A DNA stretch of 64,000 nucleotides from Halosimplex litoreum (GTDB lineage Archaea > Halobacteriota > Halobacteria > Halobacteriales > Haloarculaceae), in contig NZ_CP065856.1 in NCBI RefSeq assembly GCF_016065055.1, forward strand, positions 1,487,836 to 1,551,835. The letters run 5' to 3'. Under the pieces are notes generated by a model that was not told the origin of the DNA, did not search any database, and was given only the letters and a program-made list of their open reading frames with translations. Made by a program: the position numbers and the translations under genes. Shown one piece after another: positions 1 to 64,000 of this stretch (position 1 is its first letter; the number at the start of each line of letters is the position of its first letter).

Positions 1-1
1 G

Positions 2-61
2 TCGCTCGGACCGACCGTCGACGACCGGGTCCGCTTCGCGGCCGACCGAGACGCGCTATGA
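2..61 (+). CDS. C-terminal end of an upstream protein (partial)
   Basis: An open frame enters from the left edge and ends at a TGA that overlaps the ATG of the next gene in an ATGA arrangement. The visible tail is 19 residues ending in RFAADRDAL. Four-base overlaps of this kind are common between coupled haloarchaeal genes, so this is probably the end of a gene in one operon with the FAU-1 homologue. Too little is visible to name it. Confidence 0.45.
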   Translation, partial: SLGPTVDDRVRFAADRDAL

Positions 62-1575
62 GCGGCGACGACGGGGCCGACGTCGGCGGCGAGGCGAGCG
101 CGAGCGGCGACGCCGCACCGACCGTCCGGGTCCGAGGCATCTACACGACGGCGCTGACGCGGCTGTTCGAGGACGAGGGACTGTCCGTCGTCCAGGCGTC
201 GCCGCCGATCCGCGACCGCTTCGACGACGCGTTCGCGGTCGCGCCCGCCGGTGCCGCGGTCTCGACGACGGACGACCGGCAGGGGGTCGGGATCGTCGGC
301 GACACGGCGGCGGTCGCGGCGGCGCTCGACGCGGGTCGCGGGGTCGGTACGGACGCGCTGGCCTGGCGCGATCCGACGCCGCGGGGCGCAGTCTACGCCG
401 GCGAGGTGACCGAGACGCTCGGCAGCGGTGCGGTCGTCGAACTCGGCGGCGACGCCGTCGGCGAGGACCGGTCGGGATCCGACGGTGACTCGCTCCCGTC
501 GGTCGCCGGCACCGACCCGGAGGGCTTTCTCCCCTATTCGAAGACGGCGGCCCACGTCGAGGCGGGCGACCGACTTCGCGTTCAGGTGAACGAACCCGCC
601 GAGCCGTGGGGGTCGGGCCGGCCGGTGCTGGACACGACCGTCCGCGTCCAGGCCGGGCTGGCGACGCTCGTCCGCGGTTCCTCGCCCGGCGGCAACGGCC
701 CGGAACTGGCCGACCTGCTCCCCGTCGACCCGCCCGAGGGCTGGGGGATCGACTGGGACCGGGCGGCCGACGACGCGGGGCTGGACGAACTCGGCGACGC
801 TCTCGAAGCGGTCACCGAACGGGCGACGGGGCTCGACGCCGCGTTCGACGACGCACCGGACCCCGACGACGCCGCACCGCACTGCTACTGGCCCGGCGAG
901 GCGACGGTCTGGCTCTGGTTCGGCCGCGAGTCGCGGTTCGGCCTCGACGACCGCCGGCGCGACGTAACGGGGACGATGCCCGGCCACCACCGCACGAAGG
1001 CCGCGACCAACGGCGCGAGCGCCGCCGTCGACTTCGTGGAAGCGGTCTGTCCCGGCGCCGGAACCGGCGGCGAGACGGAGTTCCCGTTCGACGCCGTGAC
1101 CAGACAGTTCGGCCCGATGGCGGGCGACAGCGTCCGCATCGACCACGGCAAGCCCGACGGCCGCATGTTCTCGCTGGGCAGTGGCGAGGTCACCCGTCGG
1201 GACGCCGACGGCACCGTCGTCGTCGAGCGTCAGATGTCCGGCCGCGGTACCTACGACGCCCTGGGCGTCGACCAGCAGGCCGGCGACGTGGCCGTCACGA
1301 AGCTCACCGAGGGCAAGTGGTGGTACCCCACCGTCTACCGCGGCGACGACGGCGAGAAGCGCGGCACGTACGTCAATATCTGCACCCCGGTCGAGGTGTT
1401 CCCATCGGTGGTCCGCTACGTCGACCTGCACGTCGACGTGGTCAAACACGCCGACGGGCGCGTCCAGCGGGTCGACGACGACGAACTCGACGCCGCCGTC
1501 GCGGCCGGCCACGTCCCCGAAGCCCTCGCGGAGAAGGCCCGAAGCGTCGCCGCCGCCGTCGAGAACGCGCTCTGA
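58..1575 (+). CDS. FAU-1 family RNA-binding ribonuclease (DUF402)
   Basis: A 505-residue protein resembling archaeal FAU-1, a distant relative of RNase E/G that binds AU-rich RNA and has been linked to 5S rRNA maturation. Roughly residues 25-210 form the S1/RNase E-like part (YAGEVTETLGSGAVVELGG). The C-terminal third is the DUF402 domain, with the recognisable run GTYVNICTPVEV followed by RYVDLHVDVV and an acidic DDDELD near residue 475. The start is the ATG that overlaps the stop of the preceding frame. It converges with the next gene, with 3 bases between the two stop codons. Family assignment is secure; the RNA target in this organism is not visible from sequence. Confidence 0.85.
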   Translation: MSGDDGADVGGEASASGDAAPTVRVRGIYTTALTRLFEDEGLSVVQASPPIRDRFDDAFAVAPAGAAVSTTDDRQGVGIVGDTAAVAAALDAGRGVGTDALAWRDPTPRGAVYAGEVTETLGSGAVVELGGDAVGEDRSGSDGDSLPSVAGTDPEGFLPYSKTAAHVEAGDRLRVQVNEPAEPWGSGRPVLDTTVRVQAGLATLVRGSSPGGNGPELADLLPVDPPEGWGIDWDRAADDAGLDELGDALEAVTERATGLDAAFDDAPDPDDAAPHCYWPGEATVWLWFGRESRFGLDDRRRDVTGTMPGHHRTKAATNGASAAVDFVEAVCPGAGTGGETEFPFDAVTRQFGPMAGDSVRIDHGKPDGRMFSLGSGEVTRRDADGTVVVERQMSGRGTYDALGVDQQAGDVAVTKLTEGKWWYPTVYRGDDGEKRGTYVNICTPVEVFPSVVRYVDLHVDVVKHADGRVQRVDDDELDAAVAAGHVPEALAEKARSVAAAVENAL

Positions 1576-1578
1576 GGG

Positions 1579-3237
1579 TCAACCACGCTCTTCCGCCGAA
1601 CCCTCGCCGCCGAGCAGCCGCCACGCGCCGATCCCGAGTCCGGCGAGCGCCGCGGCGGGGCCGAACCCCGGGCCGTCGCCGGCGGTCGCGTCACTCGCCT
1701 CGGTCGCGTCGGTCCCGATCCCGTCACCGCCGTCGTTCCCGCGACCGTCGCCGCCCCCATCACCGCTGGCCGTTTCCGTCGCCGGTCGACCGCCCGACCC
1801 GGTCGGGACGGTGGTCGCGTCGGTCGGCCGGGGAGTGGGTGTCGGCGTCGCCCGGGGCACGTCCGGGAACGTGTAGACCCTCGCGGGTGCGTCGAGGGCG
1901 GACGGGTCCTCGAAGCTGGTGGCGACGACCGCGCCGCCGGGCGCGGCGAGCCGAGCCGTCCAGAAGTTCGTCGCCGAGGACCGCCGAAAGTACCGCACTC
2001 GCTCGGGCTCGGCCGGGTCCGACAGGTCGTGGACGGCCACGCCGCCGCGGTACCACGACGAGTACAGGTGCCCGGCGGCGAGTTCGAAGTTGTGCGCGGT
2101 CGTCCGGACGCCGTTGATGTTGGAATCGGCCGTCGGCGGCGGGTCGATCGTCGAGAGATGCTCCGGCGAGCGGGGGTCGGCGACGTCGTAGATGGCGATC
2201 CCGCTCGGACCGCCGGGGTCGCCGGGGCCGGGCGTGGTGCCCTCCTTCCCGAAGTTGGAGTTCCAGCTCTCCTTGCCGACCGCGAGCAGCGAACCGTCCG
2301 GATCGGTCGCGGCGTAGTGGTCGTTGCCGGGCGGTTCCGAGCTCTCGCGGGCGACCGCCAGCCCGTCCAGGTCGGCCAGCGTCTCGGGGTCGCGTTCGCG
2401 CACGTCGGCGACGTACTCCGGGTCGGTAGGGTCGGACACGTCGAGGACCCACGTCCCCGCGTCCCAGTAGGCGAGATAGGCGAAGCCGTCGCGGACGAAC
2501 ACGTCGTGGAGCGTCCGCAGCGGCCGTGGGACCGACTGCCAGACCGGGTCGTGGTCGAGCACCGACCAGCGGGCGACCTCGCGGGGCGCCTCGCGACTCA
2601 CGTCCACGACGAGCAGCGGGTTGGCCTCGCGGTCGCTCCGGGTGAGGTAGGCGTACGCGCCCGCGAGGTCGCAGTTGTGAACCGGATAGGCCGTCTCGTA
2701 GGCTCGCAAGAACGCCGGGGCCGTCGGGTCGGACACGTCGAACAGCGCGATACCGTAGAAGCTGTCGGGGTCGTAGCCCGCCGGACCGCCGACGAGCAGG
2801 CGCCCGTCGTCGTACTTCACGTCCCGGACCCCGCCCATGCGCCGGGTCGTGCCCGGCGGCGAGATACCTCGCTCGCTCGCGACGACCGTCGGGTTCGCCG
2901 GGTCGCGCAGGTCGAGGACGGCGAAGCCGTCGCCGACCGCGACGAACGCCGTCTCGCCGTCGGGCGTCAGGACCGCCTCCGTCGCGCCCTCGACGGCGAC
3001 GCTCCCTATCGGTTCGTAGCCGGTGGTGGGGGTCGCGACCGCCTCCGTCGGCGTCGGTGTCGGCGTCCCGGATGGCGTGCCCGTCGCGGTCGAGTCGACG
3101 TTCGCGGCGGTCGCGTTCGCAGCGTCGCTCGCACCCGACTCGGGAGAGCGAGCGTCGCCGTCGCGGACCGTCAGAGCGGCGGCCGTCGAGAGCGCGGCGG
3201 TCCCCGCGACCGCCCGGAGGAACTGGCGGCGATGCAC
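1579..3237 (-). CDS. Exported LVIVD-repeat protein with PGF-CTERM-like tail (copy 1)
   Basis: A 552-residue secreted protein. It starts with a twin-arginine signal (MHRRQFLRA plus a hydrophobic run), so it is probably exported folded. The body holds repeated blades with motifs such as LDVSDPTDPEYV and LFDVSDPTAPAFL, the LVIVD repeat that forms a beta-propeller. A Thr/Pro-rich linker leads to a C-terminal PGFG, a hydrophobic helix and a short charged end, which looks like the PGF-CTERM sorting signal recognised by archaeosortase A. It lies immediately downstream of a paralogue in the same orientation, separated by 59 bases. Substrate or ligand is unknown; a surface role is inferred from the export and anchoring signals. 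Confidence 0.8.
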   Translation of the reverse strand: MHRRQFLRAVAGTAALSTAAALTVRDGDARSPESGASDAANATAANVDSTATGTPSGTPTPTPTEAVATPTTGYEPIGSVAVEGATEAVLTPDGETAFVAVGDGFAVLDLRDPANPTVVASERGISPPGTTRRMGGVRDVKYDDGRLLVGGPAGYDPDSFYGIALFDVSDPTAPAFLRAYETAYPVHNCDLAGAYAYLTRSDREANPLLVVDVSREAPREVARWSVLDHDPVWQSVPRPLRTLHDVFVRDGFAYLAYWDAGTWVLDVSDPTDPEYVADVRERDPETLADLDGLAVARESSEPPGNDHYAATDPDGSLLAVGKESWNSNFGKEGTTPGPGDPGGPSGIAIYDVADPRSPEHLSTIDPPPTADSNINGVRTTAHNFELAAGHLYSSWYRGGVAVHDLSDPAEPERVRYFRRSSATNFWTARLAAPGGAVVATSFEDPSALDAPARVYTFPDVPRATPTPTPRPTDATTVPTGSGGRPATETASGDGGGDGRGNDGGDGIGTDATEASDATAGDGPGFGPAAALAGLGIGAWRLLGGEGSAEERG

Positions 3238-3296
3238 GTCATCGGTCTAGCGGTCGACGGGTATCAGTTTCCCGGTGGGACCGACTTGCTCTGCGG

Positions 3297-5024
3297 TCAC
3301 TCATCGTCGTCGCGCTCGCCGAACCGCCAGGCGCCGATACCCAGCGCCGCCAGCCCGGACAGCACGCCCAGGCCGGCCCCGTCGCCGCTGGTGGTGTCGG
3401 TGGCTCCGGCGGCCGGGTCGTCGGTAGCGGTGTCGCTCGCCGTCCCGCTGGCGGTCGCGGTCTCGCCGGCCATCCCGCTGGTGGCCGTCGGCGCGTCGGT
3501 GGGCGTGGCGGTCCCCGTCGGCTGGCTCGTCGGCGTCGCGGTGGCGGTCGGCGAGTCGGTGGGGGCGTCGGTCGGCGCCGCCGTCCCCGCCGACGTCGTC
3601 GTCTCGACCGGTCGAGCGGTGCCAGTCGGCAGGTCGACCTCGGCGCCGGAGGGCGTCACCGTCGCACCGTTGTCGGTGGGGTCCGGGAAGGTGTAGAACC
3701 CGCCCGGGCCGCCTCGCTCGGTCGGGTGTCGGAAGCTCGTCGCGATAAAGAAGTCGCCGGGGACGCCGACCTGCGCCGTCCAGACGCTCGCGCGGTCGCC
3801 GTCCATCCAGTGGGCCAGCTCCTCCGGGTTCGCCGGGTCGGAGATGTCGTGGACCTTCACGCCACCGCGGTACCACGACGAGTAGCAGTAGTCGCCGACG
3901 ATCTCGAAGTTGTGCGATGTGGTCCAGAAGCCGCCGTTGCGGCGGGCGGTCTCGCCCTCGGGCGGTGCGGGCGGCTCGATCTCCGTCAGCCGCTCGGGGC
4001 TGGCGGGGTCGGTGATGTCGTAGAGGACGATCCCGCTGGGGCCGCCCAAGTCCGCCTCGGCGGACTCGTCGTCGTCGACGCCGCTTTCGATGTTCCAGCT
4101 CTCGCCGCCGACCGCGAGCAGGTCGCCGTCGTCGTCGGGCTGGACGTAGTGGGCGTTGCCCTCCGGTTCGAGTGCGTACTCGATCGTCTCGCTCCCGCTC
4201 ACGTCCTGTAGCTCCGAGAGGGAGTACTCCGACCCGTGGCCGACGTACTCGGGATTCGCGGGGTCGGACACGTCGAGGATCCACCCGCCGGCGTCCCAGT
4301 AGGCCAGGTACGCCCGCTCGTCCTGAACGTACATATCGTGGAGGTTCACCAGGTTCCCCGATAGCTCGGCGTACCCCGCGTCGTAGTCGGCAGGGGACCA
4401 CCGCGCGACCGACTCGGGCTCGTCGGGCGCCACGTGGACGACGTCGAGTTCGCGCCCGTCGGTCAGGTAGGCGTACTCGCCGTGCAGATCGGAGTTGTGG
4501 ATCGTGTAGGTCGTCTCGTAGGTCTTCATCGGCCGCGGGTCGGTCGGGTCGGACACGTCGTAGATGGCGATCCCGCGGAACGAACCGGCCGCTCGCGAGG
4601 TCGCCAGCATCAGTCGACCCCGGTTGTACTTGATGTCGTAGAAGCCCGTGATCGAGCGGCCGCCCGAGCCGGTGATCCCGGTGTAGGTCCCGACCACTTC
4701 GGGGTTCTCGGGGTCGGCGCAGTCGACGACGTAGAAGCCGTCGATCCGCGAGGCGAAGGCGTACCGGCCAGAGGGCTCCATCACCGCCTCGGTGGTCTGG
4801 TAGCCGGCCTGCCCGTTGGACACGTCGAGGCGGGCCAGCGGCTCGAAGCCGTCGCCGTCGGCGGTCGCCGTGTCGCTCACCGGCGCTGTCGCCGTCGGCG
4901 TCGCGGTCGTCTGGGAGGAGGGCGATGCGTCGTCGTCGCTGCCGGCGGCGGTCAGGGCGCTTCCCGCGATCCCTGCGAGACCGGCAGCGCCGACTGCGGA
5001 ACGGAGGTATTCACGGCGGCGCAT
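3297..5024 (-). CDS. Exported LVIVD-repeat protein (copy 2)
   Basis: Paralogue of the neighbouring gene: Tat signal (MRRREYLRSAVG), LVIVD beta-propeller blades (IYDVSDPTDPRPM, ILDVSDPANPEYV, VHDISDPANPEEL), a long Thr/Pro/Ala linker of repeated PT(D/A)APT-type units, and a hydrophobic C-terminal helix. The end reads AGLG where copy 1 has PGFG, so its sorting signal is weaker. The ATG at 5024 was chosen over one at 5033 because a TATA-like CCTAAAC on the minus strand at 5051-5057 is then about 27-33 bases upstream, the usual haloarchaeal spacing. The pair looks like an old tandem duplication; copy 2 has a longer linker and extra propeller insertions. Confidence 0.8.
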   Translation of the reverse strand: MRRREYLRSAVGAAGLAGIAGSALTAAGSDDDASPSSQTTATPTATAPVSDTATADGDGFEPLARLDVSNGQAGYQTTEAVMEPSGRYAFASRIDGFYVVDCADPENPEVVGTYTGITGSGGRSITGFYDIKYNRGRLMLATSRAAGSFRGIAIYDVSDPTDPRPMKTYETTYTIHNSDLHGEYAYLTDGRELDVVHVAPDEPESVARWSPADYDAGYAELSGNLVNLHDMYVQDERAYLAYWDAGGWILDVSDPANPEYVGHGSEYSLSELQDVSGSETIEYALEPEGNAHYVQPDDDGDLLAVGGESWNIESGVDDDESAEADLGGPSGIVLYDITDPASPERLTEIEPPAPPEGETARRNGGFWTTSHNFEIVGDYCYSSWYRGGVKVHDISDPANPEELAHWMDGDRASVWTAQVGVPGDFFIATSFRHPTERGGPGGFYTFPDPTDNGATVTPSGAEVDLPTGTARPVETTTSAGTAAPTDAPTDSPTATATPTSQPTGTATPTDAPTATSGMAGETATASGTASDTATDDPAAGATDTTSGDGAGLGVLSGLAALGIGAWRFGERDDDE

Positions 5025-5148
5025 GCACCCCATTCTCCGGGCGGCTGTCGTTTAGGTTTGCTGATCGGAACGGTCGGCGACCGCTCCGATCCTCCGCCGG
5101 CCGCGCTCGAACGCGTTCCTTTTCCACACGCCCGCTGTACGGGTTCCC

Positions 5149-5766
5149 ATGTTCGAGTCACGTCCGGACCGCGACGCCGAGGTCGTCCTCGTCGGCCGGT
5201 CCAACGTCGGCAAGTCGACGCTCATGCGCGAGCTCACCGGCCACACCTTCGACACCGGCCAGCGCCCGGGCGTCACTCGCTCGCCCAACCACTTCGACTG
5301 GGCCGGCCCCGACTTCGTGCTCACCGATCTGCCCGGCTTCGGCTTCATGGAGGGCGTCCCCGAAGACGTGCGTGAACAGACCAAGACCGACATCGTCCGC
5401 TACATCGAGGACAACGCCGACAAAATTCTGACCGCCGTCCTCGTCGTCGACGGCAAGGCCGCCGTCGACATCATCGACCGCCACTCCGGCCCCGACGAGG
5501 TTCCCTACGACGTGGAGATGTTCCACTTCCTGCGGGACGTCGACGTCCCCGTCGTCGTCGCCGTCAACAAGATGGACAAGGTCGACGACCGCGACGAGCG
5601 ACTGGACGAGCTCTGCGACCGCCTCGGCCTCTACCCGCCCTGGAAGCAGTGGCAGGAGACGGTCGCCCCCATCTCCGCCAAGCGCGGGTCCATCGAGCCC
5701 ATGACCGAGGCCGTCCGCCACCACCTCCACGAGGCCGAGCGCGACGACCTCTTCCAGTTCTTCTAA
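5149..5766 (+). CDS. engB: Ribosome-assembly GTPase EngB
   Basis: A 205-residue TRAFAC-class GTPase of the EngB/YihA family. G1 is GRSNVGKST at residues 16-24, G3 is DLPGFGF near residue 59, and G4 is NKMD near residue 141, followed by an SAKRGS-type G5. In bacteria EngB assists assembly of the large ribosomal subunit; archaeal members are assumed to act similarly. The length is normal for the family. It is divergent from copy 2 of the LVIVD pair and is followed directly by the multi-hairpin element. Confidence 0.9.
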
Positions 5767-5767
5767 A

Positions 5768-5920
5768 CCATCTTTTTGCCGTCCGGGTTTCCTCGGCGCG
5801 CTTCGCGCGCCTGCGGGGAACCCGGACGGCAAAAACATGGGTGAAAAAGCGCGGACTCGGCCTTCGTCCTCGTCCGCGTAGAACCGCGCGCCTACGGCGC
5901 GCGGATGCTCAGTACAGTCT
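5768..5920 (+). repeat. Multi-hairpin intergenic element, copy 1
   Basis: A structured noncoding stretch. TTTTTGCCGTCCGGGTT (5773-5789) pairs perfectly with 5819-5835. The stem is extended outward by CCAT/ATGG across a C-C mismatch (5768-5772 with 5836-5840), and a nested 7-bp hairpin lies at 5795-5811. A linker reading GGGTGAAAAAG is followed by a 7-bp stem (5850-5856 with 5872-5878), then GAACCG and a 9-bp hairpin (5884-5892 with 5896-5904), then TGCTCAGTAC. The same plan recurs at 11538-11680 with different stem sequences. It lies 2 bases after the engB stop and may also serve as its terminator. Confidence 0.75.
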
Positions 5921-5929
5921 GTAGATAAT

Positions 5930-6463
5930 TCAGACGAGACGGAATAGCGCGATACATCGTATCCAGTCTGGACCGTTGGGGTTTGGGACGTTGATACCTG
6001 CTGTGTACGTTCCTGTGTCCACAGTTGCTTCCTCGTTGATGAAATCCACGACTTCTCCAAAAGTCCACGTATGCGTTTCACCGGGCGAGAGCGTCAGTTG
6101 TCCATTACCAGATGAGCGTTTCTCAATCGGGTACCATCCAGCGGACGATCTCTTCATTATGGACCACTGGTATGGGTTGAACTCCAGTTCGGTCGACGAT
6201 TCGTTGTGAAGCGTCAGTTCAACCGTTCCCGTTGACGCGTCCACCGTAGTTTGTGATGGGCGGAGAGAGGCGCTCGCAGACCCTGTCTCGACAGTATGTG
6301 AGCAGACAGCGGCCTCTGAATATGAATCGTGTGGTGGGCAATCGTACTTGGAGAGTAGCGTCGGTGTGACGGTGGAAGTCCCCGGCCCCGTTGCATCACT
6401 TGAACAACCAGCAACTCCGGCCATCGATGCACAGGTAGCGACAAGCAACTCCCTACGGTTCAT
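5930..6463 (-). CDS. Tat-type lipoprotein, function unknown
   Basis: A 177-residue protein with an RR-containing signal (MNRRELLVATCASM) and a lipobox GVAGC, so probably a lipid-anchored surface protein. The rest (residues 70-165) looks like a single beta-sandwich: alternating hydrophobic strands and the phrase LSPGETHTWTFGE, as in Ig-like or BsuPI-like inhibitor domains, but I cannot assign a family. Codon use is clearly less GC-rich than its neighbours (many AT-ending codons such as TCT, ACA, AAT), which suggests recent acquisition. It is flanked by the multi-hairpin element on its 3' side and an AT-richer non-coding stretch on its 5' side. Confidence 0.7.
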   Translation of the reverse strand: MNRRELLVATCASMAGVAGCSSDATGPGTSTVTPTLLSKYDCPPHDSYSEAAVCSHTVETGSASASLRPSQTTVDASTGTVELTLHNESSTELEFNPYQWSIMKRSSAGWYPIEKRSSGNGQLTLSPGETHTWTFGEVVDFINEEATVDTGTYTAGINVPNPNGPDWIRCIALFRLV

Positions 6464-6680
6464 ATTCTATCTCTGTCTCGTCTACGCAAATGACTGTGTG
6501 AGACGAAAAAACTCTTTGAACGATAGGCACGCGAGCGGAGTGGTGAGGCGAGACGTGCCGTCGAGACAGGGGCACTGTCGCTCGCAGTTCAGCGACGACT
6601 CGGCGGTGTGAAAACGATCGGACCCGAGAGACGGGCCAAAACGTGCTATCCGTCCGCGATTACGAGACCACGAGGGGGGG

Positions 6681-7043
<363 letters not shown>

Positions 7044-7177
7044 TCAGCGAGCAGACTTCCGACATTACGCATCCGCCTACGAAATGGACCTATTAAACAC
7101 TGTCGGGACCTCCCACGGTCGTCGCCCGGGCGGTCGGGGCCGCCCCCGTTCCGACGGGCGCCACGTCGGCCTGGGAC

Positions 7178-9430
7178 CTAGGCGCCGCGCCACCCGACAA
7201 TGTCGTCGACCAGGTCGACCGCCTCGTCGGCTTCCTCGCGCGTGACCCGGCCGGCGTACTTCGCGCGCTCGCGGACGGCCGCGACCTGGGCGGCCCGCTC
7301 GTCGGCACCGATGGACGCGAGGTACTGTCGGGGGGTCTCCTCGGGTCGGCGCGGGCGGTGGCGCTCGGCGAGGACGTACTCCAGGCGGTCGAACGCCCGC
7401 TCGGCGTCGGTTTCGGGGTCTTTGGTCGGCTGGTAGCGCAGCCAGACCGCCCGGTAGAGCCGACCAGTGACGCCCGTCCGCCTGAGCGCGACGACCGCGC
7501 CGACGAGGACGATGGTCGCCAGCGTCGCCTCCGCGCGGGTGGGCGGACGGCCGCCGAACGGACCCGCGGCACCGTCGTCGCCCTCGTCGGCGTCGCCGCC
7601 ACTGGGTGCGTTCGTCGGCGGGCTCGTGATGGTGACGTTCGCGGCGGTCACGTTGCCCGTTGGACCGCCGCCGGGGCGGGTGATCCGGTCTGGGACGGTG
7701 ACCCGACCGGGGGCGTCCTGGACGGGCTGCTCGGCCCGCGGGGTGAGCGGCGCGGGGGTGGCCGTCGGGGTCGGCGTCCACTCGGCGCTTCCGGTGTCGT
7801 TGGTGTCGATGTCGGTGCGGTTGTTCGCGCGGGCGTCGGCGAGTTCGCCCTGTTCGGCGGCCTCACGGGGGCCGGCCGGCGTCGGGTCGAACCGCACCCA
7901 TCCCACGTCGGGGAAGTACACCTCCACCCAGGCGTGGGCGTCGTAGCCGCGGACGACCCACTCGTCCTCGGCGACGCGCTCGCCGGGCGTGTAGCCGACG
8001 GCCATCCGCGCCGGGATGTCCTGGGTCCGCAGCATCGTGACCATCGTCGTCGCGAAGTAGGTGCAGTAGCCGGCGTTGCGCTCGAAGAGGAACTCGTCGG
8101 CGGTGTTCCCGCGCGGTCGCTCCACGTCGAGCGAGTAGTTCTTGTTGTTCTCCAGCCACCGCTCGACGACCCGCGCGGTCGCGTAAGGACTGTCGGCGCG
8201 AGCGGTGATCCGGGCGGTCCGCTCGGCGACGCGGTCGGGCGTGCTCGAAGGCAGTCGCGTGAACCGCTCGGCGACCGCCGAGGGGTAGTCGGTACCGGCC
8301 GACCGCAGGTCGCGCGCGCTCGCGACCGGGACGCGACTGGTGACGCTGTAGCGCTCGCCGCGAGCCAGCGATCCGTCGAGTTCCAGGCCGTCGAGGTCGG
8401 TCACGCGTGCACGGTCGGACACGCTCCCGTCGATATCGACGGGCTTCCAGGCCGCCGGTAGAACGCTGATCTCGTCGATAGCGGTGACGGTCTGGCCGAC
8501 CGCCCGGCTCTGGCCCGGCGGTCCCTGAATGCGACCGCTGTAGGAGTAGCTGCTCCCGGTACGGATCCAGCCGTCACCGGTGTAGCGGTCGTAGCTCCCG
8601 ACCTTCCAGTAGGACTCCGCGTCGCTCTCGACGCGGAACCGCACTTCCGGCGACAGCGAGAGGTTCCCCGCGATGCCCAGCTGACTGTCGGCCTCGACGA
8701 GGTTCGCCTCGACGCTGCCGCCCGGGCCGCCCGTCTGGAAGCTCGACCAGGTGTCGGCGGTCCGCGAGGGGCCGGCGGGGACGACCGGCGCGACCGCCGA
8801 GAGGACGATCAGCGCCGCCAGCAGGACCGCCAGCGGCTCGGCCGCTCGCAGTGAATCACCCCGGCGGTCCATGTCGCCCACTGCGACCGCGACGATGCCG
8901 CCGACGACGCCGACGAGCGTCGTCACGTTCGAGGCGTCACCGGTCAGCACGAGGAATCCGAGCGTCGCCCCGCCGGCGGCGACGCCGCCGACGTACCGCC
9001 GGCGCACGGCGAGATACCACGTCAGAAAGAGCGGACCGGGCGCGACCCCGAGTACCCACAGGTCGACGTTGGTCACCTGCAACAGCGACCGCCCGGTCAT
9101 CAGCGCGACGGCGTCGGTGATCAGCGGGACCAGCGGCGGCTGGCGCGGCAGGCTGACGATGTACAGCCCCAGCCCGATCACCAGCAGCCCGACCGCGACG
9201 ACCGCCGCCCAGCGCAGCCGCAACGACCGCGCGAGCAGCGTCGCCGCACCCAGCGTCGCCGCCCCGAGGACGAGAAACGCCAGCGGCTCGCCCGTCACGT
9301 CGATGAAATGATAGAAGACGGAGCCGTAGGCCGCGATCAGCAGGCCGATCCCGCCGAGCGCGACGGCTCTGACCGGGTCGACACCCTCCAGGTCGAGCGC
9401 GGCGTCGGCCGCGCGGGTCTCGGTGCTCAC
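7178..9430 (-). CDS. Membrane transglutaminase-like protein (TgpA family)
   Basis: A 750-residue membrane protein in three parts: about six N-terminal helices within residues 20-220 (DUF3488-like), an extracytoplasmic transglutaminase core, and one more helix near residue 645 followed by a cytoplasmic DUF4129-like tail. The Cys-His-Asp triad is visible: Cys in AGYCTYFATTM (about residue 456), His in YDAHAWVEVYF (about 498) and Asp in VRFDPTPAG (about 513). It is the last gene of a MoxR-DUF58-TgpA operon, overlapping DUF58 by 4 bases (ATGA). This trio is a widespread cell-envelope module in which the MoxR ATPase is thought to act as chaperone; the substrate is unknown. Confidence 0.88.
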   Translation of the reverse strand: MSTETRAADAALDLEGVDPVRAVALGGIGLLIAAYGSVFYHFIDVTGEPLAFLVLGAATLGAATLLARSLRLRWAAVVAVGLLVIGLGLYIVSLPRQPPLVPLITDAVALMTGRSLLQVTNVDLWVLGVAPGPLFLTWYLAVRRRYVGGVAAGGATLGFLVLTGDASNVTTLVGVVGGIVAVAVGDMDRRGDSLRAAEPLAVLLAALIVLSAVAPVVPAGPSRTADTWSSFQTGGPGGSVEANLVEADSQLGIAGNLSLSPEVRFRVESDAESYWKVGSYDRYTGDGWIRTGSSYSYSGRIQGPPGQSRAVGQTVTAIDEISVLPAAWKPVDIDGSVSDRARVTDLDGLELDGSLARGERYSVTSRVPVASARDLRSAGTDYPSAVAERFTRLPSSTPDRVAERTARITARADSPYATARVVERWLENNKNYSLDVERPRGNTADEFLFERNAGYCTYFATTMVTMLRTQDIPARMAVGYTPGERVAEDEWVVRGYDAHAWVEVYFPDVGWVRFDPTPAGPREAAEQGELADARANNRTDIDTNDTGSAEWTPTPTATPAPLTPRAEQPVQDAPGRVTVPDRITRPGGGPTGNVTAANVTITSPPTNAPSGGDADEGDDGAAGPFGGRPPTRAEATLATIVLVGAVVALRRTGVTGRLYRAVWLRYQPTKDPETDAERAFDRLEYVLAERHRPRRPEETPRQYLASIGADERAAQVAAVRERAKYAGRVTREEADEAVDLVDDIVGWRGA

Positions 9431-10446
9431 GATCCGACCCCCCGGGCCGACAGTGGGTTCTCGCGACTGGCCGTGACCGCCTCGAAGTCGCGCTCGTCGG
9501 CGCCGAAGGCGAGGGTGACGCCGTCGGCGTCGCTCCGAACCACTACGTCGGCGTCGGCGAGCACGTCGTCCTCGAGCGTGTACGTCTCGAACGGCGAGGT
9601 GAAGTCGGTGTCCGTCTGGGCGAGGGCGCCGAGCAGTCGCTGGCGGTGGCCGTCACCCCGACCCAACCGGACGTGGGCGTCGGGAAGCCGGAGTTCGACG
9701 GCCAGGCCGGCCTCCAGCGCCATGACGGCGACGCTCGCAGCCGCCGACGCCATCTCGTCGATCGAGCCGGCGTCTCCGACCGCCGCGATAGTGACGTCGT
9801 CGTCCTCGACGCGGTTGTCGGCGAACTCGGTGACGTAGATCTCGTCGGGCGACTTGGCCGTCGACTTCCAGTGGACGTCCCGGAGCGGGTCGCCCGGTGC
9901 GTACTCGCGGATGGAGTCGAACTCCTGACGCTCGACCTCCGAGCGCTCGAGGACGTGCCGGAGGATCGCCTCGCGGCCACCGACCCGATACACCGGCGGG
10001 TAGACGAGCACGCGCGCCGTCGACCCGGCCGGGGTGGTCCGCTCGACCAGCCCCAGCATGTCTCGGACCCGAACGGTCAGCGGGCCCAGTTTGTGACGCC
10101 CCCGCTCGACACAGGTCAGCGAGTAGGCGAACGTCGTCGGGAGCGACGCCTCGGCGCGCGCGTCCTCGGCGTCGAGCCCCTCGGGCACGGTCTCGTCGAT
10201 CTCGGCGACCCCGCCGCCGTCGACGTCGACGGTCACCTCGCGGGTATCGCCGGGGAAACCGGCCGGGACGCGGTCACGCTCGGCCGTCGGCGCCGGCGTG
10301 CGCCACAACTGGACCGCCGAGGCCAGCAGGACCACGACCGCGGGTGCGGCGATGGCGTTGAGCGCCCGGGCGCCGTACGTCAGCGCCAGCGCCTCCGCGA
10401 GGACGACCACGCCCAGGACGCCGTAGCCCCTGCGTGTCAGCTTCAT
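9427..10446 (-). CDS. DUF58 domain protein of the MoxR operon
   Basis: A 339-residue protein with two N-terminal membrane helices (residues 8-45) and a DUF58 domain, a divergent von Willebrand A-like fold. The signature EFDSIREYAPGDPLRDVHWKS is at about residues 175-195. It is sandwiched between the MoxR ATPase (stop and start share one base, TAATG) and the transglutaminase (ATGA overlap), so the three are translated together. DUF58 proteins are the usual partners of MoxR ATPases. A second DUF58 protein lies near 56 kb. Confidence 0.87.
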   Translation of the reverse strand: MKLTRRGYGVLGVVVLAEALALTYGARALNAIAAPAVVVLLASAVQLWRTPAPTAERDRVPAGFPGDTREVTVDVDGGGVAEIDETVPEGLDAEDARAEASLPTTFAYSLTCVERGRHKLGPLTVRVRDMLGLVERTTPAGSTARVLVYPPVYRVGGREAILRHVLERSEVERQEFDSIREYAPGDPLRDVHWKSTAKSPDEIYVTEFADNRVEDDDVTIAAVGDAGSIDEMASAAASVAVMALEAGLAVELRLPDAHVRLGRGDGHRQRLLGALAQTDTDFTSPFETYTLEDDVLADADVVVRSDADGVTLAFGADERDFEAVTASRENPLSARGVGS

Positions 10447-11414
10447 TACTCGACGCGGACGGATTCGAGCGCGTTCTCGACGACGGCCCGCGGCGTCGTC
10501 TCGTCCGTACTCGTCCGGATGCGATGCGGGAAGACGACCTCGGCCTCGGTCTGGACGTCGTCCGGGATGACGTAGTTCCGCCCCTCCAGAATGGCCCGTC
10601 CCTGGGCCGCGCGGAGCACGGCGAGGCCACCCCGCGGACTCACGCCGAGCTCGGCGTGACGGCGGGTGAACTGCGACAGGCGCGTCACGTACGCGCGGAC
10701 GCTCTCTTCGACGGTGACGTTCGCGGCGGTCTCGCGCGCACGTCGGAGGTCGTCCAGCGTCGCCACCGATGTGAGTTCGTCGATAGGGTGGTGGCCGACC
10801 ATCCGGTCCAGCATCTCCGTCTCCTCGTCGCGACCGGGGTAGCCCAGGTGCAGCTTCTTCATGAACCGGTCGAGTTCGGCCATCGGCAGCTCGTAGGTGC
10901 GGTCGCGTTCGACGGTGTTCTGGGTCGCGATGACGGTAAAGGGGCGAGGCAAGCCGTGGGTCTCACCGTCGACGGTGACCTGGTCTTCCTCCATGGCCTC
11001 CAACAGCGCCGACTGGGTCTTCGGCGGCGCGCGGTTGATCTCGTCGCCGAGGACGACGTTGGCGAAGACGGGACCGGGGCGGAACTCGAAGGTCTCGGTC
11101 TCCTGGTTGTAGACGTTGACGCCGGTCACGTCCGAGGGCAGCAGGTCCGGCGTGAACTGGACGCGCTTGAACGAGCCGTCGAACGACCGGGAGACAGCGC
11201 GAGCGAGCATCGTCTTGCCCACGCCGGGCACGTCCTCCAGCAGGATGTGTCCGCGCCCGAGCAGAGCGGTGAGGATGTGTTCGATCTCGCTGTGGTGGCC
11301 GACGATCACCTGTTCGACGTTGTCGACGACCCGCGAGACCACCGCCTGGGCGTCGTCTACGTCTTCGACGGTACTCTCCTGGCGACCGGAGACTGTGGTG
11401 TCTGTATCTGTCAT
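10446..11414 (-). CDS. MoxR family AAA+ ATPase
   Basis: A 322-residue AAA+ ATPase of the MoxR/RavA class. Walker A is EDVPGVGKTMLAR near residue 60, Walker B is VLGDEINRAPPKTQSAL near residue 130, and sensor 1 is FTVIATQNT. MoxR proteins act as chaperones that load metal centres or assemble protein complexes, usually with vWA or DUF58 partners. This is the first gene of the MoxR-DUF58-TgpA operon. The upstream 120 bases up to the multi-hairpin element hold the promoter, with a TATA-like GTTACTTATC on the minus strand near 11520-11529. Confidence 0.92.
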   Translation of the reverse strand: MTDTDTTVSGRQESTVEDVDDAQAVVSRVVDNVEQVIVGHHSEIEHILTALLGRGHILLEDVPGVGKTMLARAVSRSFDGSFKRVQFTPDLLPSDVTGVNVYNQETETFEFRPGPVFANVVLGDEINRAPPKTQSALLEAMEEDQVTVDGETHGLPRPFTVIATQNTVERDRTYELPMAELDRFMKKLHLGYPGRDEETEMLDRMVGHHPIDELTSVATLDDLRRARETAANVTVEESVRAYVTRLSQFTRRHAELGVSPRGGLAVLRAAQGRAILEGRNYVIPDDVQTEAEVVFPHRIRTSTDETTPRAVVENALESVRVE

Positions 11415-11537
11415 TGGTGGCTACGGCTCCGACGCGCCGCCGTCGCGCTCCACACCCGGCGGCGACTGAGAGTGGGACGACATCCCACGGGACGTTCGGT
11501 ATCGTGCCTTACGGCCGGAGATAAGTAACGTTTGTTC

Positions 11538-11680
11538 CCCATCTTTTTCCCGGAGGGGTATCCTCGCGGCCTCCGGCCGCTGCGGGTACCCCTCCGGCAA
11601 AAACATGGGTGAAAAAGGCCGGTCGCTCCCTGAGGTCGCGACCGGGGAACCGCCTCGCTTCGCTCGGCGGACGCTCAATA
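11538..11680 (+). repeat. Multi-hairpin intergenic element, copy 2
   Basis: Same architecture and orientation as the element at 5768-5920. The outer stem CCCAT/ATGGG is followed by a C-C mismatch, then TTTTT plus an 11-bp stem (11544-11560 with 11587-11603), whose sequence (CCGGAGGGGTA) differs from copy 1 but pairs equally well. It has a nested GC hairpin, the linker GGGTGAAAAAG, an 8-bp stem (11619-11626 with 11638-11645), GAACCG, a 5-bp stem (11650-11654 with 11666-11670) and a closing CGCTCAATAC. Single-stranded parts are conserved while stems change with compensation, which points to selection on structure. Confidence 0.75.
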
Positions 11681-11696
11681 CAGGTGAGAGAGTGAG

Positions 11697-12083
11697 CGAT
11701 CGCGGTGGCGCGCGCTGACGAGCGTGCCGAACGACAGTGAGGCCGCGAGTCGAAGCCGTGCGAGGGACGAACGAGCGAGCGCAGCGACCGAGTGAGTCGG
11801 CTGGGGAGGTAAGTGGCCGTCTGCGGTGCTGTACGGGGCGGTTGTCGTTGTGGTCCTGGTGTCCTGCCGAGCGAAGCGAGTCTTCTGGTGGACTGAACGG
11901 GCGAGGTGCGCTCGCGACGGAGTAGCGTCGTCTCTGTCGGCGCTATTCGAGCGACCGTAGGGAGCGAGAATATCCGACAGAGCGACCGCGAGCGCGCCGA
12001 GGGCGTTCATCGCGTGCTGTCCCCAGTGAGTGTGGTCGCTCTCATTCGCCTTCATTCCGCGACTCTCCGACCCGAAACCACCG
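11697..12083. repeat. Long dispersed repeat, copy A
   Basis: A stretch of about 390 bases without a credible gene. It shares blocks with 31722-32154: CGGCTGGGGAGG, GTCTGCGGTGCTGT, GGGCGAGGTGCGCTCGCG, CAGCGACCGCGAGCG, CCGAGGGC, and a final GAAACCACCG. Between the blocks are short inverted repeats rich in GAGCG/CGCTC. Short open frames run through it on both strands, but none resembles a protein. Its right end is 35 bases from the stop of the minus-strand gene at 12119, the same placement as copy B relative to its neighbour. The stretch 11415-11537 before the hairpin element holds only the MoxR promoter. Confidence 0.7.
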
Positions 12084-12118
12084 ATACGTGAGCAGAACGC
12101 ACCTCTCACGGCGCGCCG

Positions 12119-12490
12119 TCACCACTCCTTGCAGTCCGGACAGACCAAGCCGTCGTCGCTCCGCCAGCGTCGCTCGACCGTCTCGCCGCAGGCCGCGCAG
12201 GCGTCGCCGTCGCCGCTCCACGTGTAGGTCGCTTCGGCCGGCTCGACGGTCGCCGGGTCGACGCGGACACCGTCGTCCTCGTCAGCTTCGCTGTCTTCCT
12301 CGGTTTCACCCTCGTCTCCGCCGTCGTTCCCATCGGTCCCGTCGTCGGCGCCAGTGTCGACTCCCGCACGGTCGTCGATCTCCGAGTCAACCGAGTCGTC
12401 GCCCGCTTCCGCGGGTCCGTCCGGCGACCCCTCACTGTCGTCGCCACCGCCGTCGCCGTCCAGAAAGTCGTCGAGCGACCGGTCTCCCAT
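12119..12490 (-). CDS. Acidic zinc-ribbon protein (DUF7573-like)
   Basis: A 123-residue haloarchaeal protein. It starts MGDRSLDDFLDGDG, continues with a long Asp/Glu-rich low-complexity stretch, and ends with a zinc ribbon: CAACGETVERRW then CPDCKEW. The ATG at 12490 is preferred over one 24 codons upstream because the conserved-looking MxDRSLDxFL start is there and the upstream residues are Arg-rich and untypical. The ribbon suggests nucleic-acid or protein binding; nothing more can be inferred. The name DUF7573 is from memory of similar haloarchaeal sequences. Confidence 0.7.
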   Translation of the reverse strand: MGDRSLDDFLDGDGGGDDSEGSPDGPAEAGDDSVDSEIDDRAGVDTGADDGTDGNDGGDEGETEEDSEADEDDGVRVDPATVEPAEATYTWSGDGDACAACGETVERRWRSDDGLVCPDCKEW

Positions 12491-12574
12491 GGGTCGTGGT
12501 GGTCGCTCGCCCCTCTTAGCGCTGACGACCCGGGCCGCGCTGGCGACGCACCGCGAACCCACCGACGCTCTCGT

Positions 12575-13225
12575 CTACGACCGGGCCGCTTCGACGGCCT
12601 CGACGAACGCCGCCGCCGACTCGCGGACGCCGTCCCAGTCGTCGCTCGCGATGGCGTCGTAGTCCACGAGCGCCGAGCCCGCGCCCACTGCGACCGCACC
12701 GGCGTCGAAGTAGTCGGCGACGTTGTCGGTGGAGACGCCGCCGGTCGGCATGATCGGCACGTCGCCCAGCGGCCCCTGGAGCGCGGAGATGTGGCCTGGA
12801 CCCACGGTCGAGGCCGGGAACATCTTCAGGATGTCCGCGCCGGCCTCCATCGCCTCGGCGGCCTCGGTCGGCGTCATCACGCCGGGGATGCAGACGACGC
12901 CCGCGCGGTTGCAGACGTCGATCACGTCCTCGTTGAGGTTGGGCGCGAGGACGAACTCCGCGCCGGCCTCGATGACGTTCCGGGCGGCGGCGGCGTCCAT
13001 CACGGTTCCGGCGCCGACGATGGCGTCGGTGCCCTCCATCGCGCGGTCCACGTCTGCGATCATCTCGCTGCAGCGCGTCGCGTCGGCCGTGACCTCCAGG
13101 GCCGTGACTCCGCCCTCGTGGACGGCCTCGGCGACCGGCACGATGTCGTCCTCGTCGATACCCCGCAGGACCGCCGTCACGCCGCTGTCGACGATGCGCT
13201 GCTGGATCTCGTGTTTGTTCGTCAT
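12575..13225 (-). CDS. KDPG aldolase (2-dehydro-3-deoxyphosphogluconate aldolase)
   Basis: A 216-residue class I aldolase that splits 2-keto-3-deoxy-6-phosphogluconate into pyruvate and glyceraldehyde 3-phosphate, the last step of the semiphosphorylative Entner-Doudoroff pathway used by haloarchaea. Visible family features: VGAGTVMDA, the Schiff-base lysine in DILKMFPAS, and the phosphate-binding MPTGGVSTDN. The ATG at 13225 gives the usual family length; an ATG nine codons earlier would add MPPPVAGAR. The enolase-superfamily dehydratase at 21.6 kb could belong to the same pathway, but the two are not linked in an operon. Confidence 0.88.
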   Translation of the reverse strand: MTNKHEIQQRIVDSGVTAVLRGIDEDDIVPVAEAVHEGGVTALEVTADATRCSEMIADVDRAMEGTDAIVGAGTVMDAAAARNVIEAGAEFVLAPNLNEDVIDVCNRAGVVCIPGVMTPTEAAEAMEAGADILKMFPASTVGPGHISALQGPLGDVPIMPTGGVSTDNVADYFDAGAVAVGAGSALVDYDAIASDDWDGVRESAAAFVEAVEAARS

Positions 13226-13352
13226 ACGCGCACCTGCGACCGGCGGGGGCAAAAGGGTACCCTGTCCCGCCGAGACCTGCGCGACCCGGTCCCCGACCGG
13301 TGATCCCTCCGATCGTCGACATCCTTATTCGCCGACGGCGCCTACCTCGGGT

Positions 13353-13475
13353 ATGGCAGACCGTACCGACCCGCGGACGACGATGGCGACCGATCGCTTC
13401 CCCCGGACCCCGGGCGTCCTGCTGGTCGGCCTCCTCGTCGTGCTGTTCGTGCTGTACGTCGTCCTCGTCGGCTGA
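13353..13475 (+). CDS. Small single-pass membrane protein, 40 residues
   Basis: A 40-residue protein: a polar 20-residue N-terminus (MADRTDPRTTMATDRFPRTP) followed by one hydrophobic helix of about 20 residues (VLLVGLLVVLFVLYVVLVG). A TATA-like CTTATTC at 13324-13330 is about 25-30 bases before the ATG, as expected for a leaderless haloarchaeal transcript. Similar tiny membrane proteins are common in haloarchaea and usually unannotated. It converges on the cupin gene. Confidence 0.6.
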   Translation: MADRTDPRTTMATDRFPRTPGVLLVGLLVVLFVLYVVLVG

Positions 13476-13493
13476 CCCAGCCACTGACGCCGC

Positions 13494-13874
13494 TCACTCC
13501 TCGTCGTCGGGGTCGTACGGGTGGGCGATATCCGACTTCGGCGCGCCGGTCCCCAGCACACGAACGGACTCCTCGGCGTCTTCGGGATTGTACGCGCGGT
13601 GGGGGCTCTCCGGTTCGGCGACGAACACCTCGCTTTCCTCGACGACGAACTCCGCCTCCGGCGTCTCGACGTGCAGCGTCCCCGAAATCACGTAGAAGGC
13701 CTCCTCGCGGCTGTCGTGGTAGTGGTACACCCGGGGGAGTTGCTCGCCGGGCGCCATCTCGTAGGTCGCGAGGTGCAGCGCCGCCAGTTCCGCCGCGTCG
13801 GAGATCTCGCGGCGGTCGCAGGGGTAGTCCGGCGTCGAATCGAGGTCGTCGGGGTCGACGTGGTGGTAGCCCAT
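13494..13874 (-). CDS. Cupin domain protein
   Basis: A 126-residue single-domain cupin. The first metal-binding motif is YHYHDSREEAFYVISG, with two His and a Glu, and the second is FVAEPESPHRAYN, with the last His. The final strand (SVRVLGTGAPKSD) and length fit small mononuclear cupins. The ATG at 13874 is the natural start (MGYHHVDPDD). Substrate is unknown; such proteins may be isomerases, dioxygenases or simply ligand sensors. It reads in the same direction as the AEC transporter, with 53 bases between. Confidence 0.8.
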   Translation of the reverse strand: MGYHHVDPDDLDSTPDYPCDRREISDAAELAALHLATYEMAPGEQLPRVYHYHDSREEAFYVISGTLHVETPEAEFVVEESEVFVAEPESPHRAYNPEDAEESVRVLGTGAPKSDIAHPYDPDDEE

Positions 13875-13927
13875 GGTCGTCGATGGGGCGCCGGCGCTGA
13901 TAAAGTCGGGCGGGGTGAGGCGGCCCG

Positions 13928-14836
13928 CTACCCCATCACTTGCAGGATGACGCCGACGGTCCCCAGCGAGGCGAGCGTGGTCGCGAAGACGTTGAGCGAG
14001 GCCAACTGGGCGTCGCCGCCCAACTCCGTCGCGTAGACGTACGTCGAAACCGCGGAGGGCATCCCGAGCATGACGACGACGGCGGTCGCGGCGGTGGCGT
14101 CGACGGCCAGCAGGGTGAACACCACCCAGGCGACGGCGGGCATCAGGCCGATCTTCGTCGCGACGACCGTGCCCGTCAGCCCGTAGTCCACGTCGGCGTC
14201 GACGACTTCGAGCGAAGCGCCGACACACAGCAGCGCGACGGGCAAGGCCAGTTCGGAGACGGCACCGAGCCCGGTCGCCGCAATGGTGGGGACCCCGAAG
14301 CCGGCCGTCGAAACGGCGAGGCCGGCGACGAGCGCGATCAGAACGGGGTTGGTGACGACGCCGCGGAGTTCGTCGGCGACCGCGGCGTCGGCGTCGTTGA
14401 TGGCGATCAGCGAGCCCACGGTGAGCGGCGTCTGGACGAGCACGCCGATGCCGAGGACGACCGCGGCGGTCCCGCTCGCGGCGCCGCCGAGCGTCGCCTC
14501 CACCAGGGGGAGTCCGAGGAATCCGAGATTCGAGTGATAGGACTGGACGACGGCGACGCTGCGCTGGCCCCGGGAGGCGCGGCGGCCGTGAACCAGCCAG
14601 GCGACGCCGATGACGGTCGCGAACACCAGCAGGACACCGCCGACCAGCGCCGGCGAGACGAGTTCGCCCAGCGGGCGGTCGTACGTCGAGGAGAAGACGA
14701 GCGCGGGCAGGGCGACGTAGAAGGCGATGTCGTTGAGCCACCCCGTCCGGCGCTCGGTCAGCAGGCCGACTCGACGGGCGGCGACGCCGGCGAGCAACAG
14801 CGCGAGCAGGTAGCCCAGCCGCGCGTACACCTCCAT
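13928..14836 (-). CDS. AEC family transporter (auxin-efflux-carrier type)
   Basis: A 302-residue integral membrane protein with about ten hydrophobic helices in two halves, matching the AEC/malate-permease family. Recognisable parts are WLNDIAFYVALPALVFSS near residue 38, ATLGGAASGTAAVVLGIGV in the middle, and LGMPSAVSTYVYATELGGD near residue 255. Members move organic acids or similar small anions; the substrate here cannot be told. The length is normal and the gene is probably followed by the cupin in one transcript. Confidence 0.82.
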   Translation of the reverse strand: MEVYARLGYLLALLLAGVAARRVGLLTERRTGWLNDIAFYVALPALVFSSTYDRPLGELVSPALVGGVLLVFATVIGVAWLVHGRRASRGQRSVAVVQSYHSNLGFLGLPLVEATLGGAASGTAAVVLGIGVLVQTPLTVGSLIAINDADAAVADELRGVVTNPVLIALVAGLAVSTAGFGVPTIAATGLGAVSELALPVALLCVGASLEVVDADVDYGLTGTVVATKIGLMPAVAWVVFTLLAVDATAATAVVVMLGMPSAVSTYVYATELGGDAQLASLNVFATTLASLGTVGVILQVMG

Positions 14837-14934
14837 ACCGGGGTGGAGCCGAGCGGCGCCTTTCAGGGTTCGGATCGCCGCCGATCTCGCCGGGAGCGGT
14901 CCCGCGGGAGCGCGTCTTCGCCGTTCGGACGGCG

Positions 14935-15915
14935 CTACCGCAGCGCGTCCCGCCGCTCGTCGGCGTCGAGGGCCACGTCGCCGGCGACGTGGCGACTACA
15001 GCGTTCGCACTCGTAGGAGACGCCGCCGTCGTCGTAGGTGCGGACGGCGGTCCCGAACAGGAACAGGGCGTCCTTCTGGCGGCGCGCGATGACGGCGTCG
15101 GCGTCCTCCCCGCAGTTGGGACACCAGTCCTTGTCGGGGGCGGGCTCCTGCCAGGTGATGCGGTGGCGGCCGATCGTCGCGTCGGCGTGGGCCTCCTCTT
15201 TCGAGGTCTGGACGACGGCCTCGGGCGGGACGGGGTCCGAGTCGACGACGTTGTCGAAACCGCTCTCGGCGGCGGTCGTGACGGAGACGTACGGACCGAC
15301 GCTCACGCGGTTGTCGCGGCCGACGAAGAAGACGGTGGCGTCGACGCCTCGTCCCTCGATGCGGACCTCGTTGTCCCAGCCGACGACGTAGACGGTCAGG
15401 TCGTGTTTGCCCTCGGTCACCTCGACGGTGTTTTTCGCGCCGCGGACGCTCACGCCGTCGCGCGGGTCGCGAGCGTCGCGGGTGTGGTCCCAGCCGGTGA
15501 CGGTCACGTCGTAGCCCGCCGGATCCGCGGTCGGCGTCGCGGCGCCGTCGTGGAACACCTGCTCGGCACCCGCCGGGTCTATCGCCTCGGCGGCGCCGCC
15601 CGCGACGAACACGTCTTCGACGCCCCGGATCACGACGTCGCCGGTGGCACCCTCGACGTAGCCGTCCTCGATGTCGCCCGTGACTTCGGTCGCCGCGTCG
15701 GGAGCGCTCTCGGTGGGGTCGTTCCCGCCGTCGCCGGGTGGGACGACGTCCGTGTAGACGTACTCGGCGTCGGCCAGGCGGAGGGTCCCGGCGACGCCGT
15801 CGGGACCGACGAACACGTCCGCGGCGCCGCGGAGACCGACCGGCGCCTCGTGACTGCCGGCGAGTCGCACGTCGCCGGAGTAGCGCTCGGTGCTGGCGTC
15901 GGAGGTATCGCTCAT
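14935..15915 (-). CDS. Beta-helix-like protein with C-terminal zinc ribbon
   Basis: A 326-residue soluble protein I cannot assign to a named family. Residues 10-230 show short repeated strands (DVFVGPDGVAGTLRL, DVFVAGG, HDLTVYVVGWDNEVRIEG, ATVFFVGRDNRVSV) typical of a right-handed beta-helix as in DUF3060-like proteins. The C-terminal 60 residues carry CPNCGEDAD and YECERCSRH, two pairs that would form a zinc ribbon. The ATG at 15915 sits just downstream of the shared promoter region with the divergent lipoprotein gene. It may belong functionally with the polyamine-synthase-like operon across that promoter; this is inference. Confidence 0.65.
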   Translation of the reverse strand: MSDTSDASTERYSGDVRLAGSHEAPVGLRGAADVFVGPDGVAGTLRLADAEYVYTDVVPPGDGGNDPTESAPDAATEVTGDIEDGYVEGATGDVVIRGVEDVFVAGGAAEAIDPAGAEQVFHDGAATPTADPAGYDVTVTGWDHTRDARDPRDGVSVRGAKNTVEVTEGKHDLTVYVVGWDNEVRIEGRGVDATVFFVGRDNRVSVGPYVSVTTAAESGFDNVVDSDPVPPEAVVQTSKEEAHADATIGRHRITWQEPAPDKDWCPNCGEDADAVIARRQKDALFLFGTAVRTYDDGGVSYECERCSRHVAGDVALDADERRDALR

Positions 15916-16020
15916 TGTGAACTCAGGTATCGTCACCCTACCGGGGGTCTCCACTTGAATCCCATCCCACCGTCCGCCGGTTCGACGGCCGCCGAACGTT
16001 TCCCACAGGTGAAACGATAA

Positions 16021-16028
16021 TATAAAGA
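16021..16028 (+). promoter_or_regulatory. TATA-like box for the lipoprotein operon
   Basis: ATATAAAG lies about 32-39 bases upstream of the ATG at 16060, inside an AT-rich island (16015-16033) in otherwise GC-rich DNA. This would give a very short leader. It is the only clear TATA-like element in the 144-base gap between the two divergent genes. Confidence 0.55.
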
Positions 16029-16059
16029 TACTTGGTCGATCGCCGATGCGATAGTTGGT

Positions 16060-16773
16060 ATGAAGCGCAGAAGCTTCGTACGCGGCAGTGCCGGGCTGGC
16101 GGTCGGTGCGGCGCTGACCGGCTGCCTTGGGACCGGGGGGAGCAACTCCCCGCCGCCCAGAAAGTCCGACGTGTTCGCGGACGTCGCCCTCCAAGAGACG
16201 ACGCTGCAGATCCAGTTGCTGTCCGAGATCGAGATCGAGACGCGCCGGCAGAACCAGAGCAACCTCGGCGGCGGGGCGGTCGCCGCGCTCCTTCCGGTCG
16301 GTCGCGCTCGCGCGGCAAAGGGCGCCGCCGGTCGCGGCACCGGCGGCTACTCCTCGGCACCGAAACACTCGCGCCACGGGTGGGCCATCTGGCACGGCGG
16401 GGCCTACAGCGACGACTGGCGGGACGACCACGACGACGAGTTGCGGATGGCCGACGCCTCGGTCGCGACGCTCGGCGTCGCCTACCTGGGGACCGACGAC
16501 GAGTACGAGAACGACGCGCCGGGACCCGGTCCCGGGTCGGTGTCCTGGGACGAGACCTGGGACGACCCGGAGGGCGGCGCCGACCTGACGGCCGACCTCA
16601 CCGGGGTCTCGCCCGGCGACGCCGTCCGCGAGGGCTGGTACCGGGTCGGGACGGAACTGGTCTCCGCGGACGGCTCGACGAACTACGGCTGGCAGGCCGT
16701 CGACATGGAGGTCGACAGCGGTCTCGGCGGCGCGCAGATGGACAAGGCCTGGTACGTCAAGCCCAGAGTGTGA
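16060..16773 (+). CDS. Tat lipoprotein, first gene of a spermidine-synthase-like operon
   Basis: A 237-residue exported protein: twin-arginine signal MKRRSFVRGSAG, lipobox LTGCLG (Cys 22), then a mainly polar domain with HGWAIWHGGAYSDDW and a C-terminal WYRVGTELVSADGSTNYGWQ. I do not recognise a domain. It is 13 bases upstream of the spermidine-synthase-like gene in the same direction. In actinobacteria, membrane spermidine synthases often sit next to small lipoproteins (DUF4247), so an analogous role is possible but not shown here. Confidence 0.75.
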   Translation: MKRRSFVRGSAGLAVGAALTGCLGTGGSNSPPPRKSDVFADVALQETTLQIQLLSEIEIETRRQNQSNLGGGAVAALLPVGRARAAKGAAGRGTGGYSSAPKHSRHGWAIWHGGAYSDDWRDDHDDELRMADASVATLGVAYLGTDDEYENDAPGPGPGSVSWDETWDDPEGGADLTADLTGVSPGDAVREGWYRVGTELVSADGSTNYGWQAVDMEVDSGLGGAQMDKAWYVKPRV

Positions 16774-16786
16774 GCCACTGACCCCG

Positions 16787-18706
16787 ATGGTCCGCGACAG
16801 CGACGACGACGCCGGCCGGGCGGACGCACCACCGGGCCGTTCAGCCGACGACGAGCCGTCGCTGTCTTCGGGTCCTCGCCTCACCGACCGGCGACTGTTG
16901 CTCGGGCTCACCTTCGTCGTCGCGTTCTGCTCGATCGCCTACGAACTGGTCTACTCGGAGCTGCTGACGGTGTTCTACGGCGGCACGGTCCTGCGCTACT
17001 CGATCACCATCGGCCTGTACCTGTTCTCGATGGGCGTCGGATCCTTCCTCTCGGCCCACCTCGACGACCCCGCGGGGAACTTCCTCCGGACGGAGGTGTA
17101 CCTCGCGCTGGCCGGCCCCGCCGGCGCGGGGTTCATGATCGCGCTGAACGCGTTCCCCGACGTGACCCTGACCGTCGGTCGGCTCGCGCTGAAGGAGCCG
17201 CTGACGCTCGGGCTCGCCCACGTGCCGATCCTGGTCGTCGGCGTGCTCTCTGGGTTCGAGATTCCGCTGTTGAACGAGCTGGTCGAGCACCGCGAAGAGA
17301 CGCTGTTCGCCGCGCTCGGTGGCGTCTACCCCCGAAGGGTCGTCCGCGGCGTCCTCGGTGTGTTCTTCTCGGTCTCCGAGGCGGAGGGGCGGTCGTTCTC
17401 GGAGGTGCTGGGCGTCGACTACCTCGGCGGCCTCGCCGGGACGGTCGTCTACGCGCTGGTCCTGTACCCCCGCTACGGCCTCGTCGTGTCCGTGCTGGTG
17501 CTCGGACTGCTGAACGGGCTCGCCGCGCTGGCGTTCGCGGCGTGGTCGGCTCGGGCGCCGGCCGCCCGCGGCGCCGACCGGTCGTTCTCGCTGGCGCGGT
17601 GGCGCGGGGTCGTCCTCGCGGGACTGCTGCTGACCGGCACCTACGGCGGGCTGGTCGCCAACGCCGGTGTCGTCGACCGGACGGTCACCGGCGCGTACAT
17701 GGGCGACCGCATCGAGAGCGAGTACCAGCCCGGTAAGGCCGAAGTGACCGTCACCGGCTTCGAACGCACCCGCTACCAGCGGATCACCACCTACCGCCGC
17801 GACGTGGCCGGCGACCCCGGTACGGAGACCTGTCTCCGCCTCGACGGCGCGATCCAGCTCTGTGAGAGCTGGGTCGACTCCTACCACGCCGGCCTCGTCG
17901 ACGTGCCGCTGTCGGCCTACGTCGACCGGTCGGGGACCGTCCGCGCGAGCCCGGGGTCAGACGGGCGGGCGAGCGACGTCGCCCGGACCGGCTCCGACGG
18001 GACCGACACTGCACGCACCGACCCGGAGACGGCCGGGAACGCGTCGTTCGACGTGTTGCTCGTCGGCGGCGGCGACTACATCGCCGTCGACCGCCTGCGC
18101 GACTACGAGGTGAGCGTCGACCAGGTCGACATCGACGGGGAGTTTCTCGCGTACTCGCGAAACGAGTCGCGCTTCGCCCGCTACAACGACGACGCCTTCG
18201 AGTACGACCGCCTGAACACCACCGTCGGCGACGCCTACAACTACCTCCGCGGCACCGAGCGGCGCTACGACCTGGTCCTGCTGGACGTGCCGGGCGCTCG
18301 CAGCGACGACGCCCTGTCGCTGTACTCGACGGAGTTCTACCGCCTGCTCCGGGGCCACCTGACCGACCGCGGGGTCGTCGCCACCTGGGCGTACTCGAAG
18401 TACTGGTTCCCCCAGCACCACAAGGTGTACGTCGAGACCGTCCGCGAGGCCGGCTTCGACCGGTATCTCCCCTACTCGGTGTACGAGGACCCGGACGGCG
18501 ACGACGAGCTGGAACGCGGCGAGCGGTTCTACCTGCTTTCGGACGGCCCGGCACCGAAACCGAACGTCTCCCGCGCCCGCAGCGACTACCTCGACGCCGT
18601 CGCCGACCGCTTCGAGCGACTGGACTGGCGGCCGATCCCGGCCTACCGCGGCGTCGAACCGAACAGCGTCTTCGACCCCAACTACGACGTGATCGTCGAC
18701 CCATGA
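16787..18706 (+). CDS. Membrane-anchored spermidine-synthase-like protein
   Basis: A 639-residue protein with about seven to eight N-terminal membrane helices (residues 35-305) and a C-terminal aminopropyltransferase-like Rossmann domain. The spermidine-synthase signature is visible: LDGAIQLCESWVDSYHAGLV, then VLLVGGGDYIAVDRL (the usual GGGDG is GGGDY) and VDQVDIDGEFL. The catalytic DxxDPxGP loop reads LDVPGARSDDAL, so the expected catalytic Asp pattern is altered and the natural substrate may not be putrescine. It overlaps the next gene by 4 bases (ATGA) and follows the lipoprotein by 13 bases. Confidence 0.78.
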   Translation: MVRDSDDDAGRADAPPGRSADDEPSLSSGPRLTDRRLLLGLTFVVAFCSIAYELVYSELLTVFYGGTVLRYSITIGLYLFSMGVGSFLSAHLDDPAGNFLRTEVYLALAGPAGAGFMIALNAFPDVTLTVGRLALKEPLTLGLAHVPILVVGVLSGFEIPLLNELVEHREETLFAALGGVYPRRVVRGVLGVFFSVSEAEGRSFSEVLGVDYLGGLAGTVVYALVLYPRYGLVVSVLVLGLLNGLAALAFAAWSARAPAARGADRSFSLARWRGVVLAGLLLTGTYGGLVANAGVVDRTVTGAYMGDRIESEYQPGKAEVTVTGFERTRYQRITTYRRDVAGDPGTETCLRLDGAIQLCESWVDSYHAGLVDVPLSAYVDRSGTVRASPGSDGRASDVARTGSDGTDTARTDPETAGNASFDVLLVGGGDYIAVDRLRDYEVSVDQVDIDGEFLAYSRNESRFARYNDDAFEYDRLNTTVGDAYNYLRGTERRYDLVLLDVPGARSDDALSLYSTEFYRLLRGHLTDRGVVATWAYSKYWFPQHHKVYVETVREAGFDRYLPYSVYEDPDGDDELERGERFYLLSDGPAPKPNVSRARSDYLDAVADRFERLDWRPIPAYRGVEPNSVFDPNYDVIVDP

Positions 18707-19284
18707 CATCCGAGACCCTCCAGTTCGTCTACGGCGACGCCCCGCCCGACGACGACGTGCGCGTGTTCGACTCGCTGACCCGCGAGCTGCTCGGCGCCGA
18801 GTTCACCTTCCGCGTCGTCGGCAGTTCCCACTACGTCAGCGCCCCTGCCTACGACTTCCACGAGCTGTCCACCTGCGACCCCGTCGACGCCGACGGCGCG
18901 ACGACGCTGCGCCTCGACGGGCCGACGGTGGACGACGCCGATCCGTCGGAGCCCGCGGCCGACGGCACCGGCGGTTCGGACGGTCGCCGTCGCCTCACCT
19001 ACGCGGCCGACGGGCTGGCCTGTGCGACGCGCGTCGAGCGCCGCCCGCTCAGGGCGTTCCCCGCGGACGGCGCGTTCGACGTGTCCTATCGGTTCGGCGA
19101 GGACGCCTACACCACGATCGACCTCGCTCCCGACGGCTACGAGACCTTTCACACATACCCCGAGTTCGACCTCGCGCTGTACACGAAGACGACCTTCGCG
19201 TCCGTTCCCGGCGGAGCGCTCGCGGACGCGACCGACGGCGACGCGCGACGCCGCGCGGACCGGACCGGCCAGCCGACCGACTGA
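18703..19284 (+). CDS. Uncharacterised protein coupled to the spermidine-synthase-like gene (possibly DUF2617-like)
   Basis: A 193-residue soluble protein with no signal peptide or membrane segment, translated through an ATGA overlap with the preceding gene. The N-terminal third contains FTFRVVGSSHYVSA, reminiscent of the start of DUF2617 proteins, which neighbour membrane spermidine synthases in actinobacteria; this likeness is from memory and weak. The middle is an acidic linker. The C-terminal part (FDVSYRFGEDAYTTIDLA, YETFHTYPEFDLALYTKT) looks like a beta-rich domain. Tight coupling suggests that it works with the synthase-like enzyme. Confidence 0.65.
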   Translation: MTSETLQFVYGDAPPDDDVRVFDSLTRELLGAEFTFRVVGSSHYVSAPAYDFHELSTCDPVDADGATTLRLDGPTVDDADPSEPAADGTGGSDGRRRLTYAADGLACATRVERRPLRAFPADGAFDVSYRFGEDAYTTIDLAPDGYETFHTYPEFDLALYTKTTFASVPGGALADATDGDARRRADRTGQPTD

Positions 19285-19348
19285 GCCGGCCGGACGAGGC
19301 CGTCAGCGTCAGCAATATTTATGTTCCGTGCTTCTCGTGTGAGAAAAC

Positions 19349-21535
19349 ATGACAGGTAGAGGGGACGGGAGCTCGGAGCGCGGTGCGGTCGAGGCCTTCG
19401 AGGCGGCGAACGGGGTGGGCGACGCCGGAGGCGACGTGGAGGCGGCCACCGAGGTGCTTCGCTGCTCGCCCGACGAGCGGGCCGAGCGGGGGGTCTCCGA
19501 CGACGACGTGCGGGCGGCGTTCCTGACGGTCGTCCGGGAGGGCGACGCCGACGCGAAGGACTTGCGGGGCGTCGAACTGCCGGCCATCGAACTGGACCGG
19601 CTGACCGTGGACGGGGCCGACCGCCACCCGGTCGACCTCCGGGGGGCGACGGTCGCGTCGTTGTCGGCGCGGTTCGCGACGATCCGCCTGCCGCTCCGGC
19701 TGGACGACGCGACGCTCGGCGACGTGACCTTCGACGAGGCCCACGTCGAGGAGGCGGTCCTCGCCGACGGCGCGACCGTCACCGGCGACTTCGAGGCCTT
19801 CGAGGCGAGGTTCGCCGGCGACGTAGAGTTCGACGGCGCGACCTTCGAAGGTCGGTTCGACGTCGACGAGTCGACGTTCGCCAACGACGTGACGTTCGAC
19901 GGCGCGACCTTCGATGGAGTCGTCGAGGCCCGGGCTGCCGAGTTCTACGGCGACTCGAATCTCCTCGACGACAACACGAGCTTCACCGGCGCCACCTTCG
20001 CGGACCTGGCGGACTTCCGGCAGGCCGAGTTCGGCTTCACCCACTTCGAGCGAGCGACCTTCGCCGACGAGGCGAACTTTCAGGAGGCCAGCTTCGACGG
20101 CGACGCCGAGTTCGACGAGGCGGTCTTCGAGGCGTTCGCCGACTTCGACGAGGCCCGCTTCGGCGGCGACACCGGGTTCGCCGACGTGGCCTTCACCGGC
20201 GACGCCGATTTCCGCGGGGCGGCCTTCTCCGGCCGCGAGCGCGCGCTCGACGAGGACGCCACTTTCGCCGGCTCGACGTTCGGCGGCGACGCCGACTTCC
20301 GCCACGCCCGCTTCCGGTTCGTCACCTTCGCCGAGGTGGCCTTCGAGGGGCGCGTACACTTCGAGGAGGCGGAGTTCGACGCCGACGCGACGTTCGCCGA
20401 CGCTCGCTTCGCGGCCGAGACGGACTTCGACGAGGCGCGGTTCCGGGAGGACGCCGACTTCTCGGCGGTCGAGTTCGCCGCCCGCGCCGTCTTCCGCGGC
20501 GCGGAGTTCACCGGCGGCGCCAACTTCCTGGAGGACGACCTGACCTTCGAGGGCGCCCACTTCGGCGCCGACGCCGACTTCCACAACGCCGAGGTCACGT
20601 CGGCGAACTTCGTCGACACCACCTTCGGCGGCGAGATCGACTTCAGCGGCGCCAGCTTCTCCGAGCGCATCGACTTCGAGGCCAGCCAGGTCGACGGCGA
20701 CGCCTGGGTCGATTTCACCCGCGCGAAGATCGTCTCCGGCCGCATCGCCCAGCCCGCCGAGAACTGGGTGCGCTACGACCTGACCCTCGCGAGTCTGGGC
20801 GACGTGGAGTTGGTCGCCGCGGCCGACGAGGACCACCGTCGCCTGCTGGATTTCTTCCGGTTCTGTCGCACTGAGTTCACCGAGTTCGACGGCCACGAGT
20901 TCGACTTCAGCGCCCACCGGGAGTACCTCGACCGCAACGCCTGGGCGATCCACGAGTTCCACGAACCGCCCGACGCCGACCCCGACTACGAGCTGGCGAT
21001 GACGCCCGAGGTGACCGAGACCACCTACCTCAAGGCCAAACAGAGCGCCGCCGCCGTCGGCGACATGAAGGTCGCCGGCGAGTTCCGCGTCAAGCGCCAG
21101 CAGTACAGCCGCGCGAAGAACCTCGAAGTCGCCCGCGACGACTCGGCCGCGACGTGGACCCGGACCAAGAACCTCGGCCGCGCCGCCGAGAACTACTTTC
21201 TCGGGGTCACCTGCGGCCACGGGATGCGGCCCATCCGGATCGGCTTCGCGTTCGTCCTCGCGCCGCTGCTGTACGTGCCGTTCTACGCGTTCGGCGGCGG
21301 CCCGTTCCTGACCGCGGCGGGCCAGCTGTCCGTCGCGGAGGCGTTCACGACGGACGGGCTGGCGACGCTGTTCGACGTGGCCCGCTTCAGCTACATCTCC
21401 TACACCACCATCGGCTACGGCTTCCTCGGCCCCGAGGGCCGGCTCGCCGAGGTGCTGGCCGCCAGTGAGGCGTATCTCAGCGTCGTCCTCTCGGCGCTGC
21501 TCGTCTACGCGCTGGTCAAGCGCTCGGAGATGTGA
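19349..21535 (+). CDS. Pentapeptide-repeat protein fused to a K+-channel pore
   Basis: A 728-residue protein. Residues about 75-480 are dozens of five-residue repeats of the A(D/N)FxxA type (VTFDGATFDG, ADFDEARFGG, ANFQEASFDG), which build a quadrilateral beta-helix. After a helical linker, residues 620-728 form a two-helix pore: a first helix (IRIGFAFVLAPLLYVPFYAF), a pore loop SYTTIGYGFLGPEG with the potassium filter TIGYG, and a second helix (LSVVLSALLVYALVK). It is therefore probably a K+ channel with a large repeat domain as sensor or scaffold. A TATA-like AATATTTATG at 19313-19322 is about 27 bases upstream, so it has its own promoter 65 bases after the previous operon. A 633-codon open frame on the other strand is only a codon-bias shadow. 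Confidence 0.85.
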   Translation: MTGRGDGSSERGAVEAFEAANGVGDAGGDVEAATEVLRCSPDERAERGVSDDDVRAAFLTVVREGDADAKDLRGVELPAIELDRLTVDGADRHPVDLRGATVASLSARFATIRLPLRLDDATLGDVTFDEAHVEEAVLADGATVTGDFEAFEARFAGDVEFDGATFEGRFDVDESTFANDVTFDGATFDGVVEARAAEFYGDSNLLDDNTSFTGATFADLADFRQAEFGFTHFERATFADEANFQEASFDGDAEFDEAVFEAFADFDEARFGGDTGFADVAFTGDADFRGAAFSGRERALDEDATFAGSTFGGDADFRHARFRFVTFAEVAFEGRVHFEEAEFDADATFADARFAAETDFDEARFREDADFSAVEFAARAVFRGAEFTGGANFLEDDLTFEGAHFGADADFHNAEVTSANFVDTTFGGEIDFSGASFSERIDFEASQVDGDAWVDFTRAKIVSGRIAQPAENWVRYDLTLASLGDVELVAAADEDHRRLLDFFRFCRTEFTEFDGHEFDFSAHREYLDRNAWAIHEFHEPPDADPDYELAMTPEVTETTYLKAKQSAAAVGDMKVAGEFRVKRQQYSRAKNLEVARDDSAATWTRTKNLGRAAENYFLGVTCGHGMRPIRIGFAFVLAPLLYVPFYAFGGGPFLTAAGQLSVAEAFTTDGLATLFDVARFSYISYTTIGYGFLGPEGRLAEVLAASEAYLSVVLSALLVYALVKRSEM

Positions 21536-21574
21536 GCGGGGGTGGTCCCCCGGGTCGCCGTGAGCCCGTGCCGT

Positions 21575-22804
21575 TCAGACGAGTTCCTCGCCGTCGACGA
21601 GGTATCGCTCGGCCACGTCGAAGTCGATCTCGATCCCGAGACCGGGCCCCTCGGGGAGGTCGATCTGGCCGTCCTCGATGACGTCGCCGTCCTCGCCGGT
21701 GCGGGAGACCAGGTCCTCGAACCACGGCACGTCGAAGGCGTGGTACTCCAGGGCGACGAAGTTCGGGACCGAGGCGGCGGCGTGGGCGGCCGCCACGGTT
21801 CCGACCGGGCCCTGGATGTTGTGAGCGACGATGGGCACCCCTTCCAGGTCACAGAGCGTGGCGATCCGCCGGAAGTCACGGAGCCCGCCGCAGTTGTGCG
21901 GGTCCGGCGCGGCCACGTCCAGCCCCTCCGCGTCGAGCATCTCTTTGAACTCGCCGGGGTCCCGGAGGTTCTCGCCGGTCATGATCGGGCAACTGGTCGC
22001 TTCCCGGACCCGGCGGTGGGCGTCGTACTTCCGGGGGGGCACTGGGTCTTCGAGCCACCCCAAGTCGTACGGTTCGAGTTCGTTCGCGAGTCGCGTGGCG
22101 GTCTCGACGGTGAAGTTCCAGTGCAGGTCGAAGCCCAGGTCCACGTCGTACCCGATCTCCTCGCGGACGGCCTCGACGAGCGAGGCCTTGTGTTCGATGG
22201 CGGCGTTGTCCAGCCGGCGGGCGGCGGTGTCCACGTCGGCGTGGGTGCGCACGTCCAGATCGAATTTCAGCGCGTCGAAGCCCGCGTCGACGACCTCGCG
22301 GGCGGCCTCGGCGTACGACTCCGGTGTGTAGACCTCGCGGGGGTCGACCGTGCCGGACTGGGCCTCGCCGAGCGACTCGCCGCCGTGAGTGTCGCAGTAC
22401 ACCCGGACCGCGTCCCGGTACTTTCCGCCCAACAACTCGTAGACGGGGACGTCAAGCACCTTGCCCTTGATGTCCCACAGCGCCATCTCGACGCCGGGGC
22501 CGGGCTCCCACATCACGTCGCGCACCCGCTCGATATCGAGGGGGTTCTGTCCTTCGAGGCGTCCGGGGTCGTTCGGGCCGTCGCCGTGGACCTCGCCGTA
22601 ACCGACGATTCCGGCGTCGGTCTCGACTTTTACGATCCCCCACGGGAAGTTCCCCTGCAGGACCATCGTCGAGACGTCGGTGATCGCGAGGTCGCGCTCG
22701 GGCGGGCGGTGGGTCTCGTCGGTGGTGAAATCCATCCACGGGACGCCGCCGCCCGGTGGGATGACGTACTCGGGTGTGTCGTCGTCTGTCATGCGTGAGT
22801 CCAT
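21575..22804 (-). CDS. Enolase-superfamily sugar-acid dehydratase (mandelate racemase/muconate lactonizing family)
   Basis: A 409-residue barrel enzyme of the mandelate-racemase subgroup. Metal ligands are seen in order: Asp in DLGFDLHWN, Glu in WLEDPVPPR, Glu in MTGENLRD. The acid/base His is in VAHNIQGP, paired with the Asp in APDPHNCGG. The DxH after the first ligand resembles gluconate, galactonate and mannonate dehydratases, so it probably dehydrates a sugar acid to a 2-keto-3-deoxy acid. Gluconate dehydratase of the haloarchaeal Entner-Doudoroff route is one candidate. A second ATG lies four codons in; a TATA-like stretch near 22826-22833 fits the first one. Confidence 0.8.
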   Translation of the reverse strand: MDSRMTDDDTPEYVIPPGGGVPWMDFTTDETHRPPERDLAITDVSTMVLQGNFPWGIVKVETDAGIVGYGEVHGDGPNDPGRLEGQNPLDIERVRDVMWEPGPGVEMALWDIKGKVLDVPVYELLGGKYRDAVRVYCDTHGGESLGEAQSGTVDPREVYTPESYAEAAREVVDAGFDALKFDLDVRTHADVDTAARRLDNAAIEHKASLVEAVREEIGYDVDLGFDLHWNFTVETATRLANELEPYDLGWLEDPVPPRKYDAHRRVREATSCPIMTGENLRDPGEFKEMLDAEGLDVAAPDPHNCGGLRDFRRIATLCDLEGVPIVAHNIQGPVGTVAAAHAAASVPNFVALEYHAFDVPWFEDLVSRTGEDGDVIEDGQIDLPEGPGLGIEIDFDVAERYLVDGEELV

Positions 22805-22868
22805 GACGGGGGACCGGACGAAAACTGTGGCGGCGGCCGGTCGGCGCTCGTCGGTCGGCGCTCGCCAG

Positions 22869-23936
22869 TCACACTACTTCGGCGACGAACTCGCGGAACT
22901 CCCGTTCGACTTCCTCGGCGATGTCAGGCGTGATCCAGCCGGAGACCCAGTTCATGTTCGCAGCGTGGAACACGAGCACGTAGAGGCGCCGTCGCGCCTC
23001 GAACGCCGCATCGTCGGGGAGCCGTCCGACCGCCCGGTACCCCTCGTACAGCGCGGAGCGGATGAGGCCCCGTCGCTTCGAATCGAGCGACGTCAGCCCA
23101 CACAGACCCTGCTCGGCGCAGGCGAGGTCGTACTCCGGGTCAGTCGTGCGAGCGAGTCCCCAGTCCAGCAGGCCGGTCACTGTCTGCGACTCGCGGTTGA
23201 CGGCCAGGTTCCCGAGATTGTGGTCGATCCGGGCGAGCACAGGCGACCCCGAGAGGTCGAGACGCCGCTGGCGTCGGTCGATCGCCGCTCGAAGGTCGGG
23301 TACGATATCGTCGAATCGGCCGTCCGCGAGTCCGTCGAGCATCCGCTCGGCCGTCGCCGCCAGTTGCGCTTCCCACGAATCGCGCGGGTCGTCGAGCGCC
23401 AGCTCGTACTCCCGGGCCAGCGGTCGCGTCCCGCCTAGGTCGGCAGTATCGGCGCGTCCGGCGTCGACGACCGGGCCGAAACCGTCGAACGCGTCGAGGT
23501 CGTGGACCTCGGCGAGCGCCCGCCCCACCTGTCGGGCGTAGTCGGCCATCTCGTCGTCGGGGATTTCCGACGCGTCCGCCGGAAGCGGGGCGCCGTCGGC
23601 TCGCTCCATGAGAAAGAAGGGGGTCGACAGGTCCGACTGGCCGTCGACGACGCCGTACACCTCCGGGACGGGGACGGTCGTCTCGCCGCCGAGCAAGCGG
23701 AGGAGCTTCGCCTCGGCCGCGAGGTTTCCGCCCCCGCTCTCGTCGTCGGTCGCCTTGAGAACGCACTCGCGGACGCCGTCGCCCGTATCGACCGCGAGAG
23801 CGACCGTCAGGTTGCCGCCGTCGTCGATCTCGGTCGCTTCGCGGACTGTCCAGTCGGTCTCGACCGCGGCGACCATCCGGTCGACCGCGATGTCGCCGGT
23901 CTCGTCTCCCTTCGGTACCTGTTCGTCCCCAGCCAC
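22869..23936 (-). CDS. Aminoglycoside-phosphotransferase (APH) family kinase
   Basis: About 355 residues of an APH-type small-molecule kinase. The catalytic loop is LARIDHNLGNLAVN (usually HxDxxxxN, here with Asn in the second position), followed by the Mg-binding DWGLA. The N-lobe lysine is in ECVLKAT, and FFLMERADG is the hinge. Natural substrates of chromosomal members vary (sugars, homoserine, aminoglycosides) and cannot be told. I place the start at a GTG (23936, VAGDEQVPKGDE) because the ATG at 24032 would add 32 Arg/Pro-rich residues and run across the divergent promoter; an ATG at 23876 is another option. Confidence 0.72.
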   Translation of the reverse strand: MAGDEQVPKGDETGDIAVDRMVAAVETDWTVREATEIDDGGNLTVALAVDTGDGVRECVLKATDDESGGGNLAAEAKLLRLLGGETTVPVPEVYGVVDGQSDLSTPFFLMERADGAPLPADASEIPDDEMADYARQVGRALAEVHDLDAFDGFGPVVDAGRADTADLGGTRPLAREYELALDDPRDSWEAQLAATAERMLDGLADGRFDDIVPDLRAAIDRRQRRLDLSGSPVLARIDHNLGNLAVNRESQTVTGLLDWGLARTTDPEYDLACAEQGLCGLTSLDSKRRGLIRSALYEGYRAVGRLPDDAAFEARRRLYVLVFHAANMNWVSGWITPDIAEEVEREFREFVAEVV

Positions 23937-24095
23937 GAGGGGGTCGACACTCGGCCGACAGTTAGGTTTTCTCCTGATCGATCTTGGCTGCACACGGGCA
24001 GATACGCCGACTACGGGACGGTCGGATGCCAACTCGCCGGTGATGTCGCCGTGAAGGCCCGACGATTTACGTAGATACGCACACGGCTGTTATCG

Positions 24096-24353
24096 ATGAC
24101 CACCAAGACGATCTCGCTCGCCGAGGAGGCGTACGAGCGCCTCGCGGCGGAGAAGCGCGAGGGAGAGAGCTTCAGCGACGTGGGGAAGCGTTTGGTGGGC
24201 GAACGATCGTGGACGGAGGTCGCCGGTATCTGGAGCGACGGAACCGACGAGGTCGAGGCAGCGATCGAAGACGGTCGCGTCCGCTCGCGGTCTCGTCGTG
24301 AGCGTCTCGGCGACGATATCGACGACGTCGTGTACGGTACGCCCGAAGAATGA
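24096..24353 (+). CDS. VapB-type antitoxin (DUF217 family)
   Basis: An 85-residue protein with the N-terminal pattern TTKTISLAEEAYERLAAEKREGESFSDV, typical of the ribbon-helix-helix DUF217/COG1753 antitoxins, followed by a flexible acidic and basic tail that would wrap the toxin. Its stop overlaps the start of a VapC-like reading frame by 4 bases, the normal arrangement for vapBC. The antitoxin looks intact while its partner is broken, so it may survive only as an orphan regulator. Confidence 0.8.
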   Translation: MTTKTISLAEEAYERLAAEKREGESFSDVGKRLVGERSWTEVAGIWSDGTDEVEAAIEDGRVRSRSRRERLGDDIDDVVYGTPEE

Positions 24354-24553
24354 GTCGGCGATCCGCGACGCCGCTGTTCGTGAACATCAGCGCCTTCTAC
24401 GCGCACTTCGTGGAGAACGCGCCCCGTCACGAGACCGTACGGGCGGTGTTCGACGGGATCCGGTCCGGCGACCTGCCGTATCGACCGCTCGTGACGTCGA
24501 GTTACGTCGTCTCCGAACTCGCGACGCTGTTACTCCGGAAGACGACTCACGCG
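24350..24553 (+). pseudogene. VapC toxin remnant (truncated PIN domain)
   Basis: The first 68 or so codons read as a PIN-domain toxin: PLFVNISAFYAHFVENAPRH, then VTSSYVVSELATLLLRK. The invariant first catalytic Asp (expected FVDTSAFYA) is Asn 12, and the next residue is Ile instead of Thr, both explained by single G-to-A and C-to-T changes. After about 24553 the likeness stops and the frame continues as Arg/Ser-rich noise, so the second half of the domain with the remaining acidic residues is lost. The endpoint is approximate. It should be unable to cut RNA. Confidence 0.75.
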
Positions 24554-24827
24554 ACGGCGAGCGTCCATCACAGCCACAGGACCTCCCGCAACCGCAGTCC
24601 CCGTCGGTCGACCAACTCGCGTCCGGAACGCTCGGGATCGGTTCGTCGCTGCCCCCGTCGGTCAGCAATCGCGAGTCGTCGCGGTCGGCATCGTCGCGCT
24701 CGTCGGGATCGCGTCCGTCCTCGGCGAGTTCGGGCGCCGCGTCGGCGGGCGCGACCTGTTGATGTTCGGTCCCCTCGTCGTCCGGCGCGCAGTCGCACCG
24801 GTGGCAGTCCCGCGGGTCAGTTCCCAC
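24387..24827 (-). CDS. Small Cys-rich protein downstream of the broken reductase
   Basis: The open frame starts 11 bases inside the end of the reductase gene, so it is probably co-transcribed. Residues 1-87 look like real coding sequence: DCHRCDCAPDDE at the start, an acidic middle, and a GDCGCGRSCGCDG cluster, together eight or more cysteines that could hold a metal or iron-sulfur centre. Beyond about residue 88 it turns Arg/Ser-rich and is antisense to the VapC remnant, so the original C-terminus has probably been replaced or the stop lost at that junction. Family not recognised. Confidence 0.5.
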   Translation of the reverse strand: MGTDPRDCHRCDCAPDDEGTEHQQVAPADAAPELAEDGRDPDERDDADRDDSRLLTDGGSDEPIPSVPDASWSTDGDCGCGRSCGCDGRSPSRESSSGVTASRVRRRRNSTSRAVDTAGRRTGSRRTPPVRSRDGARSPRSARRRR

Positions 24828-25665
24828 GGGCGACGCCTCCCGAGACGTTCGCGTCGGTCCGCTGCATAACCGTTCGCAAGCGGTCGTTCCCGACGCGACG
24901 AGTCCACTCGTAGAACCGCTCGCCGTCGTCGCGTTCGTCGACGTAGGCCGCGAACAGCGCCTCGATGGCCGGGATCACCGCATCGGCGGGCACCGCGGTC
25001 TCGACCCAGTCGAGGAACTCGTTGTCCGACCCCAGCGAGCCGCCGAGGCCGAAGTGCATGGCCTCGACGATGTTGTCCTCGTCTTCGTTGGTGGTGCCCT
25101 CGGGGTCGTCGACGTCGACCGTCTCGCCGCCGAAACCGATGTCGGCGATCTGCGGCTGGGCGTCGAAACACTCGTGACCGTCGAGGCCAGCGACCGGACA
25201 ACCGAGGACGTTTCGTGCGGAGTCACCACACCCCTGGATCGTCGTCAGGTCGACCTCGTCGTATCTCGCCCAGATTTCGGGCACGTCCTCGAGCTCGATC
25301 CAGTGCATCTGTACGTCCTGGCGGGTCGTAACGTCGAGGAAGGCGTCGCCCCAGACGGCGTTTTGCTCCTCGCCGCCGGACTCCTCGAGCGCGGTGGCGT
25401 ACTCCGCCGCCACCTCGCCGATCACCTCTGCCTGCTCGGGCGTGAGCCGGCCACCGGGGACCGTGGTCCGCATCGTGAAGTAGCCGTCGTGAACGCCGTG
25501 GCCGTACATGCCGGCCCACTTCAACCGCTCCCACTCGCCCTCGCCGGCCCGCTGCTCGATCTCTTCGAACGACAGCCCCTCCGCGGCGTAGGCCTTCACG
25601 TCCTCGACCACGTCCAACGGGTGTTTCTCCTGTTTCCACTCTTCGACCGCGTTCACGGTGACCAC
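24817..25665 (-). pseudogene. Nitrite/sulfite reductase with large internal deletion
   Basis: The 282-residue frame starts like a full haloarchaeal ferredoxin-dependent nitrite/sulfite reductase: GMYGHGVHDGYFTMRTTVPGG, TTRQDVQMHWIELEDVPEIW, then TTIQGCGDSARNVLGCPVAG. After HECFDAQP it jumps straight to QIADIGFGGETVDV, which in full-length enzymes of about 580 residues follows the last ligand cysteine (SGCxxxCAQPQIADIG). About 300 residues are missing, including the second half-repeat and all cysteines for the 4Fe-4S-siroheme centre. The joint falls at codons for AQP, present on both sides in intact homologues, so recombination at a short match is likely. The frame stays open, but the enzyme cannot be active in this form. 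Confidence 0.8.
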
Positions 25666-26151
25666 CTCTCGGTGCCGAGTGCGGGCCTGTCACCGCTCGG
25701 CCTGGCAGCGTTCATGGCCGATCCCTCCGTGTACCGCGGGCCGGTCTGTTCCTGACGTACATCTCCTGTCTCCCGTCGCGCGACGACCGCGTGCGTGACG
25801 TCAGTTCACACGACCCGTGGTTCTGTAGCTCACCGTGTCGGTCAGCGCTGCCACGGCTGCGCGAAACCCCACTTAGATTGCCGCTATCAGGGACGCCCTG
25901 TGGCGTCGGTGTCTCCGCTGCGTCGGCACTAGCGGCCGTCCAGTCGAGGTCGGTGCCCGATCGGCCGGCCCGTCGTCGTGTCATGTGACCGAATAACTCG
26001 TCTCACCCCGTCACCAGGGTGTATTCCGGGGGTTTTCCGGTGTTCCGAGGGCGGCCGAACCGGATCATGTTGCCTGTTTGCGGCAGCGACGGCGAAGGGT
26101 GCGCCGAAGTTCGTCCTTATGTGGGCCGGAGTCTTGTGATCGGACAACCGA
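25666..26151. other. Intergenic region of 486 bases
   Basis: No credible gene on either strand; the short open frames present are Arg/Pro-rich and lack family likeness. The left end must hold the promoter of the former reductase. The right end holds a TATA-like CCTTATG at 26115-26121 for the small gene at 26152. A direct or inverted repeat CAGGGACGCCCTG is at 25888-25900. GTAGCTCA at 25827-25834 looks like the start of a tRNA A-box, but no cloverleaf can be folded around it. Confidence 0.5.
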
Positions 26152-26304
26152 ATGAGCGACTCCGAGAACGTGCAGGTGGCCGAGGAAGAGCAGGTCGAAC
26201 CGGACGACGAACGCGAGGTCGACACCTCGCACCTCGACGGCGTCGAGGACGGCTGTGGCTGCGCCGAGGTGTGGGAGCACCTCTCCGACGAGCGCGACGA
26301 GTAG
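26152..26304 (+). CDS. Small acidic protein with GCGC motif, 50 residues
   Basis: A complete 50-codon gene: an acidic N-terminal part (EEEQVEPDDEREVD) followed by HLDGVEDGCGCAEVWEHLSD. The two cysteines in GCGC and strong third-position GC bias support coding. A TATA-like box about 32-37 bases upstream fits a nearly leaderless transcript. Similar short acidic proteins occur across haloarchaea; function unknown. It converges with ftsY, 159 bases away. Confidence 0.65.
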   Translation: MSDSENVQVAEEEQVEPDDEREVDTSHLDGVEDGCGCAEVWEHLSDERDE

Positions 26305-26463
26305 GCCGGACGTTCGTCCGCCGGCGGTGCGAACTGGTTCTACGAGAGTGGTTACTGCGTACCGTGTGCCGGCGGCGATTCTGCTGGAGGACACGGTCGA
26401 GTCCGCCGAGCGGACGGTCGTCGACGACGAGGGACGGGTCGGCGCCGCCCGTTGACGGAGCGA

Positions 26464-27663
26464 CTACTCCTCGCCGAGGAGCTGGTCGACGATGTCCTCC
26501 GGGTCGAACGGGTCGAGGTCGCCGTAGTCCTGGCCAGTCCCGAGAAAGAGGATCGGCTTGCCAGTGACGTGGGCGATCGAGATGGCCGCGCCGCCCTGCG
26601 GGTCGGCGTCGGCCTTCGTCAGCACCGCGCCGTCGATCTCGGCGGCGTCGTCGAACTCGCGGGCGCGGTTGACGGCGTCCTGACCGGCGACGGCCTCGTC
26701 GACGAACAGCGTCATGTCCGGGTCGATGACCCGGTCGATCTTCGAGAGCTGGTCCATCAGCCCGTCGGAGGTGTGGAGTCGACCGGCCGTGTCGCCCAGC
26801 ACCACGTCCACGTCGTTGGCCTTCGCGTACTCGACGGCGTCGTAGATGACCGCGGCGGGGTCCGACCCCTGCTCGTGGGAGATGACCCGCTTGTCGAGCG
26901 CCTCGGCGTGTTGCTGGAGCTGCTCGTTGGCGCCGGCGCGGTAGGTGTCGCCGTTGGCCAGCACCGTCGACTGCCCGCGCTCTTCGAAGTACCGCGAGAG
27001 CTTGGCGATCGTCGTCGTCTTCCCGACGCCGTTGACGCCGGTAAAGATGATGACCACCGGCGCGTCGGCCTCGGCGACCCGCTCGTCGAAGTCGAACTGT
27101 CCGACGCTGATCACGTCGTACAGCGCCTCGCGCAGCGCGTCCCGGACGAGGTTGCCCGTCGAGGACAGCCGCCGACGCGTGTCGCCGACGAGGTTCTGTT
27201 CGACGCCGTCGAGGATCTCCTGTGCGACCCCCATCTCCACGTCGCTCTGGAGCAACGCGAGTTCCAGATCGTCGAGGTGGTCCTGCAGGTCGTCCTCGTC
27301 GATGACCGTCTTGCCGGTCGCGAACAGCTTCGCCCGCTCGCCGAGGCTCCGGCCGTCGTCCTCGTCTTCGTCCGCATCGGCGTCCTCGACGTCTTCCCCG
27401 GATCCGGCTTCCTCGGCGTCACCAGCCTCGGTCGGTCCGTCGGCGTCAGACGGCTCCGGGTCGGGTTCGGCCGGCTCGGCGGCTTCGGCGTCCGCCGCGT
27501 CCGCTTCGACCGACGCTTCGTCGGTCGCCTCGGCGGACGCGTCGCTAGCTTCGGCCTCGTCGGGTTCGGCTCCGTCGGCTTCCTCGTCGACCGCTTCCTC
27601 GTCGACGTCCTCCTCGACGTCGTCGCTGAAGCGGCCGAGTTTCTCTTTCAGTCCGTCGAACAT
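26464..27663 (-). CDS. ftsY: Signal recognition particle receptor FtsY
   Basis: A 399-residue SRP-type GTPase that docks SRP-ribosome complexes at the membrane. Residues about 10-105 are a highly acidic Asp/Glu/Ala domain typical of haloarchaeal FtsY. The NG domain follows: G1 GVNGVGKTTTIAKLS, GDTYRAGANEQL, G3 GDTAGRLHTSDGLM, G4 LTKADADPQGG and the closing LGTGQDYGDLDPFDPE. It is the last gene of a block with prefoldin alpha (7 bases upstream) and ribosomal protein L18a, the classic archaeal order. Confidence 0.95.
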   Translation of the reverse strand: MFDGLKEKLGRFSDDVEEDVDEEAVDEEADGAEPDEAEASDASAEATDEASVEADAADAEAAEPAEPDPEPSDADGPTEAGDAEEAGSGEDVEDADADEDEDDGRSLGERAKLFATGKTVIDEDDLQDHLDDLELALLQSDVEMGVAQEILDGVEQNLVGDTRRRLSSTGNLVRDALREALYDVISVGQFDFDERVAEADAPVVIIFTGVNGVGKTTTIAKLSRYFEERGQSTVLANGDTYRAGANEQLQQHAEALDKRVISHEQGSDPAAVIYDAVEYAKANDVDVVLGDTAGRLHTSDGLMDQLSKIDRVIDPDMTLFVDEAVAGQDAVNRAREFDDAAEIDGAVLTKADADPQGGAAISIAHVTGKPILFLGTGQDYGDLDPFDPEDIVDQLLGEE

Positions 27664-27669
27664 CGGGCC

Positions 27670-28131
27670 TTACTCGTCGTCCTGCTGCTGCATCTGCTGC
27701 ATCTGCTGCATCTGCTGTTGCTGCATCTGCTGGGCCTGCTGTTCGAGCTCCTCGCTCTCGGTCTCCAGCTCGGCGATGTCCGAGCGGATCTCCTCGACGC
27801 GCTCGTCGAGCGTGTCCTGCTTGTTCTCGAGGATGTCGACGGCGTCGTCCTGCTCCTGCTCGGCGGCGTAGCCGGCGCCGAACTCGACGATGACCTCGTC
27901 GATGTCCTGGATCTCCGCGCGGAGGAACGCGTCGCCGCCCAGCGGCACCTGCACGGTGTCGCCGGATTCGATGGCTTCGATGGCCTCCATGGCCTCGTTC
28001 ATCTCCTGTTTCTCGTCCTGAAGGCCCTCGATCTCCGCTTCCATGGCCTCGATCTGCTCCTCGATCTGCTCGATCTCCTGGGCGATCTGCTGGAGTTGCT
28101 GCTGGCCGCCGCCGCCGCCACCGAGGCTCAT
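27670..28131 (-). CDS. pfdA: Prefoldin alpha subunit
   Basis: A 153-residue subunit of the hexameric prefoldin chaperone, which hands unfolded proteins to the thermosome. It has two long coiled-coil helices (residues 10-50 and 90-140) around the beta-hairpin core with VPLGGDAFLRAEI and VIVEFGAGYAAE. The C-terminal end is a Met/Gln repeat (QQMQQQQMQQMQQ). The ATG at 28131 overlaps the stop of rpl18a by 4 bases; the longer frame upstream is shadow sequence. Confidence 0.93.
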   Translation of the reverse strand: MSLGGGGGGQQQLQQIAQEIEQIEEQIEAMEAEIEGLQDEKQEMNEAMEAIEAIESGDTVQVPLGGDAFLRAEIQDIDEVIVEFGAGYAAEQEQDDAVDILENKQDTLDERVEEIRSDIAELETESEELEQQAQQMQQQQMQQMQQMQQQDDE

Positions 28132-28301
28132 GCGTCGACCCCCTCGATCTCGACCTGCGTACGCTTGAGTCCGTGCTTCGAGCCGAACTCCGCGAGGACG
28201 TGCTCGCGCGCGACGTTCTCGTTTACCGCCTCGATCTCCTTCTCGAAGGGCTGCCAACCGTCTCGGGCGCTCCACTGCCCGGTGACTGTGAACTCACTCA
28301 T
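28128..28301 (-). CDS. Ribosomal protein L18a (LX, L20e)
   Basis: A 57-residue large-subunit protein: MSEFTVTGQWSARDGWQPFE followed by AREHVLAEFGSKHGLKRTQV, matching archaeal LX/L18a in sequence and length. It is co-translated with prefoldin alpha through an ATGA overlap. The 190 bases between it and aIF6 contain an inverted repeat CCCGCT/AGCGGG and probably its own promoter. Confidence 0.92.
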   Translation of the reverse strand: MSEFTVTGQWSARDGWQPFEKEIEAVNENVAREHVLAEFGSKHGLKRTQVEIEGVDA

Positions 28302-28491
28302 GTGTCCCGCTGGGAGAGCGAGCGGGAAGTACCTTCCGCAACGAACTCTCGCCGCCGTCGCCGCGTCCGTCGGACACCGACTGCGCCGGTCGGCACTGCT
28401 GCCGTGCGAGGAGGAACTGGTGGGCGTACTCGTCGCTCTCCGGGGGGAAGGAACGTGGCTCGGCGGGCGGTCGGCGGCGACCGCCGACGGG

Positions 28492-29157
28492 CTAGTCGAT
28501 GTAGCCCAGCGCCGATTCGATACGACCCAGTTCCGGGCCGGTGGTGTCCTGGCCGACGACGTAGCCGTGGTCGTTGGCGACCAGGCCCGAGCCGACCAGC
28601 GGGGCGCCGTAGTTGACGGTGCCGATGTCGGCGGGCACGTCCAGTAGGTCCTCGAGGAAGTCGAGCTCGGCGTCGGTCGCGTCGGGGTGACAGAGCACGC
28701 CGTCGTTGGTCGCGACCGCCGCGGTGCCGACGGTGCGCGACCCGGCGAAGACGCCCTGTTCGACGGGCACGTCCAGCCCGTCTTCGACCGCGCGGACGGC
28801 CGACTCCGAGAGGTCCGGGTGGACGTACGCACCGCTGTCGTTGGCGAGGACGACGTTGCCGGCGGCGTTGATCCGGCCGGGGAGTTCGGCGATCGGGAGC
28901 CCGGTCGCCTCGGCGATCGCCTCGCGCTCGCGATCGCGGACGCGGCTGCTGACGAGCAGCCCGTTTTCGTTGCCGGTCGCCAGCGCGCCGACGGTGCCCG
29001 AGCCGCCGACCGTCGTCGGGACGGCCGGGACGTCGAGTTCGTCGGCCAGGCCCTCGCGGAGCTCGTCGTCCACGTCCGGGCGGACGAGCAGACAATCGTC
29101 TGTCGCGCGTGCGAAGACGCCGACGTACGCCGAACCGGAGAAGGCCGCGCGGAGCAA
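28492..29157 (-). CDS. Translation initiation factor aIF6
   Basis: A 221-residue pentein-fold protein that binds the large subunit and blocks premature joining. Internal pseudo-repeats are visible: [81 protein letters not shown]. The start is a TTG ([13 protein letters not shown]), 2 bases after the stop of rpl31e, since no ATG or GTG lies at the conserved N-terminus. The gene order rpl39e-rpl31e-aIF6 is conserved in archaea. Confidence 0.92.
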
Positions 29158-29159
29158 GT

Positions 29160-29438
29160 CTACTCTGCGGTCTCGGCTTCGACGACGTGCTCGCCGTCTT
29201 CCTCGAAGCGGGCGGCGCGAACGCGCAGCTTGCGCGGCGGGTTCGAGCGGCCGTTGGCCCACACGGCCTCGTTGACCGAGGGGTCCAGACGGATGGCGTC
29301 GCCGTCGACGGCGAAGTGCTTGGCGAGGTGCTCGCGGACGATGGACATGGCCTTGTCGGCCTGCTCGTCGTTCGGCGCGGCCTTCACGTCGCGGAGCGGG
29401 ACGGTCACGACCCGCTCCTCGAAGTCTCCGGCGCTCAT
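29160..29438 (-). CDS. rpl31e: Ribosomal protein L31e
   Basis: A 92-residue large-subunit protein with [21 protein letters not shown] at the start and [20 protein letters not shown] in the middle, the standard L31e signature. It overlaps L39e by 4 bases and is followed by aIF6 after 2 bases. Confidence 0.95.
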
Positions 29439-29587
29439 TCGTCCGTGTCGCTACGGCGCCAGTGACGCCGCTTCGGGTTGCGTTCGACGTTTCGGTCCGT
29501 CTTGAGCATGACCCACGGCGGAACGCGCGTGTTCTGGCGCTCGAGTTTCCCCAGGCGCTTCTTCTTGGATTTCGACTTCTTACCCAT
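29435..29587 (-). CDS. rpl39e: Ribosomal protein L39e
   Basis: A 50-residue protein beginning [19 protein letters not shown] and ending [12 protein letters not shown], the usual length and composition of archaeal L39e, which lines the ribosomal exit tunnel. It is first of the rpl39e-rpl31e-aIF6 cluster, overlapping rpl31e by 4 bases. Confidence 0.93.
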
Positions 29588-29726
29588 AGTGTCACCCCCT
29601 TCCGCCCCGGCGCTTAAATTCCTGTTCCTTTTGCCCGCGACCGCTCACCGCCCGACCACGACGCCGTACCCGTCCACTCGATCCGTGTGAGTGCGAGCAG
29701 ATCGGGTGAACGTGAGGACGAGCGGA

Positions 29727-30554
29727 TCAGGCGAACGCGAGCGGGACCATCACGAGCACGCCGGCGGCGATCCCGCCGAGGAGTTCTCGGCGGCCGCCAC
29801 CGGGCAGGTCCGAACCGCGTTCCAGCGCCTCGGGCACGAACTCGGTTGCGACGAGGTACACCATCGCGCCCGCGGCGAACCCGAAGCCGAAGGGGAGAAA
29901 CTGCTCGGCCAGCGTCACGAAGTAGTAGGCGATCACGGCCCCCAGCGGCTGGGGCAGGCTGGAGAAGACGGCCCACCACGCCATCCGCCACTCGCTGACG
30001 CCCATCGACCGCAGCGGGATGGAGATCGCCACGCCCTCCGGAACGTTGTGGATCGAGATGGCGACGGTCATGAACACCGCCAGAACCGGCAGCGTCAGGC
30101 CCCCGAACGCGACCGTCGCCAGGCTCGGGTCGTCGATCCCCAGCTCGGCGAAGGAGACGCCCACCGCGACACCTTCCGGAAAACTGTGGACCGTCAGGAT
30201 CCCGAGGATGAGCACCAGTTTCCGGAAGTCGGCCTGTTCGTAGTCCTTGGCGTCGAACTCCGCGTCTGCCAGCAGTTCGTGGGCGACGATCACCAGCAGG
30301 ACGCCGACGAGCACGCCCGGTCCGATGGCGATCGCGGCGTCGACGAGCCCCCCGTCGACGACCGCCAGCCCTTCCCTGATCAGCCCGAACAGCGACGCCG
30401 CGACCATGATACCCGAAGCCAGCCCCCACAGCACCACGTTCCACCGCTCGGAGATGTCCTCGACCAGGAAGAATGGGACCGCGCCCAGCCCCGTCGCCAG
30501 CGCCGTCAACAGCCCCGCGACGAACACCAGCGCGAGATTCCCGAACTCGACCAT
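29727..30554 (-). CDS. ZIP family metal transporter
   Basis: A 275-residue protein with about eight membrane helices. The two metal-binding motifs of the ZIP family are intact: TVHSFPEGVAVG (helix 4) and SIHNVPEGVAIS (helix 5). ZIP carriers bring Zn, Fe or Mn into the cytoplasm. A TATA-like CTTAAG on the minus strand at 30583-30588 lies 29 bases before the ATG, and a DtxR/SirR-like palindrome lies 21 bases further upstream, so expression is probably metal-controlled. Confidence 0.9.
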   Translation of the reverse strand: MVEFGNLALVFVAGLLTALATGLGAVPFFLVEDISERWNVVLWGLASGIMVAASLFGLIREGLAVVDGGLVDAAIAIGPGVLVGVLLVIVAHELLADAEFDAKDYEQADFRKLVLILGILTVHSFPEGVAVGVSFAELGIDDPSLATVAFGGLTLPVLAVFMTVAISIHNVPEGVAISIPLRSMGVSEWRMAWWAVFSSLPQPLGAVIAYYFVTLAEQFLPFGFGFAAGAMVYLVATEFVPEALERGSDLPGGGRRELLGGIAAGVLVMVPLAFA

Positions 30555-30609
30555 TCCTAGTCGGCACTACGCCGACCGCGTCCTTAAGAGTTATCACGAA
30601 TCTGATTGT

Positions 30610-30625
30610 TTTTGGGAGACCTAAA
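30610..30625 (-). promoter_or_regulatory. Candidate DtxR/SirR-like operator upstream of the ZIP gene
   Basis: On the minus strand the site reads TTTAGG-TCTC-CCAAAA, one mismatch from a perfect 6-4-6 palindrome. It resembles DtxR-family operators (TTAGG...CCTAA) and matches sites at 61531 and 62658. It ends 21 bases upstream of the TATA-like box, nearly the same spacing as at dpsA. Confidence 0.6.
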
Positions 30626-30742
30626 GCGGACGGGTGGCGTAAATCGGAGGGAGACGGGACGGTTTCCGCCGTCGGACACGGCGTGTCACGTCGTGATCAA
30701 TGGCCCTTATATCCATTATGAACGGTCGAACACCTATGCGGT

Positions 30743-30753
30743 GAAGTATAAAT
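30743..30753 (+). promoter_or_regulatory. TATA box for the gene at 30777
   Basis: AGTATAAATAC lies 24-34 bases upstream of the ATG, within an AT-rich island, the textbook layout of a leaderless haloarchaeal gene. Confidence 0.65.
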
Positions 30754-30776
30754 ACTGGTTCGCGAAATAAAACCGT

Positions 30777-31061
30777 ATGTCAACGACCGAGACGCGCACG
30801 ACCGACGTGAAGGCGGCCGACGGGGAGACGGGGGCGCGCCCCCACCGAATCGTGAATCCGATGGGCGCGACCGGCCGGATGACCGTCGAGACGCCGGAGG
30901 GGACCGAGCGGACGGTCGTCGGCTGTCTGGACGGCCTCGTCGCGGGTCGACTCGACGGGGTGGCGCCCGGTTCGACCGTCCGGATGGAACTCTCGCCCGC
31001 CGCCGACGGCGAGGGATACGTCGCCGCGCGCGTCCTGCCCGGTGGTCTCCCCGCGCTGTAG
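30777..31061 (+). CDS. Small conserved-looking protein, function unknown
   Basis: A 94-residue soluble protein. After a polar start it has alternating beta-strand patterns (GRMTVETPEGTERTVVGCLDG, STVRMELSPAADGEGYVAARVL), suggesting a small beta-barrel or OB-like fold. There is a strong TATA box at the correct distance. It converges with thpR. No family recognised. Confidence 0.65.
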   Translation: MSTTETRTTDVKAADGETGARPHRIVNPMGATGRMTVETPEGTERTVVGCLDGLVAGRLDGVAPGSTVRMELSPAADGEGYVAARVLPGGLPAL

Positions 31062-31089
31062 TTCCGGCCGCTCACGCCTCGACGCTCCG

Positions 31090-31647
31090 CTACAGCGGAA
31101 GTCGCTCGACGGTGTCGTACGTCGGCCCGTCGGGCCCCAGCACGCTCTCTTTCACCCGTATCTCTTCGACCGCGAGCCGCCCCACGCCGGGGTCGTCCTC
31201 GCGGACCCGTTCCTGTACGAGTTCCTTCCCGCCCGCGTGGTCCATCCGCCCGATCGTGACGTGGGGGGTGAAGTCGTGGTCCTCGGCGTCGAAGCCCATC
31301 GTCGTCGTCCGCTCCTCGACGGCCTCGTGCAGGCGCGTCAGCTCTTCACCCCCAGAGCGGGTTCCGACCCAGACCACGCTGATGTAGTCGAGACTCGGGA
31401 ACACACCCAGCCCGCCGAACTCGCACTCGAAGGGGTCGACACCCGCGTCGTCGACTGCCGACGCGAGTTCGTCGGTGAGGTCGTCGAGTCGGTCGGGGTC
31501 AGTGTCACCGAGGAATTTGAGCGTGACGTGGGCCCCCTCGGGGTCGACGAAGTTCAGTCCCGATGCGCCCGAAAACCGGTCCTGGACGGCCGCGATCCCG
31601 TCGGCGAGCCCGTCGAGGTCGACGCTGACGAACAGTCGGTTGCCCAT
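31090..31647 (-). CDS. thpR: RNA 2',3'-cyclic phosphodiesterase (LigT/ThpR)
   Basis: A 185-residue two-histidine phosphoesterase. The paired HxTx motifs are HVTLKFLGD near residue 41 and HVTIGRMDH near residue 130. The family opens 2',3'-cyclic phosphates on RNA and was first noted for tRNA ligation in vitro. The length is normal and the start MGNRLFVSVDLD is typical. The gene begins 75 bases from the long dispersed repeat. Confidence 0.9.
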   Translation of the reverse strand: MGNRLFVSVDLDGLADGIAAVQDRFSGASGLNFVDPEGAHVTLKFLGDTDPDRLDDLTDELASAVDDAGVDPFECEFGGLGVFPSLDYISVVWVGTRSGGEELTRLHEAVEERTTTMGFDAEDHDFTPHVTIGRMDHAGGKELVQERVREDDPGVGRLAVEEIRVKESVLGPDGPTYDTVERLPL

Positions 31648-31721
31648 GCTCGCCCTCGACTCGCGTGCGCCTTCAGCGTTCGGTGGCTCGGCCCCCGACG
31701 CACGGTGTAGGGCAGGTACTT

Positions 31722-32154
31722 AGCGGTGCGGTTGGCGCGTGCTGTCGCGCGCTTTCATGCGCGCGACGAAGCCGCGCGAGGGATGAGCGAACGGAGTGAG
31801 CGAATCGGCTGGGGAGGCTCGTGGCGTCTGCGGTGCTGTGCGCTCCTGGCGGACTGAAAGGGCGAGGTGCGCTCGCGTTTGCGTGGTCGTCTGAGCGGGC
31901 ACTATCCGCGCGGGCGGTGCTGAGAGCGCGGATATCCCGTCTCAGCGACCGCGAGCGGACCGAGGGCTTTCATCATCCGTTGTCGACCGGACTCGAGTCG
32001 ATTCAGAGCGAGCGGACCGAGGGCTTTCATCATCCGTTGTCGACCGGACTCGAGTCGATTCAGAGCGAGCGGACCGAGGGCTTTCATCGTCCGTTGTCGT
32101 CTGCAGTCGCGTTCACTCGAGAGCGTTCCACACCGAATCGAACAGAAACCACCG
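31722..32154. repeat. Long dispersed repeat, copy B
   Basis: Second copy of the element at 11697-12083. Shared blocks in the same order: GGCGCG(T/C)GCTG, GAAGCCG(C/T)GCGAGGGA, CGGCTGGGGAGG, GTCTGCGGTGCTGT, GGACTGAA(A/C)GGGCGAGG, TGCGCTCGCG, CAGCGACCGCGAGCG and GAAACCACCG at the end. Inner segments differ but stay rich in short inverted repeats. It contains the 57-base tandem repeat and ends 43 bases from the stop of the minus-strand PIN-ATPase gene. Frames through it on both strands (an ERTEGFH-type repeat on the plus strand) look like chance translations. Confidence 0.7.
31951..32100. repeat. 57-base tandem repeat inside copy B
   Basis: Units begin at 31951, 32008 and 32065 with GCGAGCGGACCGAGGGC. 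The first two are full 57-base units; the third stops after about 36 bases. The first two appear identical, and the third has CATCGT for CATCAT. The period is divisible by three, so open frames pass through on both strands. Copy A has one unit equivalent, so the amplification is local and probably recent. Confidence 0.85.
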
Positions 32155-32197
32155 CGACAACACACACACACGAACCGGGCGCGTCGACGGGAACCCG

Positions 32198-34114
32198 CTA
32201 CGACGGGCTGACGGTGATCGTCTTGCCGCGGTCGATGGCCTGCTCCAGTTCCTCGGCGATGGCCGAGCCACGGGAGACCTGCACCTCGCCGCCGCGGGAG
32301 ACGGTGGCGGTGAACAGGTACTCGCCGTCGGCCTGGACCTCGACGGTATCGCCCTCGTAGCCGTTCATGGGAATGAGGACGTGTCGAGAGGTGATCTCGG
32401 GAGTGACGATCTCGCCGCCGCCCGCACCGCCGCCGGACCCGCTCGAATCACCGCCACCACTCCCACCGGGACCGCCGGACGCGCTCTGGGGGCGCTCGTC
32501 GAGCGTACGCACGTCGATGTCGATACCCAGGCGATTCTCCACGTCGGTGATCCGACCGCCGCCCTTGCCGATGACCTGGGAAATGTCGTCGTCTTCGACG
32601 TAGACGACGGCGGTGTTGGGGTTCTTGATCGTCACCTCGACGTGGCCGTGGGCGATCGAGCGGATCTCCCGTTCGACCTCCTGCTTGGCGATGCGTTCGG
32701 TACCGCTCTCGGCGCCCGCACTCCCGTCCTGGGCGTTCTCGCCCAGGGGCACGGTGACGACCTGGCGGTTGAACGTGTAGATTTCGTATGCCGGCTGGCC
32801 GGTCTCGAAGTCGCGAATCATGATGACCGGGCGCGCCAGGTCCTCCTCCATCAGGCCCTCGGGCACCTTGACCTCGGTGGTCACGTCGTAGACGGTGTCG
32901 ACCTCGCCGGCGTCGATGTAGACGACGGTGTCGACGACCTGCGGGATCATCCCGAGTTCGACCCGGCCCACGAGGCGCTGGAGCGCGTCGATGGCCCGTG
33001 TCGCGTGGACGACGCCGACCATGCCGACGCCCGCGAGTCGCATGTCCGCGAACACCTCGAAGTCGTCGGTCTTGCGCACCTCGTCGTAGATGGTGTAGTC
33101 CGGCCGGACCATCAGCAGCGAGTCGGCGGTCTTGGCCATCGACCCCGCCAGCTCGGTGTACTGGGTGATGTCGTCGCCGACCTGGAGGTCTCGCGGTTTC
33201 TCCATGGTCTTGACGGCGAAATCGGAGTCGGCGAGGAACTCGGCGACGGCCTGGGCGAACGTCGATTTGCCGGCGCCGGGCGCCCCCGAGATGAGGACGC
33301 CGCGCTGGTGTTCGAGCAGGCGCTCGCGCAGTTCGTCGGCGTGGTCGTAGTCGTCGAGGTCGGTCTTGACGATGGGGCGGACCGCCGTGATCTCCAGTTT
33401 GTCCGCGAAGGGCGGCCGGGCGATGGCGATGCGGTACTGGCCGAACTGGACGATGGTCATGCCCGGTTCGTCGAGTTCGACGAACCCCTCGGCGCTGGCG
33501 CGGGCGGAGTTCTCGATGTCCTGGGCCCACTCCTTGAGGTCGGTCTCCGTCGAGACCGTCTCGTCGATGGTCTCGTAGTGCATGTCGCCGATCTCGCCGC
33601 GCTTGGCCATCGGCGCGACCCCGACCTTGAGGTGGAGGCTCATCGTCGTCTCGTCGAAGAACTGTTCGATGTCCAGCGACTCGGTGTCGCGGCCGCGGGG
33701 TTCGAGGTAGACCACGTCGAGGCCCTTGGCCTTCGCGACCTCGCTCTGGACGACGTCGCTCGTCACGAGCGTGGCGTCGTGTTCCTCGGCCAGATCGCGG
33801 ATGAGCGCGTCGATCTTCCCCTCGCCGGCCTCGCGCTGTTCGACCTCGGCGGGGCGGCGGCCGACGTACTCGACGGAGACGATGCCGTCGTCGTGGAGTC
33901 CGGCGAGGCGCTGCAGCTCTTCGAGGCCGTCCCAGCCGCTCTCGCGGCCGTCGTTGGCCTGGGCTTCGAGTTCGCCCACGACCGCCTCGGGGACGTACAC
34001 CGTCGCCCCCGCGAATCCCTCGCCGACCGCCTCCGAGTCGGGGTCGGCGTCGGCCTCGATCTGCTCGGACACGCGGCCGTCGATGACCACGCTCGTGTCC
34101 GGAACGATGTTCAT
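32198..34114 (-). CDS. PIN domain - type II/IV secretion-like ATPase - KH domain protein
   Basis: A 638-residue archaeal protein with three domains. Residues 1-150: PIN nuclease fold with acidic residues in MNIVPDTSVVIDGR, EAVVGELE and LVTSDVV. Residues 200-480: PilT/VirB11-type ATPase with Walker A ISGAPGAGKSTFAQAV and later ADMRLAGVGMVGVVHATRAIDALQRL. Residues 515-575: KH domain with VIGKGGGRITDVENRLGIDI. A Gly/Ser linker and a small beta domain (the last 75 residues) follow. This combination is typical of archaea and suggests ATP-driven RNA remodelling or cleavage, possibly at the ribosome; a precise role is not known to me. Confidence 0.88.
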   Translation of the reverse strand: MNIVPDTSVVIDGRVSEQIEADADPDSEAVGEGFAGATVYVPEAVVGELEAQANDGRESGWDGLEELQRLAGLHDDGIVSVEYVGRRPAEVEQREAGEGKIDALIRDLAEEHDATLVTSDVVQSEVAKAKGLDVVYLEPRGRDTESLDIEQFFDETTMSLHLKVGVAPMAKRGEIGDMHYETIDETVSTETDLKEWAQDIENSARASAEGFVELDEPGMTIVQFGQYRIAIARPPFADKLEITAVRPIVKTDLDDYDHADELRERLLEHQRGVLISGAPGAGKSTFAQAVAEFLADSDFAVKTMEKPRDLQVGDDITQYTELAGSMAKTADSLLMVRPDYTIYDEVRKTDDFEVFADMRLAGVGMVGVVHATRAIDALQRLVGRVELGMIPQVVDTVVYIDAGEVDTVYDVTTEVKVPEGLMEEDLARPVIMIRDFETGQPAYEIYTFNRQVVTVPLGENAQDGSAGAESGTERIAKQEVEREIRSIAHGHVEVTIKNPNTAVVYVEDDDISQVIGKGGGRITDVENRLGIDIDVRTLDERPQSASGGPGGSGGGDSSGSGGGAGGGEIVTPEITSRHVLIPMNGYEGDTVEVQADGEYLFTATVSRGGEVQVSRGSAIAEELEQAIDRGKTITVSPS

Positions 34115-34199
34115 ACCGTCAGTACGGCGGTCCGTCGTGATAAGGGCCGTGATGCCGGGAAGGTCGGCGAACCGTCGCGAAGAAAACTGCCCCCAGTGG

Positions 34200-34421
34200 T
34201 CAGGCCAGCGCTGGGAGTTCGGACCCGCCGCGGGTGGCGATCTCCGTCTCGCAGTCGGGACACGAGACGACCGTGTCACCGTCGCTGACCCGGTCCGACC
34301 CGGGGTCGCTGCGAACGATCCAGTCGCCGGTCGCCGGGCTCTCGTGACCGCAGTCGGGGCAGAACAGCGTCCCCTTCGGCGGCGGTTCGCGGTCGGTCGT
34401 CGAGGGTGCGTGTACACTCAT
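34200..34421 (-). CDS. Small two-CPxC zinc-finger protein
   Basis: A 73-residue protein with two zinc knuckles, FCPDCGHESP at residue 20 and SCPDCETEI near residue 53, as in the haloarchaeal CPxCG-type mini zinc fingers. These proteins are often regulators; the target is unknown. It is 85 bases upstream of the PIN-ATPase gene in the same direction. Confidence 0.78.
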   Translation of the reverse strand: MSVHAPSTTDREPPPKGTLFCPDCGHESPATGDWIVRSDPGSDRVSDGDTVVSCPDCETEIATRGGSELPALA

Positions 34422-34553
34422 CGTACCCGGGGGTAGTCGCTGGATACGGAAAACCCCTTTTGCCCATTATCAATCGGTAGAGACCGCGAAGCAGTGGAAT
34501 CGTGTCTCATACACACGCGTCCGAGTCACACGCGAGAACGGGGTGACGGGAGC

Positions 34554-35264
34554 TCAGACCGCGAGGTAACTCGCGATCGTGTCCTCGTCGGCCAGTGACT
34601 CCTCGCCGAGTTCGTCGACGATCTCGCCCCGTTCCATGGCGTAACAGCGGTCGGCCATCGAGCGGATGACGCCGAGGTTCTGCTCGACGAAGAGGATCGT
34701 GGTGCCGAGTTCCTCGTTGATCGTCCGCATGTCCTCGCTGATCTGGTCGACGATGGAGGGCTGGATACCCTCGCTGGGCTCGTCGAGCAAGAGCAGGTCG
34801 GGGTTCGACACCAGCGCCCGCGCGATGGCGAGCATCTGCTGTTCGCCGCCCGAGAGCGTCCCGGCGTCCTGGTCGGCCCGTTCCTCGAGCACCGGGAAGT
34901 AGTCGTACACCTCGTCGTACAGCGTCTCCGAGGAGGCGGCGTTGACGGTCTCACCCATCCGGACGTTCTGCTCGACGGAGAGGTCGGGGAACACGTCCCG
35001 GCCCTGCGGGATGTAGCCGATGCCGCGCCGCGCGCGCTCGTCGGCCGCGAGGTCGGTCACGTCCTCGCCGTCGTAGTCGATCGTCCCCGATTCCGGTTCG
35101 AGCAGACCGATGACGGTCTTCATCAGCGTCGACTTGCCGACGCCGTTTTTCCCCATGACGCCGACGATCTCGCCGCGTTCGACGGCCAGGCCCACGTCCC
35201 GGAGGATCGGCGTCCGGTCGTAGGCCGCGGTGACGCCGTCGAGTTCGAGGATCGGGTCCGCCAT
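34554..35264 (-). CDS. urtE: Urea/branched-chain amino-acid ABC transporter ATPase (UrtE-like)
   Basis: A 236-residue LivF-type ATPase: Walker A GVMGKNGVGKSTLMKT, signature LSGGEQQMLAIARAL, Walker B LLLLDEPSEGIQPS. The second ATPase of a five-gene HAAT importer. Given the UrtA-like binding protein and the urease genes, urea is the likely cargo. The ATG at 35264 is chosen because it lies 1 base after the urtD stop and 7-8 bases after a GGTGA motif; a GTG three codons earlier is possible. Confidence 0.87.
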   Translation of the reverse strand: MADPILELDGVTAAYDRTPILRDVGLAVERGEIVGVMGKNGVGKSTLMKTVIGLLEPESGTIDYDGEDVTDLAADERARRGIGYIPQGRDVFPDLSVEQNVRMGETVNAASSETLYDEVYDYFPVLEERADQDAGTLSGGEQQMLAIARALVSNPDLLLLDEPSEGIQPSIVDQISEDMRTINEELGTTILFVEQNLGVIRSMADRCYAMERGEIVDELGEESLADEDTIASYLAV

Positions 35265-35265
35265 C

Positions 35266-36075
35266 TCACTCACCCCCCAGGTAGATCCGCTGGACCTCGG
35301 GGTCGGACTCGATGTCCTCGACGGGTCCCTCGCGGAACACGTCGCCCTGGTGGAGCACGGTCACCTCGTCTGCGATCTCGGCGACGAAGTCCGTGTCGTG
35401 TTCGATGACGACGAAGGCGATGCCCTCCTCCTCGTTGAGCCGGGTGATGCGGTCGGCGATCTCCCGGCGCTCCTCAACGGACAGGCCCGCGACGGGCTCG
35501 TCGAGCAGGAGCAGATCGGGGTCGAGCGCGGCGGCCATGCCGATCTCCAGCTGTTGCTGTTCGCCGTGGGAGAGCTGGTCGGCGGGCACGTCCTCCTTGC
35601 CTTCGAGGCCGGCGTCGGCGACGGCCTCGCGGACGAGCCGGCGGCGCTCGTCGCCGTCGGCGAACCGCTGGACGGGCAGGCGGACGTTCTCGCGGACCGA
35701 GAGCTCGCCGTACACCGACGGCACCTGGAACTTGATGCTGATACCGCGCTTGATCCGGTCTTCCGGCTGGAAGTCGGTGATGTCGGTGCCGTCGTAGTAG
35801 ACGCTCCCCTCGCTGGGGGCGTGCGCGCCGGTGATCAGCTTCAGCAGCGTGGACTTGCCGGCGCCGTTCGGTCCGATGAGACAGCGCAACTCGCCCTCGT
35901 CGACCGAGAAGTCGACGGAGTCGGTCGCGGTGAACCCGCCGAATCGCTTGACCAGGTCCTCGGTCTGCAGGAGCGTGTCCGTGCGGTCCCCGGTCGCCAG
36001 CTCCGCCGGCGTCTGGCGGATGTTCGGGTCCATCCGCGTGTCGTCGCCGGTGTCGGTGGACTCGGCGTCGCTCAC
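35266..36075 (-). CDS. urtD: Urea ABC transporter ATPase (UrtD-like)
   Basis: A 269-residue LivG-type ATPase: LVKRFGGFTATDSVDFSVDEG, Walker [17 protein letters not shown], signature LSHGEQQQLEIGMAAAL, Walker B LLLLDEPVAGLS, and the H-loop FVVIEHDTDFV. The start is a GTG overlapping the urtC stop (GTGA); an ATG 14 codons later is the alternative. In UrtD, LSHGxxQxLEIGM is typical and supports the urea-transporter assignment. Confidence 0.88.
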   Translation of the reverse strand: MSDAESTDTGDDTRMDPNIRQTPAELATGDRTDTLLQTEDLVKRFGGFTATDSVDFSVDEGELRCLIGPNGAGKSTLLKLITGAHAPSEGSVYYDGTDITDFQPEDRIKRGISIKFQVPSVYGELSVRENVRLPVQRFADGDERRRLVREAVADAGLEGKEDVPADQLSHGEQQQLEIGMAAALDPDLLLLDEPVAGLSVEERREIADRITRLNEEEGIAFVVIEHDTDFVAEIADEVTVLHQGDVFREGPVEDIESDPEVQRIYLGGE

Positions 36076-37259
36076 GGGTCGGTCACCTCCGGGTCGGCGG
36101 CGGCGTCGGGGCTCTCGGAGACGCCGCCCTCCGCCTCGCCACCGCGGTAGCGCCGGGCGGTCCGCCACGCGAACAGCACCACGTCGCGGGCCGCCGGGAC
36201 GAACCCGCGGGGCAGGAACAGGACGACCACGAGCAACAGGGCGCCGATGATAACGAACGCCCACTGGCCGACGAGCGAGTTCGACGCGAACGCCAGCGCG
36301 ATCGAACCGACGAGCGCGCCGAGCAGGCTCTTGCGGCCGCCGACGCTCACCCAGATGACCGGCAGGGAGGCGAACGTCAGCGCGTAGACGCCGGGGCTGA
36401 TGTAGTTGCCCCAGGCGGCGTAGAGCACGCCGGCCAGGCCGGCGAGCGCGCCGCCGAAGGTGAACACGGCGAGTTTCACCCGCTCGACGTCGTAGCCGAA
36501 CATGCGCGTGCGGTCCTCGTCCTCGCGGACGGCGACCATCACGCGGCCGTAGTCGGAGTTGACCAGCGCGCGCAGGCCCAGGTACGTGGCCACGAGCAGG
36601 ACGAGCGCGAACCGGTAGAAGGTGCCGTCGCCGGCACCGAGGACGACCGGCGAGCCCCAGACGCCGGGTAACGCCGGGATCGGCACCGTGAGTTCGGGGA
36701 TGCCGGGCATCCCGTTGAACCCGCCCAGCGGGGCCGCGCCGATGGTCCACTCGTCGCCGGCGGTCTGGGACATGAACGTCTCCAGGACGAGCGTGACGAC
36801 CAGCGTGATGATCGTCACGTACACGTCGCGGACGCCGCCGTAGAACATGAAGTAGCCGAGCACGAACGACAGCAGCGCACCGGCCACGACGGCGCCGACG
36901 AACGCGCCCATGATCCCGAGGGGGGAGCTGATGTTGAGCGAGACGATCCCGAAGGTGTAGCCGGCGACGCCGAAGAAGGCGACCTGGCCGAAGCTCAGGA
37001 TGCCGGCGTAGCCCCACACGACCGACAGCGAGAGGCCGAGGAAGGCGTACACCAGGAACAGCGCGAACCGCGATGCCTGGTAGCCGCCCGCGAGCACGGG
37101 GTAGGCGAACAGCGCCGCCACGGCGATGGCGAAGCCCGCCCAGAACTGCCAGCAGTTGCCGATCGTGTTCGGGCCGTGGAAGACGCGCTGCCAGGCCCTG
37201 ACGACGGCGACGACCGGCCGGGGCAGGTTGCTCCCGGAACCGGTTGTCTCGGCGGCCAT
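36072..37259 (-). CDS. urtC: Urea ABC transporter permease (UrtC-like)
   Basis: A 395-residue LivM-type permease with about nine to ten helices. Typical segments are GLSLSVVWGYAGILSFGQVAFFGVAGY and VREDEDRTRMFGYDVERVKL, the loop that touches the ATPases (EAA-like), with GGRKSLLGALVGSI near the end. A start at 37259 leaves one base to the urtB stop, consistent with coupled translation. Confidence 0.87.
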   Translation of the reverse strand: MAAETTGSGSNLPRPVVAVVRAWQRVFHGPNTIGNCWQFWAGFAIAVAALFAYPVLAGGYQASRFALFLVYAFLGLSLSVVWGYAGILSFGQVAFFGVAGYTFGIVSLNISSPLGIMGAFVGAVVAGALLSFVLGYFMFYGGVRDVYVTIITLVVTLVLETFMSQTAGDEWTIGAAPLGGFNGMPGIPELTVPIPALPGVWGSPVVLGAGDGTFYRFALVLLVATYLGLRALVNSDYGRVMVAVREDEDRTRMFGYDVERVKLAVFTFGGALAGLAGVLYAAWGNYISPGVYALTFASLPVIWVSVGGRKSLLGALVGSIALAFASNSLVGQWAFVIIGALLLVVVLFLPRGFVPAARDVVLFAWRTARRYRGGEAEGGVSESPDAAADPEVTDP

Positions 37260-37260
37260 C

Positions 37261-38349
37261 TCAGGTCGCCTCCTGGCGGCGTTCGCGGAGTTCGCGCACG
37301 AACCCGGTGATCCCCGACGGGAGGAACCGGATGAGGACGATCGCGGTCAGCAGCAGGGCGATACGGCCGTAGAACGTACTGCCCAGGAGGTTCGTGACAG
37401 CCGCGCTGATGGCGCCGAGGAAGCCGCCCGCCATCGTCGTCCCGAGGACGACCGAGGGGCCGCCGACGACGACGGCGACGAACGACTCGACGAGGAAGCC
37501 GGTCCCCATGTCGGGCACCATCGTGATCGTCGGGGCGTACAGCGCGCCGGTCAGCCCGGCGAGGGCCGACCCGATGGCGAACGTCGCCATGTAGGTGCGG
37601 CCCGTGTCGACGCCGAGCGCGCGGGCGGTGTCCTCGTCCTGGATCGTCGCGCGGGCGCGCATCCCGAAGTCCGTCTTCGTGAACAGGACGTACACCGCCG
37701 CGAGGACGCCGACGGCGATGACCGCCAGCGACACGCGGTAGGCCGAGTAGGAGAACTCGGAGTTCTCGACGATCAGGTTGAGCAGCGGGATCTGCGCCGG
37801 GGAGATCGTCTCGCCGACGAACGGGACGACCGGCGTCCCGACCTGGTCCAGCGAGTTCCCGAACTGGATGCGCGCGCCCTGGACGAGGATGAGGCTCAGC
37901 CCCCAGGTGGCGACCATCGAGTCGGCCAGGCGGTCGTACAGCGGTTCGACCAGCGGCGACTCCGGCAGGCGTCGGGTCGCGGCGTCGATGCTGGCGGCGG
38001 CCCGCTCGGGCACGGCGTCCAGCGCCGCGAGCCGGCCGAGGCCGCCGGCCAGTCCCAGCCGCGCGTACTTCCACAGCCAGTTCGGGACGGCCCCGGAGAT
38101 GATCGTCCGCTCGACGGCCAGCCCGAACAGGGCCGTCGCCACCATCGCGACCGGGACCGCGACGAGCAGCGGCAGCCCGAAGCGGATGTTCGCCAGCGTC
38201 GTCGCGTAGGCGCCCACCATGATGAACTCGCCGTGTGCGAGGTTGATCACGCCCATGATGCCGAAGATGATGGCCAACCCCGCCGCCGCGAGCACGATGA
38301 ACGCGAAGTTATCGAGGAACTGAAACAGGAGGTTGACCCCGTTGACCAT
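37261..38349 (-). CDS. urtB: Urea ABC transporter permease (UrtB-like)
   Basis: A 362-residue LivH-type permease: GLAIIFGIMGVINLAHGEFIMVGAY at the N-terminus, TDFGMRARATIQDEDTARALGVD as the coupling loop, GGPSVVLGTTMAGGF near the end. An insertion of about 70 residues (residues 68-140, VPNWLWKYARLG...) is longer than in simple LivH proteins, a feature also seen in UrtB. The start ATG is 1 base after the urtA stop. Confidence 0.87.
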   Translation of the reverse strand: MVNGVNLLFQFLDNFAFIVLAAAGLAIIFGIMGVINLAHGEFIMVGAYATTLANIRFGLPLLVAVPVAMVATALFGLAVERTIISGAVPNWLWKYARLGLAGGLGRLAALDAVPERAAASIDAATRRLPESPLVEPLYDRLADSMVATWGLSLILVQGARIQFGNSLDQVGTPVVPFVGETISPAQIPLLNLIVENSEFSYSAYRVSLAVIAVGVLAAVYVLFTKTDFGMRARATIQDEDTARALGVDTGRTYMATFAIGSALAGLTGALYAPTITMVPDMGTGFLVESFVAVVVGGPSVVLGTTMAGGFLGAISAAVTNLLGSTFYGRIALLLTAIVLIRFLPSGITGFVRELRERRQEAT

Positions 38350-38350
38350 G

Positions 38351-39676
38351 TTACCCGGCCTCCTCGAAGTAGTCCTGTGGGGTGTACTGGGTCTCCTCGT
38401 CTTCCTGCGTGAGGTCACAGCCGACCGTGTTCGAGAGGAACTGCTCCTCGATGACGCGGTCGTCCAGCGCCTCGACGTTGTGCTGGTCGTCGGCGCGCAT
38501 CACCCACATGTGGTGGTCGACGTGGTGGGTCGCGCCGTCCAGCGCGATCGACTCGCCTTCCGGCGCCTCAGGCGCCTCGTAGGTGATGCCCGACTCCAGG
38601 GCCTCCTTGACCTCGTCCTGCTCGAAGGTCCCGGCCTGCTCGACGGCCTTCTTGTACATGTAGATCGAGAAGTAGTTGTTCTCGGCCTCCTCGTTGAGAT
38701 ACGGCGCGTCGGGCCACATCTCGTAGTAGCGGTCGACGAACCCGCCGTCGCTGGTGTTGCGCTCGGTCGGGATCTCCTCCATGTAGTTGACGCCCGCGTA
38801 GATGTTGGCCATCGCCGGCGGGTCCAGGCGCAGGTGTTCGTACCCCTGGGCCATCGCCGTCGACGTGCCGATGGGCACTTCGAGGCCCGCCGACGCCTTC
38901 TGCTCGTAGAAGGAGGTGTGGTTCGCGCCGACCAGCATCGACATCACGAAGTCCGGGTCGGCCTCCTGGATGTTGTTGATCGTCGAGCCGAACTGGGAGT
39001 TCGACAGCGGGATGAACTCCTCGTCGACGACCTCGGCGTCGTTCTCGTCGGCCAGGACCTTCACCCAGTCAGCCGACAGCTGACCGAAGTTGTAGTCGGC
39101 GGCGATGGTGTAGATGCGCGGGCCGTACTCCTCGACGAGGTAGGGCAGGACCGCCCCGAGCTGCTGGCGGGCCGTCGGCCCCACCGCGAAGACGTTCTTG
39201 TCGCAGACGCCGCCCTCGTACTGGGTCGTGTAGAAGTACAGCTGGTCGTTCTGGTCGATGATCGGCCGGATGGCCTCCCGCGTCGCCGAGGAGTAGCCCG
39301 CCCACAGCGCGTCGACCTCGCGCTGCTGGATCATCCGCCGGGTCAGCTCCTGGTAGCGCTGGTTGTCCGACTGCGGGTCGGGGTCGTAGTACTCGATCTG
39401 GTTGCCCATGATCCCGCCGTCGTTGTTGATCTCCTCGATGGCCAGCAGCGACGCCTTGTGCTTCGGCGAGCCGACCAGCGCGAAGTTGCCCGACTGGTCT
39501 TCGAGGACCCCGAGCGTGACCGTGCCGTCACTGCTCATCGTGTCCGTCGTCGCGCCGCCGCCCCCGCCGTCGCCGCCCCCGCCGTCGCCGCCCCCCGAAC
39601 ACCCGGCCAGCCCGGAGACCAGCGCCGCACCGCCGGCGGTCACGAACTGACGACGGCTGAACCCGTCACCGCTCAT
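38351..39676 (-). CDS. urtA: Urea-binding lipoprotein (UrtA-like)
   Basis: A 441-residue periplasmic-binding-fold protein. Twin-arginine signal (FSRRQFVTAGG) with lipobox GLAGCSGG, a Gly/Asp linker, then TLGVLEDQSGNFALVG, AIEEINNDGGIMG and YTTQYEGGVCDKNVF, which match the UrtA/AmiC-like branch rather than LivJ. It captures ligand outside the cell for the UrtBCDE importer. The promoter has a TATA-like ATTTAG (minus strand, about 39703-39709) and a good ribosome-binding site GGAGGT just before the ATG, so a short leader exists. Confidence 0.87.
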   Translation of the reverse strand: MSGDGFSRRQFVTAGGAALVSGLAGCSGGGDGGGGDGGGGGATTDTMSSDGTVTLGVLEDQSGNFALVGSPKHKASLLAIEEINNDGGIMGNQIEYYDPDPQSDNQRYQELTRRMIQQREVDALWAGYSSATREAIRPIIDQNDQLYFYTTQYEGGVCDKNVFAVGPTARQQLGAVLPYLVEEYGPRIYTIAADYNFGQLSADWVKVLADENDAEVVDEEFIPLSNSQFGSTINNIQEADPDFVMSMLVGANHTSFYEQKASAGLEVPIGTSTAMAQGYEHLRLDPPAMANIYAGVNYMEEIPTERNTSDGGFVDRYYEMWPDAPYLNEEAENNYFSIYMYKKAVEQAGTFEQDEVKEALESGITYEAPEAPEGESIALDGATHHVDHHMWVMRADDQHNVEALDDRVIEEQFLSNTVGCDLTQEDEETQYTPQDYFEEAG

Positions 39677-40063
39677 CGGCCGACCTCCGATACAGAAACG
39701 TCACTAAATTCGACCGAATCCCCATTGATTCCACCACTGTAACCGTTCGACATCGCATGAACGTCCATCATATGCGTACGTACCTTCGATTTCGCAGACG
39801 GCAAATAAGGGTTTGCACTCGCGTATTATAGATGTCCAATACCCTTCGCTTGAATATTAGGGTATGTTAGGATGGCACAGAAATGGTGAAGATTCGAACG
39901 GTATGCGATAGAAAACTACGGTTTCGAAATTCTAACGAGCGTGACGATAGAACTCGATTTCCGCCTCTCCTCGCGGAGCTCCGTCCAGACCTGACAGTGA
40001 ACGAACGATCAGAACGAACGAGTGAGTTCCACGTGAGTGAGAAGACGTGAACGCGGACGTCCG
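39677..40063. promoter_or_regulatory. Intergenic control region upstream of urtA
   Basis: 387 bases without a gene and clearly AT-richer than its surroundings. The urtA promoter occupies the left end. The middle holds an interrupted palindrome ATACCC-N15-GGGTAT (39839-39865) and a nearby GTATT-N10-AATAC (about 39823-39842), plausible operator sites. The right part, after nikR, may contain the nikR terminator but shows no strong hairpin with a T-run. Confidence 0.5.
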
Positions 40064-40474
40064 CTACTCGTCGACGACGACGACTTTCACCTGCTGGACG
40101 CCGCTGAGCGCCCGGAGTCGGTTGGCGAGTTCGGTGATGTCGCCGGCCGACCCCTCGACGACGAGCGTCTCCATGCAGGTGTCGTGCGAGAGGTGGATGT
40201 GCTGGACGGAGGTGATCGCCTCGGCCATCTCGTGCTGGACGGTCTGGAGGTCGTCGGCGATGCCGTCGACGTGGTGGTCGTGGACGATCACGATAGTGCC
40301 GTGGTGGCGCGCGTCGCCGCCGGTCTCCCACTCGTAGTCCGCGAAGAAGTCCCGCAGCGAGTCCCGGACCGCCTCCGACCGACTGTCGTACTCCCAGTCG
40401 TCGACGATCCCATCCAGTCGATCGACCATCGACGACGGCAGCGTCAGGCTGATACGGTCGATGTCGTCGCTCAT
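40064..40474 (-). CDS. nikR: Nickel-responsive regulator NikR
   Basis: A 136-residue repressor. Residues 1-45 are the ribbon-helix-helix DNA-binding domain (RISLTLPSSMVDRLD, SRSEAVRDSLRDF). The C-terminal ACT-like domain carries the high-affinity nickel ligands with exact family spacing: His 81, His 92 and His 94 in VQHIHLSHDTC, and Cys 100. It is divergent from nikMNQO, with 137 bases between. A minus-strand TATA-like ATATTA lies 24-29 bases upstream. It should shut down nickel import when nickel is plentiful. Confidence 0.93.
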   Translation of the reverse strand: MSDDIDRISLTLPSSMVDRLDGIVDDWEYDSRSEAVRDSLRDFFADYEWETGGDARHHGTIVIVHDHHVDGIADDLQTVQHEMAEAITSVQHIHLSHDTCMETLVVEGSAGDITELANRLRALSGVQQVKVVVVDE

Positions 40475-40560
40475 GCCTCCGGCTACGACGCTCGCCGTAA
40501 TATGGCTGGTCACCTGCGCCGGACTCTCCCGAGAGCCCGCCGCCACCCGCGCCGCCTCAG

Positions 40561-40586
40561 TAATACTGCACGATAGGAAAGTATTA
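40561..40586. promoter_or_regulatory. Candidate NikR operator overlapping the nikM TATA box
   Basis: A perfect interrupted palindrome, TAATACT-N12-AGTATTA. The right arm contains TATTAT, which is 25-30 bases upstream of the nikM ATG and is probably its TATA box. NikR binds wide-spaced palindromes of this type (GTATGA-N16-TCATAC in E. coli), so binding here would block transcription factor access. Confidence 0.65.
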
Positions 40587-40611
40587 TCGGGGCCGACGGT
40601 GACCGACGAGT

Positions 40612-41256
40612 ATGCACATTCCGGACGGCTACGTCGACCTGCCGCTGGCCGCGCTGTTCGCCGCGCTCTCGCTGGCGGTCCTGAGCTACGCCGCGCGGCG
40701 CGTCGGCGGCACGATATCGGACACCCGGGCACCGCTCGTAGGCGTCGTCGCCGCGGGCGTGTTCGCCGCGCAGATGCTCAACTGGCCGATCCCCGGCGGG
40801 ACGAGCGCCCACTTCGTCGGCGGCGCCTTCGCCGCCATCCTGCTCGGTCCGCATCTGGGCGCGCTCGCCGTCGCGACGGTCGTCGCGGTCCAGGCGCTGG
40901 TGTTCGGCGACGGCGGGCTGGTCGTCCTCGGCGCGAACGTGTTCAACATGGCCGTCGTCGAGGTGTACGTCGGCTACGCCGTCTACCGCGCGGTCGCCCC
41001 CTACGGGGAGTTCCGCGCCGCGTTCGCCGCCGGCTGGCTCGGCATCACCGCGGGCGCGCTGACCGCCGGGCTCCAGCTCGGCCTCTCCTCGGCGTTCCAG
41101 TACGAACTGCTGACGACCCTCGCGATCATGGGCGTCGGCCACCTCGTCCTCGGACTGATCGAGGGCGCCATCACCGCCGTCGTCTACCGCTACCTCGCGC
41201 GGGCCCGCCCGGACCTGCGACCGACGACCGCGCCCGAGCCCGAGGTGAGCGCCTGA
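40612..41256 (+). CDS. nikM: Nickel ECF transporter S-component NikM (CbiM family)
   Basis: A 214-residue membrane protein starting MHIPDGYVDLP. The N-terminal Met-His-Ile places His 2 as metal ligand, as in NikM/CbiM. About seven helices follow, with MLNWPIPGGTSAHFVGGAFA. Substrate specificity for nickel rather than cobalt is inferred from the adjacent nikR and urease genes. The ATG of nikN overlaps its stop (TGATG). Confidence 0.9.
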   Translation: MHIPDGYVDLPLAALFAALSLAVLSYAARRVGGTISDTRAPLVGVVAAGVFAAQMLNWPIPGGTSAHFVGGAFAAILLGPHLGALAVATVVAVQALVFGDGGLVVLGANVFNMAVVEVYVGYAVYRAVAPYGEFRAAFAAGWLGITAGALTAGLQLGLSSAFQYELLTTLAIMGVGHLVLGLIEGAITAVVYRYLARARPDLRPTTAPEPEVSA

Positions 41257-41588
41257 TGACCGACGGAGAGGGGTCGACGGTTCCCGACTGGCTCCCGAAG
41301 GCAGTGGCCGTTCTCCTCGCGCTCGCGCTGCTGGCGCCCGTCTTCGGCTGGGCGGCCGGTCAGGTCGGGTACGCCGAGCCCCTGGAGAACGCCGCCGAGC
41401 ATACGGGCGCGACCGACGACGCCGAACCGGTCGAGTCGGCGCCGTTCCCCGACTACGGCGTCCCCGGGCTCGGCAGTGCGCCCGGAACCTTCGTCTCGGC
41501 CCTCGTCGGGACCGGCCTGACCCTGCTGGTCGCGTTCGGGATCGGCCGCGTGCTCGGGAGCGACGGCGACACCGACGCGGTGCGGTGA
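41256..41588 (+). CDS. nikN: Nickel transporter small subunit NikN (PDGLE type)
   Basis: A 110-residue protein with two membrane helices (residues 14-37 and 80-100) around an extracellular loop containing AEHTGATDDAEPVESAPFPDYGVPGLG. This is the CbiN/NikN arrangement, although the PDGLE motif itself appears as YAEPLENAAE. It helps load metal onto NikM. Coupled to nikM (one-base overlap) and followed by nikQ after 13 bases. Confidence 0.8.
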   Translation: MTDGEGSTVPDWLPKAVAVLLALALLAPVFGWAAGQVGYAEPLENAAEHTGATDDAEPVESAPFPDYGVPGLGSAPGTFVSALVGTGLTLLVAFGIGRVLGSDGDTDAVR

Positions 41589-41601
41589 CCGAGCGACCGA
41601 G

Positions 41602-42399
41602 ATGGGACGGACCGACCTCCTCGACCGCACGCTCGCCGGGCTCTCCGAGCGCGCCCGCTGGTTCCTGCTCGCCGAGGAGGCGCCCGACCGCGCGGGGTTC
41701 CTCCAGGCTGTCGCGCCGAGCGTCAAGCTCGTCGGACTGGTCGCACTCGTCGCGCTGACCGTCACGCAGCGGGACCTGCCCACGGTCGCCGCCCTGGCCG
41801 CGCTGGCCGGCGCGCTCGCGGTCGCCTCGCGCGTCCCCGCCCGGACCTTCCTGGGTCGCGTCGCCGGGCCGCCCGCGTTCGCGCTGGTCGCCGTCGCCCC
41901 CCAAGCGTTGCTGATGGACGGCCCCGCCTTCGCCGGGACGCCCCTCTCCGCCGCGGGCGTCGCCTACGTCGCGGTCTTCACCGCCCGGGTCGGCGTCTGC
42001 GTGGCCTTCCTCTCGCTGTTGCTGTTGACGACGCGCTTCTCGGACCTGCTGGGCGGGCTCGCCCGCCTGCGCGCGCCGCCCATCGCCGTCTCGCTGTTAG
42101 CGATCACCTACCGGTACCTCCTGCTCTTCTTCTCGGAACTCGAACGGATGGCTCGCGCCCGACGGGGCCGGACGGTCGCCGAGCCGGACCTGCGACGCAC
42201 GTGGCGCGATTCGGGGAACTTCCTCGGGACCTTCCTGCTGCGGAGCGTCGAGCGCGGCGAGCGCGTCGAACGGGCCGCCCGCGCCCGCGGCGGCGGTGGC
42301 GGCCCGAAGCCGACGGTCGGCCGAACGACTCTCGGCCGCGCGGACGCCACCTTCGCACTGGTCGTCCTCGCCGCCGTCGTCGGGGTGGGACTGGCGTGA
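41602..42399 (+). CDS. nikQ: ECF transporter transmembrane subunit NikQ (CbiQ family)
   Basis: A 265-residue coupling protein of the energy-coupling-factor complex with about five helices and the two Ala-Arg-Gly coupling motifs, here MARARRGRTVAEPDLR and RAARARGGGGG, that touch the ATPase. It transmits ATP-driven movement to NikM. Its stop overlaps the GTG start of nikO. Confidence 0.88.
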   Translation: MGRTDLLDRTLAGLSERARWFLLAEEAPDRAGFLQAVAPSVKLVGLVALVALTVTQRDLPTVAALAALAGALAVASRVPARTFLGRVAGPPAFALVAVAPQALLMDGPAFAGTPLSAAGVAYVAVFTARVGVCVAFLSLLLLTTRFSDLLGGLARLRAPPIAVSLLAITYRYLLLFFSELERMARARRGRTVAEPDLRRTWRDSGNFLGTFLLRSVERGERVERAARARGGGGGPKPTVGRTTLGRADATFALVVLAAVVGVGLA

Positions 42400-43220
42400 G
42401 CGACGACGCCGACGATACGAAGACACCGGCTATCGACGGGACCGGACTCAGCTACGCCTACCCGGACGGCACCCCCGCGGTCGACGGCGTCGACGTGACC
42501 GTCGACCGCGGCGAGCGGGTCGCGCTGCTCGGCCCGAACGGCGCCGGCAAGTCGACGCTGCTGCAGCTGCTCGGCGGGCTGATCGACCCCGACGAGGGGT
42601 CGGTCCGCTACTTCGGGGAGACGACCGACGCCGACGCCGTCCGCGACCGCCTGAGCGTCCTCACGCAGAACCCCGCCGACTACCTGTTCAACCCGACGGT
42701 TCGGGAGGACCTGGCCTACGGCCCCGCCCAGCAGGATCTGCCCGACTGCGAGGCCGCGGCCCGCGTCGACCGCGTCGCCGACCGGCTCGGCCTGACGGAG
42801 CTGCTGTCGAAGCCACCGTTCCGACTCAGCGGCGGCCAGCAGCGACGGGCGGCGCTGGCGAGCGCGCTCACCGTCGAGCCGGACGCGCTCCTGCTGGACG
42901 AACCGGTGAGCGATATCGACGCCGCCAACCGCGAGACCGTCCTCGACCTGCTCGACGAGCTGACCGCCGCCGGGGTCACGCTCGTCGTCTCGACGCCGGA
43001 CACGGAGCTGGTCCCCCGCGTCGCCGACCGCGTGGTCCTGCTCGACGCCGACGGCCGCGTCGCCGCGACCGGCCCCACCAGACGGGTCCTGACCGACACC
43101 GCGCTATTGACCGACTGCGACCTGCGACCCCCGCAAGTCGTCCGGCTGTTCGACGGCCTGACCGACGACCCACCGCTGACCGTCGACGCGGCTCGCGACC
43201 GCATCGGCGACGATATCTGA
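42396..43220 (+). CDS. nikO: ECF transporter ATPase NikO (CbiO family)
   Basis: A 274-residue ATPase: Walker [20 protein letters not shown]-loop [21 protein letters not shown], signature [16 protein letters not shown], Walker [13 protein letters not shown]. Starts at a GTG overlapping nikQ (GTGA). The single ATPase suggests a homodimer powering the NikMNQO nickel importer. Confidence 0.9.
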
Positions 43221-43225
43221 TCGAA

Positions 43226-43244
43226 CGACCGATTCGATCGGTCG
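43226..43244 (+). terminator. Hairpin after nikO
   Basis: A perfect 8-bp palindrome CGACCGAT-TCG-ATCGGTCG begins 6 bases after the nikO stop. It has no T-run, so termination is uncertain; it may instead protect the transcript end. Confidence 0.4.
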
Positions 43245-43278
43245 AAACGAAACGCTTCGATCTGAATTCGAGATCGGA

Positions 43279-43295
43279 CGGTGCTATTTGCACCG
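43279..43295. promoter_or_regulatory. Hairpin with TATTT loop upstream of ureB1
   Basis: CGGTGC-TATTT-GCACCG lies 82 bases before the ureB1 start. A hairpin of the same size and the same TATTT loop, but a different stem, lies upstream of ureB2 (45568-45584). It could be part of the promoter or a leader structure. Confidence 0.45.
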
Positions 43296-43377
43296 AAGCG
43301 AACCACCTTGGGATGTCGATCCAAATAATCGCGCAGATGATCGACTATCGACCGCTACTGTCGACGGACGTGGTGGT

Positions 43378-43821
43378 ATGAGCGACGAGATGGTCCCGGG
43401 CGAAGTGGTCGCCGGCGAGGGCACGGTGACGATCAACGAGGGTCGCGAGACCGCCGAGGTGACGGTCGGGAACGCGGGCGACCGGCCGGTGCAGGTGGGC
43501 TCGCACTTCCACTTCTTCGAGGCCAACGCGGCCCTCGAATTCGACCGCGAGGCCGCCTTCGGCAAGCGGTTGAACATCCCCGCCGGCACCGCGGTCCGAT
43601 TCGAGCCCGGCGACGAGCAGACGGTCGAACTCGTCGCTATCGGCGGCAAGCGCGTCGCCCACGGGATGAACGGCCTCGTCAACGGCAGCGTCGACGGCGA
43701 CGCCGCCGCGGCCGTCGAGCGGGCTCACCGACAGGGCTTCGGCGGTATCCCCGACCAGGCCGGTAAACTGGACGACGCGGACGAGTCAGCCGACGCCGAC
43801 GACGCGGAGGGGTCCGGATGA
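43378..43821 (+). CDS. ureB: Urease beta subunit, copy 1
   Basis: A 147-residue beta subunit: [19 protein letters not shown], then [21 protein letters not shown] and [17 protein letters not shown], the standard fold. An acidic C-terminal tail of about 25 residues is absent from copy 2. The ATG at 43378 gives the usual N-terminus; an upstream ATG would add 30 unrelated residues. The stop overlaps ureC1 (ATGA). Confidence 0.93.
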
Positions 43822-45536
43822 CACGCGAGGTCGACCGCGAGTCCTACGCCGAGCTGTACGGGCCGACGACGGGCGACCGCGTGCGCCTCGGAGATACGGA
43901 GCTGTTCGTCGAGGTCGAAGAAGACCTCCGGACGCCGGGCGACGAGGCGGTCTTCGGCGGCGGGAAGACGCTGCGCGACGGCCTCGGCCAGTCGCCGGGC
44001 ACCACCCAGGCGGAGGGCGCGATGGACTGGGTGCTGACCAACGCGCTCGTGATGGACCCGGTCGTCGGGATCGTCGCCGCCGACATCGGTATCCGCGACG
44101 GCGAGATCGCGGGTATCGGCAAGGCCGGCAACCCCGACACGATGGACGGCGTCGACGTGGTCGTCGGCCCCTCGACGGACGTCTACCCCGCCGAGGGGAA
44201 GATCGCCACCCCCGGCGGGCTGGACATCCACATCCACTTCAACTCCGCCCAGCTGCACGACCACGCCCTGGCCTCGGGCATCACCACGATGCTCGGCGGC
44301 GGGTACGGCGGCGGCGCCACGACCTGCACGACCGGCCCCGAGAACGTCAAGCGCTTCCTGCAGGCCGCCGAGGAGTGGCCGGTCAACGTCGGCTTCTACG
44401 GCAAGGGCAACGCCTCGAAGCCCGGACCGCTGGTCGAGCAGCTCGAAGCCGGCGCCTGCGGGCTGAAACTGCACGAGGACTGGGGCTCGATGCCCGACGC
44501 CATCGACACCTGCCTCGACGTGGCCGAGGAGGAGGACGTGCAGGTGTGCATGCACACGGACACGCTCAACGAGGCCGGATTCGTCGAGAACACGTTCGCC
44601 GCCGTCGACGGGCGGACGATGCACCTGTTCCACATCGAGGGCGCCGGCGGCGGCCACGCGCCGGACATCATGGAGATGGTCGGCCAGGCGAACATGCTGC
44701 CCTCCTCGACCAACCCCTCGATGCCCTACACGGTGAACACCTTCGACGAGCACCTGGACATGGTGATGGTATGTCACCACCTCAACCCCGACGTCCCCGA
44801 GGACGTGGCCTTCGCCGAGTCCCGCGTGCGCGCCGAGACCATCGGCGCCGAGGACGTGCTCCACGACGTGGGCGCCATCTCGATGATGACCTCCGACTCC
44901 CAGGCGATGGGCCGCATGGCCGAGGTCGTCTGTCGGACCTGGCAGACCGCCTCGAAGATGAAGGCCCAGCGCGGCGCCCTGCCCGAGGACGAGGAGATGG
45001 ACACCCACGCCGAGGCCGACAACTTCCGCGCGAAGCGCTACCTCTCGAAGTACACGATCAACCCCGCCATCTCGGCGGGGATCGACGACTACGTCGGCAC
45101 GCTCGAACCCGGCAAGCTCGCCGACGTGGTGCTGTGGGACCCGGCCTTCTTCGGGATCAAGCCCGCGATGACGTTCAAGGGCGGCTTCCCGGTCTACTCC
45201 GAGATGGGCGAGGCAAACGGCTCGCTGATGACCTGCGAACCCATCAAACAGCGCCCACGCGCCGGCGCGGCCGGGAAGGCCAAACACGGGCTCTCGCTGT
45301 CCTTTGTCAGTCCGGCGGCCGCCGAGGCCGGCGTCGGCGAGGAATACGGCCTCGACTCCCCCGTCGTCCCCGTCTCGGGCGCTCGCACGCCCGGGAAAGG
45401 CGACATGCACTACAACGACTACTGCCCGGACGACATCGAGATCGACCCCGAGACCTTCGAGGTGAAAGTCGACGGGGAGGTCGTCTCGGCCGAGCCGAGC
45501 GAGGAGATATCGCTCGCCCAGCGATACATGCTATGA
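43818..45536 (+). CDS. ureC: Urease alpha (catalytic) subunit, copy 1
   Basis: A 572-residue nickel amidohydrolase that splits urea into ammonia and carbamate. All active-site residues are present: His 138 and His 140 (LDIHIHF), carbamylated Lys 217 and His 219 ([10 protein letters not shown]), His 246 (MHTDTLNE), His 272 ([13 protein letters not shown]), Cys 319 and His 320 on the flap (VCHHL), Asp 360 (TSDSQAMGR). It keeps the ATTCTTGP loop near residue 168, close to the ATTCTPGP of bacterial ureases. The full length is normal. It is followed by a 180-base gap and a second ureBC pair. Confidence 0.96.
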
Positions 45537-45567
45537 GCGTACGAGCGTACAACCGATCGACAAAATC

Positions 45568-45584
45568 TGGTAGTATTTCTACCA
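45568..45584. promoter_or_regulatory. Hairpin with TATTT loop upstream of ureB2
   Basis: TGGTAG-TATTT-CTACCA, a perfect 6-5-6 palindrome in the 180-base gap between ureC1 and ureB2. Same loop and geometry as the one upstream of ureB1. The gap is long for an operon and AT-richer than the genes, so a separate promoter or a processing site for the second pair is likely. Confidence 0.45.
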
Positions 45585-45716
45585 TCCGGAACCGGTTTAG
45601 GACGAACGTGTGGATCGATACCAGATGACGAAGACAGTGACTCCCCCGCTGCGATCGACCGGCGAGCGGTCTGTGACCGACGGCGACTGCGACCACCGTC
45701 CCGCGGGAGGACACCC

Positions 45717-46097
45717 GTGAGCGACGGCCTCGTGCCCGGCGAGGTGACCGCCCGCGGCGACGGCGTCCCCATCAACGAGGGCCGCGAGACGGCGACGGTC
45801 AGCGTCGCCAACACCGGCGACCGACCGGTCCAGGTGGGCTCGCACTTCCACTTCTTCGAGGTCAACCGCGCGCTGTCGTTCCCGCGCGCGGAGGCCTTCG
45901 GGATGCGCCTGGACGTGCCCGCCGGCACCGCGGTCCGGTTCGAACCGGGCGACAGGAAGGCGGTCGACCTCGTCGCGGTCGGCGGCGACCAGCTGGTCAC
46001 GGGGATGAACGCCCTGACCGACGGACCCGTCGACGCCGAGACGAAGGCCGCGGCGCTCGAACGGGCCCGCGAGGCGGGCTTCGAGGGGGCCGACTGA
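45717..46097 (+). CDS. ureB: Urease beta subunit, copy 2
   Basis: A 126-residue paralogue of ureB1 ([54 protein letters not shown]) without the acidic tail. It starts at GTG, supported by a GGAGG ribosome-binding site 6-10 bases upstream. The stop overlaps ureC2 by one base (TGATG). Confidence 0.92.
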
Positions 46098-47806
46098 TGC
46101 GGGATCTCGACCCCGACCAGTACGCCTCGCTGTACGGGCCGACCGAGGGCGACCGCGTCCGTCTCGGCGACACCGACCTGATCGCCGAGGTCACCGAGGA
46201 CCGGATCACCCGCGGCGACGAGGCGGTGTTCGGCGGCGGGAAGACCCTGCGCGACGGGATGGGACTCAAACCCGGCTACACCGCCGAAGAGGGCGCGCTC
46301 GACTGGGTGCTGACGAACCTCGTCGTGCTGGACCCGAAACTGGGGGTCGTCAAGGCCGACATCGGCCTCAAGGACGGCCGGATCGCCGGGATCGGCAGCG
46401 CCGGCAACCCCGACACGATGGACGGCGTCGACGAGGAGCTGGTCGTCAGCGCCAACACCGAGGTGATCTCCGCGGAGGGGATGATCGCGACGCCCGGCGG
46501 GCTGGACATCCACGTCCACTTCAACTCCGCCCAACTGCCCGAACACGCCATCGCCTCGGGGATCACGACGATGCTCGGCGGCGGCGTCGGCCCGTCGACG
46601 GTCGGGATCATCACCAGCGGCGAGCGCAACCTCGAACTGATGATGAAGGCCGCCGAGGAGTGGCCGGTCAACGTCGGCTTCTACGGCAAGGGCTCCTCGA
46701 ACGAGCCCGAGGTGATCCGCGAGCAGGTCGAGGGCGGCGCGGTCGCGCTGAAGATCCACGAGGACTGGGGCGCGATGCCGGCGGTGATCGACACCTGCCT
46801 CGACGTGGCCGACGAGACGGGCGTCCAGGTCGCCATCCACACCGACACGCTCAACGAGTCGGGCTTCGCCGAGGACACCTTCGACGCCATCGACGGCCGG
46901 ACCATCCACGCCTACCACGTCGAGGGCGCCGGCGGCGGCCACGCCCCGGACATCATCGAACTCGTCGGCAAGTCCCACATGCTGCCTTCGTCGACGAACC
47001 CCTCGATGCCCTACACCGAGAACACGTTCGACGAGCACCTGGACATGGTGATGGTCTGCCACCACCTCAATCCGGACGTGCCGGAGGACGTGGCCTTCGC
47101 CGAATCACGCGTCCGGGCCGAGACCATCGGCGCCGAGGACCTGCTGCACGACATGGGCGCCATCTCGATGATGACGACCGACTCGCAGGCGATGGGCCGG
47201 ATGGGCGAGCTGATCGCACGTACTTGGCAGACAGCCGATAAGATGAAACGCGAGCGCGGGCCGCTGCCGGGGACCGAGGCGGGCGGCCACGACAACGAGC
47301 GGATCCTGCGCTATCTCGCGAAGTACACGATCAACCCCGCCATCGCCGCGGGCATCGACGCCCACGTCGGTTCGCTCGAAGCCGGGAAACTGGCCGACGT
47401 GGTGCTGTGGGACCCGGCCTTCTTCGGGATCAAGCCGTCGGTCGTCGTCAAGGGCGGCTTCCCGGCCTGGTCGGCGATGGGCGAGGCCAACGGCTCGCTG
47501 ATGACCTGCGAACCGGTCGTACAGCGGCCGCAGTTCGGCGCGAAGGGCCGGGCGGCCGACGCCACGAGCGTGCAGTTCGTCAGCCCGCAGGCCGCCGAGA
47601 ACGGGCTGGCGGAGCGATACGACCTCCAGAAGGAGGTCCTGCCGATCGCGGACACGCGCGACCTGTCGGTCGACGACTTCGTGCGCAACACGTACTGCCC
47701 GTCCGTGGACGTCGACCCCGAGACGTTCGTCGTCGAGATCGACGGCGAGGAGGCGCGGGGCGAGCCCGCGGACGAAGTGCCACTCGGACAGCGATACATC
47801 CTCTGA
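46097..47806 (+). CDS. ureC: Urease alpha (catalytic) subunit, copy 2
   Basis: A 569-residue second catalytic subunit. The ligands are complete: His 139, His 141, Lys 219, His 221, His 248, His 274, Cys 321, His 322, Asp 362. The region 295-355 is nearly the same as copy 1 in protein sequence. The loop that in copy 1 and in bacterial ureases contains TTCT is replaced by [17 protein letters not shown], and the C-terminal third differs ([16 protein letters not shown]). It is directly followed by the single ureA, so this pair is the one in the usual haloarchaeal ureBCAGDEF order. Confidence 0.95.
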
Positions 47807-47809
47807 ACG

Positions 47810-48211
47810 ATGAACCTTACACCCAAAGAGCAGGAACGGCTGACGGTCTTCATGGCCGCAGAGCTCGCGCGCCGGCGCAAGGAACGCGGCGTCGCGCTGA
47901 ACCACCCCGAATCGGTCGCGTACATCTCCGACTGGTGTTTCGAGCGGGGCCGCGACGGCTGGTCGGTCGCCGAGATCCGCGCCGAGGCCACCCAGTTGCT
48001 CGACCCCGAGGACGTCATGGAGGGCGTCCCCGAGATGGTCGACATCATCCAGGTCGAGCCCACCTTCCCCGACGGGACGAAGCTCGTCACCGTCCACGAC
48101 CCGATCCGGTCGTCCGAGGCGGTCGACCCCGGCAGCGACGACGAGGCGGCCGCCGACGGCGGCGACCCGACGGACGCTGACGAGAGCGCCGACGAGGAGG
48201 GCGACGCGTGA
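47810..48211 (+). CDS. ureA: Urease gamma subunit
   Basis: A 133-residue gamma subunit: [41 protein letters not shown] and [20 protein letters not shown]-like C-terminus, followed by an acidic tail of about 30 residues peculiar to halophiles. Only one ureA is present for two ureBC pairs, so it probably serves both. Overlaps ureG (GTGA). Confidence 0.95.
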
Positions 48212-48831
48212 GCCTCACCCACCGCGACGTGGCGACGGTCGGCATCGGCGGCCCAGTGGGGTCGGGCAAGACCGCGCTGGTCACCGAACTCGTCCCGCGG
48301 CTGCGTGACGCCGGCCTGGACGTCGGCGTCATCGCCAACGACGTGCTCACCCAGGAGGACGCCGACGCGCTGCGCGAGCGCTTCGCGGGGATCGTTCCCG
48401 AGGACCTCGTCGCCGGCGTCGAGACCGGCGCCTGCCCCCACACGGGAATCCGCGAGGACCCCTCGATGAACCTCGCACAGATCGACGCCTTCCTCGCCGA
48501 GCACCCGGACCTGGACCTGGTGATCGTCGAGAGCGGCGGCGACAACCTCGCCGCGACCTTCAACCCCGAACTCGCCGACTACTCGCTGTACGTCATCTCG
48601 GTGGCGGAGGGCGAGGACATCCCCCGCAAGCGCGGCCCGGGCGTCGTCGACTGCGATCTGCTCGTGGTCAACAAGACCGACCTGGCCCCCCACGTCGACG
48701 TCGACCTGGACGTGCTGGAAGCCGACGCCGACGAGGTGCGCGACGGCCCCTGGCTGTTCACGAACTGCAAGGCAGGCGAGGGGATCGACGAGGTCCAGGA
48801 GTACGTCAGCGAGGGCGTGCTGTTCGCATAG
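48208..48831 (+). CDS. ureG: Urease accessory GTPase UreG
   Basis: A 207-residue SIMIBI GTPase: P-loop [15 protein letters not shown], the nickel-binding-site region [16 protein letters not shown] (CPH motif), [13 protein letters not shown], and G4 NKTD. It dimerises with nickel and GTP and delivers nickel to the apo-urease complex. GTG start overlapping ureA; ureD starts immediately after its stop. Confidence 0.95.
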
Positions 48832-49884
48832 ATGGCCGCCGACAGCCCGGGCGCGTCCGACGACTCGCCCGACCGACCATCCGACGGCCCGCCCGCACCG
48901 CCGAGCCGGCGCGACCGGAGCGGCGAGGCCGACGAGCCGCCACATCCCGCCTTCGCCGACTACGCGACCGAGTCGCTGCCCGCCGCGGCGGTCGGCTCGC
49001 CCGGCAAGGACGGCCGGCTCGAACTCCGCTTCGCCGTCGACGAGGCCGGCGAGACGAACCTCGTGCGCGACCTCGCACGGGCGCCGTTCCACGTCAGCGG
49101 CACGCTCGGCCACGACCCGCTGCCCGAAGCGGAGACGGTGTACGTCCAGTCGCCGACCGGCGGCCTCGCGCAGGGCGACCGTCACGCGGTCGAGATCGCG
49201 GTCGGCGCCGACGCCGTCGCGCACGTCTCCACCCAGAGTTCCCAGAAAGTGCTCTCGATGGAGCGCAACTACGCCGCCGCGGACGTGTCGCTCTCGGTCG
49301 ACCGGAACGGCCACCTCGACTACGTACCCGAGCCGGCGATCCTCCACGAGGACTCCCGATTCTTCCAGGCGATCGATCTGGACCTCGCGACCGACGCGAG
49401 CGCGGTCGTCGGTGACGTGGTGGTTCCGGGGCGACTCGCCCGCGGCGAGCGCTTCGACTTCGAACGGTACCTCTCTCGACTGCAGGTCCGCCGCGACGGC
49501 GAACTACTGGTCGACGACGCGACGCACCTCCGGCCCGCCGACGCCGACCCGTCGGCGGCGGGCGTGATGGGCGCGTTCGCCGTCGTCGGGACGCTGTACG
49601 TACTCGTCCCCGAGAGCGAGTCGGACGAACTCGACGACCTGAGCGAGCGCCTCCACGCGGCCGCGACGGCCGCCGCCGAGACCGGCGCTGCCGACGGCGA
49701 CCGCGACGACGCAGACCCCGACACGGTCCGCGCGGGCGCGACCCGTCTCCCGAACGACGCCGGCGTCGTCGTCCGGGCGCTGGGCCACCGCGCCGAGACC
49801 GCGACCGCCGCGCTCCGGGCGGCGTGGGACGAGGCGCGAATCGGCCTGCTGGGCGTCGGCGCGCCCGAGTCGCGGAGGCCCTGA
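48832..49884 (+). CDS. ureD: Urease accessory protein UreD
   Basis: A 350-residue UreD/UreH scaffold: LRFAVDEAGETNLVRDLARAPFHVS, VYVQSPTGGLAQGDRHAVEI, AHVSTQSSQKVLSMERNYA, YVPEPAILHEDSRFFQAIDL. A disordered acidic N-terminus of about 60 residues is extra. UreD binds apo-urease and channels nickel from UreG. One-base overlap with ureE (TGATG). Confidence 0.92.
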   Translation: MAADSPGASDDSPDRPSDGPPAPPSRRDRSGEADEPPHPAFADYATESLPAAAVGSPGKDGRLELRFAVDEAGETNLVRDLARAPFHVSGTLGHDPLPEAETVYVQSPTGGLAQGDRHAVEIAVGADAVAHVSTQSSQKVLSMERNYAAADVSLSVDRNGHLDYVPEPAILHEDSRFFQAIDLDLATDASAVVGDVVVPGRLARGERFDFERYLSRLQVRRDGELLVDDATHLRPADADPSAAGVMGAFAVVGTLYVLVPESESDELDDLSERLHAAATAAAETGAADGDRDDADPDTVRAGATRLPNDAGVVVRALGHRAETATAALRAAWDEARIGLLGVGAPESRRP

Positions 49885-50507
49885 TGCTCGTCGCCGAGTC
49901 CGTCGTCGGACGCCTCGACGACGAGTCCGTCGCCGAGCGCGTCGCGTCGGGCGACCCGCTCCGGATCGAAGTCGACGAGACCGAGCGCCGTCGCTCGCGC
50001 TTTCGGACGACCTCTGAGGACGGCACCGACCTCGGCGTCGTCGTCGCCCGCGAGCTGCGCGACCGCGACGTGCTCTCGACGGGCGACCGGCTCGTCGTCG
50101 TCTCGCTCGAAGCGGTCGACGCGATGGTGCTCGACTTCGCCGGGGTAGCCGACCCCGACCGCGCGGCGGTGACGACCGCGCTCGAACTCGGCCACGCCGT
50201 CGGGAACCGCCACTGGGACCTCGCCGTCGAGGACGGTCGGGCGTACCTCCCGCTGGCGGACACCCGCGAGCGCATGGAAGCGACCGTCGAACCACACCTC
50301 CCCGACGGCGCGACCGTCGGCTACGAGGAAGTTCCGCCGACGCTGTTCGACGAGGGCAATGGGGGCGACCACTCACACGGTCACGGCGACGGCGGCCACT
50401 CCCACGGCGACGGCGGGCACTCCCACAGCCACGGCGACGGTGCCCACGGCGTCCGAACGATCGATCCGGGGGACGGACGGGAGTCTGCGGGGGGTGAGGA
50501 GTCGTGA
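49884..50507 (+). CDS. ureE: Urease nickel chaperone UreE
   Basis: A 207-residue metallochaperone. The peptide-binding N-domain is followed by the metal-binding domain with LELGHAVGNRHWDLAVEDG, whose His is the dimer nickel ligand. The last 50 residues are a His/Gly/Asp tail (HSHGHGDGGHSHGDGGHSHS) that would store additional nickel. The ATG overlapping the ureD stop is the natural start. Confidence 0.93.
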   Translation: MLVAESVVGRLDDESVAERVASGDPLRIEVDETERRRSRFRTTSEDGTDLGVVVARELRDRDVLSTGDRLVVVSLEAVDAMVLDFAGVADPDRAAVTTALELGHAVGNRHWDLAVEDGRAYLPLADTRERMEATVEPHLPDGATVGYEEVPPTLFDEGNGGDHSHGHGDGGHSHGDGGHSHSHGDGAHGVRTIDPGDGRESAGGEES

Positions 50508-51193
50508 GCGACGAAGCCACGCTCGAATCGCTGCGGCTGGCCGATTCGTTCCTGCCGGTGGGGACCGACAGCGTCTCCTACGCGCTGGAGCAGTTCGTCG
50601 CCGACGACGCGGTGACCGACGCCGAGGAGCTGCGGGCGCTGGTCGGGACGGTGCTCCGGCGCCAGCACGGCCGGGCCGACCTGGTGGCGCTGCGGGCGGC
50701 CCACGCCGCGGCCGCCGCCGGCGATATCGACGCCGTCGAGCGCGCCGACCGCCGACTCACCGCCGCGACGCTCCCCGCGGAGTTCCGCGAGAGCTCCGAG
50801 CGGACGGGCGACCGGCTGTTGACCCTCCAACGTGACCTGCGCGACGAGCGCCTCCTCGAATCGTACGGCGCCGCGGTCGACGCGGACGAGGCGCCCGGCA
50901 ACTACGCAGTCGCCCTCGGGACGGTCGCCGCGCTCGCGGACGTGCCCGAGCGCGAGGCGTGTCTGCTGGCCTGTCACGAGTTCGCCACCGCGCAACTCGG
51001 GGCGGCCCAGCGGCTCATGCGCCTGGGGTCGACCGAGGTCCAGCGCGTCCTCGACGACCTGCGTCCGGCGATGGTCGACGCCGTCGAGGCGAGCGCCGAG
51101 CGCGAAGTCGACGACATGGCACCGTTCGCCCCGTTGGTCGACGTGCGTTCCGCGGAGCACGAGCGCGCCCAGCGGCGGCTGTTCCTGAGCTGA
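50504..51193 (+). CDS. ureF: Urease accessory protein UreF
   Basis: A 229-residue all-helical protein: LRLADSFLPVGTDSVSYALEQFVAD at the start (UreF LQLASPxLPVGxFSYSxGLE-type motif) and TAQLGAAQRLMRLGSTEVQ near the C-terminus. It forms the UreG-UreF-UreD complex and checks GTP hydrolysis during nickel insertion. Last gene of the operon; the next gene begins 89 bases on. Confidence 0.92.
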   Translation: MSDEATLESLRLADSFLPVGTDSVSYALEQFVADDAVTDAEELRALVGTVLRRQHGRADLVALRAAHAAAAAGDIDAVERADRRLTAATLPAEFRESSERTGDRLLTLQRDLRDERLLESYGAAVDADEAPGNYAVALGTVAALADVPEREACLLACHEFATAQLGAAQRLMRLGSTEVQRVLDDLRPAMVDAVEASAEREVDDMAPFAPLVDVRSAEHERAQRRLFLS

Positions 51194-51282
51194 GCGGCGA
51201 GCGCACCGGTCGGTCACGACGCGGTCGGGCCCCACCGGCGCCACCCGGCGGCGTTAAGTGACGCGCCGCGTTCGACTCCCGC

Positions 51283-52620
51283 ATGGATCGGTCCCGACGC
51301 GCCCTCCTCTCCGCCCTCGCATCGACCGGTGTCGCCGGCCTCGCGGGCTGTCCCGGCCTGACCGGTGCGGACACGCCCGAACCCGACGGCGACACGCCCG
51401 CTCCGAGTGGCGACGACCGCTCGACGTTCCGCCGGGTGACCAGTGACGCGACGCTCGCAGGTCCGGGCGACGAGGGCGACGGCTTCGGCGAGGCGGTCGC
51501 CCTGTCCGACCGGCGAGGCGTCGTCGTCGCGCCGGCGGCCGCAGGCGTGGCCGAACACAGCGGGACGGGGACGCTGTTCGACCGCGACGGGTGGTCCCGG
51601 AGCGCGACGGTCGAACCGCCGGTCGCGAGCGCGGCCGTCGCACTCTCGGGCGGGACGGCGCTCGTGGGCGCACCGCAGGCGGCCGACGAGTCGGGCCGCG
51701 AGACCGGCGTCGCGTTCGTCTTCGAGCGCGCGGACGGCGAGTGGCGACACACGGCGACGCTCACCGCCACCGAGAGCGCCGACAGCGACGAGTTCGGCCG
51801 GTCGGTCGCGTTAGCGGGCGACACCGCGGTCGTGGGCGCGCCGGAGAGCAGCCGTCGCGGCGACGAGAGCGGGGCAGCCTACGTCTTCGAGCGCGCCGAG
51901 GGAGAGTGGCGCGAGACGGCGACGCTCGCACACGGCGACCCCGCACCGGGCGACCGGTTCGGCGACGCGGTGGCGACCGACGGGGAGACCGTCGCCGTCG
52001 GCGCGGCCGACGACGACACCGGTCCGGGGACGCCCGCGACGCCGCCGGCGACGGACGCGCTGACCGAGATGGTCGGCTCGGTCACCGTCTTCGAGCGGGC
52101 CGACGAGGAGTGGAGCCGCCGGACGCGGCTGACCGCGAGCGACGGTCGCGAGGACGACGGACTGGGTTATAGCGTCGCGGTCGACGACGGGGTGGTGCTG
52201 GCGGGCGCGGTCTTCCGGGAGAGCTACGACGAGCTGTGGACCGGCGGCGCGTACGTCTTCGAGCGCGGAGCCGACGGCTGGACCCAGGTCGCGACGCTGG
52301 TCGCTTCGGACGGCGACGACGGCGACGAGTTCGGCGCGAGCGTCGCGCTCTCGGGCGACCGAGCGGTCGTCGGCGCGCCGAGCGACGAGGACCCCTACGG
52401 TGACCGGGCGGGGTCGGCCTACGCGTTCACGCGGTCGGACGGCGAGTGGGCGGAGGTCGCCAAACTCGTCGCCGCGGACGGCACGGTCGGTGACGCGTTC
52501 GGCTTCTCGGTCGCGCTGGCGGGCGAGACGGCGCTGGTCGGCGCGCCGAACAGCGGGGGTCCGAACGACGACGACGACGGCGGGTCGGCGTCGGTCTTCG
52601 ACCTGGACGGGATCGAGTGA
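51283..52620 (+). CDS. Exported lipoprotein with FG-GAP-like propeller repeats
   Basis: A 445-residue Tat lipoprotein (MDRSRRALLSALAST, lipobox LAGC). The body consists of six to seven blades of about 50 residues with the same phrase, for example DEFGRSVALAGDTAVVGAP followed by GAAYVFERAEGEWRETATL, the FG-GAP/integrin-like beta-propeller. No Ca-binding DxDxDG loops stand out. It probably sits on the cell surface as a binding or adhesion protein; the ligand is unknown. Confidence 0.82.
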   Translation: MDRSRRALLSALASTGVAGLAGCPGLTGADTPEPDGDTPAPSGDDRSTFRRVTSDATLAGPGDEGDGFGEAVALSDRRGVVVAPAAAGVAEHSGTGTLFDRDGWSRSATVEPPVASAAVALSGGTALVGAPQAADESGRETGVAFVFERADGEWRHTATLTATESADSDEFGRSVALAGDTAVVGAPESSRRGDESGAAYVFERAEGEWRETATLAHGDPAPGDRFGDAVATDGETVAVGAADDDTGPGTPATPPATDALTEMVGSVTVFERADEEWSRRTRLTASDGREDDGLGYSVAVDDGVVLAGAVFRESYDELWTGGAYVFERGADGWTQVATLVASDGDDGDEFGASVALSGDRAVVGAPSDEDPYGDRAGSAYAFTRSDGEWAEVAKLVAADGTVGDAFGFSVALAGETALVGAPNSGGPNDDDDGGSASVFDLDGIE

Positions 52621-52655
52621 GTCGAAACGGCCGGTGAGTCGCTCGAATCGGGCGG

Positions 52656-53675
52656 TCAGACGCTATCGAGGTCCAGATCGACGGCGTACCAGTCGAGGAC
52701 GAAGACGACGACGGCGCCGACGACGGCGGCGCCGGCGAAGGCCTGGATAGTGGGGGTGTCCCAGACGACCGACGGGTACTCCGAGGCGTCGCTGAGCGTC
52801 ACGATGGGCGCCCGCAGCGCCCCGAGGACGAGCGCGACGAGGAAGGCGAACGTCACCTCGCGATTGTAATCGAGCGCGCGCCGGATAACCCGGGAGACGG
52901 TGAACAGACCGACCAGCCCCCCGCAGACGAACGTCACCACCACGACCCCGCGGTCGATTACCGGGGCGACGCCGCCGCCCGTCACGACGCCGATGAGTGC
53001 GTCGATGAACGCCGAGAGCGTCGAGGACATCCGCTCGTACTGGCTGAGGATAACGAGCACGAGCGATCCGGAGATTCCGGGGAGGATCATCGCGCTGATG
53101 GCCAGGGCGCCCGCGCCGAACACGACCGCGAGTCCGCCGGATTCGAGGACCTCGCCGTAGCCCGAGACGACGAAGGCGACGGTGAACCCGGCGACCGCCG
53201 CGACGACTTCGGGGACCGTTCGGACCGAGACCGCCCGGAAGAGGATCACCGCCGAGGCGCCGATCAGTCCGAAGAAAAAGCCGAACAGCAGCACCGGTAC
53301 CGCGTCGTTGGCGATGTCGACGATTCGGGTGACGAGGACGATCGCAGAGAAGATACCGCCGAGCAGGGCGATCAGGAACCAGCCGTCGACCTCTTCGAGG
53401 ACGGCGGCGGCGCGGTCGAGCGAGACGCCTCCGTCCAGCGGCGTGAGCGCGCGGACGCCGTCGAGGAACCGACCGGGCGTGACCTCGTTGATCGCGGTGA
53501 TGAGTCGCTCGTAGATGCCGGCGATCAGGGCGATGGTGCCGCCGGAGACGCCGGGAACCGCGTCGGCACTGCCCATGAACAGACCGACGACGAAGGTTCG
53601 TGCCCACTCGCGGGCGGGCGGGACCGACTCGCGGAGCGTCACCTCGTCGCGGGCGCTGTCCGGGGCTGTCGTCAT
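52656..53675 (-). CDS. DUF368 membrane protein (polyprenyl-phosphate transporter family)
   Basis: A 339-residue membrane protein with about eight to nine helices and the DUF368 signature FMGSADAVPGVSGGTIALIAGIYERL near the N-terminus, repeated in inverted form as ISAMILPGISGSLVLVILSQYE. Bacterial DUF368 proteins (PopT) recycle undecaprenyl phosphate across the membrane. In an archaeon the equivalent would be dolichyl phosphate for glycosylation, which is inference. The ATG at 53675 (MTTAPDSARDE) is chosen; an upstream frame is Arg-rich shadow. Confidence 0.85.
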   Translation of the reverse strand: MTTAPDSARDEVTLRESVPPAREWARTFVVGLFMGSADAVPGVSGGTIALIAGIYERLITAINEVTPGRFLDGVRALTPLDGGVSLDRAAAVLEEVDGWFLIALLGGIFSAIVLVTRIVDIANDAVPVLLFGFFFGLIGASAVILFRAVSVRTVPEVVAAVAGFTVAFVVSGYGEVLESGGLAVVFGAGALAISAMILPGISGSLVLVILSQYERMSSTLSAFIDALIGVVTGGGVAPVIDRGVVVVTFVCGGLVGLFTVSRVIRRALDYNREVTFAFLVALVLGALRAPIVTLSDASEYPSVVWDTPTIQAFAGAAVVGAVVVFVLDWYAVDLDLDSV

Positions 53676-54304
53676 TCGACTACACCTTGGCCTATCGACG
53701 GGAAGTCTCTTGTGGAACGAACGACTGCGGCCGAGTGTCGACCGCGCTCTGCGTGAAAATCCGGACGCGATGTCCGGACGGCGTGGGTTCGGGTGGGTGT
53801 GGGTGGTTCGGGTGCGGATTCCGAACGGGGTGAACGTTCGGACCGCGGTGGAATGGTGTGTGCCGAGCGGCCGTCCCGACCGCTCGGCCGGGAACCGGTC
53901 CCGGAACGGTCGGCCGCGGGCTCGCGAGCCCGACGGCTCTGTGTTCCGGTGTTCACCCGGCGACTGCGTCCGGGACCGTGACCGCTCCTGACGCCATTCC
54001 ATTCGCTACATCGAACCAGGGTTATGTAAATCTTATTGGTAGACGAAATAACTATACTATCCATCACGTGTCGTCGCCACTCGCCGACTCGAGCGACCCG
54101 ACAGAGAGCGGATCGTCCCGACCCGCGATCCGGTCACCCAAAGAACGATATCGGTAGCGGTGTTTCCTGTCGACAGATGATAACTATCGGGCACGCTACC
54201 GGACGAGAGCGCTGTCGACCGTCGCCCGGTCACGGACGCGTCGTCGCGCCGGTACGGTCGCGGTCGGGCGACCCGGGCTCGCGGCCGGTCACCGGGAGGC
54301 GACG
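53676..54304. other. Intergenic region of 629 bases
   Basis: No convincing gene. The left end holds the promoter of the DUF368 gene. An AT-rich island at 54016-54062 (GTTATGTAAATCTTATTGG and ACTATACTAT) looks like one or two promoters. A 30-codon GTG-started frame at 54067-54159 follows it but is Ser/Pro/Arg-rich and doubtful. The DUF4129 gene starts about 240 bases later; its closest TATA-like sequence is GATAACTATC near 54178. Confidence 0.5.
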
Positions 54305-55060
54305 ATGATCGGCCGGCCACTCGGGACCGCGCTCCTGATCGCGGTGGCGGTCGTCGGACTGGGTGCGGTCGCGGCCGTCGACCCAGGGAACCCGGCCGAG
54401 GGCGTCGACCGCGAGCGTAACGCGTCCATCGTCGAGCGCCAGCCGTTCGTCGGGGCCGGGAGCGCGGGCGGATTGGTGATCGGGGTCCCGTTCCCGGTCC
54501 CGGGAGGGATCCCGCTCCCGCTGCCCGGCCCCGCGCTGGTGCTCACCGCCCTCGCCGCCGGAGCGGCGGCCCTCTGGTACCGGTCGGACACGGACGTGTC
54601 GCTGGAGGGGATCGGTGACGACGACGACGAGAGCGAGGTGGGTGGCGGGGACGTGGACCTGACGGCGATGGGTGAGGCGGCCGGCGCGGCCGCAGACCGA
54701 ATCGACGCCGACGCCGACCTGACCAACGAGGTGTACCGGGCCTGGGACGAGATGCGCGTCCACGTCGACGCGCCCGACGCCGAGACCACCGCACCGGCGG
54801 AGTTCGCCGACGCCGCCGTCGCCGCCGGCATGGACCCCGACGACGTGGCCGAACTCACCGAACTGTTCGCCGAAGTGCGCTACGGCGGGCACGACCCCGC
54901 CGACCGTGCCGACCGCGCCGTTGCGGCGCTGCGTCGGATCGAAACGGCGTACGCCGACGGTGACGGAACCGACGACGCTGCGGCCGACGACGACGAGGGC
55001 ACCGACGCCTCGACGGACGCGCCCGCGGACGGCGACGGAACGGGGGGCGAGCGGCGATGA
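54305..55060 (+). CDS. Membrane protein with C-terminal DUF4129-like domain
   Basis: A 251-residue protein with an N-terminal helix (residues 7-25), a short external segment, a second helix (about 75-92) and a cytoplasmic C-terminal domain with LTNEVYRAWDEMRVHVDAPD and ADAAVAAGMDPDDVAELTELFAEVRYGGH, the DUF4129 pattern usually found at the end of TgpA-type transglutaminases. Here that domain stands alone. The stop overlaps the DUF58 gene (ATGA). Confidence 0.75.
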   Translation: MIGRPLGTALLIAVAVVGLGAVAAVDPGNPAEGVDRERNASIVERQPFVGAGSAGGLVIGVPFPVPGGIPLPLPGPALVLTALAAGAAALWYRSDTDVSLEGIGDDDDESEVGGGDVDLTAMGEAAGAAADRIDADADLTNEVYRAWDEMRVHVDAPDAETTAPAEFADAAVAAGMDPDDVAELTELFAEVRYGGHDPADRADRAVAALRRIETAYADGDGTDDAAADDDEGTDASTDAPADGDGTGGERR

Positions 55061-56733
55061 AGCGTCGCGGCTGGGCCGGCGTCGGCGCCGTCGTCGTCGG
55101 ACTGGGACTGGTCGCGTGGGGCGGTAGTCCCGGACCGTCCCGGGTCACGGCCGCGGTCGCAGCGCTCGTGGCGGTCGCCGTCGTCGTCGTCGGGCTGGTC
55201 GGTGCGACGGGGCGGCGCTTCGTCGACCCCGACCGCTGGCGGCCGCGAGCCCCGGAGGAGAGCTATCTGGTTCCCGTCCCCGGCGACGAGGACCCCGCGT
55301 TCGTCGGCGCTCGTGACCGGACAACAGCGACCGACGACGCGGCGCCCGATCCCGACGGTACCGGTGGAGCGGGCGAGGACGGCGATCGAAACGACGGGTC
55401 GCCGGTCCTCGCCCACGCGACGGGACGCTGGACGGGCGTGGTCGCGGTCGCGCTCGTGCTCGGCGGGCTCGGCGTCGTCTCGCGGGCGCCGGGACTGGTG
55501 CTCTCGGGTGCGGTCGGCGCCGCCGTCGCGGGGTACGCGGGCGCGCTCGAGCCGTCGCTCCGCGACGCCGAGACGGGCGAACCCGCCGTGACCGTCCGGC
55601 GGCGGCTCGCCGACGACTCGCCCGAGCCGGGCGACCCGGTGACCGTCGGCGTCGAACTGCGAAACGAGAGCGACGAGTACCTGTCGGACGTGCGCGTCGT
55701 CGACGGCGTCCCCGACGAGGTAGCCGTCGTCGACGGCTCGGCTCGTCACGGCGCGCCACTGCCTCCGGGCGGTCGGACGACCTTCACCTACACTGTTCGG
55801 GCGACGCGGGGTGAACACGACTGGGGCCCCGCGCAGATGACGGTGGCCGACCCCAGCGGCGCCGTCGAGTACGAGACGAGCGTCGCCGCGCCGACGACGC
55901 TGCGATGCACGCTCCCGGTGCTGAACGGCGAGCGGATACCGGTCGGCGGGACGACCGCCGGCTTCGCCGGCCGCGTCGAGACCGACGAGGGCGGCCCCGG
56001 TATCGAGTTCCACGCCACCCGCGAGTACCGCCGCTCGGACCCCCTCTCGCGGATCGACTGGGGCCAGCTCGCCAAGACCGGCGAGCTGGCGACCGTCGAG
56101 TTCCGCGAGGAGCGGTCGGCGGTCGTCCAGCTCGTCGTCGACACGCGGCGGGCCGCCTATCGCGCGTCGGCGCCCGACGGCTACCACGCGGTCGAGCGCG
56201 GCGTCGACGCCGCCCACCGCGTGTTCGACGCGCTCATAGACGCCGGCGACCGCGTCGGCTTCGAGACGTTCGGCCGCGAGCGGGAGGGGTGTCGGCTCGC
56301 CCCCGGCGCGGGCGGCGACCACCGCGCCCTCGGCCGCGAACTGCTGAACGTCCACCCCGCGCTGTCGCCCGTCCCGCCCGCGCGGAAGCTCCACGAGCGC
56401 TACTCGCCCGACCGGCGCGCGACCCTCCGGCTGGAGCGGATCCGCCGGATCCACCGCCGGCTCGACTCCGACACGCAGATACTGCTCGTCTCGCCGTGTT
56501 GTGACGAGTACCCGCGACGAGTCGCCCGCCGGCTGGCCGCCTACGGCCGCGACGTGACCGTCGTGAGTCCCGACCCGACCGCCCGGGACACCGAGCCTCA
56601 CGAGCGCGCCGCCGCCGAGCGCGACGAGCGGCTGTCGACGCTCCGGTCGGCCGGCGTCCGGGTCGTCGACTGGGAGGACGGCGAGCGCTTCGACGCCGCG
56701 CTCGCGCGGGCCAAACGGCGGTGGTCGGCGTGA
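55057..56733 (+). CDS. DUF58 domain protein (second system)
   Basis: A 558-residue protein. Two hydrophobic pairs at residues 5-50 and 125-165 are membrane helices, then an Ig-like CARDB/DUF11-type strand region (VGVELRNESDEYLSDVRVVD). The DUF58 signature EFHATREYRRSDPLSRIDWGQLAKTGEL is near residue 320, and a vWA-like domain follows (VQLVVDTRRAAYRASAPDG, VGFETFGR). It is longer than the DUF58 protein at 9.4 kb and lacks a MoxR neighbour. Translated through ATGA and GTGA overlaps with both neighbours. Confidence 0.85.
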   Translation: MKRRGWAGVGAVVVGLGLVAWGGSPGPSRVTAAVAALVAVAVVVVGLVGATGRRFVDPDRWRPRAPEESYLVPVPGDEDPAFVGARDRTTATDDAAPDPDGTGGAGEDGDRNDGSPVLAHATGRWTGVVAVALVLGGLGVVSRAPGLVLSGAVGAAVAGYAGALEPSLRDAETGEPAVTVRRRLADDSPEPGDPVTVGVELRNESDEYLSDVRVVDGVPDEVAVVDGSARHGAPLPPGGRTTFTYTVRATRGEHDWGPAQMTVADPSGAVEYETSVAAPTTLRCTLPVLNGERIPVGGTTAGFAGRVETDEGGPGIEFHATREYRRSDPLSRIDWGQLAKTGELATVEFREERSAVVQLVVDTRRAAYRASAPDGYHAVERGVDAAHRVFDALIDAGDRVGFETFGREREGCRLAPGAGGDHRALGRELLNVHPALSPVPPARKLHERYSPDRRATLRLERIRRIHRRLDSDTQILLVSPCCDEYPRRVARRLAAYGRDVTVVSPDPTARDTEPHERAAAERDERLSTLRSAGVRVVDWEDGERFDAALARAKRRWSA

Positions 56734-57392
56734 GCGACGCCGCCGATCGGGCACCCGCCACCGACGGGCCCGTCGCCGCTCGCGGGGGCGATTCGGGAGC
56801 GGGCTCGGAGCCCGACGGGACGGACGACGGCGGAGTGAGACGTGACCGTTCGAGCGCGTCGCCCGGCGACCGGGGTGACGGGACGGCGAGTTCGGGGACC
56901 GCGACCGCGTCGGTCGATCGGTCGCCCGCGCGGACGAGCGCTCGGCTGGCGGTCGGGCTGGCGGCGGTCGCCGCGCTGTGGCTCCCGACGGCCGGTGGGC
57001 GCGCGCTGGGGATTCTCGGCACGGCTCTCGTCGCGGTCGGCGCCCTGCGAGGGCGTCGCCGGCGGGTCACCGCCGGCGCCGTCGTGCTCGTGGCCGGCGT
57101 CGCCGCCGCAGGACTGGCCGGCGCGCCGACGCTCGCGCTGGTCGGCGCGACGCTGTGTTCCCTGCTCGCGTGGGACGCCGGCCGCTACGGGATCACCGTC
57201 GGCGAGCAACTGGGTCGCGAGGCGTCGACCACCCGCCTCGAACTGGCGCACGTGGCTGCGACCGCGGCAGTCGGAACCGCCGCGGCCCTGCTCGGCAGCG
57301 CGTCCTACCTCGTCGTCGGAACCACCACCGACGGCGTCGCCGTCGTCCTCCTCCTCGTCGGTGTCGCCCTGGTGCTCTCCGCACTCCGGTGA
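56730..57392 (+). CDS. Membrane protein of the DUF58 operon (DUF7519-like)
   Basis: A 220-residue protein with a disordered N-terminal 65 residues and about five hydrophobic helices after that (LAVGLAAVAALWLPTAGG, GAVVLVAGVAAAGLAG, VATAAVGTAAALLGSASYLV, VAVVLLLVGVALVLSAL). It starts at a GTG overlapping the DUF58 stop. Haloarchaeal DUF58 operons often end with such a protein, called DUF7519 from memory. No catalytic residues visible. Confidence 0.7.
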   Translation: MSDAADRAPATDGPVAARGGDSGAGSEPDGTDDGGVRRDRSSASPGDRGDGTASSGTATASVDRSPARTSARLAVGLAAVAALWLPTAGGRALGILGTALVAVGALRGRRRRVTAGAVVLVAGVAAAGLAGAPTLALVGATLCSLLAWDAGRYGITVGEQLGREASTTRLELAHVAATAAVGTAAALLGSASYLVVGTTTDGVAVVLLLVGVALVLSALR

Positions 57393-57521
57393 GCGGTTCT
57401 GGGTTCGAGTACCGCCGTGGCTACGTAGGCTGCATCGCGACGTCCGGAACCGCGAGCGGGTCCGCTGGCCGGCGTCTCCGCGAGGGAGACGGTGAACGTC
57501 CTGGCCGCGCTCGCGTCGGTC

Positions 57522-58133
57522 TCACTCCCGGCCGTCGACGTCCGCGGACCACTCGCCGTCCTCGAAGGTGAGCGTCGTACCGAACAGCTCGTGCAGCCGG
57601 TCGATGGTCTCGTCGTCGTGGGCCTGCGGATCGAGGTGGTAGTGAGCGATGGCGTCGGTCGCCGTACACCGCTCGGCGACGACTTCGAGAAACTCGACCG
57701 CGCTCTCGACGTCGACGTACTGCAACAGCGTGGTGAGCGACTGAAAACAGACGACGACCGACTCGGCGGATCCGTCCCACTCGTCGAGGCAGTCGGCGAC
57801 CCTGACCCCGAGGCGCGTCAGGTTGTGTGGCGACCCGACCCGTTCGACCGCCCGGTCGACGTCGGCCGGTTCGGTCGTCCGCTTCGAGCCGGCGTCGACG
57901 GCGACGATCCGCATCCGTGTCGGGTAGGCGCCTGCGATCCGCTGCCAGGCGTCGATGTGGTCGGCGGGAGACTGGGTGAACAGCACCGAGAGCGCGTGTA
58001 CGTCGGTCGACCCGTCCGGCGTCAGCAGGTCCAGACAGGCCCGCGGCTCCGCGCTCGTGAACGACGGGCAGCAGACGAGCACGTTGTCCCCAGGTCCTAT
58101 CGACGCTTGTGACTGTTCGATAACGGAACACAT
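57522..58133 (-). CDS. RecA-like degenerate protein (DUF7504-like)
   Basis: A 203-residue protein. It has the strand-helix pattern of a RecA/KaiC-like core, GPGDNVLVCCPSFTSAEPRACLDLL, then VDAGSKRTTEPADVDRAVERVGSPHNLTRLGVRV and VVCFQSLTTLLQYVDVESAVEFLEVV, but no Walker A lysine. This matches the haloarchaeal DUF7504 group, which often accompanies signal-transduction genes. It stands alone here. Confidence 0.7.
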   Translation of the reverse strand: MCSVIEQSQASIGPGDNVLVCCPSFTSAEPRACLDLLTPDGSTDVHALSVLFTQSPADHIDAWQRIAGAYPTRMRIVAVDAGSKRTTEPADVDRAVERVGSPHNLTRLGVRVADCLDEWDGSAESVVVCFQSLTTLLQYVDVESAVEFLEVVAERCTATDAIAHYHLDPQAHDDETIDRLHELFGTTLTFEDGEWSADVDGRE

Positions 58134-58248
58134 ACGGGCGTGTTCGTTGCTACCCGGGTATCCGTCATAAATCTACGTGTCGGCGTCGAAGTACCGGCCT
58201 GGTCGACCATGTCTCGACGGCGAACGCGGCGGTCGGGCGGGGTGGGAG

Positions 58249-59232
58249 CTACGAACCGCGGACGAGCGGTTCGTACCACTCGCGGTTCGCCCGATACCAC
58301 TCGACGAACGCTTCGACACCCTCACGGATGGTGTAGGTCGGCTCGTAGCCGATCAGCTCGTCGGCCTTGGACACGTCGGCGTGGCTGTGGTCGGCGTCGA
58401 CCTCGTAAGCGTCGGTGTACTCGACGTCCAGTTCGGGCGCCAGCTGGTCGCGGATCTCCGTCGCGAGCGTCTCGATGTCGATGTTGTCGGTGCTGCCGAC
58501 GTTCATCACCTCGCCGTCGGCCGCGTCGGTGTCGAGCAGCGCGCGGTTGGCCGCGAGGACGTCCGCGACGTAAGTCATGTCGCGGGTCTGGGAGCCGTCA
58601 CCGTAGATGACCGGCGGTTCGCCGTTCAGACAGCGCGAGACGAAGTTCGAGATGGCCATGTTGGGCCGCATCCGCGGGCCGTACACCGTGAAATAGCGCA
58701 GCGCGACCGCGGGGACGCCGTAGCGCTCGGCGTAGACCATCGCGTAGCGCTCGCCGGCCAGCTTCGACGCGCCGTACGGGCTGATCGGCGTCGTGAGGTG
58801 GTCCTCGTCGTAGGGGAGGTATCGGGGCTTGCCGTACACCGACGAGGAGCTGGCGAAGACGAGCCGTTCGATATCGTGGTCCCGGGCGGCGTCGAGGACG
58901 TTCAGCGTGCCGTCGACGTTGACCTCGTCGTACTTGCGGGGGCTGTAGTCGGTGCGGACGCCGGCCTGGGCGGCCTGATGGTAGACGTAGTCGGCGTCGG
59001 CGACGAGGTCGGCGACGAGGTCGGCGTCGCGCACGTCGCCCTCGACGAGGTCGTAGCCGCCGTCGCTCTCGGCTGCGGCCTCGCGGGCCGCCTCGACGTT
59101 GTGTTCCTTGATCCGCGTGTCGTAGTACGGGTCGAAGTTGTCGAGGACGGCCACGTCGTGGCCGTCACGGGCGAACGCTTCGGCGAGGTGACCGCCGATG
59201 AAGCCGGCGCCACCGGTGACGAGGACTCGCAT
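58249..59232 (-). CDS. NAD-dependent sugar-nucleotide epimerase (GalE/UDP-glucuronate epimerase type)
   Basis: A 327-residue extended short-chain dehydrogenase: RVLVTGGAGFIGGHL binds NAD, YHQAAQAGVRTDYSPR follows, the catalytic pair is SSSSVYG and YGASK, and RYFTVYGPRMRPNMAISNF is the substrate loop. The AQAGVR motif is common in UDP-glucuronate/galactose 4-epimerases. Start at ATG 59232 (a GTG five codons upstream is possible). Read in the same direction as the nucleotidyltransferase 58 bases upstream; together they make or convert a nucleotide sugar for surface glycans. Confidence 0.88.
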   Translation of the reverse strand: MRVLVTGGAGFIGGHLAEAFARDGHDVAVLDNFDPYYDTRIKEHNVEAAREAAAESDGGYDLVEGDVRDADLVADLVADADYVYHQAAQAGVRTDYSPRKYDEVNVDGTLNVLDAARDHDIERLVFASSSSVYGKPRYLPYDEDHLTTPISPYGASKLAGERYAMVYAERYGVPAVALRYFTVYGPRMRPNMAISNFVSRCLNGEPPVIYGDGSQTRDMTYVADVLAANRALLDTDAADGEVMNVGSTDNIDIETLATEIRDQLAPELDVEYTDAYEVDADHSHADVSKADELIGYEPTYTIREGVEAFVEWYRANREWYEPLVRGS

Positions 59233-59290
59233 TGTCGTATCGCTCACCCGGCGGGAGAAAAAGCCATCGTCACGCCGGCGGTGGTCCCTT

Positions 59291-60055
59291 TCACTCGGCG
59301 GTGGCGTCGGCCTGGTCGGCGTCGCCGTCGGTGTCGACGGCGCCGGCCGCTTCGAGCCGCTCCTCGGCGGACTCGCGGTCCTCGGGGTAGCCCACGTCGG
59401 TCCGCCAGCCGTCCATGCGGATGGCGTCGATGGTCCGACCGGAGTGGATCAGCAGGTCGATCGCGTCGGAGATCTCGTACTCGCCGCGATTCGACGGCTG
59501 GACGAGGTGACAGGCGTGGAGGATTTCGGGCGTGAACGTGTAGAATCCCGTCATCACGAGGTTCGACGGCGGGTCGTCTGGCTTCTCGACGACTTCGGTG
59601 ATCTCGCCGTACTTGTTGGTGTCACAGACGCCGTATCGGGAGGCCTCCTCCCAGGGCACTTCCTCGACGAGGAACGCGGCGTCGGCCCGGGACTCGGCCT
59701 GGCGGTTGACCACGTCGTCGAGGTTGGCCTGGAAGATGTTGTCCCCGAGCATCAGCATGAAGTCGTCGTCGATGTGGTCCTCGACGGTGAGCAACGCGTG
59801 GGCCAGCCCCTTCTGTTCGCGCTGGTGGGCGTAGGTGATCGGCACGCCCGCGAACTCGTCCTCGTAGTACTCGATGATCGCCTGTTTCTTGTAGCCCACG
59901 ACCACCAGCAACTCGTCGGCGCCCAGCTCGACCAGCTGCTCGAAACAGTGGGTGAGGATCGGCTTGCCCGCGACCTCGACCATTCCCTTCGGCTTGTCCT
60001 CGGTCAGCGGCCGCAGCCGCGTCCCCTCACCGGCGGCCAGCACGACGGCTTGCAT
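59291..60055 (-). CDS. Sugar-1-phosphate nucleotidyltransferase (AglF-like)
   Basis: A 254-residue NTP-transferase: MQAVVLAAGEGTRLRPLTEDKPKGMVEVAGKP, AHQREQKGLAHALL, MLMLGDNIF, VVEKPDDPP and WRTDVGYPEDRESA. It joins a sugar phosphate to UTP or dTTP. The closest function I know in haloarchaea is AglF of the Haloferax N-glycosylation pathway, a glucose-1-phosphate uridylyltransferase. A hydrophilic tail of about 20 residues is extra. The neighbouring epimerase supports a glycan role. Confidence 0.87.
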   Translation of the reverse strand: MQAVVLAAGEGTRLRPLTEDKPKGMVEVAGKPILTHCFEQLVELGADELLVVVGYKKQAIIEYYEDEFAGVPITYAHQREQKGLAHALLTVEDHIDDDFMLMLGDNIFQANLDDVVNRQAESRADAAFLVEEVPWEEASRYGVCDTNKYGEITEVVEKPDDPPSNLVMTGFYTFTPEILHACHLVQPSNRGEYEISDAIDLLIHSGRTIDAIRMDGWRTDVGYPEDRESAEERLEAAGAVDTDGDADQADATAE

Positions 60056-60233
60056 ACCATCGACTGGTTTGTCATCGCGTAAAAATCTTCCCCGAAGGTT
60101 CCCGTCGAAATACCACGCCAGGCCACGCCGGCCTCCGGCCGGTTCCGACCGCGTGGAGGGGGTGCTCCCCTCGCGACGCCGGCACGCAGCTCCCGGCGCC
60201 AGCCCCTTCGGTGTCGAGCGACAAACGGGGTCG

Positions 60234-61493
60234 ATGGCTCACTCCGACGACCGGACGAGCTTCGAGCGCTCGCGGATCGGGTGGTGGCTGTTCGTCGCGC
60301 TGCTCGCCGCCGTCGCGGCGTATCTGGCCTGGCAGTTCGTCGGACTGCTCGTCCTCGGCGTCTTCGGCTACTACGCCACGCGCCCGATCAGCGACCGCGT
60401 CGGCGAGGTCGTCGGTCGGGACTGGCTCGCCGCGGGGGTCACCGTCCTCCTCGTGCTCGTGCCGGTGATCGCGCTCTCGCTGTACGCGGGCTTCCAGCTC
60501 CTCGTCGCACTCCAGGGGTTCCTGGCCGGGACCGTCGATCCGGTCGCGCTCCTGGGGCGGTACTTCGACCTCGGCGACGTCTCGCTGGCTGAAGGCCAAT
60601 CGGTCCTGACCGCCCTCGAGAACCCCCGGGCGCTCGTCTCGAACCCTCGAGGGGCGGCCCTGACGGTGCTTCGAACGGGCCAGACCGTCGCCTCCGCGGC
60701 CGCGGGCACGCTGTTGTTGCTCGCGCTCTCGGTCACGCTCTCGTATTTCCTCCTCAAGTACGACGACGACATCGCCGACGCGCTCGAACAGCTGTTCGGC
60801 GGCCGCGACACCGTGGCCTACGCGTACGCGACGGCCGTCGACGCGGACCTGGAGTCGGTCTTCTTCGGCAACCTCCTGTTCGTCGCCGTCATGTCCGTCG
60901 TCGCGGGGCTGGCCTACCTCGGGACGAACCTCCTCGCTCCGGCGGGACTGGGGATCCCGATGGTGGCCGTCCTCGCCGCTCTGACGGGCGCGGCGAGCCT
61001 GATCCCGCTCGTGGTCGGGAAGGTCGTCTACGTCCCGGTGCTCGCGCTGCTGGCCGTCCAGGCCGTCAGGTCCAGCGGGGCGGCCCTCGCGTTCGTCGGC
61101 GCCACCGCCGTCGTCTACTTCCTCGCGCTCGATTTCCTCCCGCAGACGTTCCTCCAGCCGTACATCTCCGGGCGGCACCTCGACGGGATCGTGCTCGTGT
61201 TCGCCTACCTCCTCGGACCCGTCCTGTTCGGCTGGTACGGCTTCTTTCTCCTCCCCGTCGTCTTCGTCGCGATCCTGGAAGCCCTCCGGATCGTCCTCCC
61301 GGAACTGCTCCACGGCGAGCGACTCACCCTGGACGCCTCGCTGGGCGGATCGGTCGGCGCCGACCCCCAGTCCGCGGGCGACGTGCCCCCCGACCAGGAC
61401 GCCGAGAACCGCTTCGGGGCGCGCGACTCACAGGCACAGTCCCCGGCCGAAGACGACGACGCCGGATCCTCCGGCTCCTCGCCGAGCAACTGA
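60234..61493 (+). CDS. AI-2E family transporter (permease)
   Basis: A 419-residue protein with about seven to eight helices in the AI-2E/PerM arrangement: two N-terminal helices (WWLFVALLAAVAAYLAWQF), a central amphipathic region, ALSVTLSYFLLKYDDDI, GLAYLGTNLLAPAGLGIPMV, and LDFLPQTFLQPYISGRHLDG, the most conserved loop. The C-terminal 60 residues are acidic and disordered. Members move small molecules or act as Na+/H+ antiporters; the substrate is unknown. Confidence 0.85.
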   Translation: MAHSDDRTSFERSRIGWWLFVALLAAVAAYLAWQFVGLLVLGVFGYYATRPISDRVGEVVGRDWLAAGVTVLLVLVPVIALSLYAGFQLLVALQGFLAGTVDPVALLGRYFDLGDVSLAEGQSVLTALENPRALVSNPRGAALTVLRTGQTVASAAAGTLLLLALSVTLSYFLLKYDDDIADALEQLFGGRDTVAYAYATAVDADLESVFFGNLLFVAVMSVVAGLAYLGTNLLAPAGLGIPMVAVLAALTGAASLIPLVVGKVVYVPVLALLAVQAVRSSGAALAFVGATAVVYFLALDFLPQTFLQPYISGRHLDGIVLVFAYLLGPVLFGWYGFFLLPVVFVAILEALRIVLPELLHGERLTLDASLGGSVGADPQSAGDVPPDQDAENRFGARDSQAQSPAEDDDAGSSGSSPSN

Positions 61494-61530
61494 ACGGGTC
61501 GCCCGACGGCCGAAACCGCACCCTTTATCT

Positions 61531-61546
61531 TTTAGGTCCGCCTAAA
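61531..61546. promoter_or_regulatory. Candidate DtxR/SirR-like operator, perfect palindrome
   Basis: TTTAGG-TCCG-CCTAAA, a perfect 6-4-6 palindrome. A TATA-like TTTATC (61524-61529) is immediately upstream and the ATG at 61555 follows 8 bases after. Binding here would sit between the TATA box and the start, as expected for a repressor site. Confidence 0.65.
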
Positions 61547-61554
61547 TGCTCGCA

Positions 61555-61722
61555 ATGGCCGCCGGCACACAGTCACGGGTCGCTGCCGAACCCGACGTGG
61601 AATCGCACGATCGCCCCGAGATATCCGTCTGCGAAGGCGCTCCCGGAACCGCCGTGTTCCTCGAATCGGGGAACACCGACGGGTGGATCGCCAGCGATAC
61701 GACGCTCGCGGTGACTCGGTAA
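61555..61722 (+). CDS. Small protein upstream of amphi-Trp gene, 55 residues
   Basis: A 55-codon gene beginning MAAGTQSRVAAEPDVESHD and ending NTDGWIASDTTLAVTR. The core (GTAVFLESGNTDGWIASD) resembles small haloarchaeal proteins ending in an AWI(A/Q)SD motif (possibly DUF7331), by memory only. It is probably leaderless from the TATA-like box at 61524, and its stop is 1 base before the amphi-Trp gene, so they form one operon. Confidence 0.65.
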   Translation: MAAGTQSRVAAEPDVESHDRPEISVCEGAPGTAVFLESGNTDGWIASDTTLAVTR

Positions 61723-61723
61723 G

Positions 61724-62044
61724 ATGACCGACGCCGACGGAGCGGACGACGCCGACGAGGGGGCACAGGACGAGGCGGAGCGAACGACCATCCGCACGGG
61801 CAGGGAATTCGAACAGGAGTACCGGCTCGACGCGAGCGAGGCCGGTACCTTCCTGATAGAGCTGGGCGAACAGCTCCGCGACGGCGACGAGCTGACGATC
61901 GCGACCGACGAGTGGGAGCTCCCGTTCGCGTTCGGCGAACCGGTCGAACTCGAACTCGACTTCGACGGCGTCGGTGAGCCGGAACTCGAGATCGAACTGG
62001 AGCTACCGGGGCGAACCGACGAGAAAGCGCCGGATATCGAGTAG
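61724..62044 (+). CDS. Amphi-Trp domain protein
   Basis: A 106-residue protein. After a disordered acidic start it shows the amphi-Trp pattern: GREFEQEYRLDASEAGTFLIELGEQLRDGD, then alternating strands ELPFAFGEPVELELDFDGV and PELEIELELPG. Function is unknown; the family is common in archaea and some bacteria and often sits with membrane or stress genes. Convergent with dpsA, 13 bases apart. Confidence 0.75.
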   Translation: MTDADGADDADEGAQDEAERTTIRTGREFEQEYRLDASEAGTFLIELGEQLRDGDELTIATDEWELPFAFGEPVELELDFDGVGEPELEIELELPGRTDEKAPDIE

Positions 62045-62057
62045 CGGTTCTCCGCCG

Positions 62058-62603
62058 TCAGTCCATCGCGGCTTCGGTGACGAGGGTGTCGTCTTCGAGG
62101 TAGTGGTCGATGACGTGGGCGTGTTCTTCGAGGTCTTCGAGCTGTTCGCGGAGCATCTGCGCGGTGGCGTGGTCGCCGAGGCCGTCGGCGAGTTCGATGT
62201 GCTCGCGGTAGCTCTCGATGATGTCGCCGTACATCTCGAGGTCGTTCTCGAAGGACGTACGGATGTCGTAGACGTCCTCGTCCTCGGGTTCGACGGTCGC
62301 CGCCGCCGAGAGCGCGGGCATGCTCGCGTGCGGGACGCCCCCGATGGCCTGCAGCCGCTCGGCGAGCTCGTCGGCGGCCTCTTCGACGTCCTCGTAGGCC
62401 TCCTGCAGGAAGATGTGGATGTCCCGGAACTCCGCGCCCTCGACGTTCCAGTGGTGCTTGTGGAGCTGATGATACAGCACGTACGCGTCGGCGAGATCCG
62501 CGTTCAGCGCTTCGATAACCTGCTCGGCTTTCTCCTCGTCGAGCCGAACCGGGTTCTCGGCGACTGTCCCAGCTTCCTGTCGGACGGTCTTCTGGGTGCT
62601 CAT
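62058..62603 (-). CDS. dpsA: DNA-protecting ferritin-like protein DpsA
   Basis: A 181-residue Dps-type ferritin. The inter-subunit ferroxidase site is in HQLHKHHWNVEGAEFRDIHIFLQEAYEDVEEAADELAER, written here in part: His of HHWNVEG, then Asp and Glu of DELAER. The archaeal N-terminus MSTQKTVRQEAG and the C-terminal EEHAHVIDHYLEDD match the structurally known Halobacterium DpsA. It stores iron and limits oxidative damage. TATA box TTATAA (minus strand, 62632-62637) is 29 bases upstream, so it is leaderless, with a metal-regulator-like palindrome 20 bases further. Confidence 0.95.
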   Translation of the reverse strand: MSTQKTVRQEAGTVAENPVRLDEEKAEQVIEALNADLADAYVLYHQLHKHHWNVEGAEFRDIHIFLQEAYEDVEEAADELAERLQAIGGVPHASMPALSAAATVEPEDEDVYDIRTSFENDLEMYGDIIESYREHIELADGLGDHATAQMLREQLEDLEEHAHVIDHYLEDDTLVTEAAMD

Positions 62604-62657
62604 TGCAGACAGTAGTTGGGGTCTGAATCACTTATAACTTTTCAGAACCCGAACACT

Positions 62658-62673
62658 TTTCGGACGACCTAAA
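62658..62673 (-). promoter_or_regulatory. Candidate DtxR/SirR-like operator upstream of dpsA
   Basis: On the minus strand TTTAGG-TCGT-CCGAAA, one mismatch from a perfect palindrome. It lies 20 bases upstream of the dpsA TATA box, close to the 21-base spacing seen at the ZIP gene. Upstream placement would fit an activator or a different promoter geometry from the site at 61531. Confidence 0.6.
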
Positions 62674-62749
62674 CCGAAGTGGACGACGAGAGGGGCCACG
62701 CGGAGTGGGAAAGCCGGGGTGTCGTGAGGGCAGGGCTGTCGGCTCGCCC

Positions 62750-64000
62750 TCAGCCGAGGCGTCGGACGGTGTCCTCGTCGGCGAAGACGTAGAGGCAGTC
62801 GTTGCTGTAGGAGCGGCCGAGCTGGTCGGCGTCCTCACAGCAGAGGACGCGGCCGTCTTCCATCACGTAGAGGTTGTCGACGTTGATGAGCGCGTCGTCG
62901 GCCACGTCGGCCGGGTCGGTGGCGTCCGGGCCGACGATGACCGGTTCGAGCGTCGTGACGTCGTAGTTCGAGTCGAGGGTCCCGCGGTAGACGACGCCCC
63001 CGTCGACGCGGTCGAGTCGGAGATCGCCAGTGTCGTCGGCCAGGTCGTCGTTGAACTCCGAGAGTGCGAAGTAGACGTAGTCGCCCGGCGTCGATTTGGG
63101 CGCGCTGTCGACGCCCTCGGCCTTGTTGAACTCGATGGAGGCGCCGACTTCCTTGGCCGCCGCGCGGGTCTCGAGAAACGGGACCTTCCGGAGGTCGTCG
63201 TCGACGTTGTTCGGGTCGCCCGCGGTCCACTGGTCGGCCCACGCGACGATCTCCTCGTCGGTGACGTAGTTCCGATTCCCGTTCTCGACGACCTCGCGGT
63301 CGGCCTGTTCCAGCACCTCGGCGGTGACCTCGTCGCCCTCGGTCCAGTCGGCGTGGGTCGCGAGGTAGTCGACCTGGGTCACGTCGTCGTACTCGGCGAT
63401 CCACGACTCGACCTCGGCGTTGGTGGCGCTGCCGAGCGGCCACCACTCGATCTCCAGGTCCGTCTCCGCGGGCGAACCACCGTTCGCGGCGGCGTCGTTG
63501 GTTATCTTCGGCGCGTACAGCGTCCCCTCGATATCCATCGGGTCCGAGTAGCTCTGGATCGGCCGCTCGGCGACGAACTTGTAGATCCCCTTGCTGTCGC
63601 CGTCGGAGCACTCGTAGACGGTCTGCTTGTCCTGCTGGACGTCCGGCGCCTCCCAGGCGGCTCGGCCCATGACGTAGTACTTGACGGGCTGGGGCGTCTC
63701 CGCGGCCGGTTCGCGGACGTCGACGTGGTAGCCGTAGCGGTAGGGGTTGGGGTAACCGTCGCCGATCGGTTCGGTCGTGTTCGCCTGCTCGGCGCCGTCG
63801 GCGTAGGGCTCGGCGGCCTGGTCGACGCGGTCGGCCCCCAGGTAGTACGCCAGCAGTTCGACGCCGGTCATCGCCCAGTAGCCCTGGACGAACCACGAGT
63901 CGTCGCCGTAGTACTCGTCGATCGCCGCCTGGATCTCGCTCGGGTTCGGACGGTTCCAGAACTGACAGGCGCCGACGAGACCCGCTCCGGAGCCCGCGTC
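62750..64000 (-). CDS. PhoX/DUF839 family phosphatase-like protein (N-terminus outside window)
   Basis: The C-terminal 416 residues of a beta-propeller protein of the DUF839/PhoX family. The frame is open to the right edge, so the start and any Tat signal lie outside. Recognisable parts: KGIYKFVAERPI, GTLYAPKITND, VPFLETRAAAKEVGASIEFNKAEGVD, GDYVYFALSEFND, INVDNLYVMEDGRVLCCEDADQLG. PhoX enzymes are Ca/Fe-dependent alkaline phosphatases exported by Tat; many relatives lack shown activity. The gene ends 75 bases from the operator of dpsA. Confidence 0.82.
   Translation of the reverse strand, partial: DAGSGAGLVGACQFWNRPNPSEIQAAIDEYYGDDSWFVQGYWAMTGVELLAYYLGADRVDQAAEPYADGAEQANTTEPIGDGYPNPYRYGYHVDVREPAAETPQPVKYYVMGRAAWEAPDVQQDKQTVYECSDGDSKGIYKFVAERPIQSYSDPMDIEGTLYAPKITNDAAANGGSPAETDLEIEWWPLGSATNAEVESWIAEYDDVTQVDYLATHADWTEGDEVTAEVLEQADREVVENGNRNYVTDEEIVAWADQWTAGDPNNVDDDLRKVPFLETRAAAKEVGASIEFNKAEGVDSAPKSTPGDYVYFALSEFNDDLADDTGDLRLDRVDGGVVYRGTLDSNYDVTTLEPVIVGPDATDPADVADDALINVDNLYVMEDGRVLCCEDADQLGRSYSNDCLYVFADEDTVRRLG

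Follow-up and report, generated by a model that had tools for sequence, protein, structure and literature searches.

A recurrent five-gene cassette of haloarchaea with a candidate aminopropyl-transfer function and a DUF2617 protein resembling AdoMet decarboxylase

The genes for a Tat-type lipoprotein (LIPO), a membrane spermidine-synthase-like protein (SYN), a small DUF2617 protein (D2617), a pentapeptide-repeat K+ channel (CHAN) and a beta-solenoid/zinc-ribbon protein form a recurrent haloarchaeal cassette, one copy of which lies in the 64,000-nucleotide stretch of the Halosimplex litoreum genome analysed here (the window). Profile comparisons support the homology of DUF2617 to AdoMet decarboxylase (AdoMetDC), to which a predicted model, not decisive alone, also points, and we give an even chance to the reading of this locus as an aminopropyl-transfer cassette, in which the DUF2617 protein and SYN would act at the envelope with the channel and the lipoprotein as partners. 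The likeness of DUF2617 to AdoMetDC and the predicted outward position of the SYN domain are new points, absent from the first-pass annotation of this DNA.

Gene content and recurrence of the cassette

The open reading frames of the five genes are present where the first-pass annotation had placed them:

14935..15906, reverse strand: DUF3060-like beta-solenoid protein with a C-terminal zinc ribbon (CxxC...CxxC), divergent in the window
16020..16027, forward strand: TATA-like element ATATAAAG of the LIPO-SYN-D2617 operon, read from the sequence
16060..16773, forward strand: LIPO, lipoprotein of 237 aa with an RR motif and lipobox TGC
16787..18706, forward strand: SYN, 7-TM spermidine-synthase-like protein of 639 aa with a C-terminal synthase-like domain
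18703..19284, forward strand: D2617, small protein of 193 aa (DUF2617)
19314..19323, forward strand: TATA-like element AATATTTATG of the channel gene, read from the sequence
19349..21535, forward strand: CHAN, 728 aa, 2-TM K+-channel pore domain joined to a domain of pentapeptide repeats
21407..21421, forward strand: K+ selectivity filter of CHAN, T687-I-G-Y-G691, T[IV]GYG in the members viewed

The gap of 13 nt between LIPO and SYN and that of -4 nt between SYN and D2617 (a 4-nt ATGA overlap) bear out the tight operon claimed for these three genes, and the start of CHAN 64 nt past D2617, preceded by its own TATA-like element AATATTTATG, agrees with the separate promoter proposed for the channel. 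The element ATATAAAG lies about 33 nt from the LIPO ATG, a spacing that would match leaderless haloarchaeal transcripts. A sigma-70 promoter scan of the locus gave no match, as expected in archaea.

LIPO, SYN and D2617 are contiguous in 44/45 loci and all five genes occur together in 39/45, so the linkage is beyond chance; some of these loci are near relatives, and the independent spread is that of SYN over 21 of the 87 sampled genera. A LIPO homologue lies 5' of SYN in every one of the 45 loci, and the channel lies no more than 5 kb from SYN in 40, which confirms across the 21 genera the recurring neighbourhood that had been expected. The gene of the beta-solenoid/zinc-ribbon protein (also typed as DUF7351-like) keeps to this distance in 42/45 loci and has the same direction as SYN in 26/45, and its membership, at first only conjectured, is thereby upheld across the 21 genera. 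SYN and DUF2617 share an identical set of genomes (42/293) and are found on the same 12 plasmids. Channel relatives are present in 76/293 genomes versus 42/293 for SYN, many of them without SYN. No sixth recurrent neighbour was detected, no gene of at least 80 aa being common to more than 8 of the 45 loci; PspA, DUF350 and DUF4178 were not recurrent neighbours of SYN in these loci.

CHAN contains ten Pentapeptide_3 stretches (E=3.3e-43), and its match to Ion_trans_2 (E=0.003, 17.8 bits) is below the cut-off of 22.5. The residues T687, G689, Y690 and G691 are invariant in the channel alignment, which gives the TxGYG pattern. DUF3060 was matched in 23/28 relatives of the beta-solenoid/zinc-ribbon protein.

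The invariant residues of the LIPO family include R34, R92, A100-P101, W120, W193, R195, W211 and W231. LIPO matched no Pfam family beyond a weak TAT signal, and no PDB sequence. Its proposed assignment to DUF4247 (PF14042) did not hold, as 0/33 relatives matched at E<=1 and nothing in the genome did so at E<=10; a remote homology between the two may exist. A comparison of LIPO with the lipoprotein of an Alteromonas operon likewise showed no similarity (prob 0.7%).

The membrane spermidine-synthase-like protein

The following features were assigned within SYN:

16892..17662, forward strand: transmembrane domain, about residues 36-292, 7 helices by hydropathy, N-in/C-out by loop charges (positive-inside rule)
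18065..18076, forward strand: GGGD (427-430), motif of the site for decarboxylated AdoMet (dcAdoMet), D430 invariant
18284..18295, forward strand: catalytic loop D500-V-P-G503, in which an invariant Gly stands in place of the general-base Asp

SYN matches Spermine_synth (PF01564) with E=5.2e-12 and 46.1 bits, above the curated cut-off of 22.9, and PRK03612 with E=1e-65, below the cut-off; a search of the PDB with the SYN profile matched aminopropyltransferases (E=1.7e-22). The alignment to solved aminopropyltransferases extends across GGGD, VDID and the D482 strand, and the dcAdoMet-site acids D430, D448 and D482, aligned with those of the solved enzymes, are invariant. The motifs GGGDY and LDVPGARSD are present as first quoted, and the alteration of the catalytic loop seen in the latter is a family trait: Gly503 occurs in 45/45 SYN sequences, so that the canonical DxxDP with its catalytic Asp becomes DxPG, while bacterial membrane relatives retain the Asp (DFPDP / DLPDP). 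Since this Asp is absent, SYN may not transfer aminopropyl groups. W534 and Y536 are invariant in the pocket region.

The enzyme domain of SYN is predicted to face outward. Mean numbers of K+R are 2.3, 1.4, 5.3 and 3.1 in the inside loops and 0.1, 0.7 and 0.3 in the outside ones, and the domain predicted to be exposed bears an invariant Cys pair (C349/C359). Sequons are enriched in this domain (ratio 2.26); they are weak evidence of topology, as the lipoprotein control was not enriched (1.06). The AF2 model of SYN, built from 6 sequences, was too poor (pLDDT 41) and served for a rough helix count only. An outward domain that uses dcAdoMet would require dcAdoMet to cross the membrane, which counts against aminopropyl transfer on that side. 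Two bacterial relatives of SYN carry an annotated speD within the same operon, and the Novosphingobium operon encodes an amine oxidase whose N-terminus resembles that of a Tat lipoprotein.

DUF2617 and AdoMet decarboxylase

The similarity of 18703-19284 to DUF2617, suspected in the first-pass annotation, was established through the family: all 31/31 scanned relatives match PF10936 at E<=1 (best E=8.8e-10), some of them are annotated as DUF2617, and the window protein alone scores 15.9 bits, under the cut-off of 22.3. A six-frame family search of the host genome did not pick up the window protein; the DUF2617 family search also matches Corynebacterium glutamicum and Haloferax volcanii.

The D2617 profile matches the archaeal AdoMet decarboxylase (SpeD) profile with E=2.1e-5. 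In hhalign comparisons with SpeD the whole of D2617 scored 36.3, with shuffled controls at about 10 +- 2, and its C-half 35.4, for which shuffling of the columns gave 9.8 +- 1.9; the N-half scored 14.8 against 10.3 +- 2.4, which is not significant alone. Six residues are invariant across 45 D2617 sequences, of which S42, H43 and C58 lie in the N-half and T137, H150 and E154 in the C-half:

18826..18828, forward strand: Ser42, proposed precursor of the pyruvoyl group, within G-[E/S]-S-H, invariant in 45/45, N-half register to SpeD ESH
18874..18876, forward strand: Cys58, proposed proton-donor cysteine, invariant in 45/45, aligned to the SpeD catalytic Cys
19111..19164, forward strand: C-half T137...H150-T-Y-P-E154, aligned by hhalign to SpeD [ST]...H-T-W-P-E

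A second hhalign solution places S42-H43 and C58 onto the catalytic Ser-His and Cys of SpeD, in an N-half register that is not significant alone. The residue preceding S42 is Glu in only 14/45 D2617 sequences, and in SpeD in 13/13 aligned. Loss of the catalytic Ser and Cys from D2617 was considered and rejected, as candidates for both sit in the N-half. The resulting distribution of residues over two halves resembles that in class-2 AdoMetDC of eukaryotes; internal duplication was undetectable when the two halves of D2617 were compared by hhalign.

Other searches point in the same direction with varying strength. The sole PDB sequence match of the DUF2617 profile is the AdoMetDC proenzyme 2iii (E=0.26). 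None of the D2617 relatives exceeds the cut-off of AdoMet_dc (PF02675), and 1/31 matches it at all (E=0.058). In the VIA comparison of the D2617 AF2 model (pLDDT 79), ranks 1-4 are taken by AdoMetDC/prozyme chains, the best being 1msv (Z 7.7, 137 residues, 3.9 A) and the others reaching Z 5.8-6.2 against at most 5.5 for unrelated chains; all these values are under 8, and alone they may mean merely a common arrangement. Foldseek gave no confident match for the model. No SpeD above the cut-off was found in the 42 SYN/DUF2617 genomes.

Proposed function and alternative explanations

In the proposed aminopropyl-transfer cassette, D2617 would be a compact two-halved AdoMetDC homologue, whose N-half may provide S42 as the pyruvoyl residue and C58 as the proton donor, and whose C-half may supply the processing Thr, His and Glu (T137, H150, E154). 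It probably self-cleaves and yields dcAdoMet in the cytosol. SYN, anchored by its 7 TM helices, would bind dcAdoMet in the synthase-like domain and transfer the aminopropyl group. With the general-base Asp changed to Gly and with W534 and Y536 invariant, the pocket is remodelled, so that the acceptor is presumably not simply putrescine; and because the domain is predicted to lie on the same side as the Tat lipoprotein, a cell-surface location is probable for the acceptor or the product. The cytosolic/membrane response side may consist of the pentapeptide K+ channel together with the beta-solenoid/zinc-ribbon protein. The fuller version, namely that DUF2617 is a minimal prokaryotic class-2 AdoMetDC feeding an outward aminopropyltransferase with a cell-surface acceptor to which a dedicated K+ channel is coupled, is tentative and, taken as a whole, doubtful.

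The loss of the general-base Asp from all 45 SYN sequences and the invariant Trp/Tyr of the pocket region would also suit a sensor, in which SYN, as a pseudo-aminopropyltransferase, has an extracellular ligand (AdoMet, a polyamine or some other cation), DUF2617 is a non-cleaving prozyme-like binder, and both, with the lipoprotein, report to the often adjoining K+ channel (40/45 loci). The dead AdoMetDC paralogue of trypanosomes, the prozyme, sets a precedent (PMC5201418), the VIA matches of D2617 include AdoMetDC/prozyme entries (Z<8), and early work cited in PMC8394153 reported halobacteria without polyamines. Yet every would-be catalytic position of DUF2617 is invariant, whereas the prozyme is without the pyruvoyl residue, and the genomes are without a recognisable AdoMetDC partner; we regard a sensor as unlikely, though as the strongest of the competitors. 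A little less likely is an ordinary cytosolic pathway, in which DUF2617 makes dcAdoMet, from which SYN transfers the aminopropyl group to a soluble intracellular amine, for instance agmatine, to give a non-standard product, and in which the channel and the lipoprotein are stress genes with a loose link to the pathway. The retained dcAdoMet site of SYN is consistent with it, as are the agmatine and cadaverine made by H. volcanii and the membrane SpeE of this species, HVO_B0357, with GGGD(W/Y) (PMC6267482). It conflicts with the consistent positive-inside pattern of the 7 TM helices, which places the SYN domain outside, and with the loss of the acceptor-site Asp, and it leaves the tight five-gene linkage without explanation.

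That the H-T-x-P-E motif arose by chance on a similar beta-sandwich, DUF2617 being a small enzyme or a binding protein of separate descent, is improbable. Significance of the sequence match is confined to the C-half, Foldseek is without a match and the VIA Z is middling; but Pfam/PDB HMM, profile-profile and structure routes all name AdoMetDC among thousands, and the speD-carrying operons of the two bacterial SYN relatives argue the same way. Direct block of the K+ channel by a SYN-made polyamine, as first suggested for this locus, fits the adjacency of the channel in 40/45 loci, and is nevertheless very improbable, given the excess of genomes with channel relatives (76) over those with SYN (42) among the 293, an acceptor site unlike that of a polyamine synthase, and a product that is only putative.

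To return to the aminopropyl-transfer cassette, the absence of recognisable SpeD from the 42 genomes leaves their spermidine-synthase homologues without a known source of dcAdoMet. If DUF2617 is an AdoMetDC, it fills this gap, and one of the Pfam families of unknown function acquires a role; as a prokaryotic two-halves AdoMetDC, it would also be relevant to the origin of the eukaryotic class-2 enzyme. An outward-facing aminopropyltransferase, if real, would represent envelope chemistry of a new kind. As a genetic model with both a DUF2617 match and HVO_B0357, Haloferax volcanii is suited to direct testing.

Comparison with known systems

A survey of PSP systems described bacterial 7TM-spermidine-synthase operons comprising SYN, DUF350, DUF4178 and a lipoprotein, with or without PspA, and variants with DUF4247, DUF2617 and a K+ channel (PMC11237479), so the polyamine context given in the first-pass annotation is in print; of that annotation as a whole, DUF2617, the altered loop and the recurring neighbourhood stand, and the lipoprotein as DUF4247 is unsupported. 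The haloarchaeal cassette has in common with these operons the membrane SpeE, a lipoprotein, DUF2617 or SpeD, and the K+ channel. It differs in its pentapeptide channel, the DUF3060/zinc-ribbon protein, a lipoprotein without a known family, the lack of a sixth recurrent neighbour and the lost catalytic Asp of SYN.

With spermidine synthases (PF01564; 1uir, 1inl) SYN shares the domain, GGG[DE], the ribose-binding acid and the later Asp strand; it departs from them in the 7-TM anchor, the change of DxxDP to DxPG[A/V/I] and the invariant Cys pair, and has W and Y at the Q-S-T-S-P segment of its bacterial relatives.

D2617 resembles class 2 AdoMetDC (human 1msv) and class 1b SpeD (PF02675) in the C-half profile match T..H-T-Y-P-E and in the candidate Ser-His and Cys of the N-half, in a layout like that of class 2. 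It is smaller, about 150-210 aa against longer two-domain enzymes; the outer helices are mostly missing from its model, the Glu before the Ser is not conserved and its sequence does not reach the cut-off of PF02675. A SpeD fusion of the duplication type was not detected in extant archaea (PMC10407285). The AdoMetDC prozyme of T. brucei is akin to D2617 in that AdoMetDC/prozyme entries are among the top structural matches of the latter (VIA Z<8), but the prozyme is without the pyruvoyl residue, whereas DUF2617 retains the candidate Ser, Cys and His.

Genes and recurrence of the cassette

The genes assigned to a possible polyamine-channel module in the first-pass annotation, whose positions coincide exactly with open reading frames (ORFs), lie in a Halosimplex-like haloarchaeal genome of 4.16 Mb:

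14935-15906, minus strand: divergent ORF, beta-solenoid/zinc-ribbon (DUF7351-like) protein
16060-16773, plus strand: ORF, Tat-type lipoprotein (LIPO)
16787-18706, plus strand: ORF, membrane spermidine-synthase-like enzyme (SYN)
18703-19284, plus strand: ORF, small DUF2617 protein (D2617), ATGA overlap with SYN
19349-21535, plus strand: ORF, pentapeptide-repeat K+ channel (CHAN)

Since LIPO and CHAN are each preceded by a TATA-like element ~30 nt before the start codon, a promoter of its own is plausible for CHAN. The cassette is flanked by genes of a KDPG/KHG-type aldolase (12575-13252) and an enolase-superfamily dehydratase (MR_MLE, 21575-22804), looking like sugar-acid catabolism genes; a VapB-type antitoxin gene occupies 24096-24353.

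Within the order, 42 of 293 genomes carry a SYN relative, spread over 21 of 87 genera. Among the 45 loci used for neighbourhood and conservation counts, LIPO is upstream of SYN in all and D2617 downstream in 44, the exception (L063) being ended by a contig border, while the DUF3060/zinc-ribbon (DUF7351) gene and CHAN lie within 5 kb of SYN in 42 and 40 loci, respectively. The complete set is present in 39 loci (in one direction in 24), which bears out the module as a recurring neighbourhood. LIPO-SYN-D2617-DUF7351-CHAN is the most frequent order in other loci, and therefore the divergent gene of the window normally belongs to the same run. No sixth recurrent gene was found across the 45 loci. 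A separate profile search for D2617 returned the same 42 genomes as for SYN, and on plasmids both occur on identical 12 haloarchaeal records. CHAN relatives are more widespread (76/293 genomes), and the channel family also exists apart from the cassette: near full-length pentapeptide-K+ channel relatives with no SYN adjoining in the genome or contig are present in G152, G035, G075 and G283 (contig C15).

A Halorussus plasmid (G114, contig C2; loci L059 and L060) carries two cassette copies; in that at the contig start SYN is broken by frameshift or stops, and its D2617, DUF7351 and CHAN match scores equal those of the other copy. L061 (6092-7590) and L064 (6063-7562) have a tandem pair of lipoprotein genes upstream of SYN. 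A single relative of the beta-solenoid/zinc-ribbon protein has a weak match (E=0.027) to the Toastrack domain (DUF4097), which belongs to PSP-type envelope-stress loci.

Probable relationship of DUF2617 to AdoMet decarboxylase

The proposed likeness of LIPO to DUF4247 gained no support from profile searches, in which no match was found in 33 relatives or in the genome. The DUF2617 assignment held: all 31 relatives match (best E=8.8e-10), the window protein itself being sub-threshold.

Two hints, each non-significant by itself, concerned S-adenosylmethionine decarboxylase (AdoMetDC, SpeD): a match of one D2617 relative to Pfam AdoMet_dc (E=0.058) and the sole match of the relatives' profile to PDB sequences, AdoMetDC proenzyme 2iii (E=0.26). 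Profile-profile alignment with archaeal SpeD gave E=2.1e-5, and the C-terminal half scored 35.4 vs. 9.8 ± 1.9 for column-shuffled SpeD. With the structure model (pLDDT 79), VIA ranks 1-4 were AdoMetDC or AdoMetDC/prozyme chains (Z 7.7, 6.2, 6.0 and 5.8, values below 8 not being proof) and unrelated chains reached at most 5.5; a Foldseek search was uninformative on its own.

In the C-terminal half, F131...A135-x-T137...Y-E-T-x-H150-T-Y-P-E154 aligns with SpeD F-x-P-x-G-[VI]-[ST]...H-T-W-P-E, and in the N-terminal half G-[E/S]-S42-H43...C58 falls on A-E-S-H...C (the second-best hhalign solution, non-significant by itself). All 45 D2617 sequences share S42, H43, C58, T137, H150 and E154, and they show no conservation at the C-half position aligned with the pyruvoyl serine of SpeD. 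The register appears to make chemical sense. In eukaryotic class 2 AdoMetDC two class-1b units are fused and just the first is cleaved, and SpeD fusion was not detected in extant archaea (PMC10407285); in this register D2617 would have the same layout as the eukaryotic enzyme, with a serine candidate in the N-half that is not conserved in the C-half. Grouping of DUF2617 with AdoMetDC is well supported and highly probable for haloarchaea, to which this claim is confined.

AdoMet_dc was absent above the cut-off from all 42 SYN genomes, the controls being positive in the expected species. Both bacterial plasmid operons compared encode an annotated speD together with a membrane SYN relative: Novosphingobium (SPFH, DUF4178, DUF350, SYN, FAD amine oxidase, speD) and Alteromonas (SYN, speD, toxic-anion-resistance protein, DUF4178, DUF350). 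These two observations suggest that DUF2617 fills the SpeD slot in haloarchaea.

Synthase-like domain and predicted topology of SYN

The SYN domain aligns with solved aminopropyltransferases at E=1.7e-22. The acids D430, D448, D482 and D500, presumably on the side of decarboxylated AdoMet (dcAdoMet), are invariant, as are W534 and Y536, and Gly503 occupies in 45/45 sequences the place of the DxxDP Asp, the general base in spermidine synthases. Unlike haloarchaeal SYN, bacterial relatives retain DFPDP/DLPDP and Q-S-T-S-P. The donor site looks kept and the acceptor site altered. A second membrane spermidine-synthase paralogue, elsewhere in the genome of the window (L002 1084-2709, C1:3521792; 541 aa), with a GGGG motif and without the DxxDP Asp, resembles the 'fused MFS/spermidine synthase' type.

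Hydropathy indicates seven helices, to which a poor structure model lends weak support, and loop charges alternate according to the positive-inside rule, fitting N-in/C-out. The hairpin bearing the invariant cysteines C349 and C359 would be well suited to an extracellular disulfide; LIPO and the Novosphingobium amine oxidase, which has a Tat-like start and matches Amino_oxidase at E=1.9e-12, also look exported. Because of these features an outward-facing domain seems the better reading; dcAdoMet would then have to reach it across the membrane.

Proposed function and comparison with known systems

Gene content, linkage, conservation, residue changes and the lack of a recognisable SpeD are demonstrated. 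Beyond these, we propose that DUF2617 acts, rather probably, as an active pyruvoyl decarboxylase of AdoMet. SYN may then move the aminopropyl group onto a non-standard acceptor, a step we favour slightly, as we do, by a similarly small degree, its location outside the membrane. Far more tentatively, the channel might respond to, or compensate, the resulting surface or ionic change. The main rival explanation is that two dead enzymes form a sensor.

Precedent for such operons comes from the PSP survey (PMC11237479), whose bacterial variants include DUF4247, DUF2617, a K+ channel, DUF350 and polyamine enzymes. That literature, in which membrane SpeE operons, DUF2617 within them and K+ channels nearby are already published, appears to hold no description of the five-gene haloarchaeal cassette, of the Asp-to-Gly change common to all 45 SYN sequences or of the topology predicted here.
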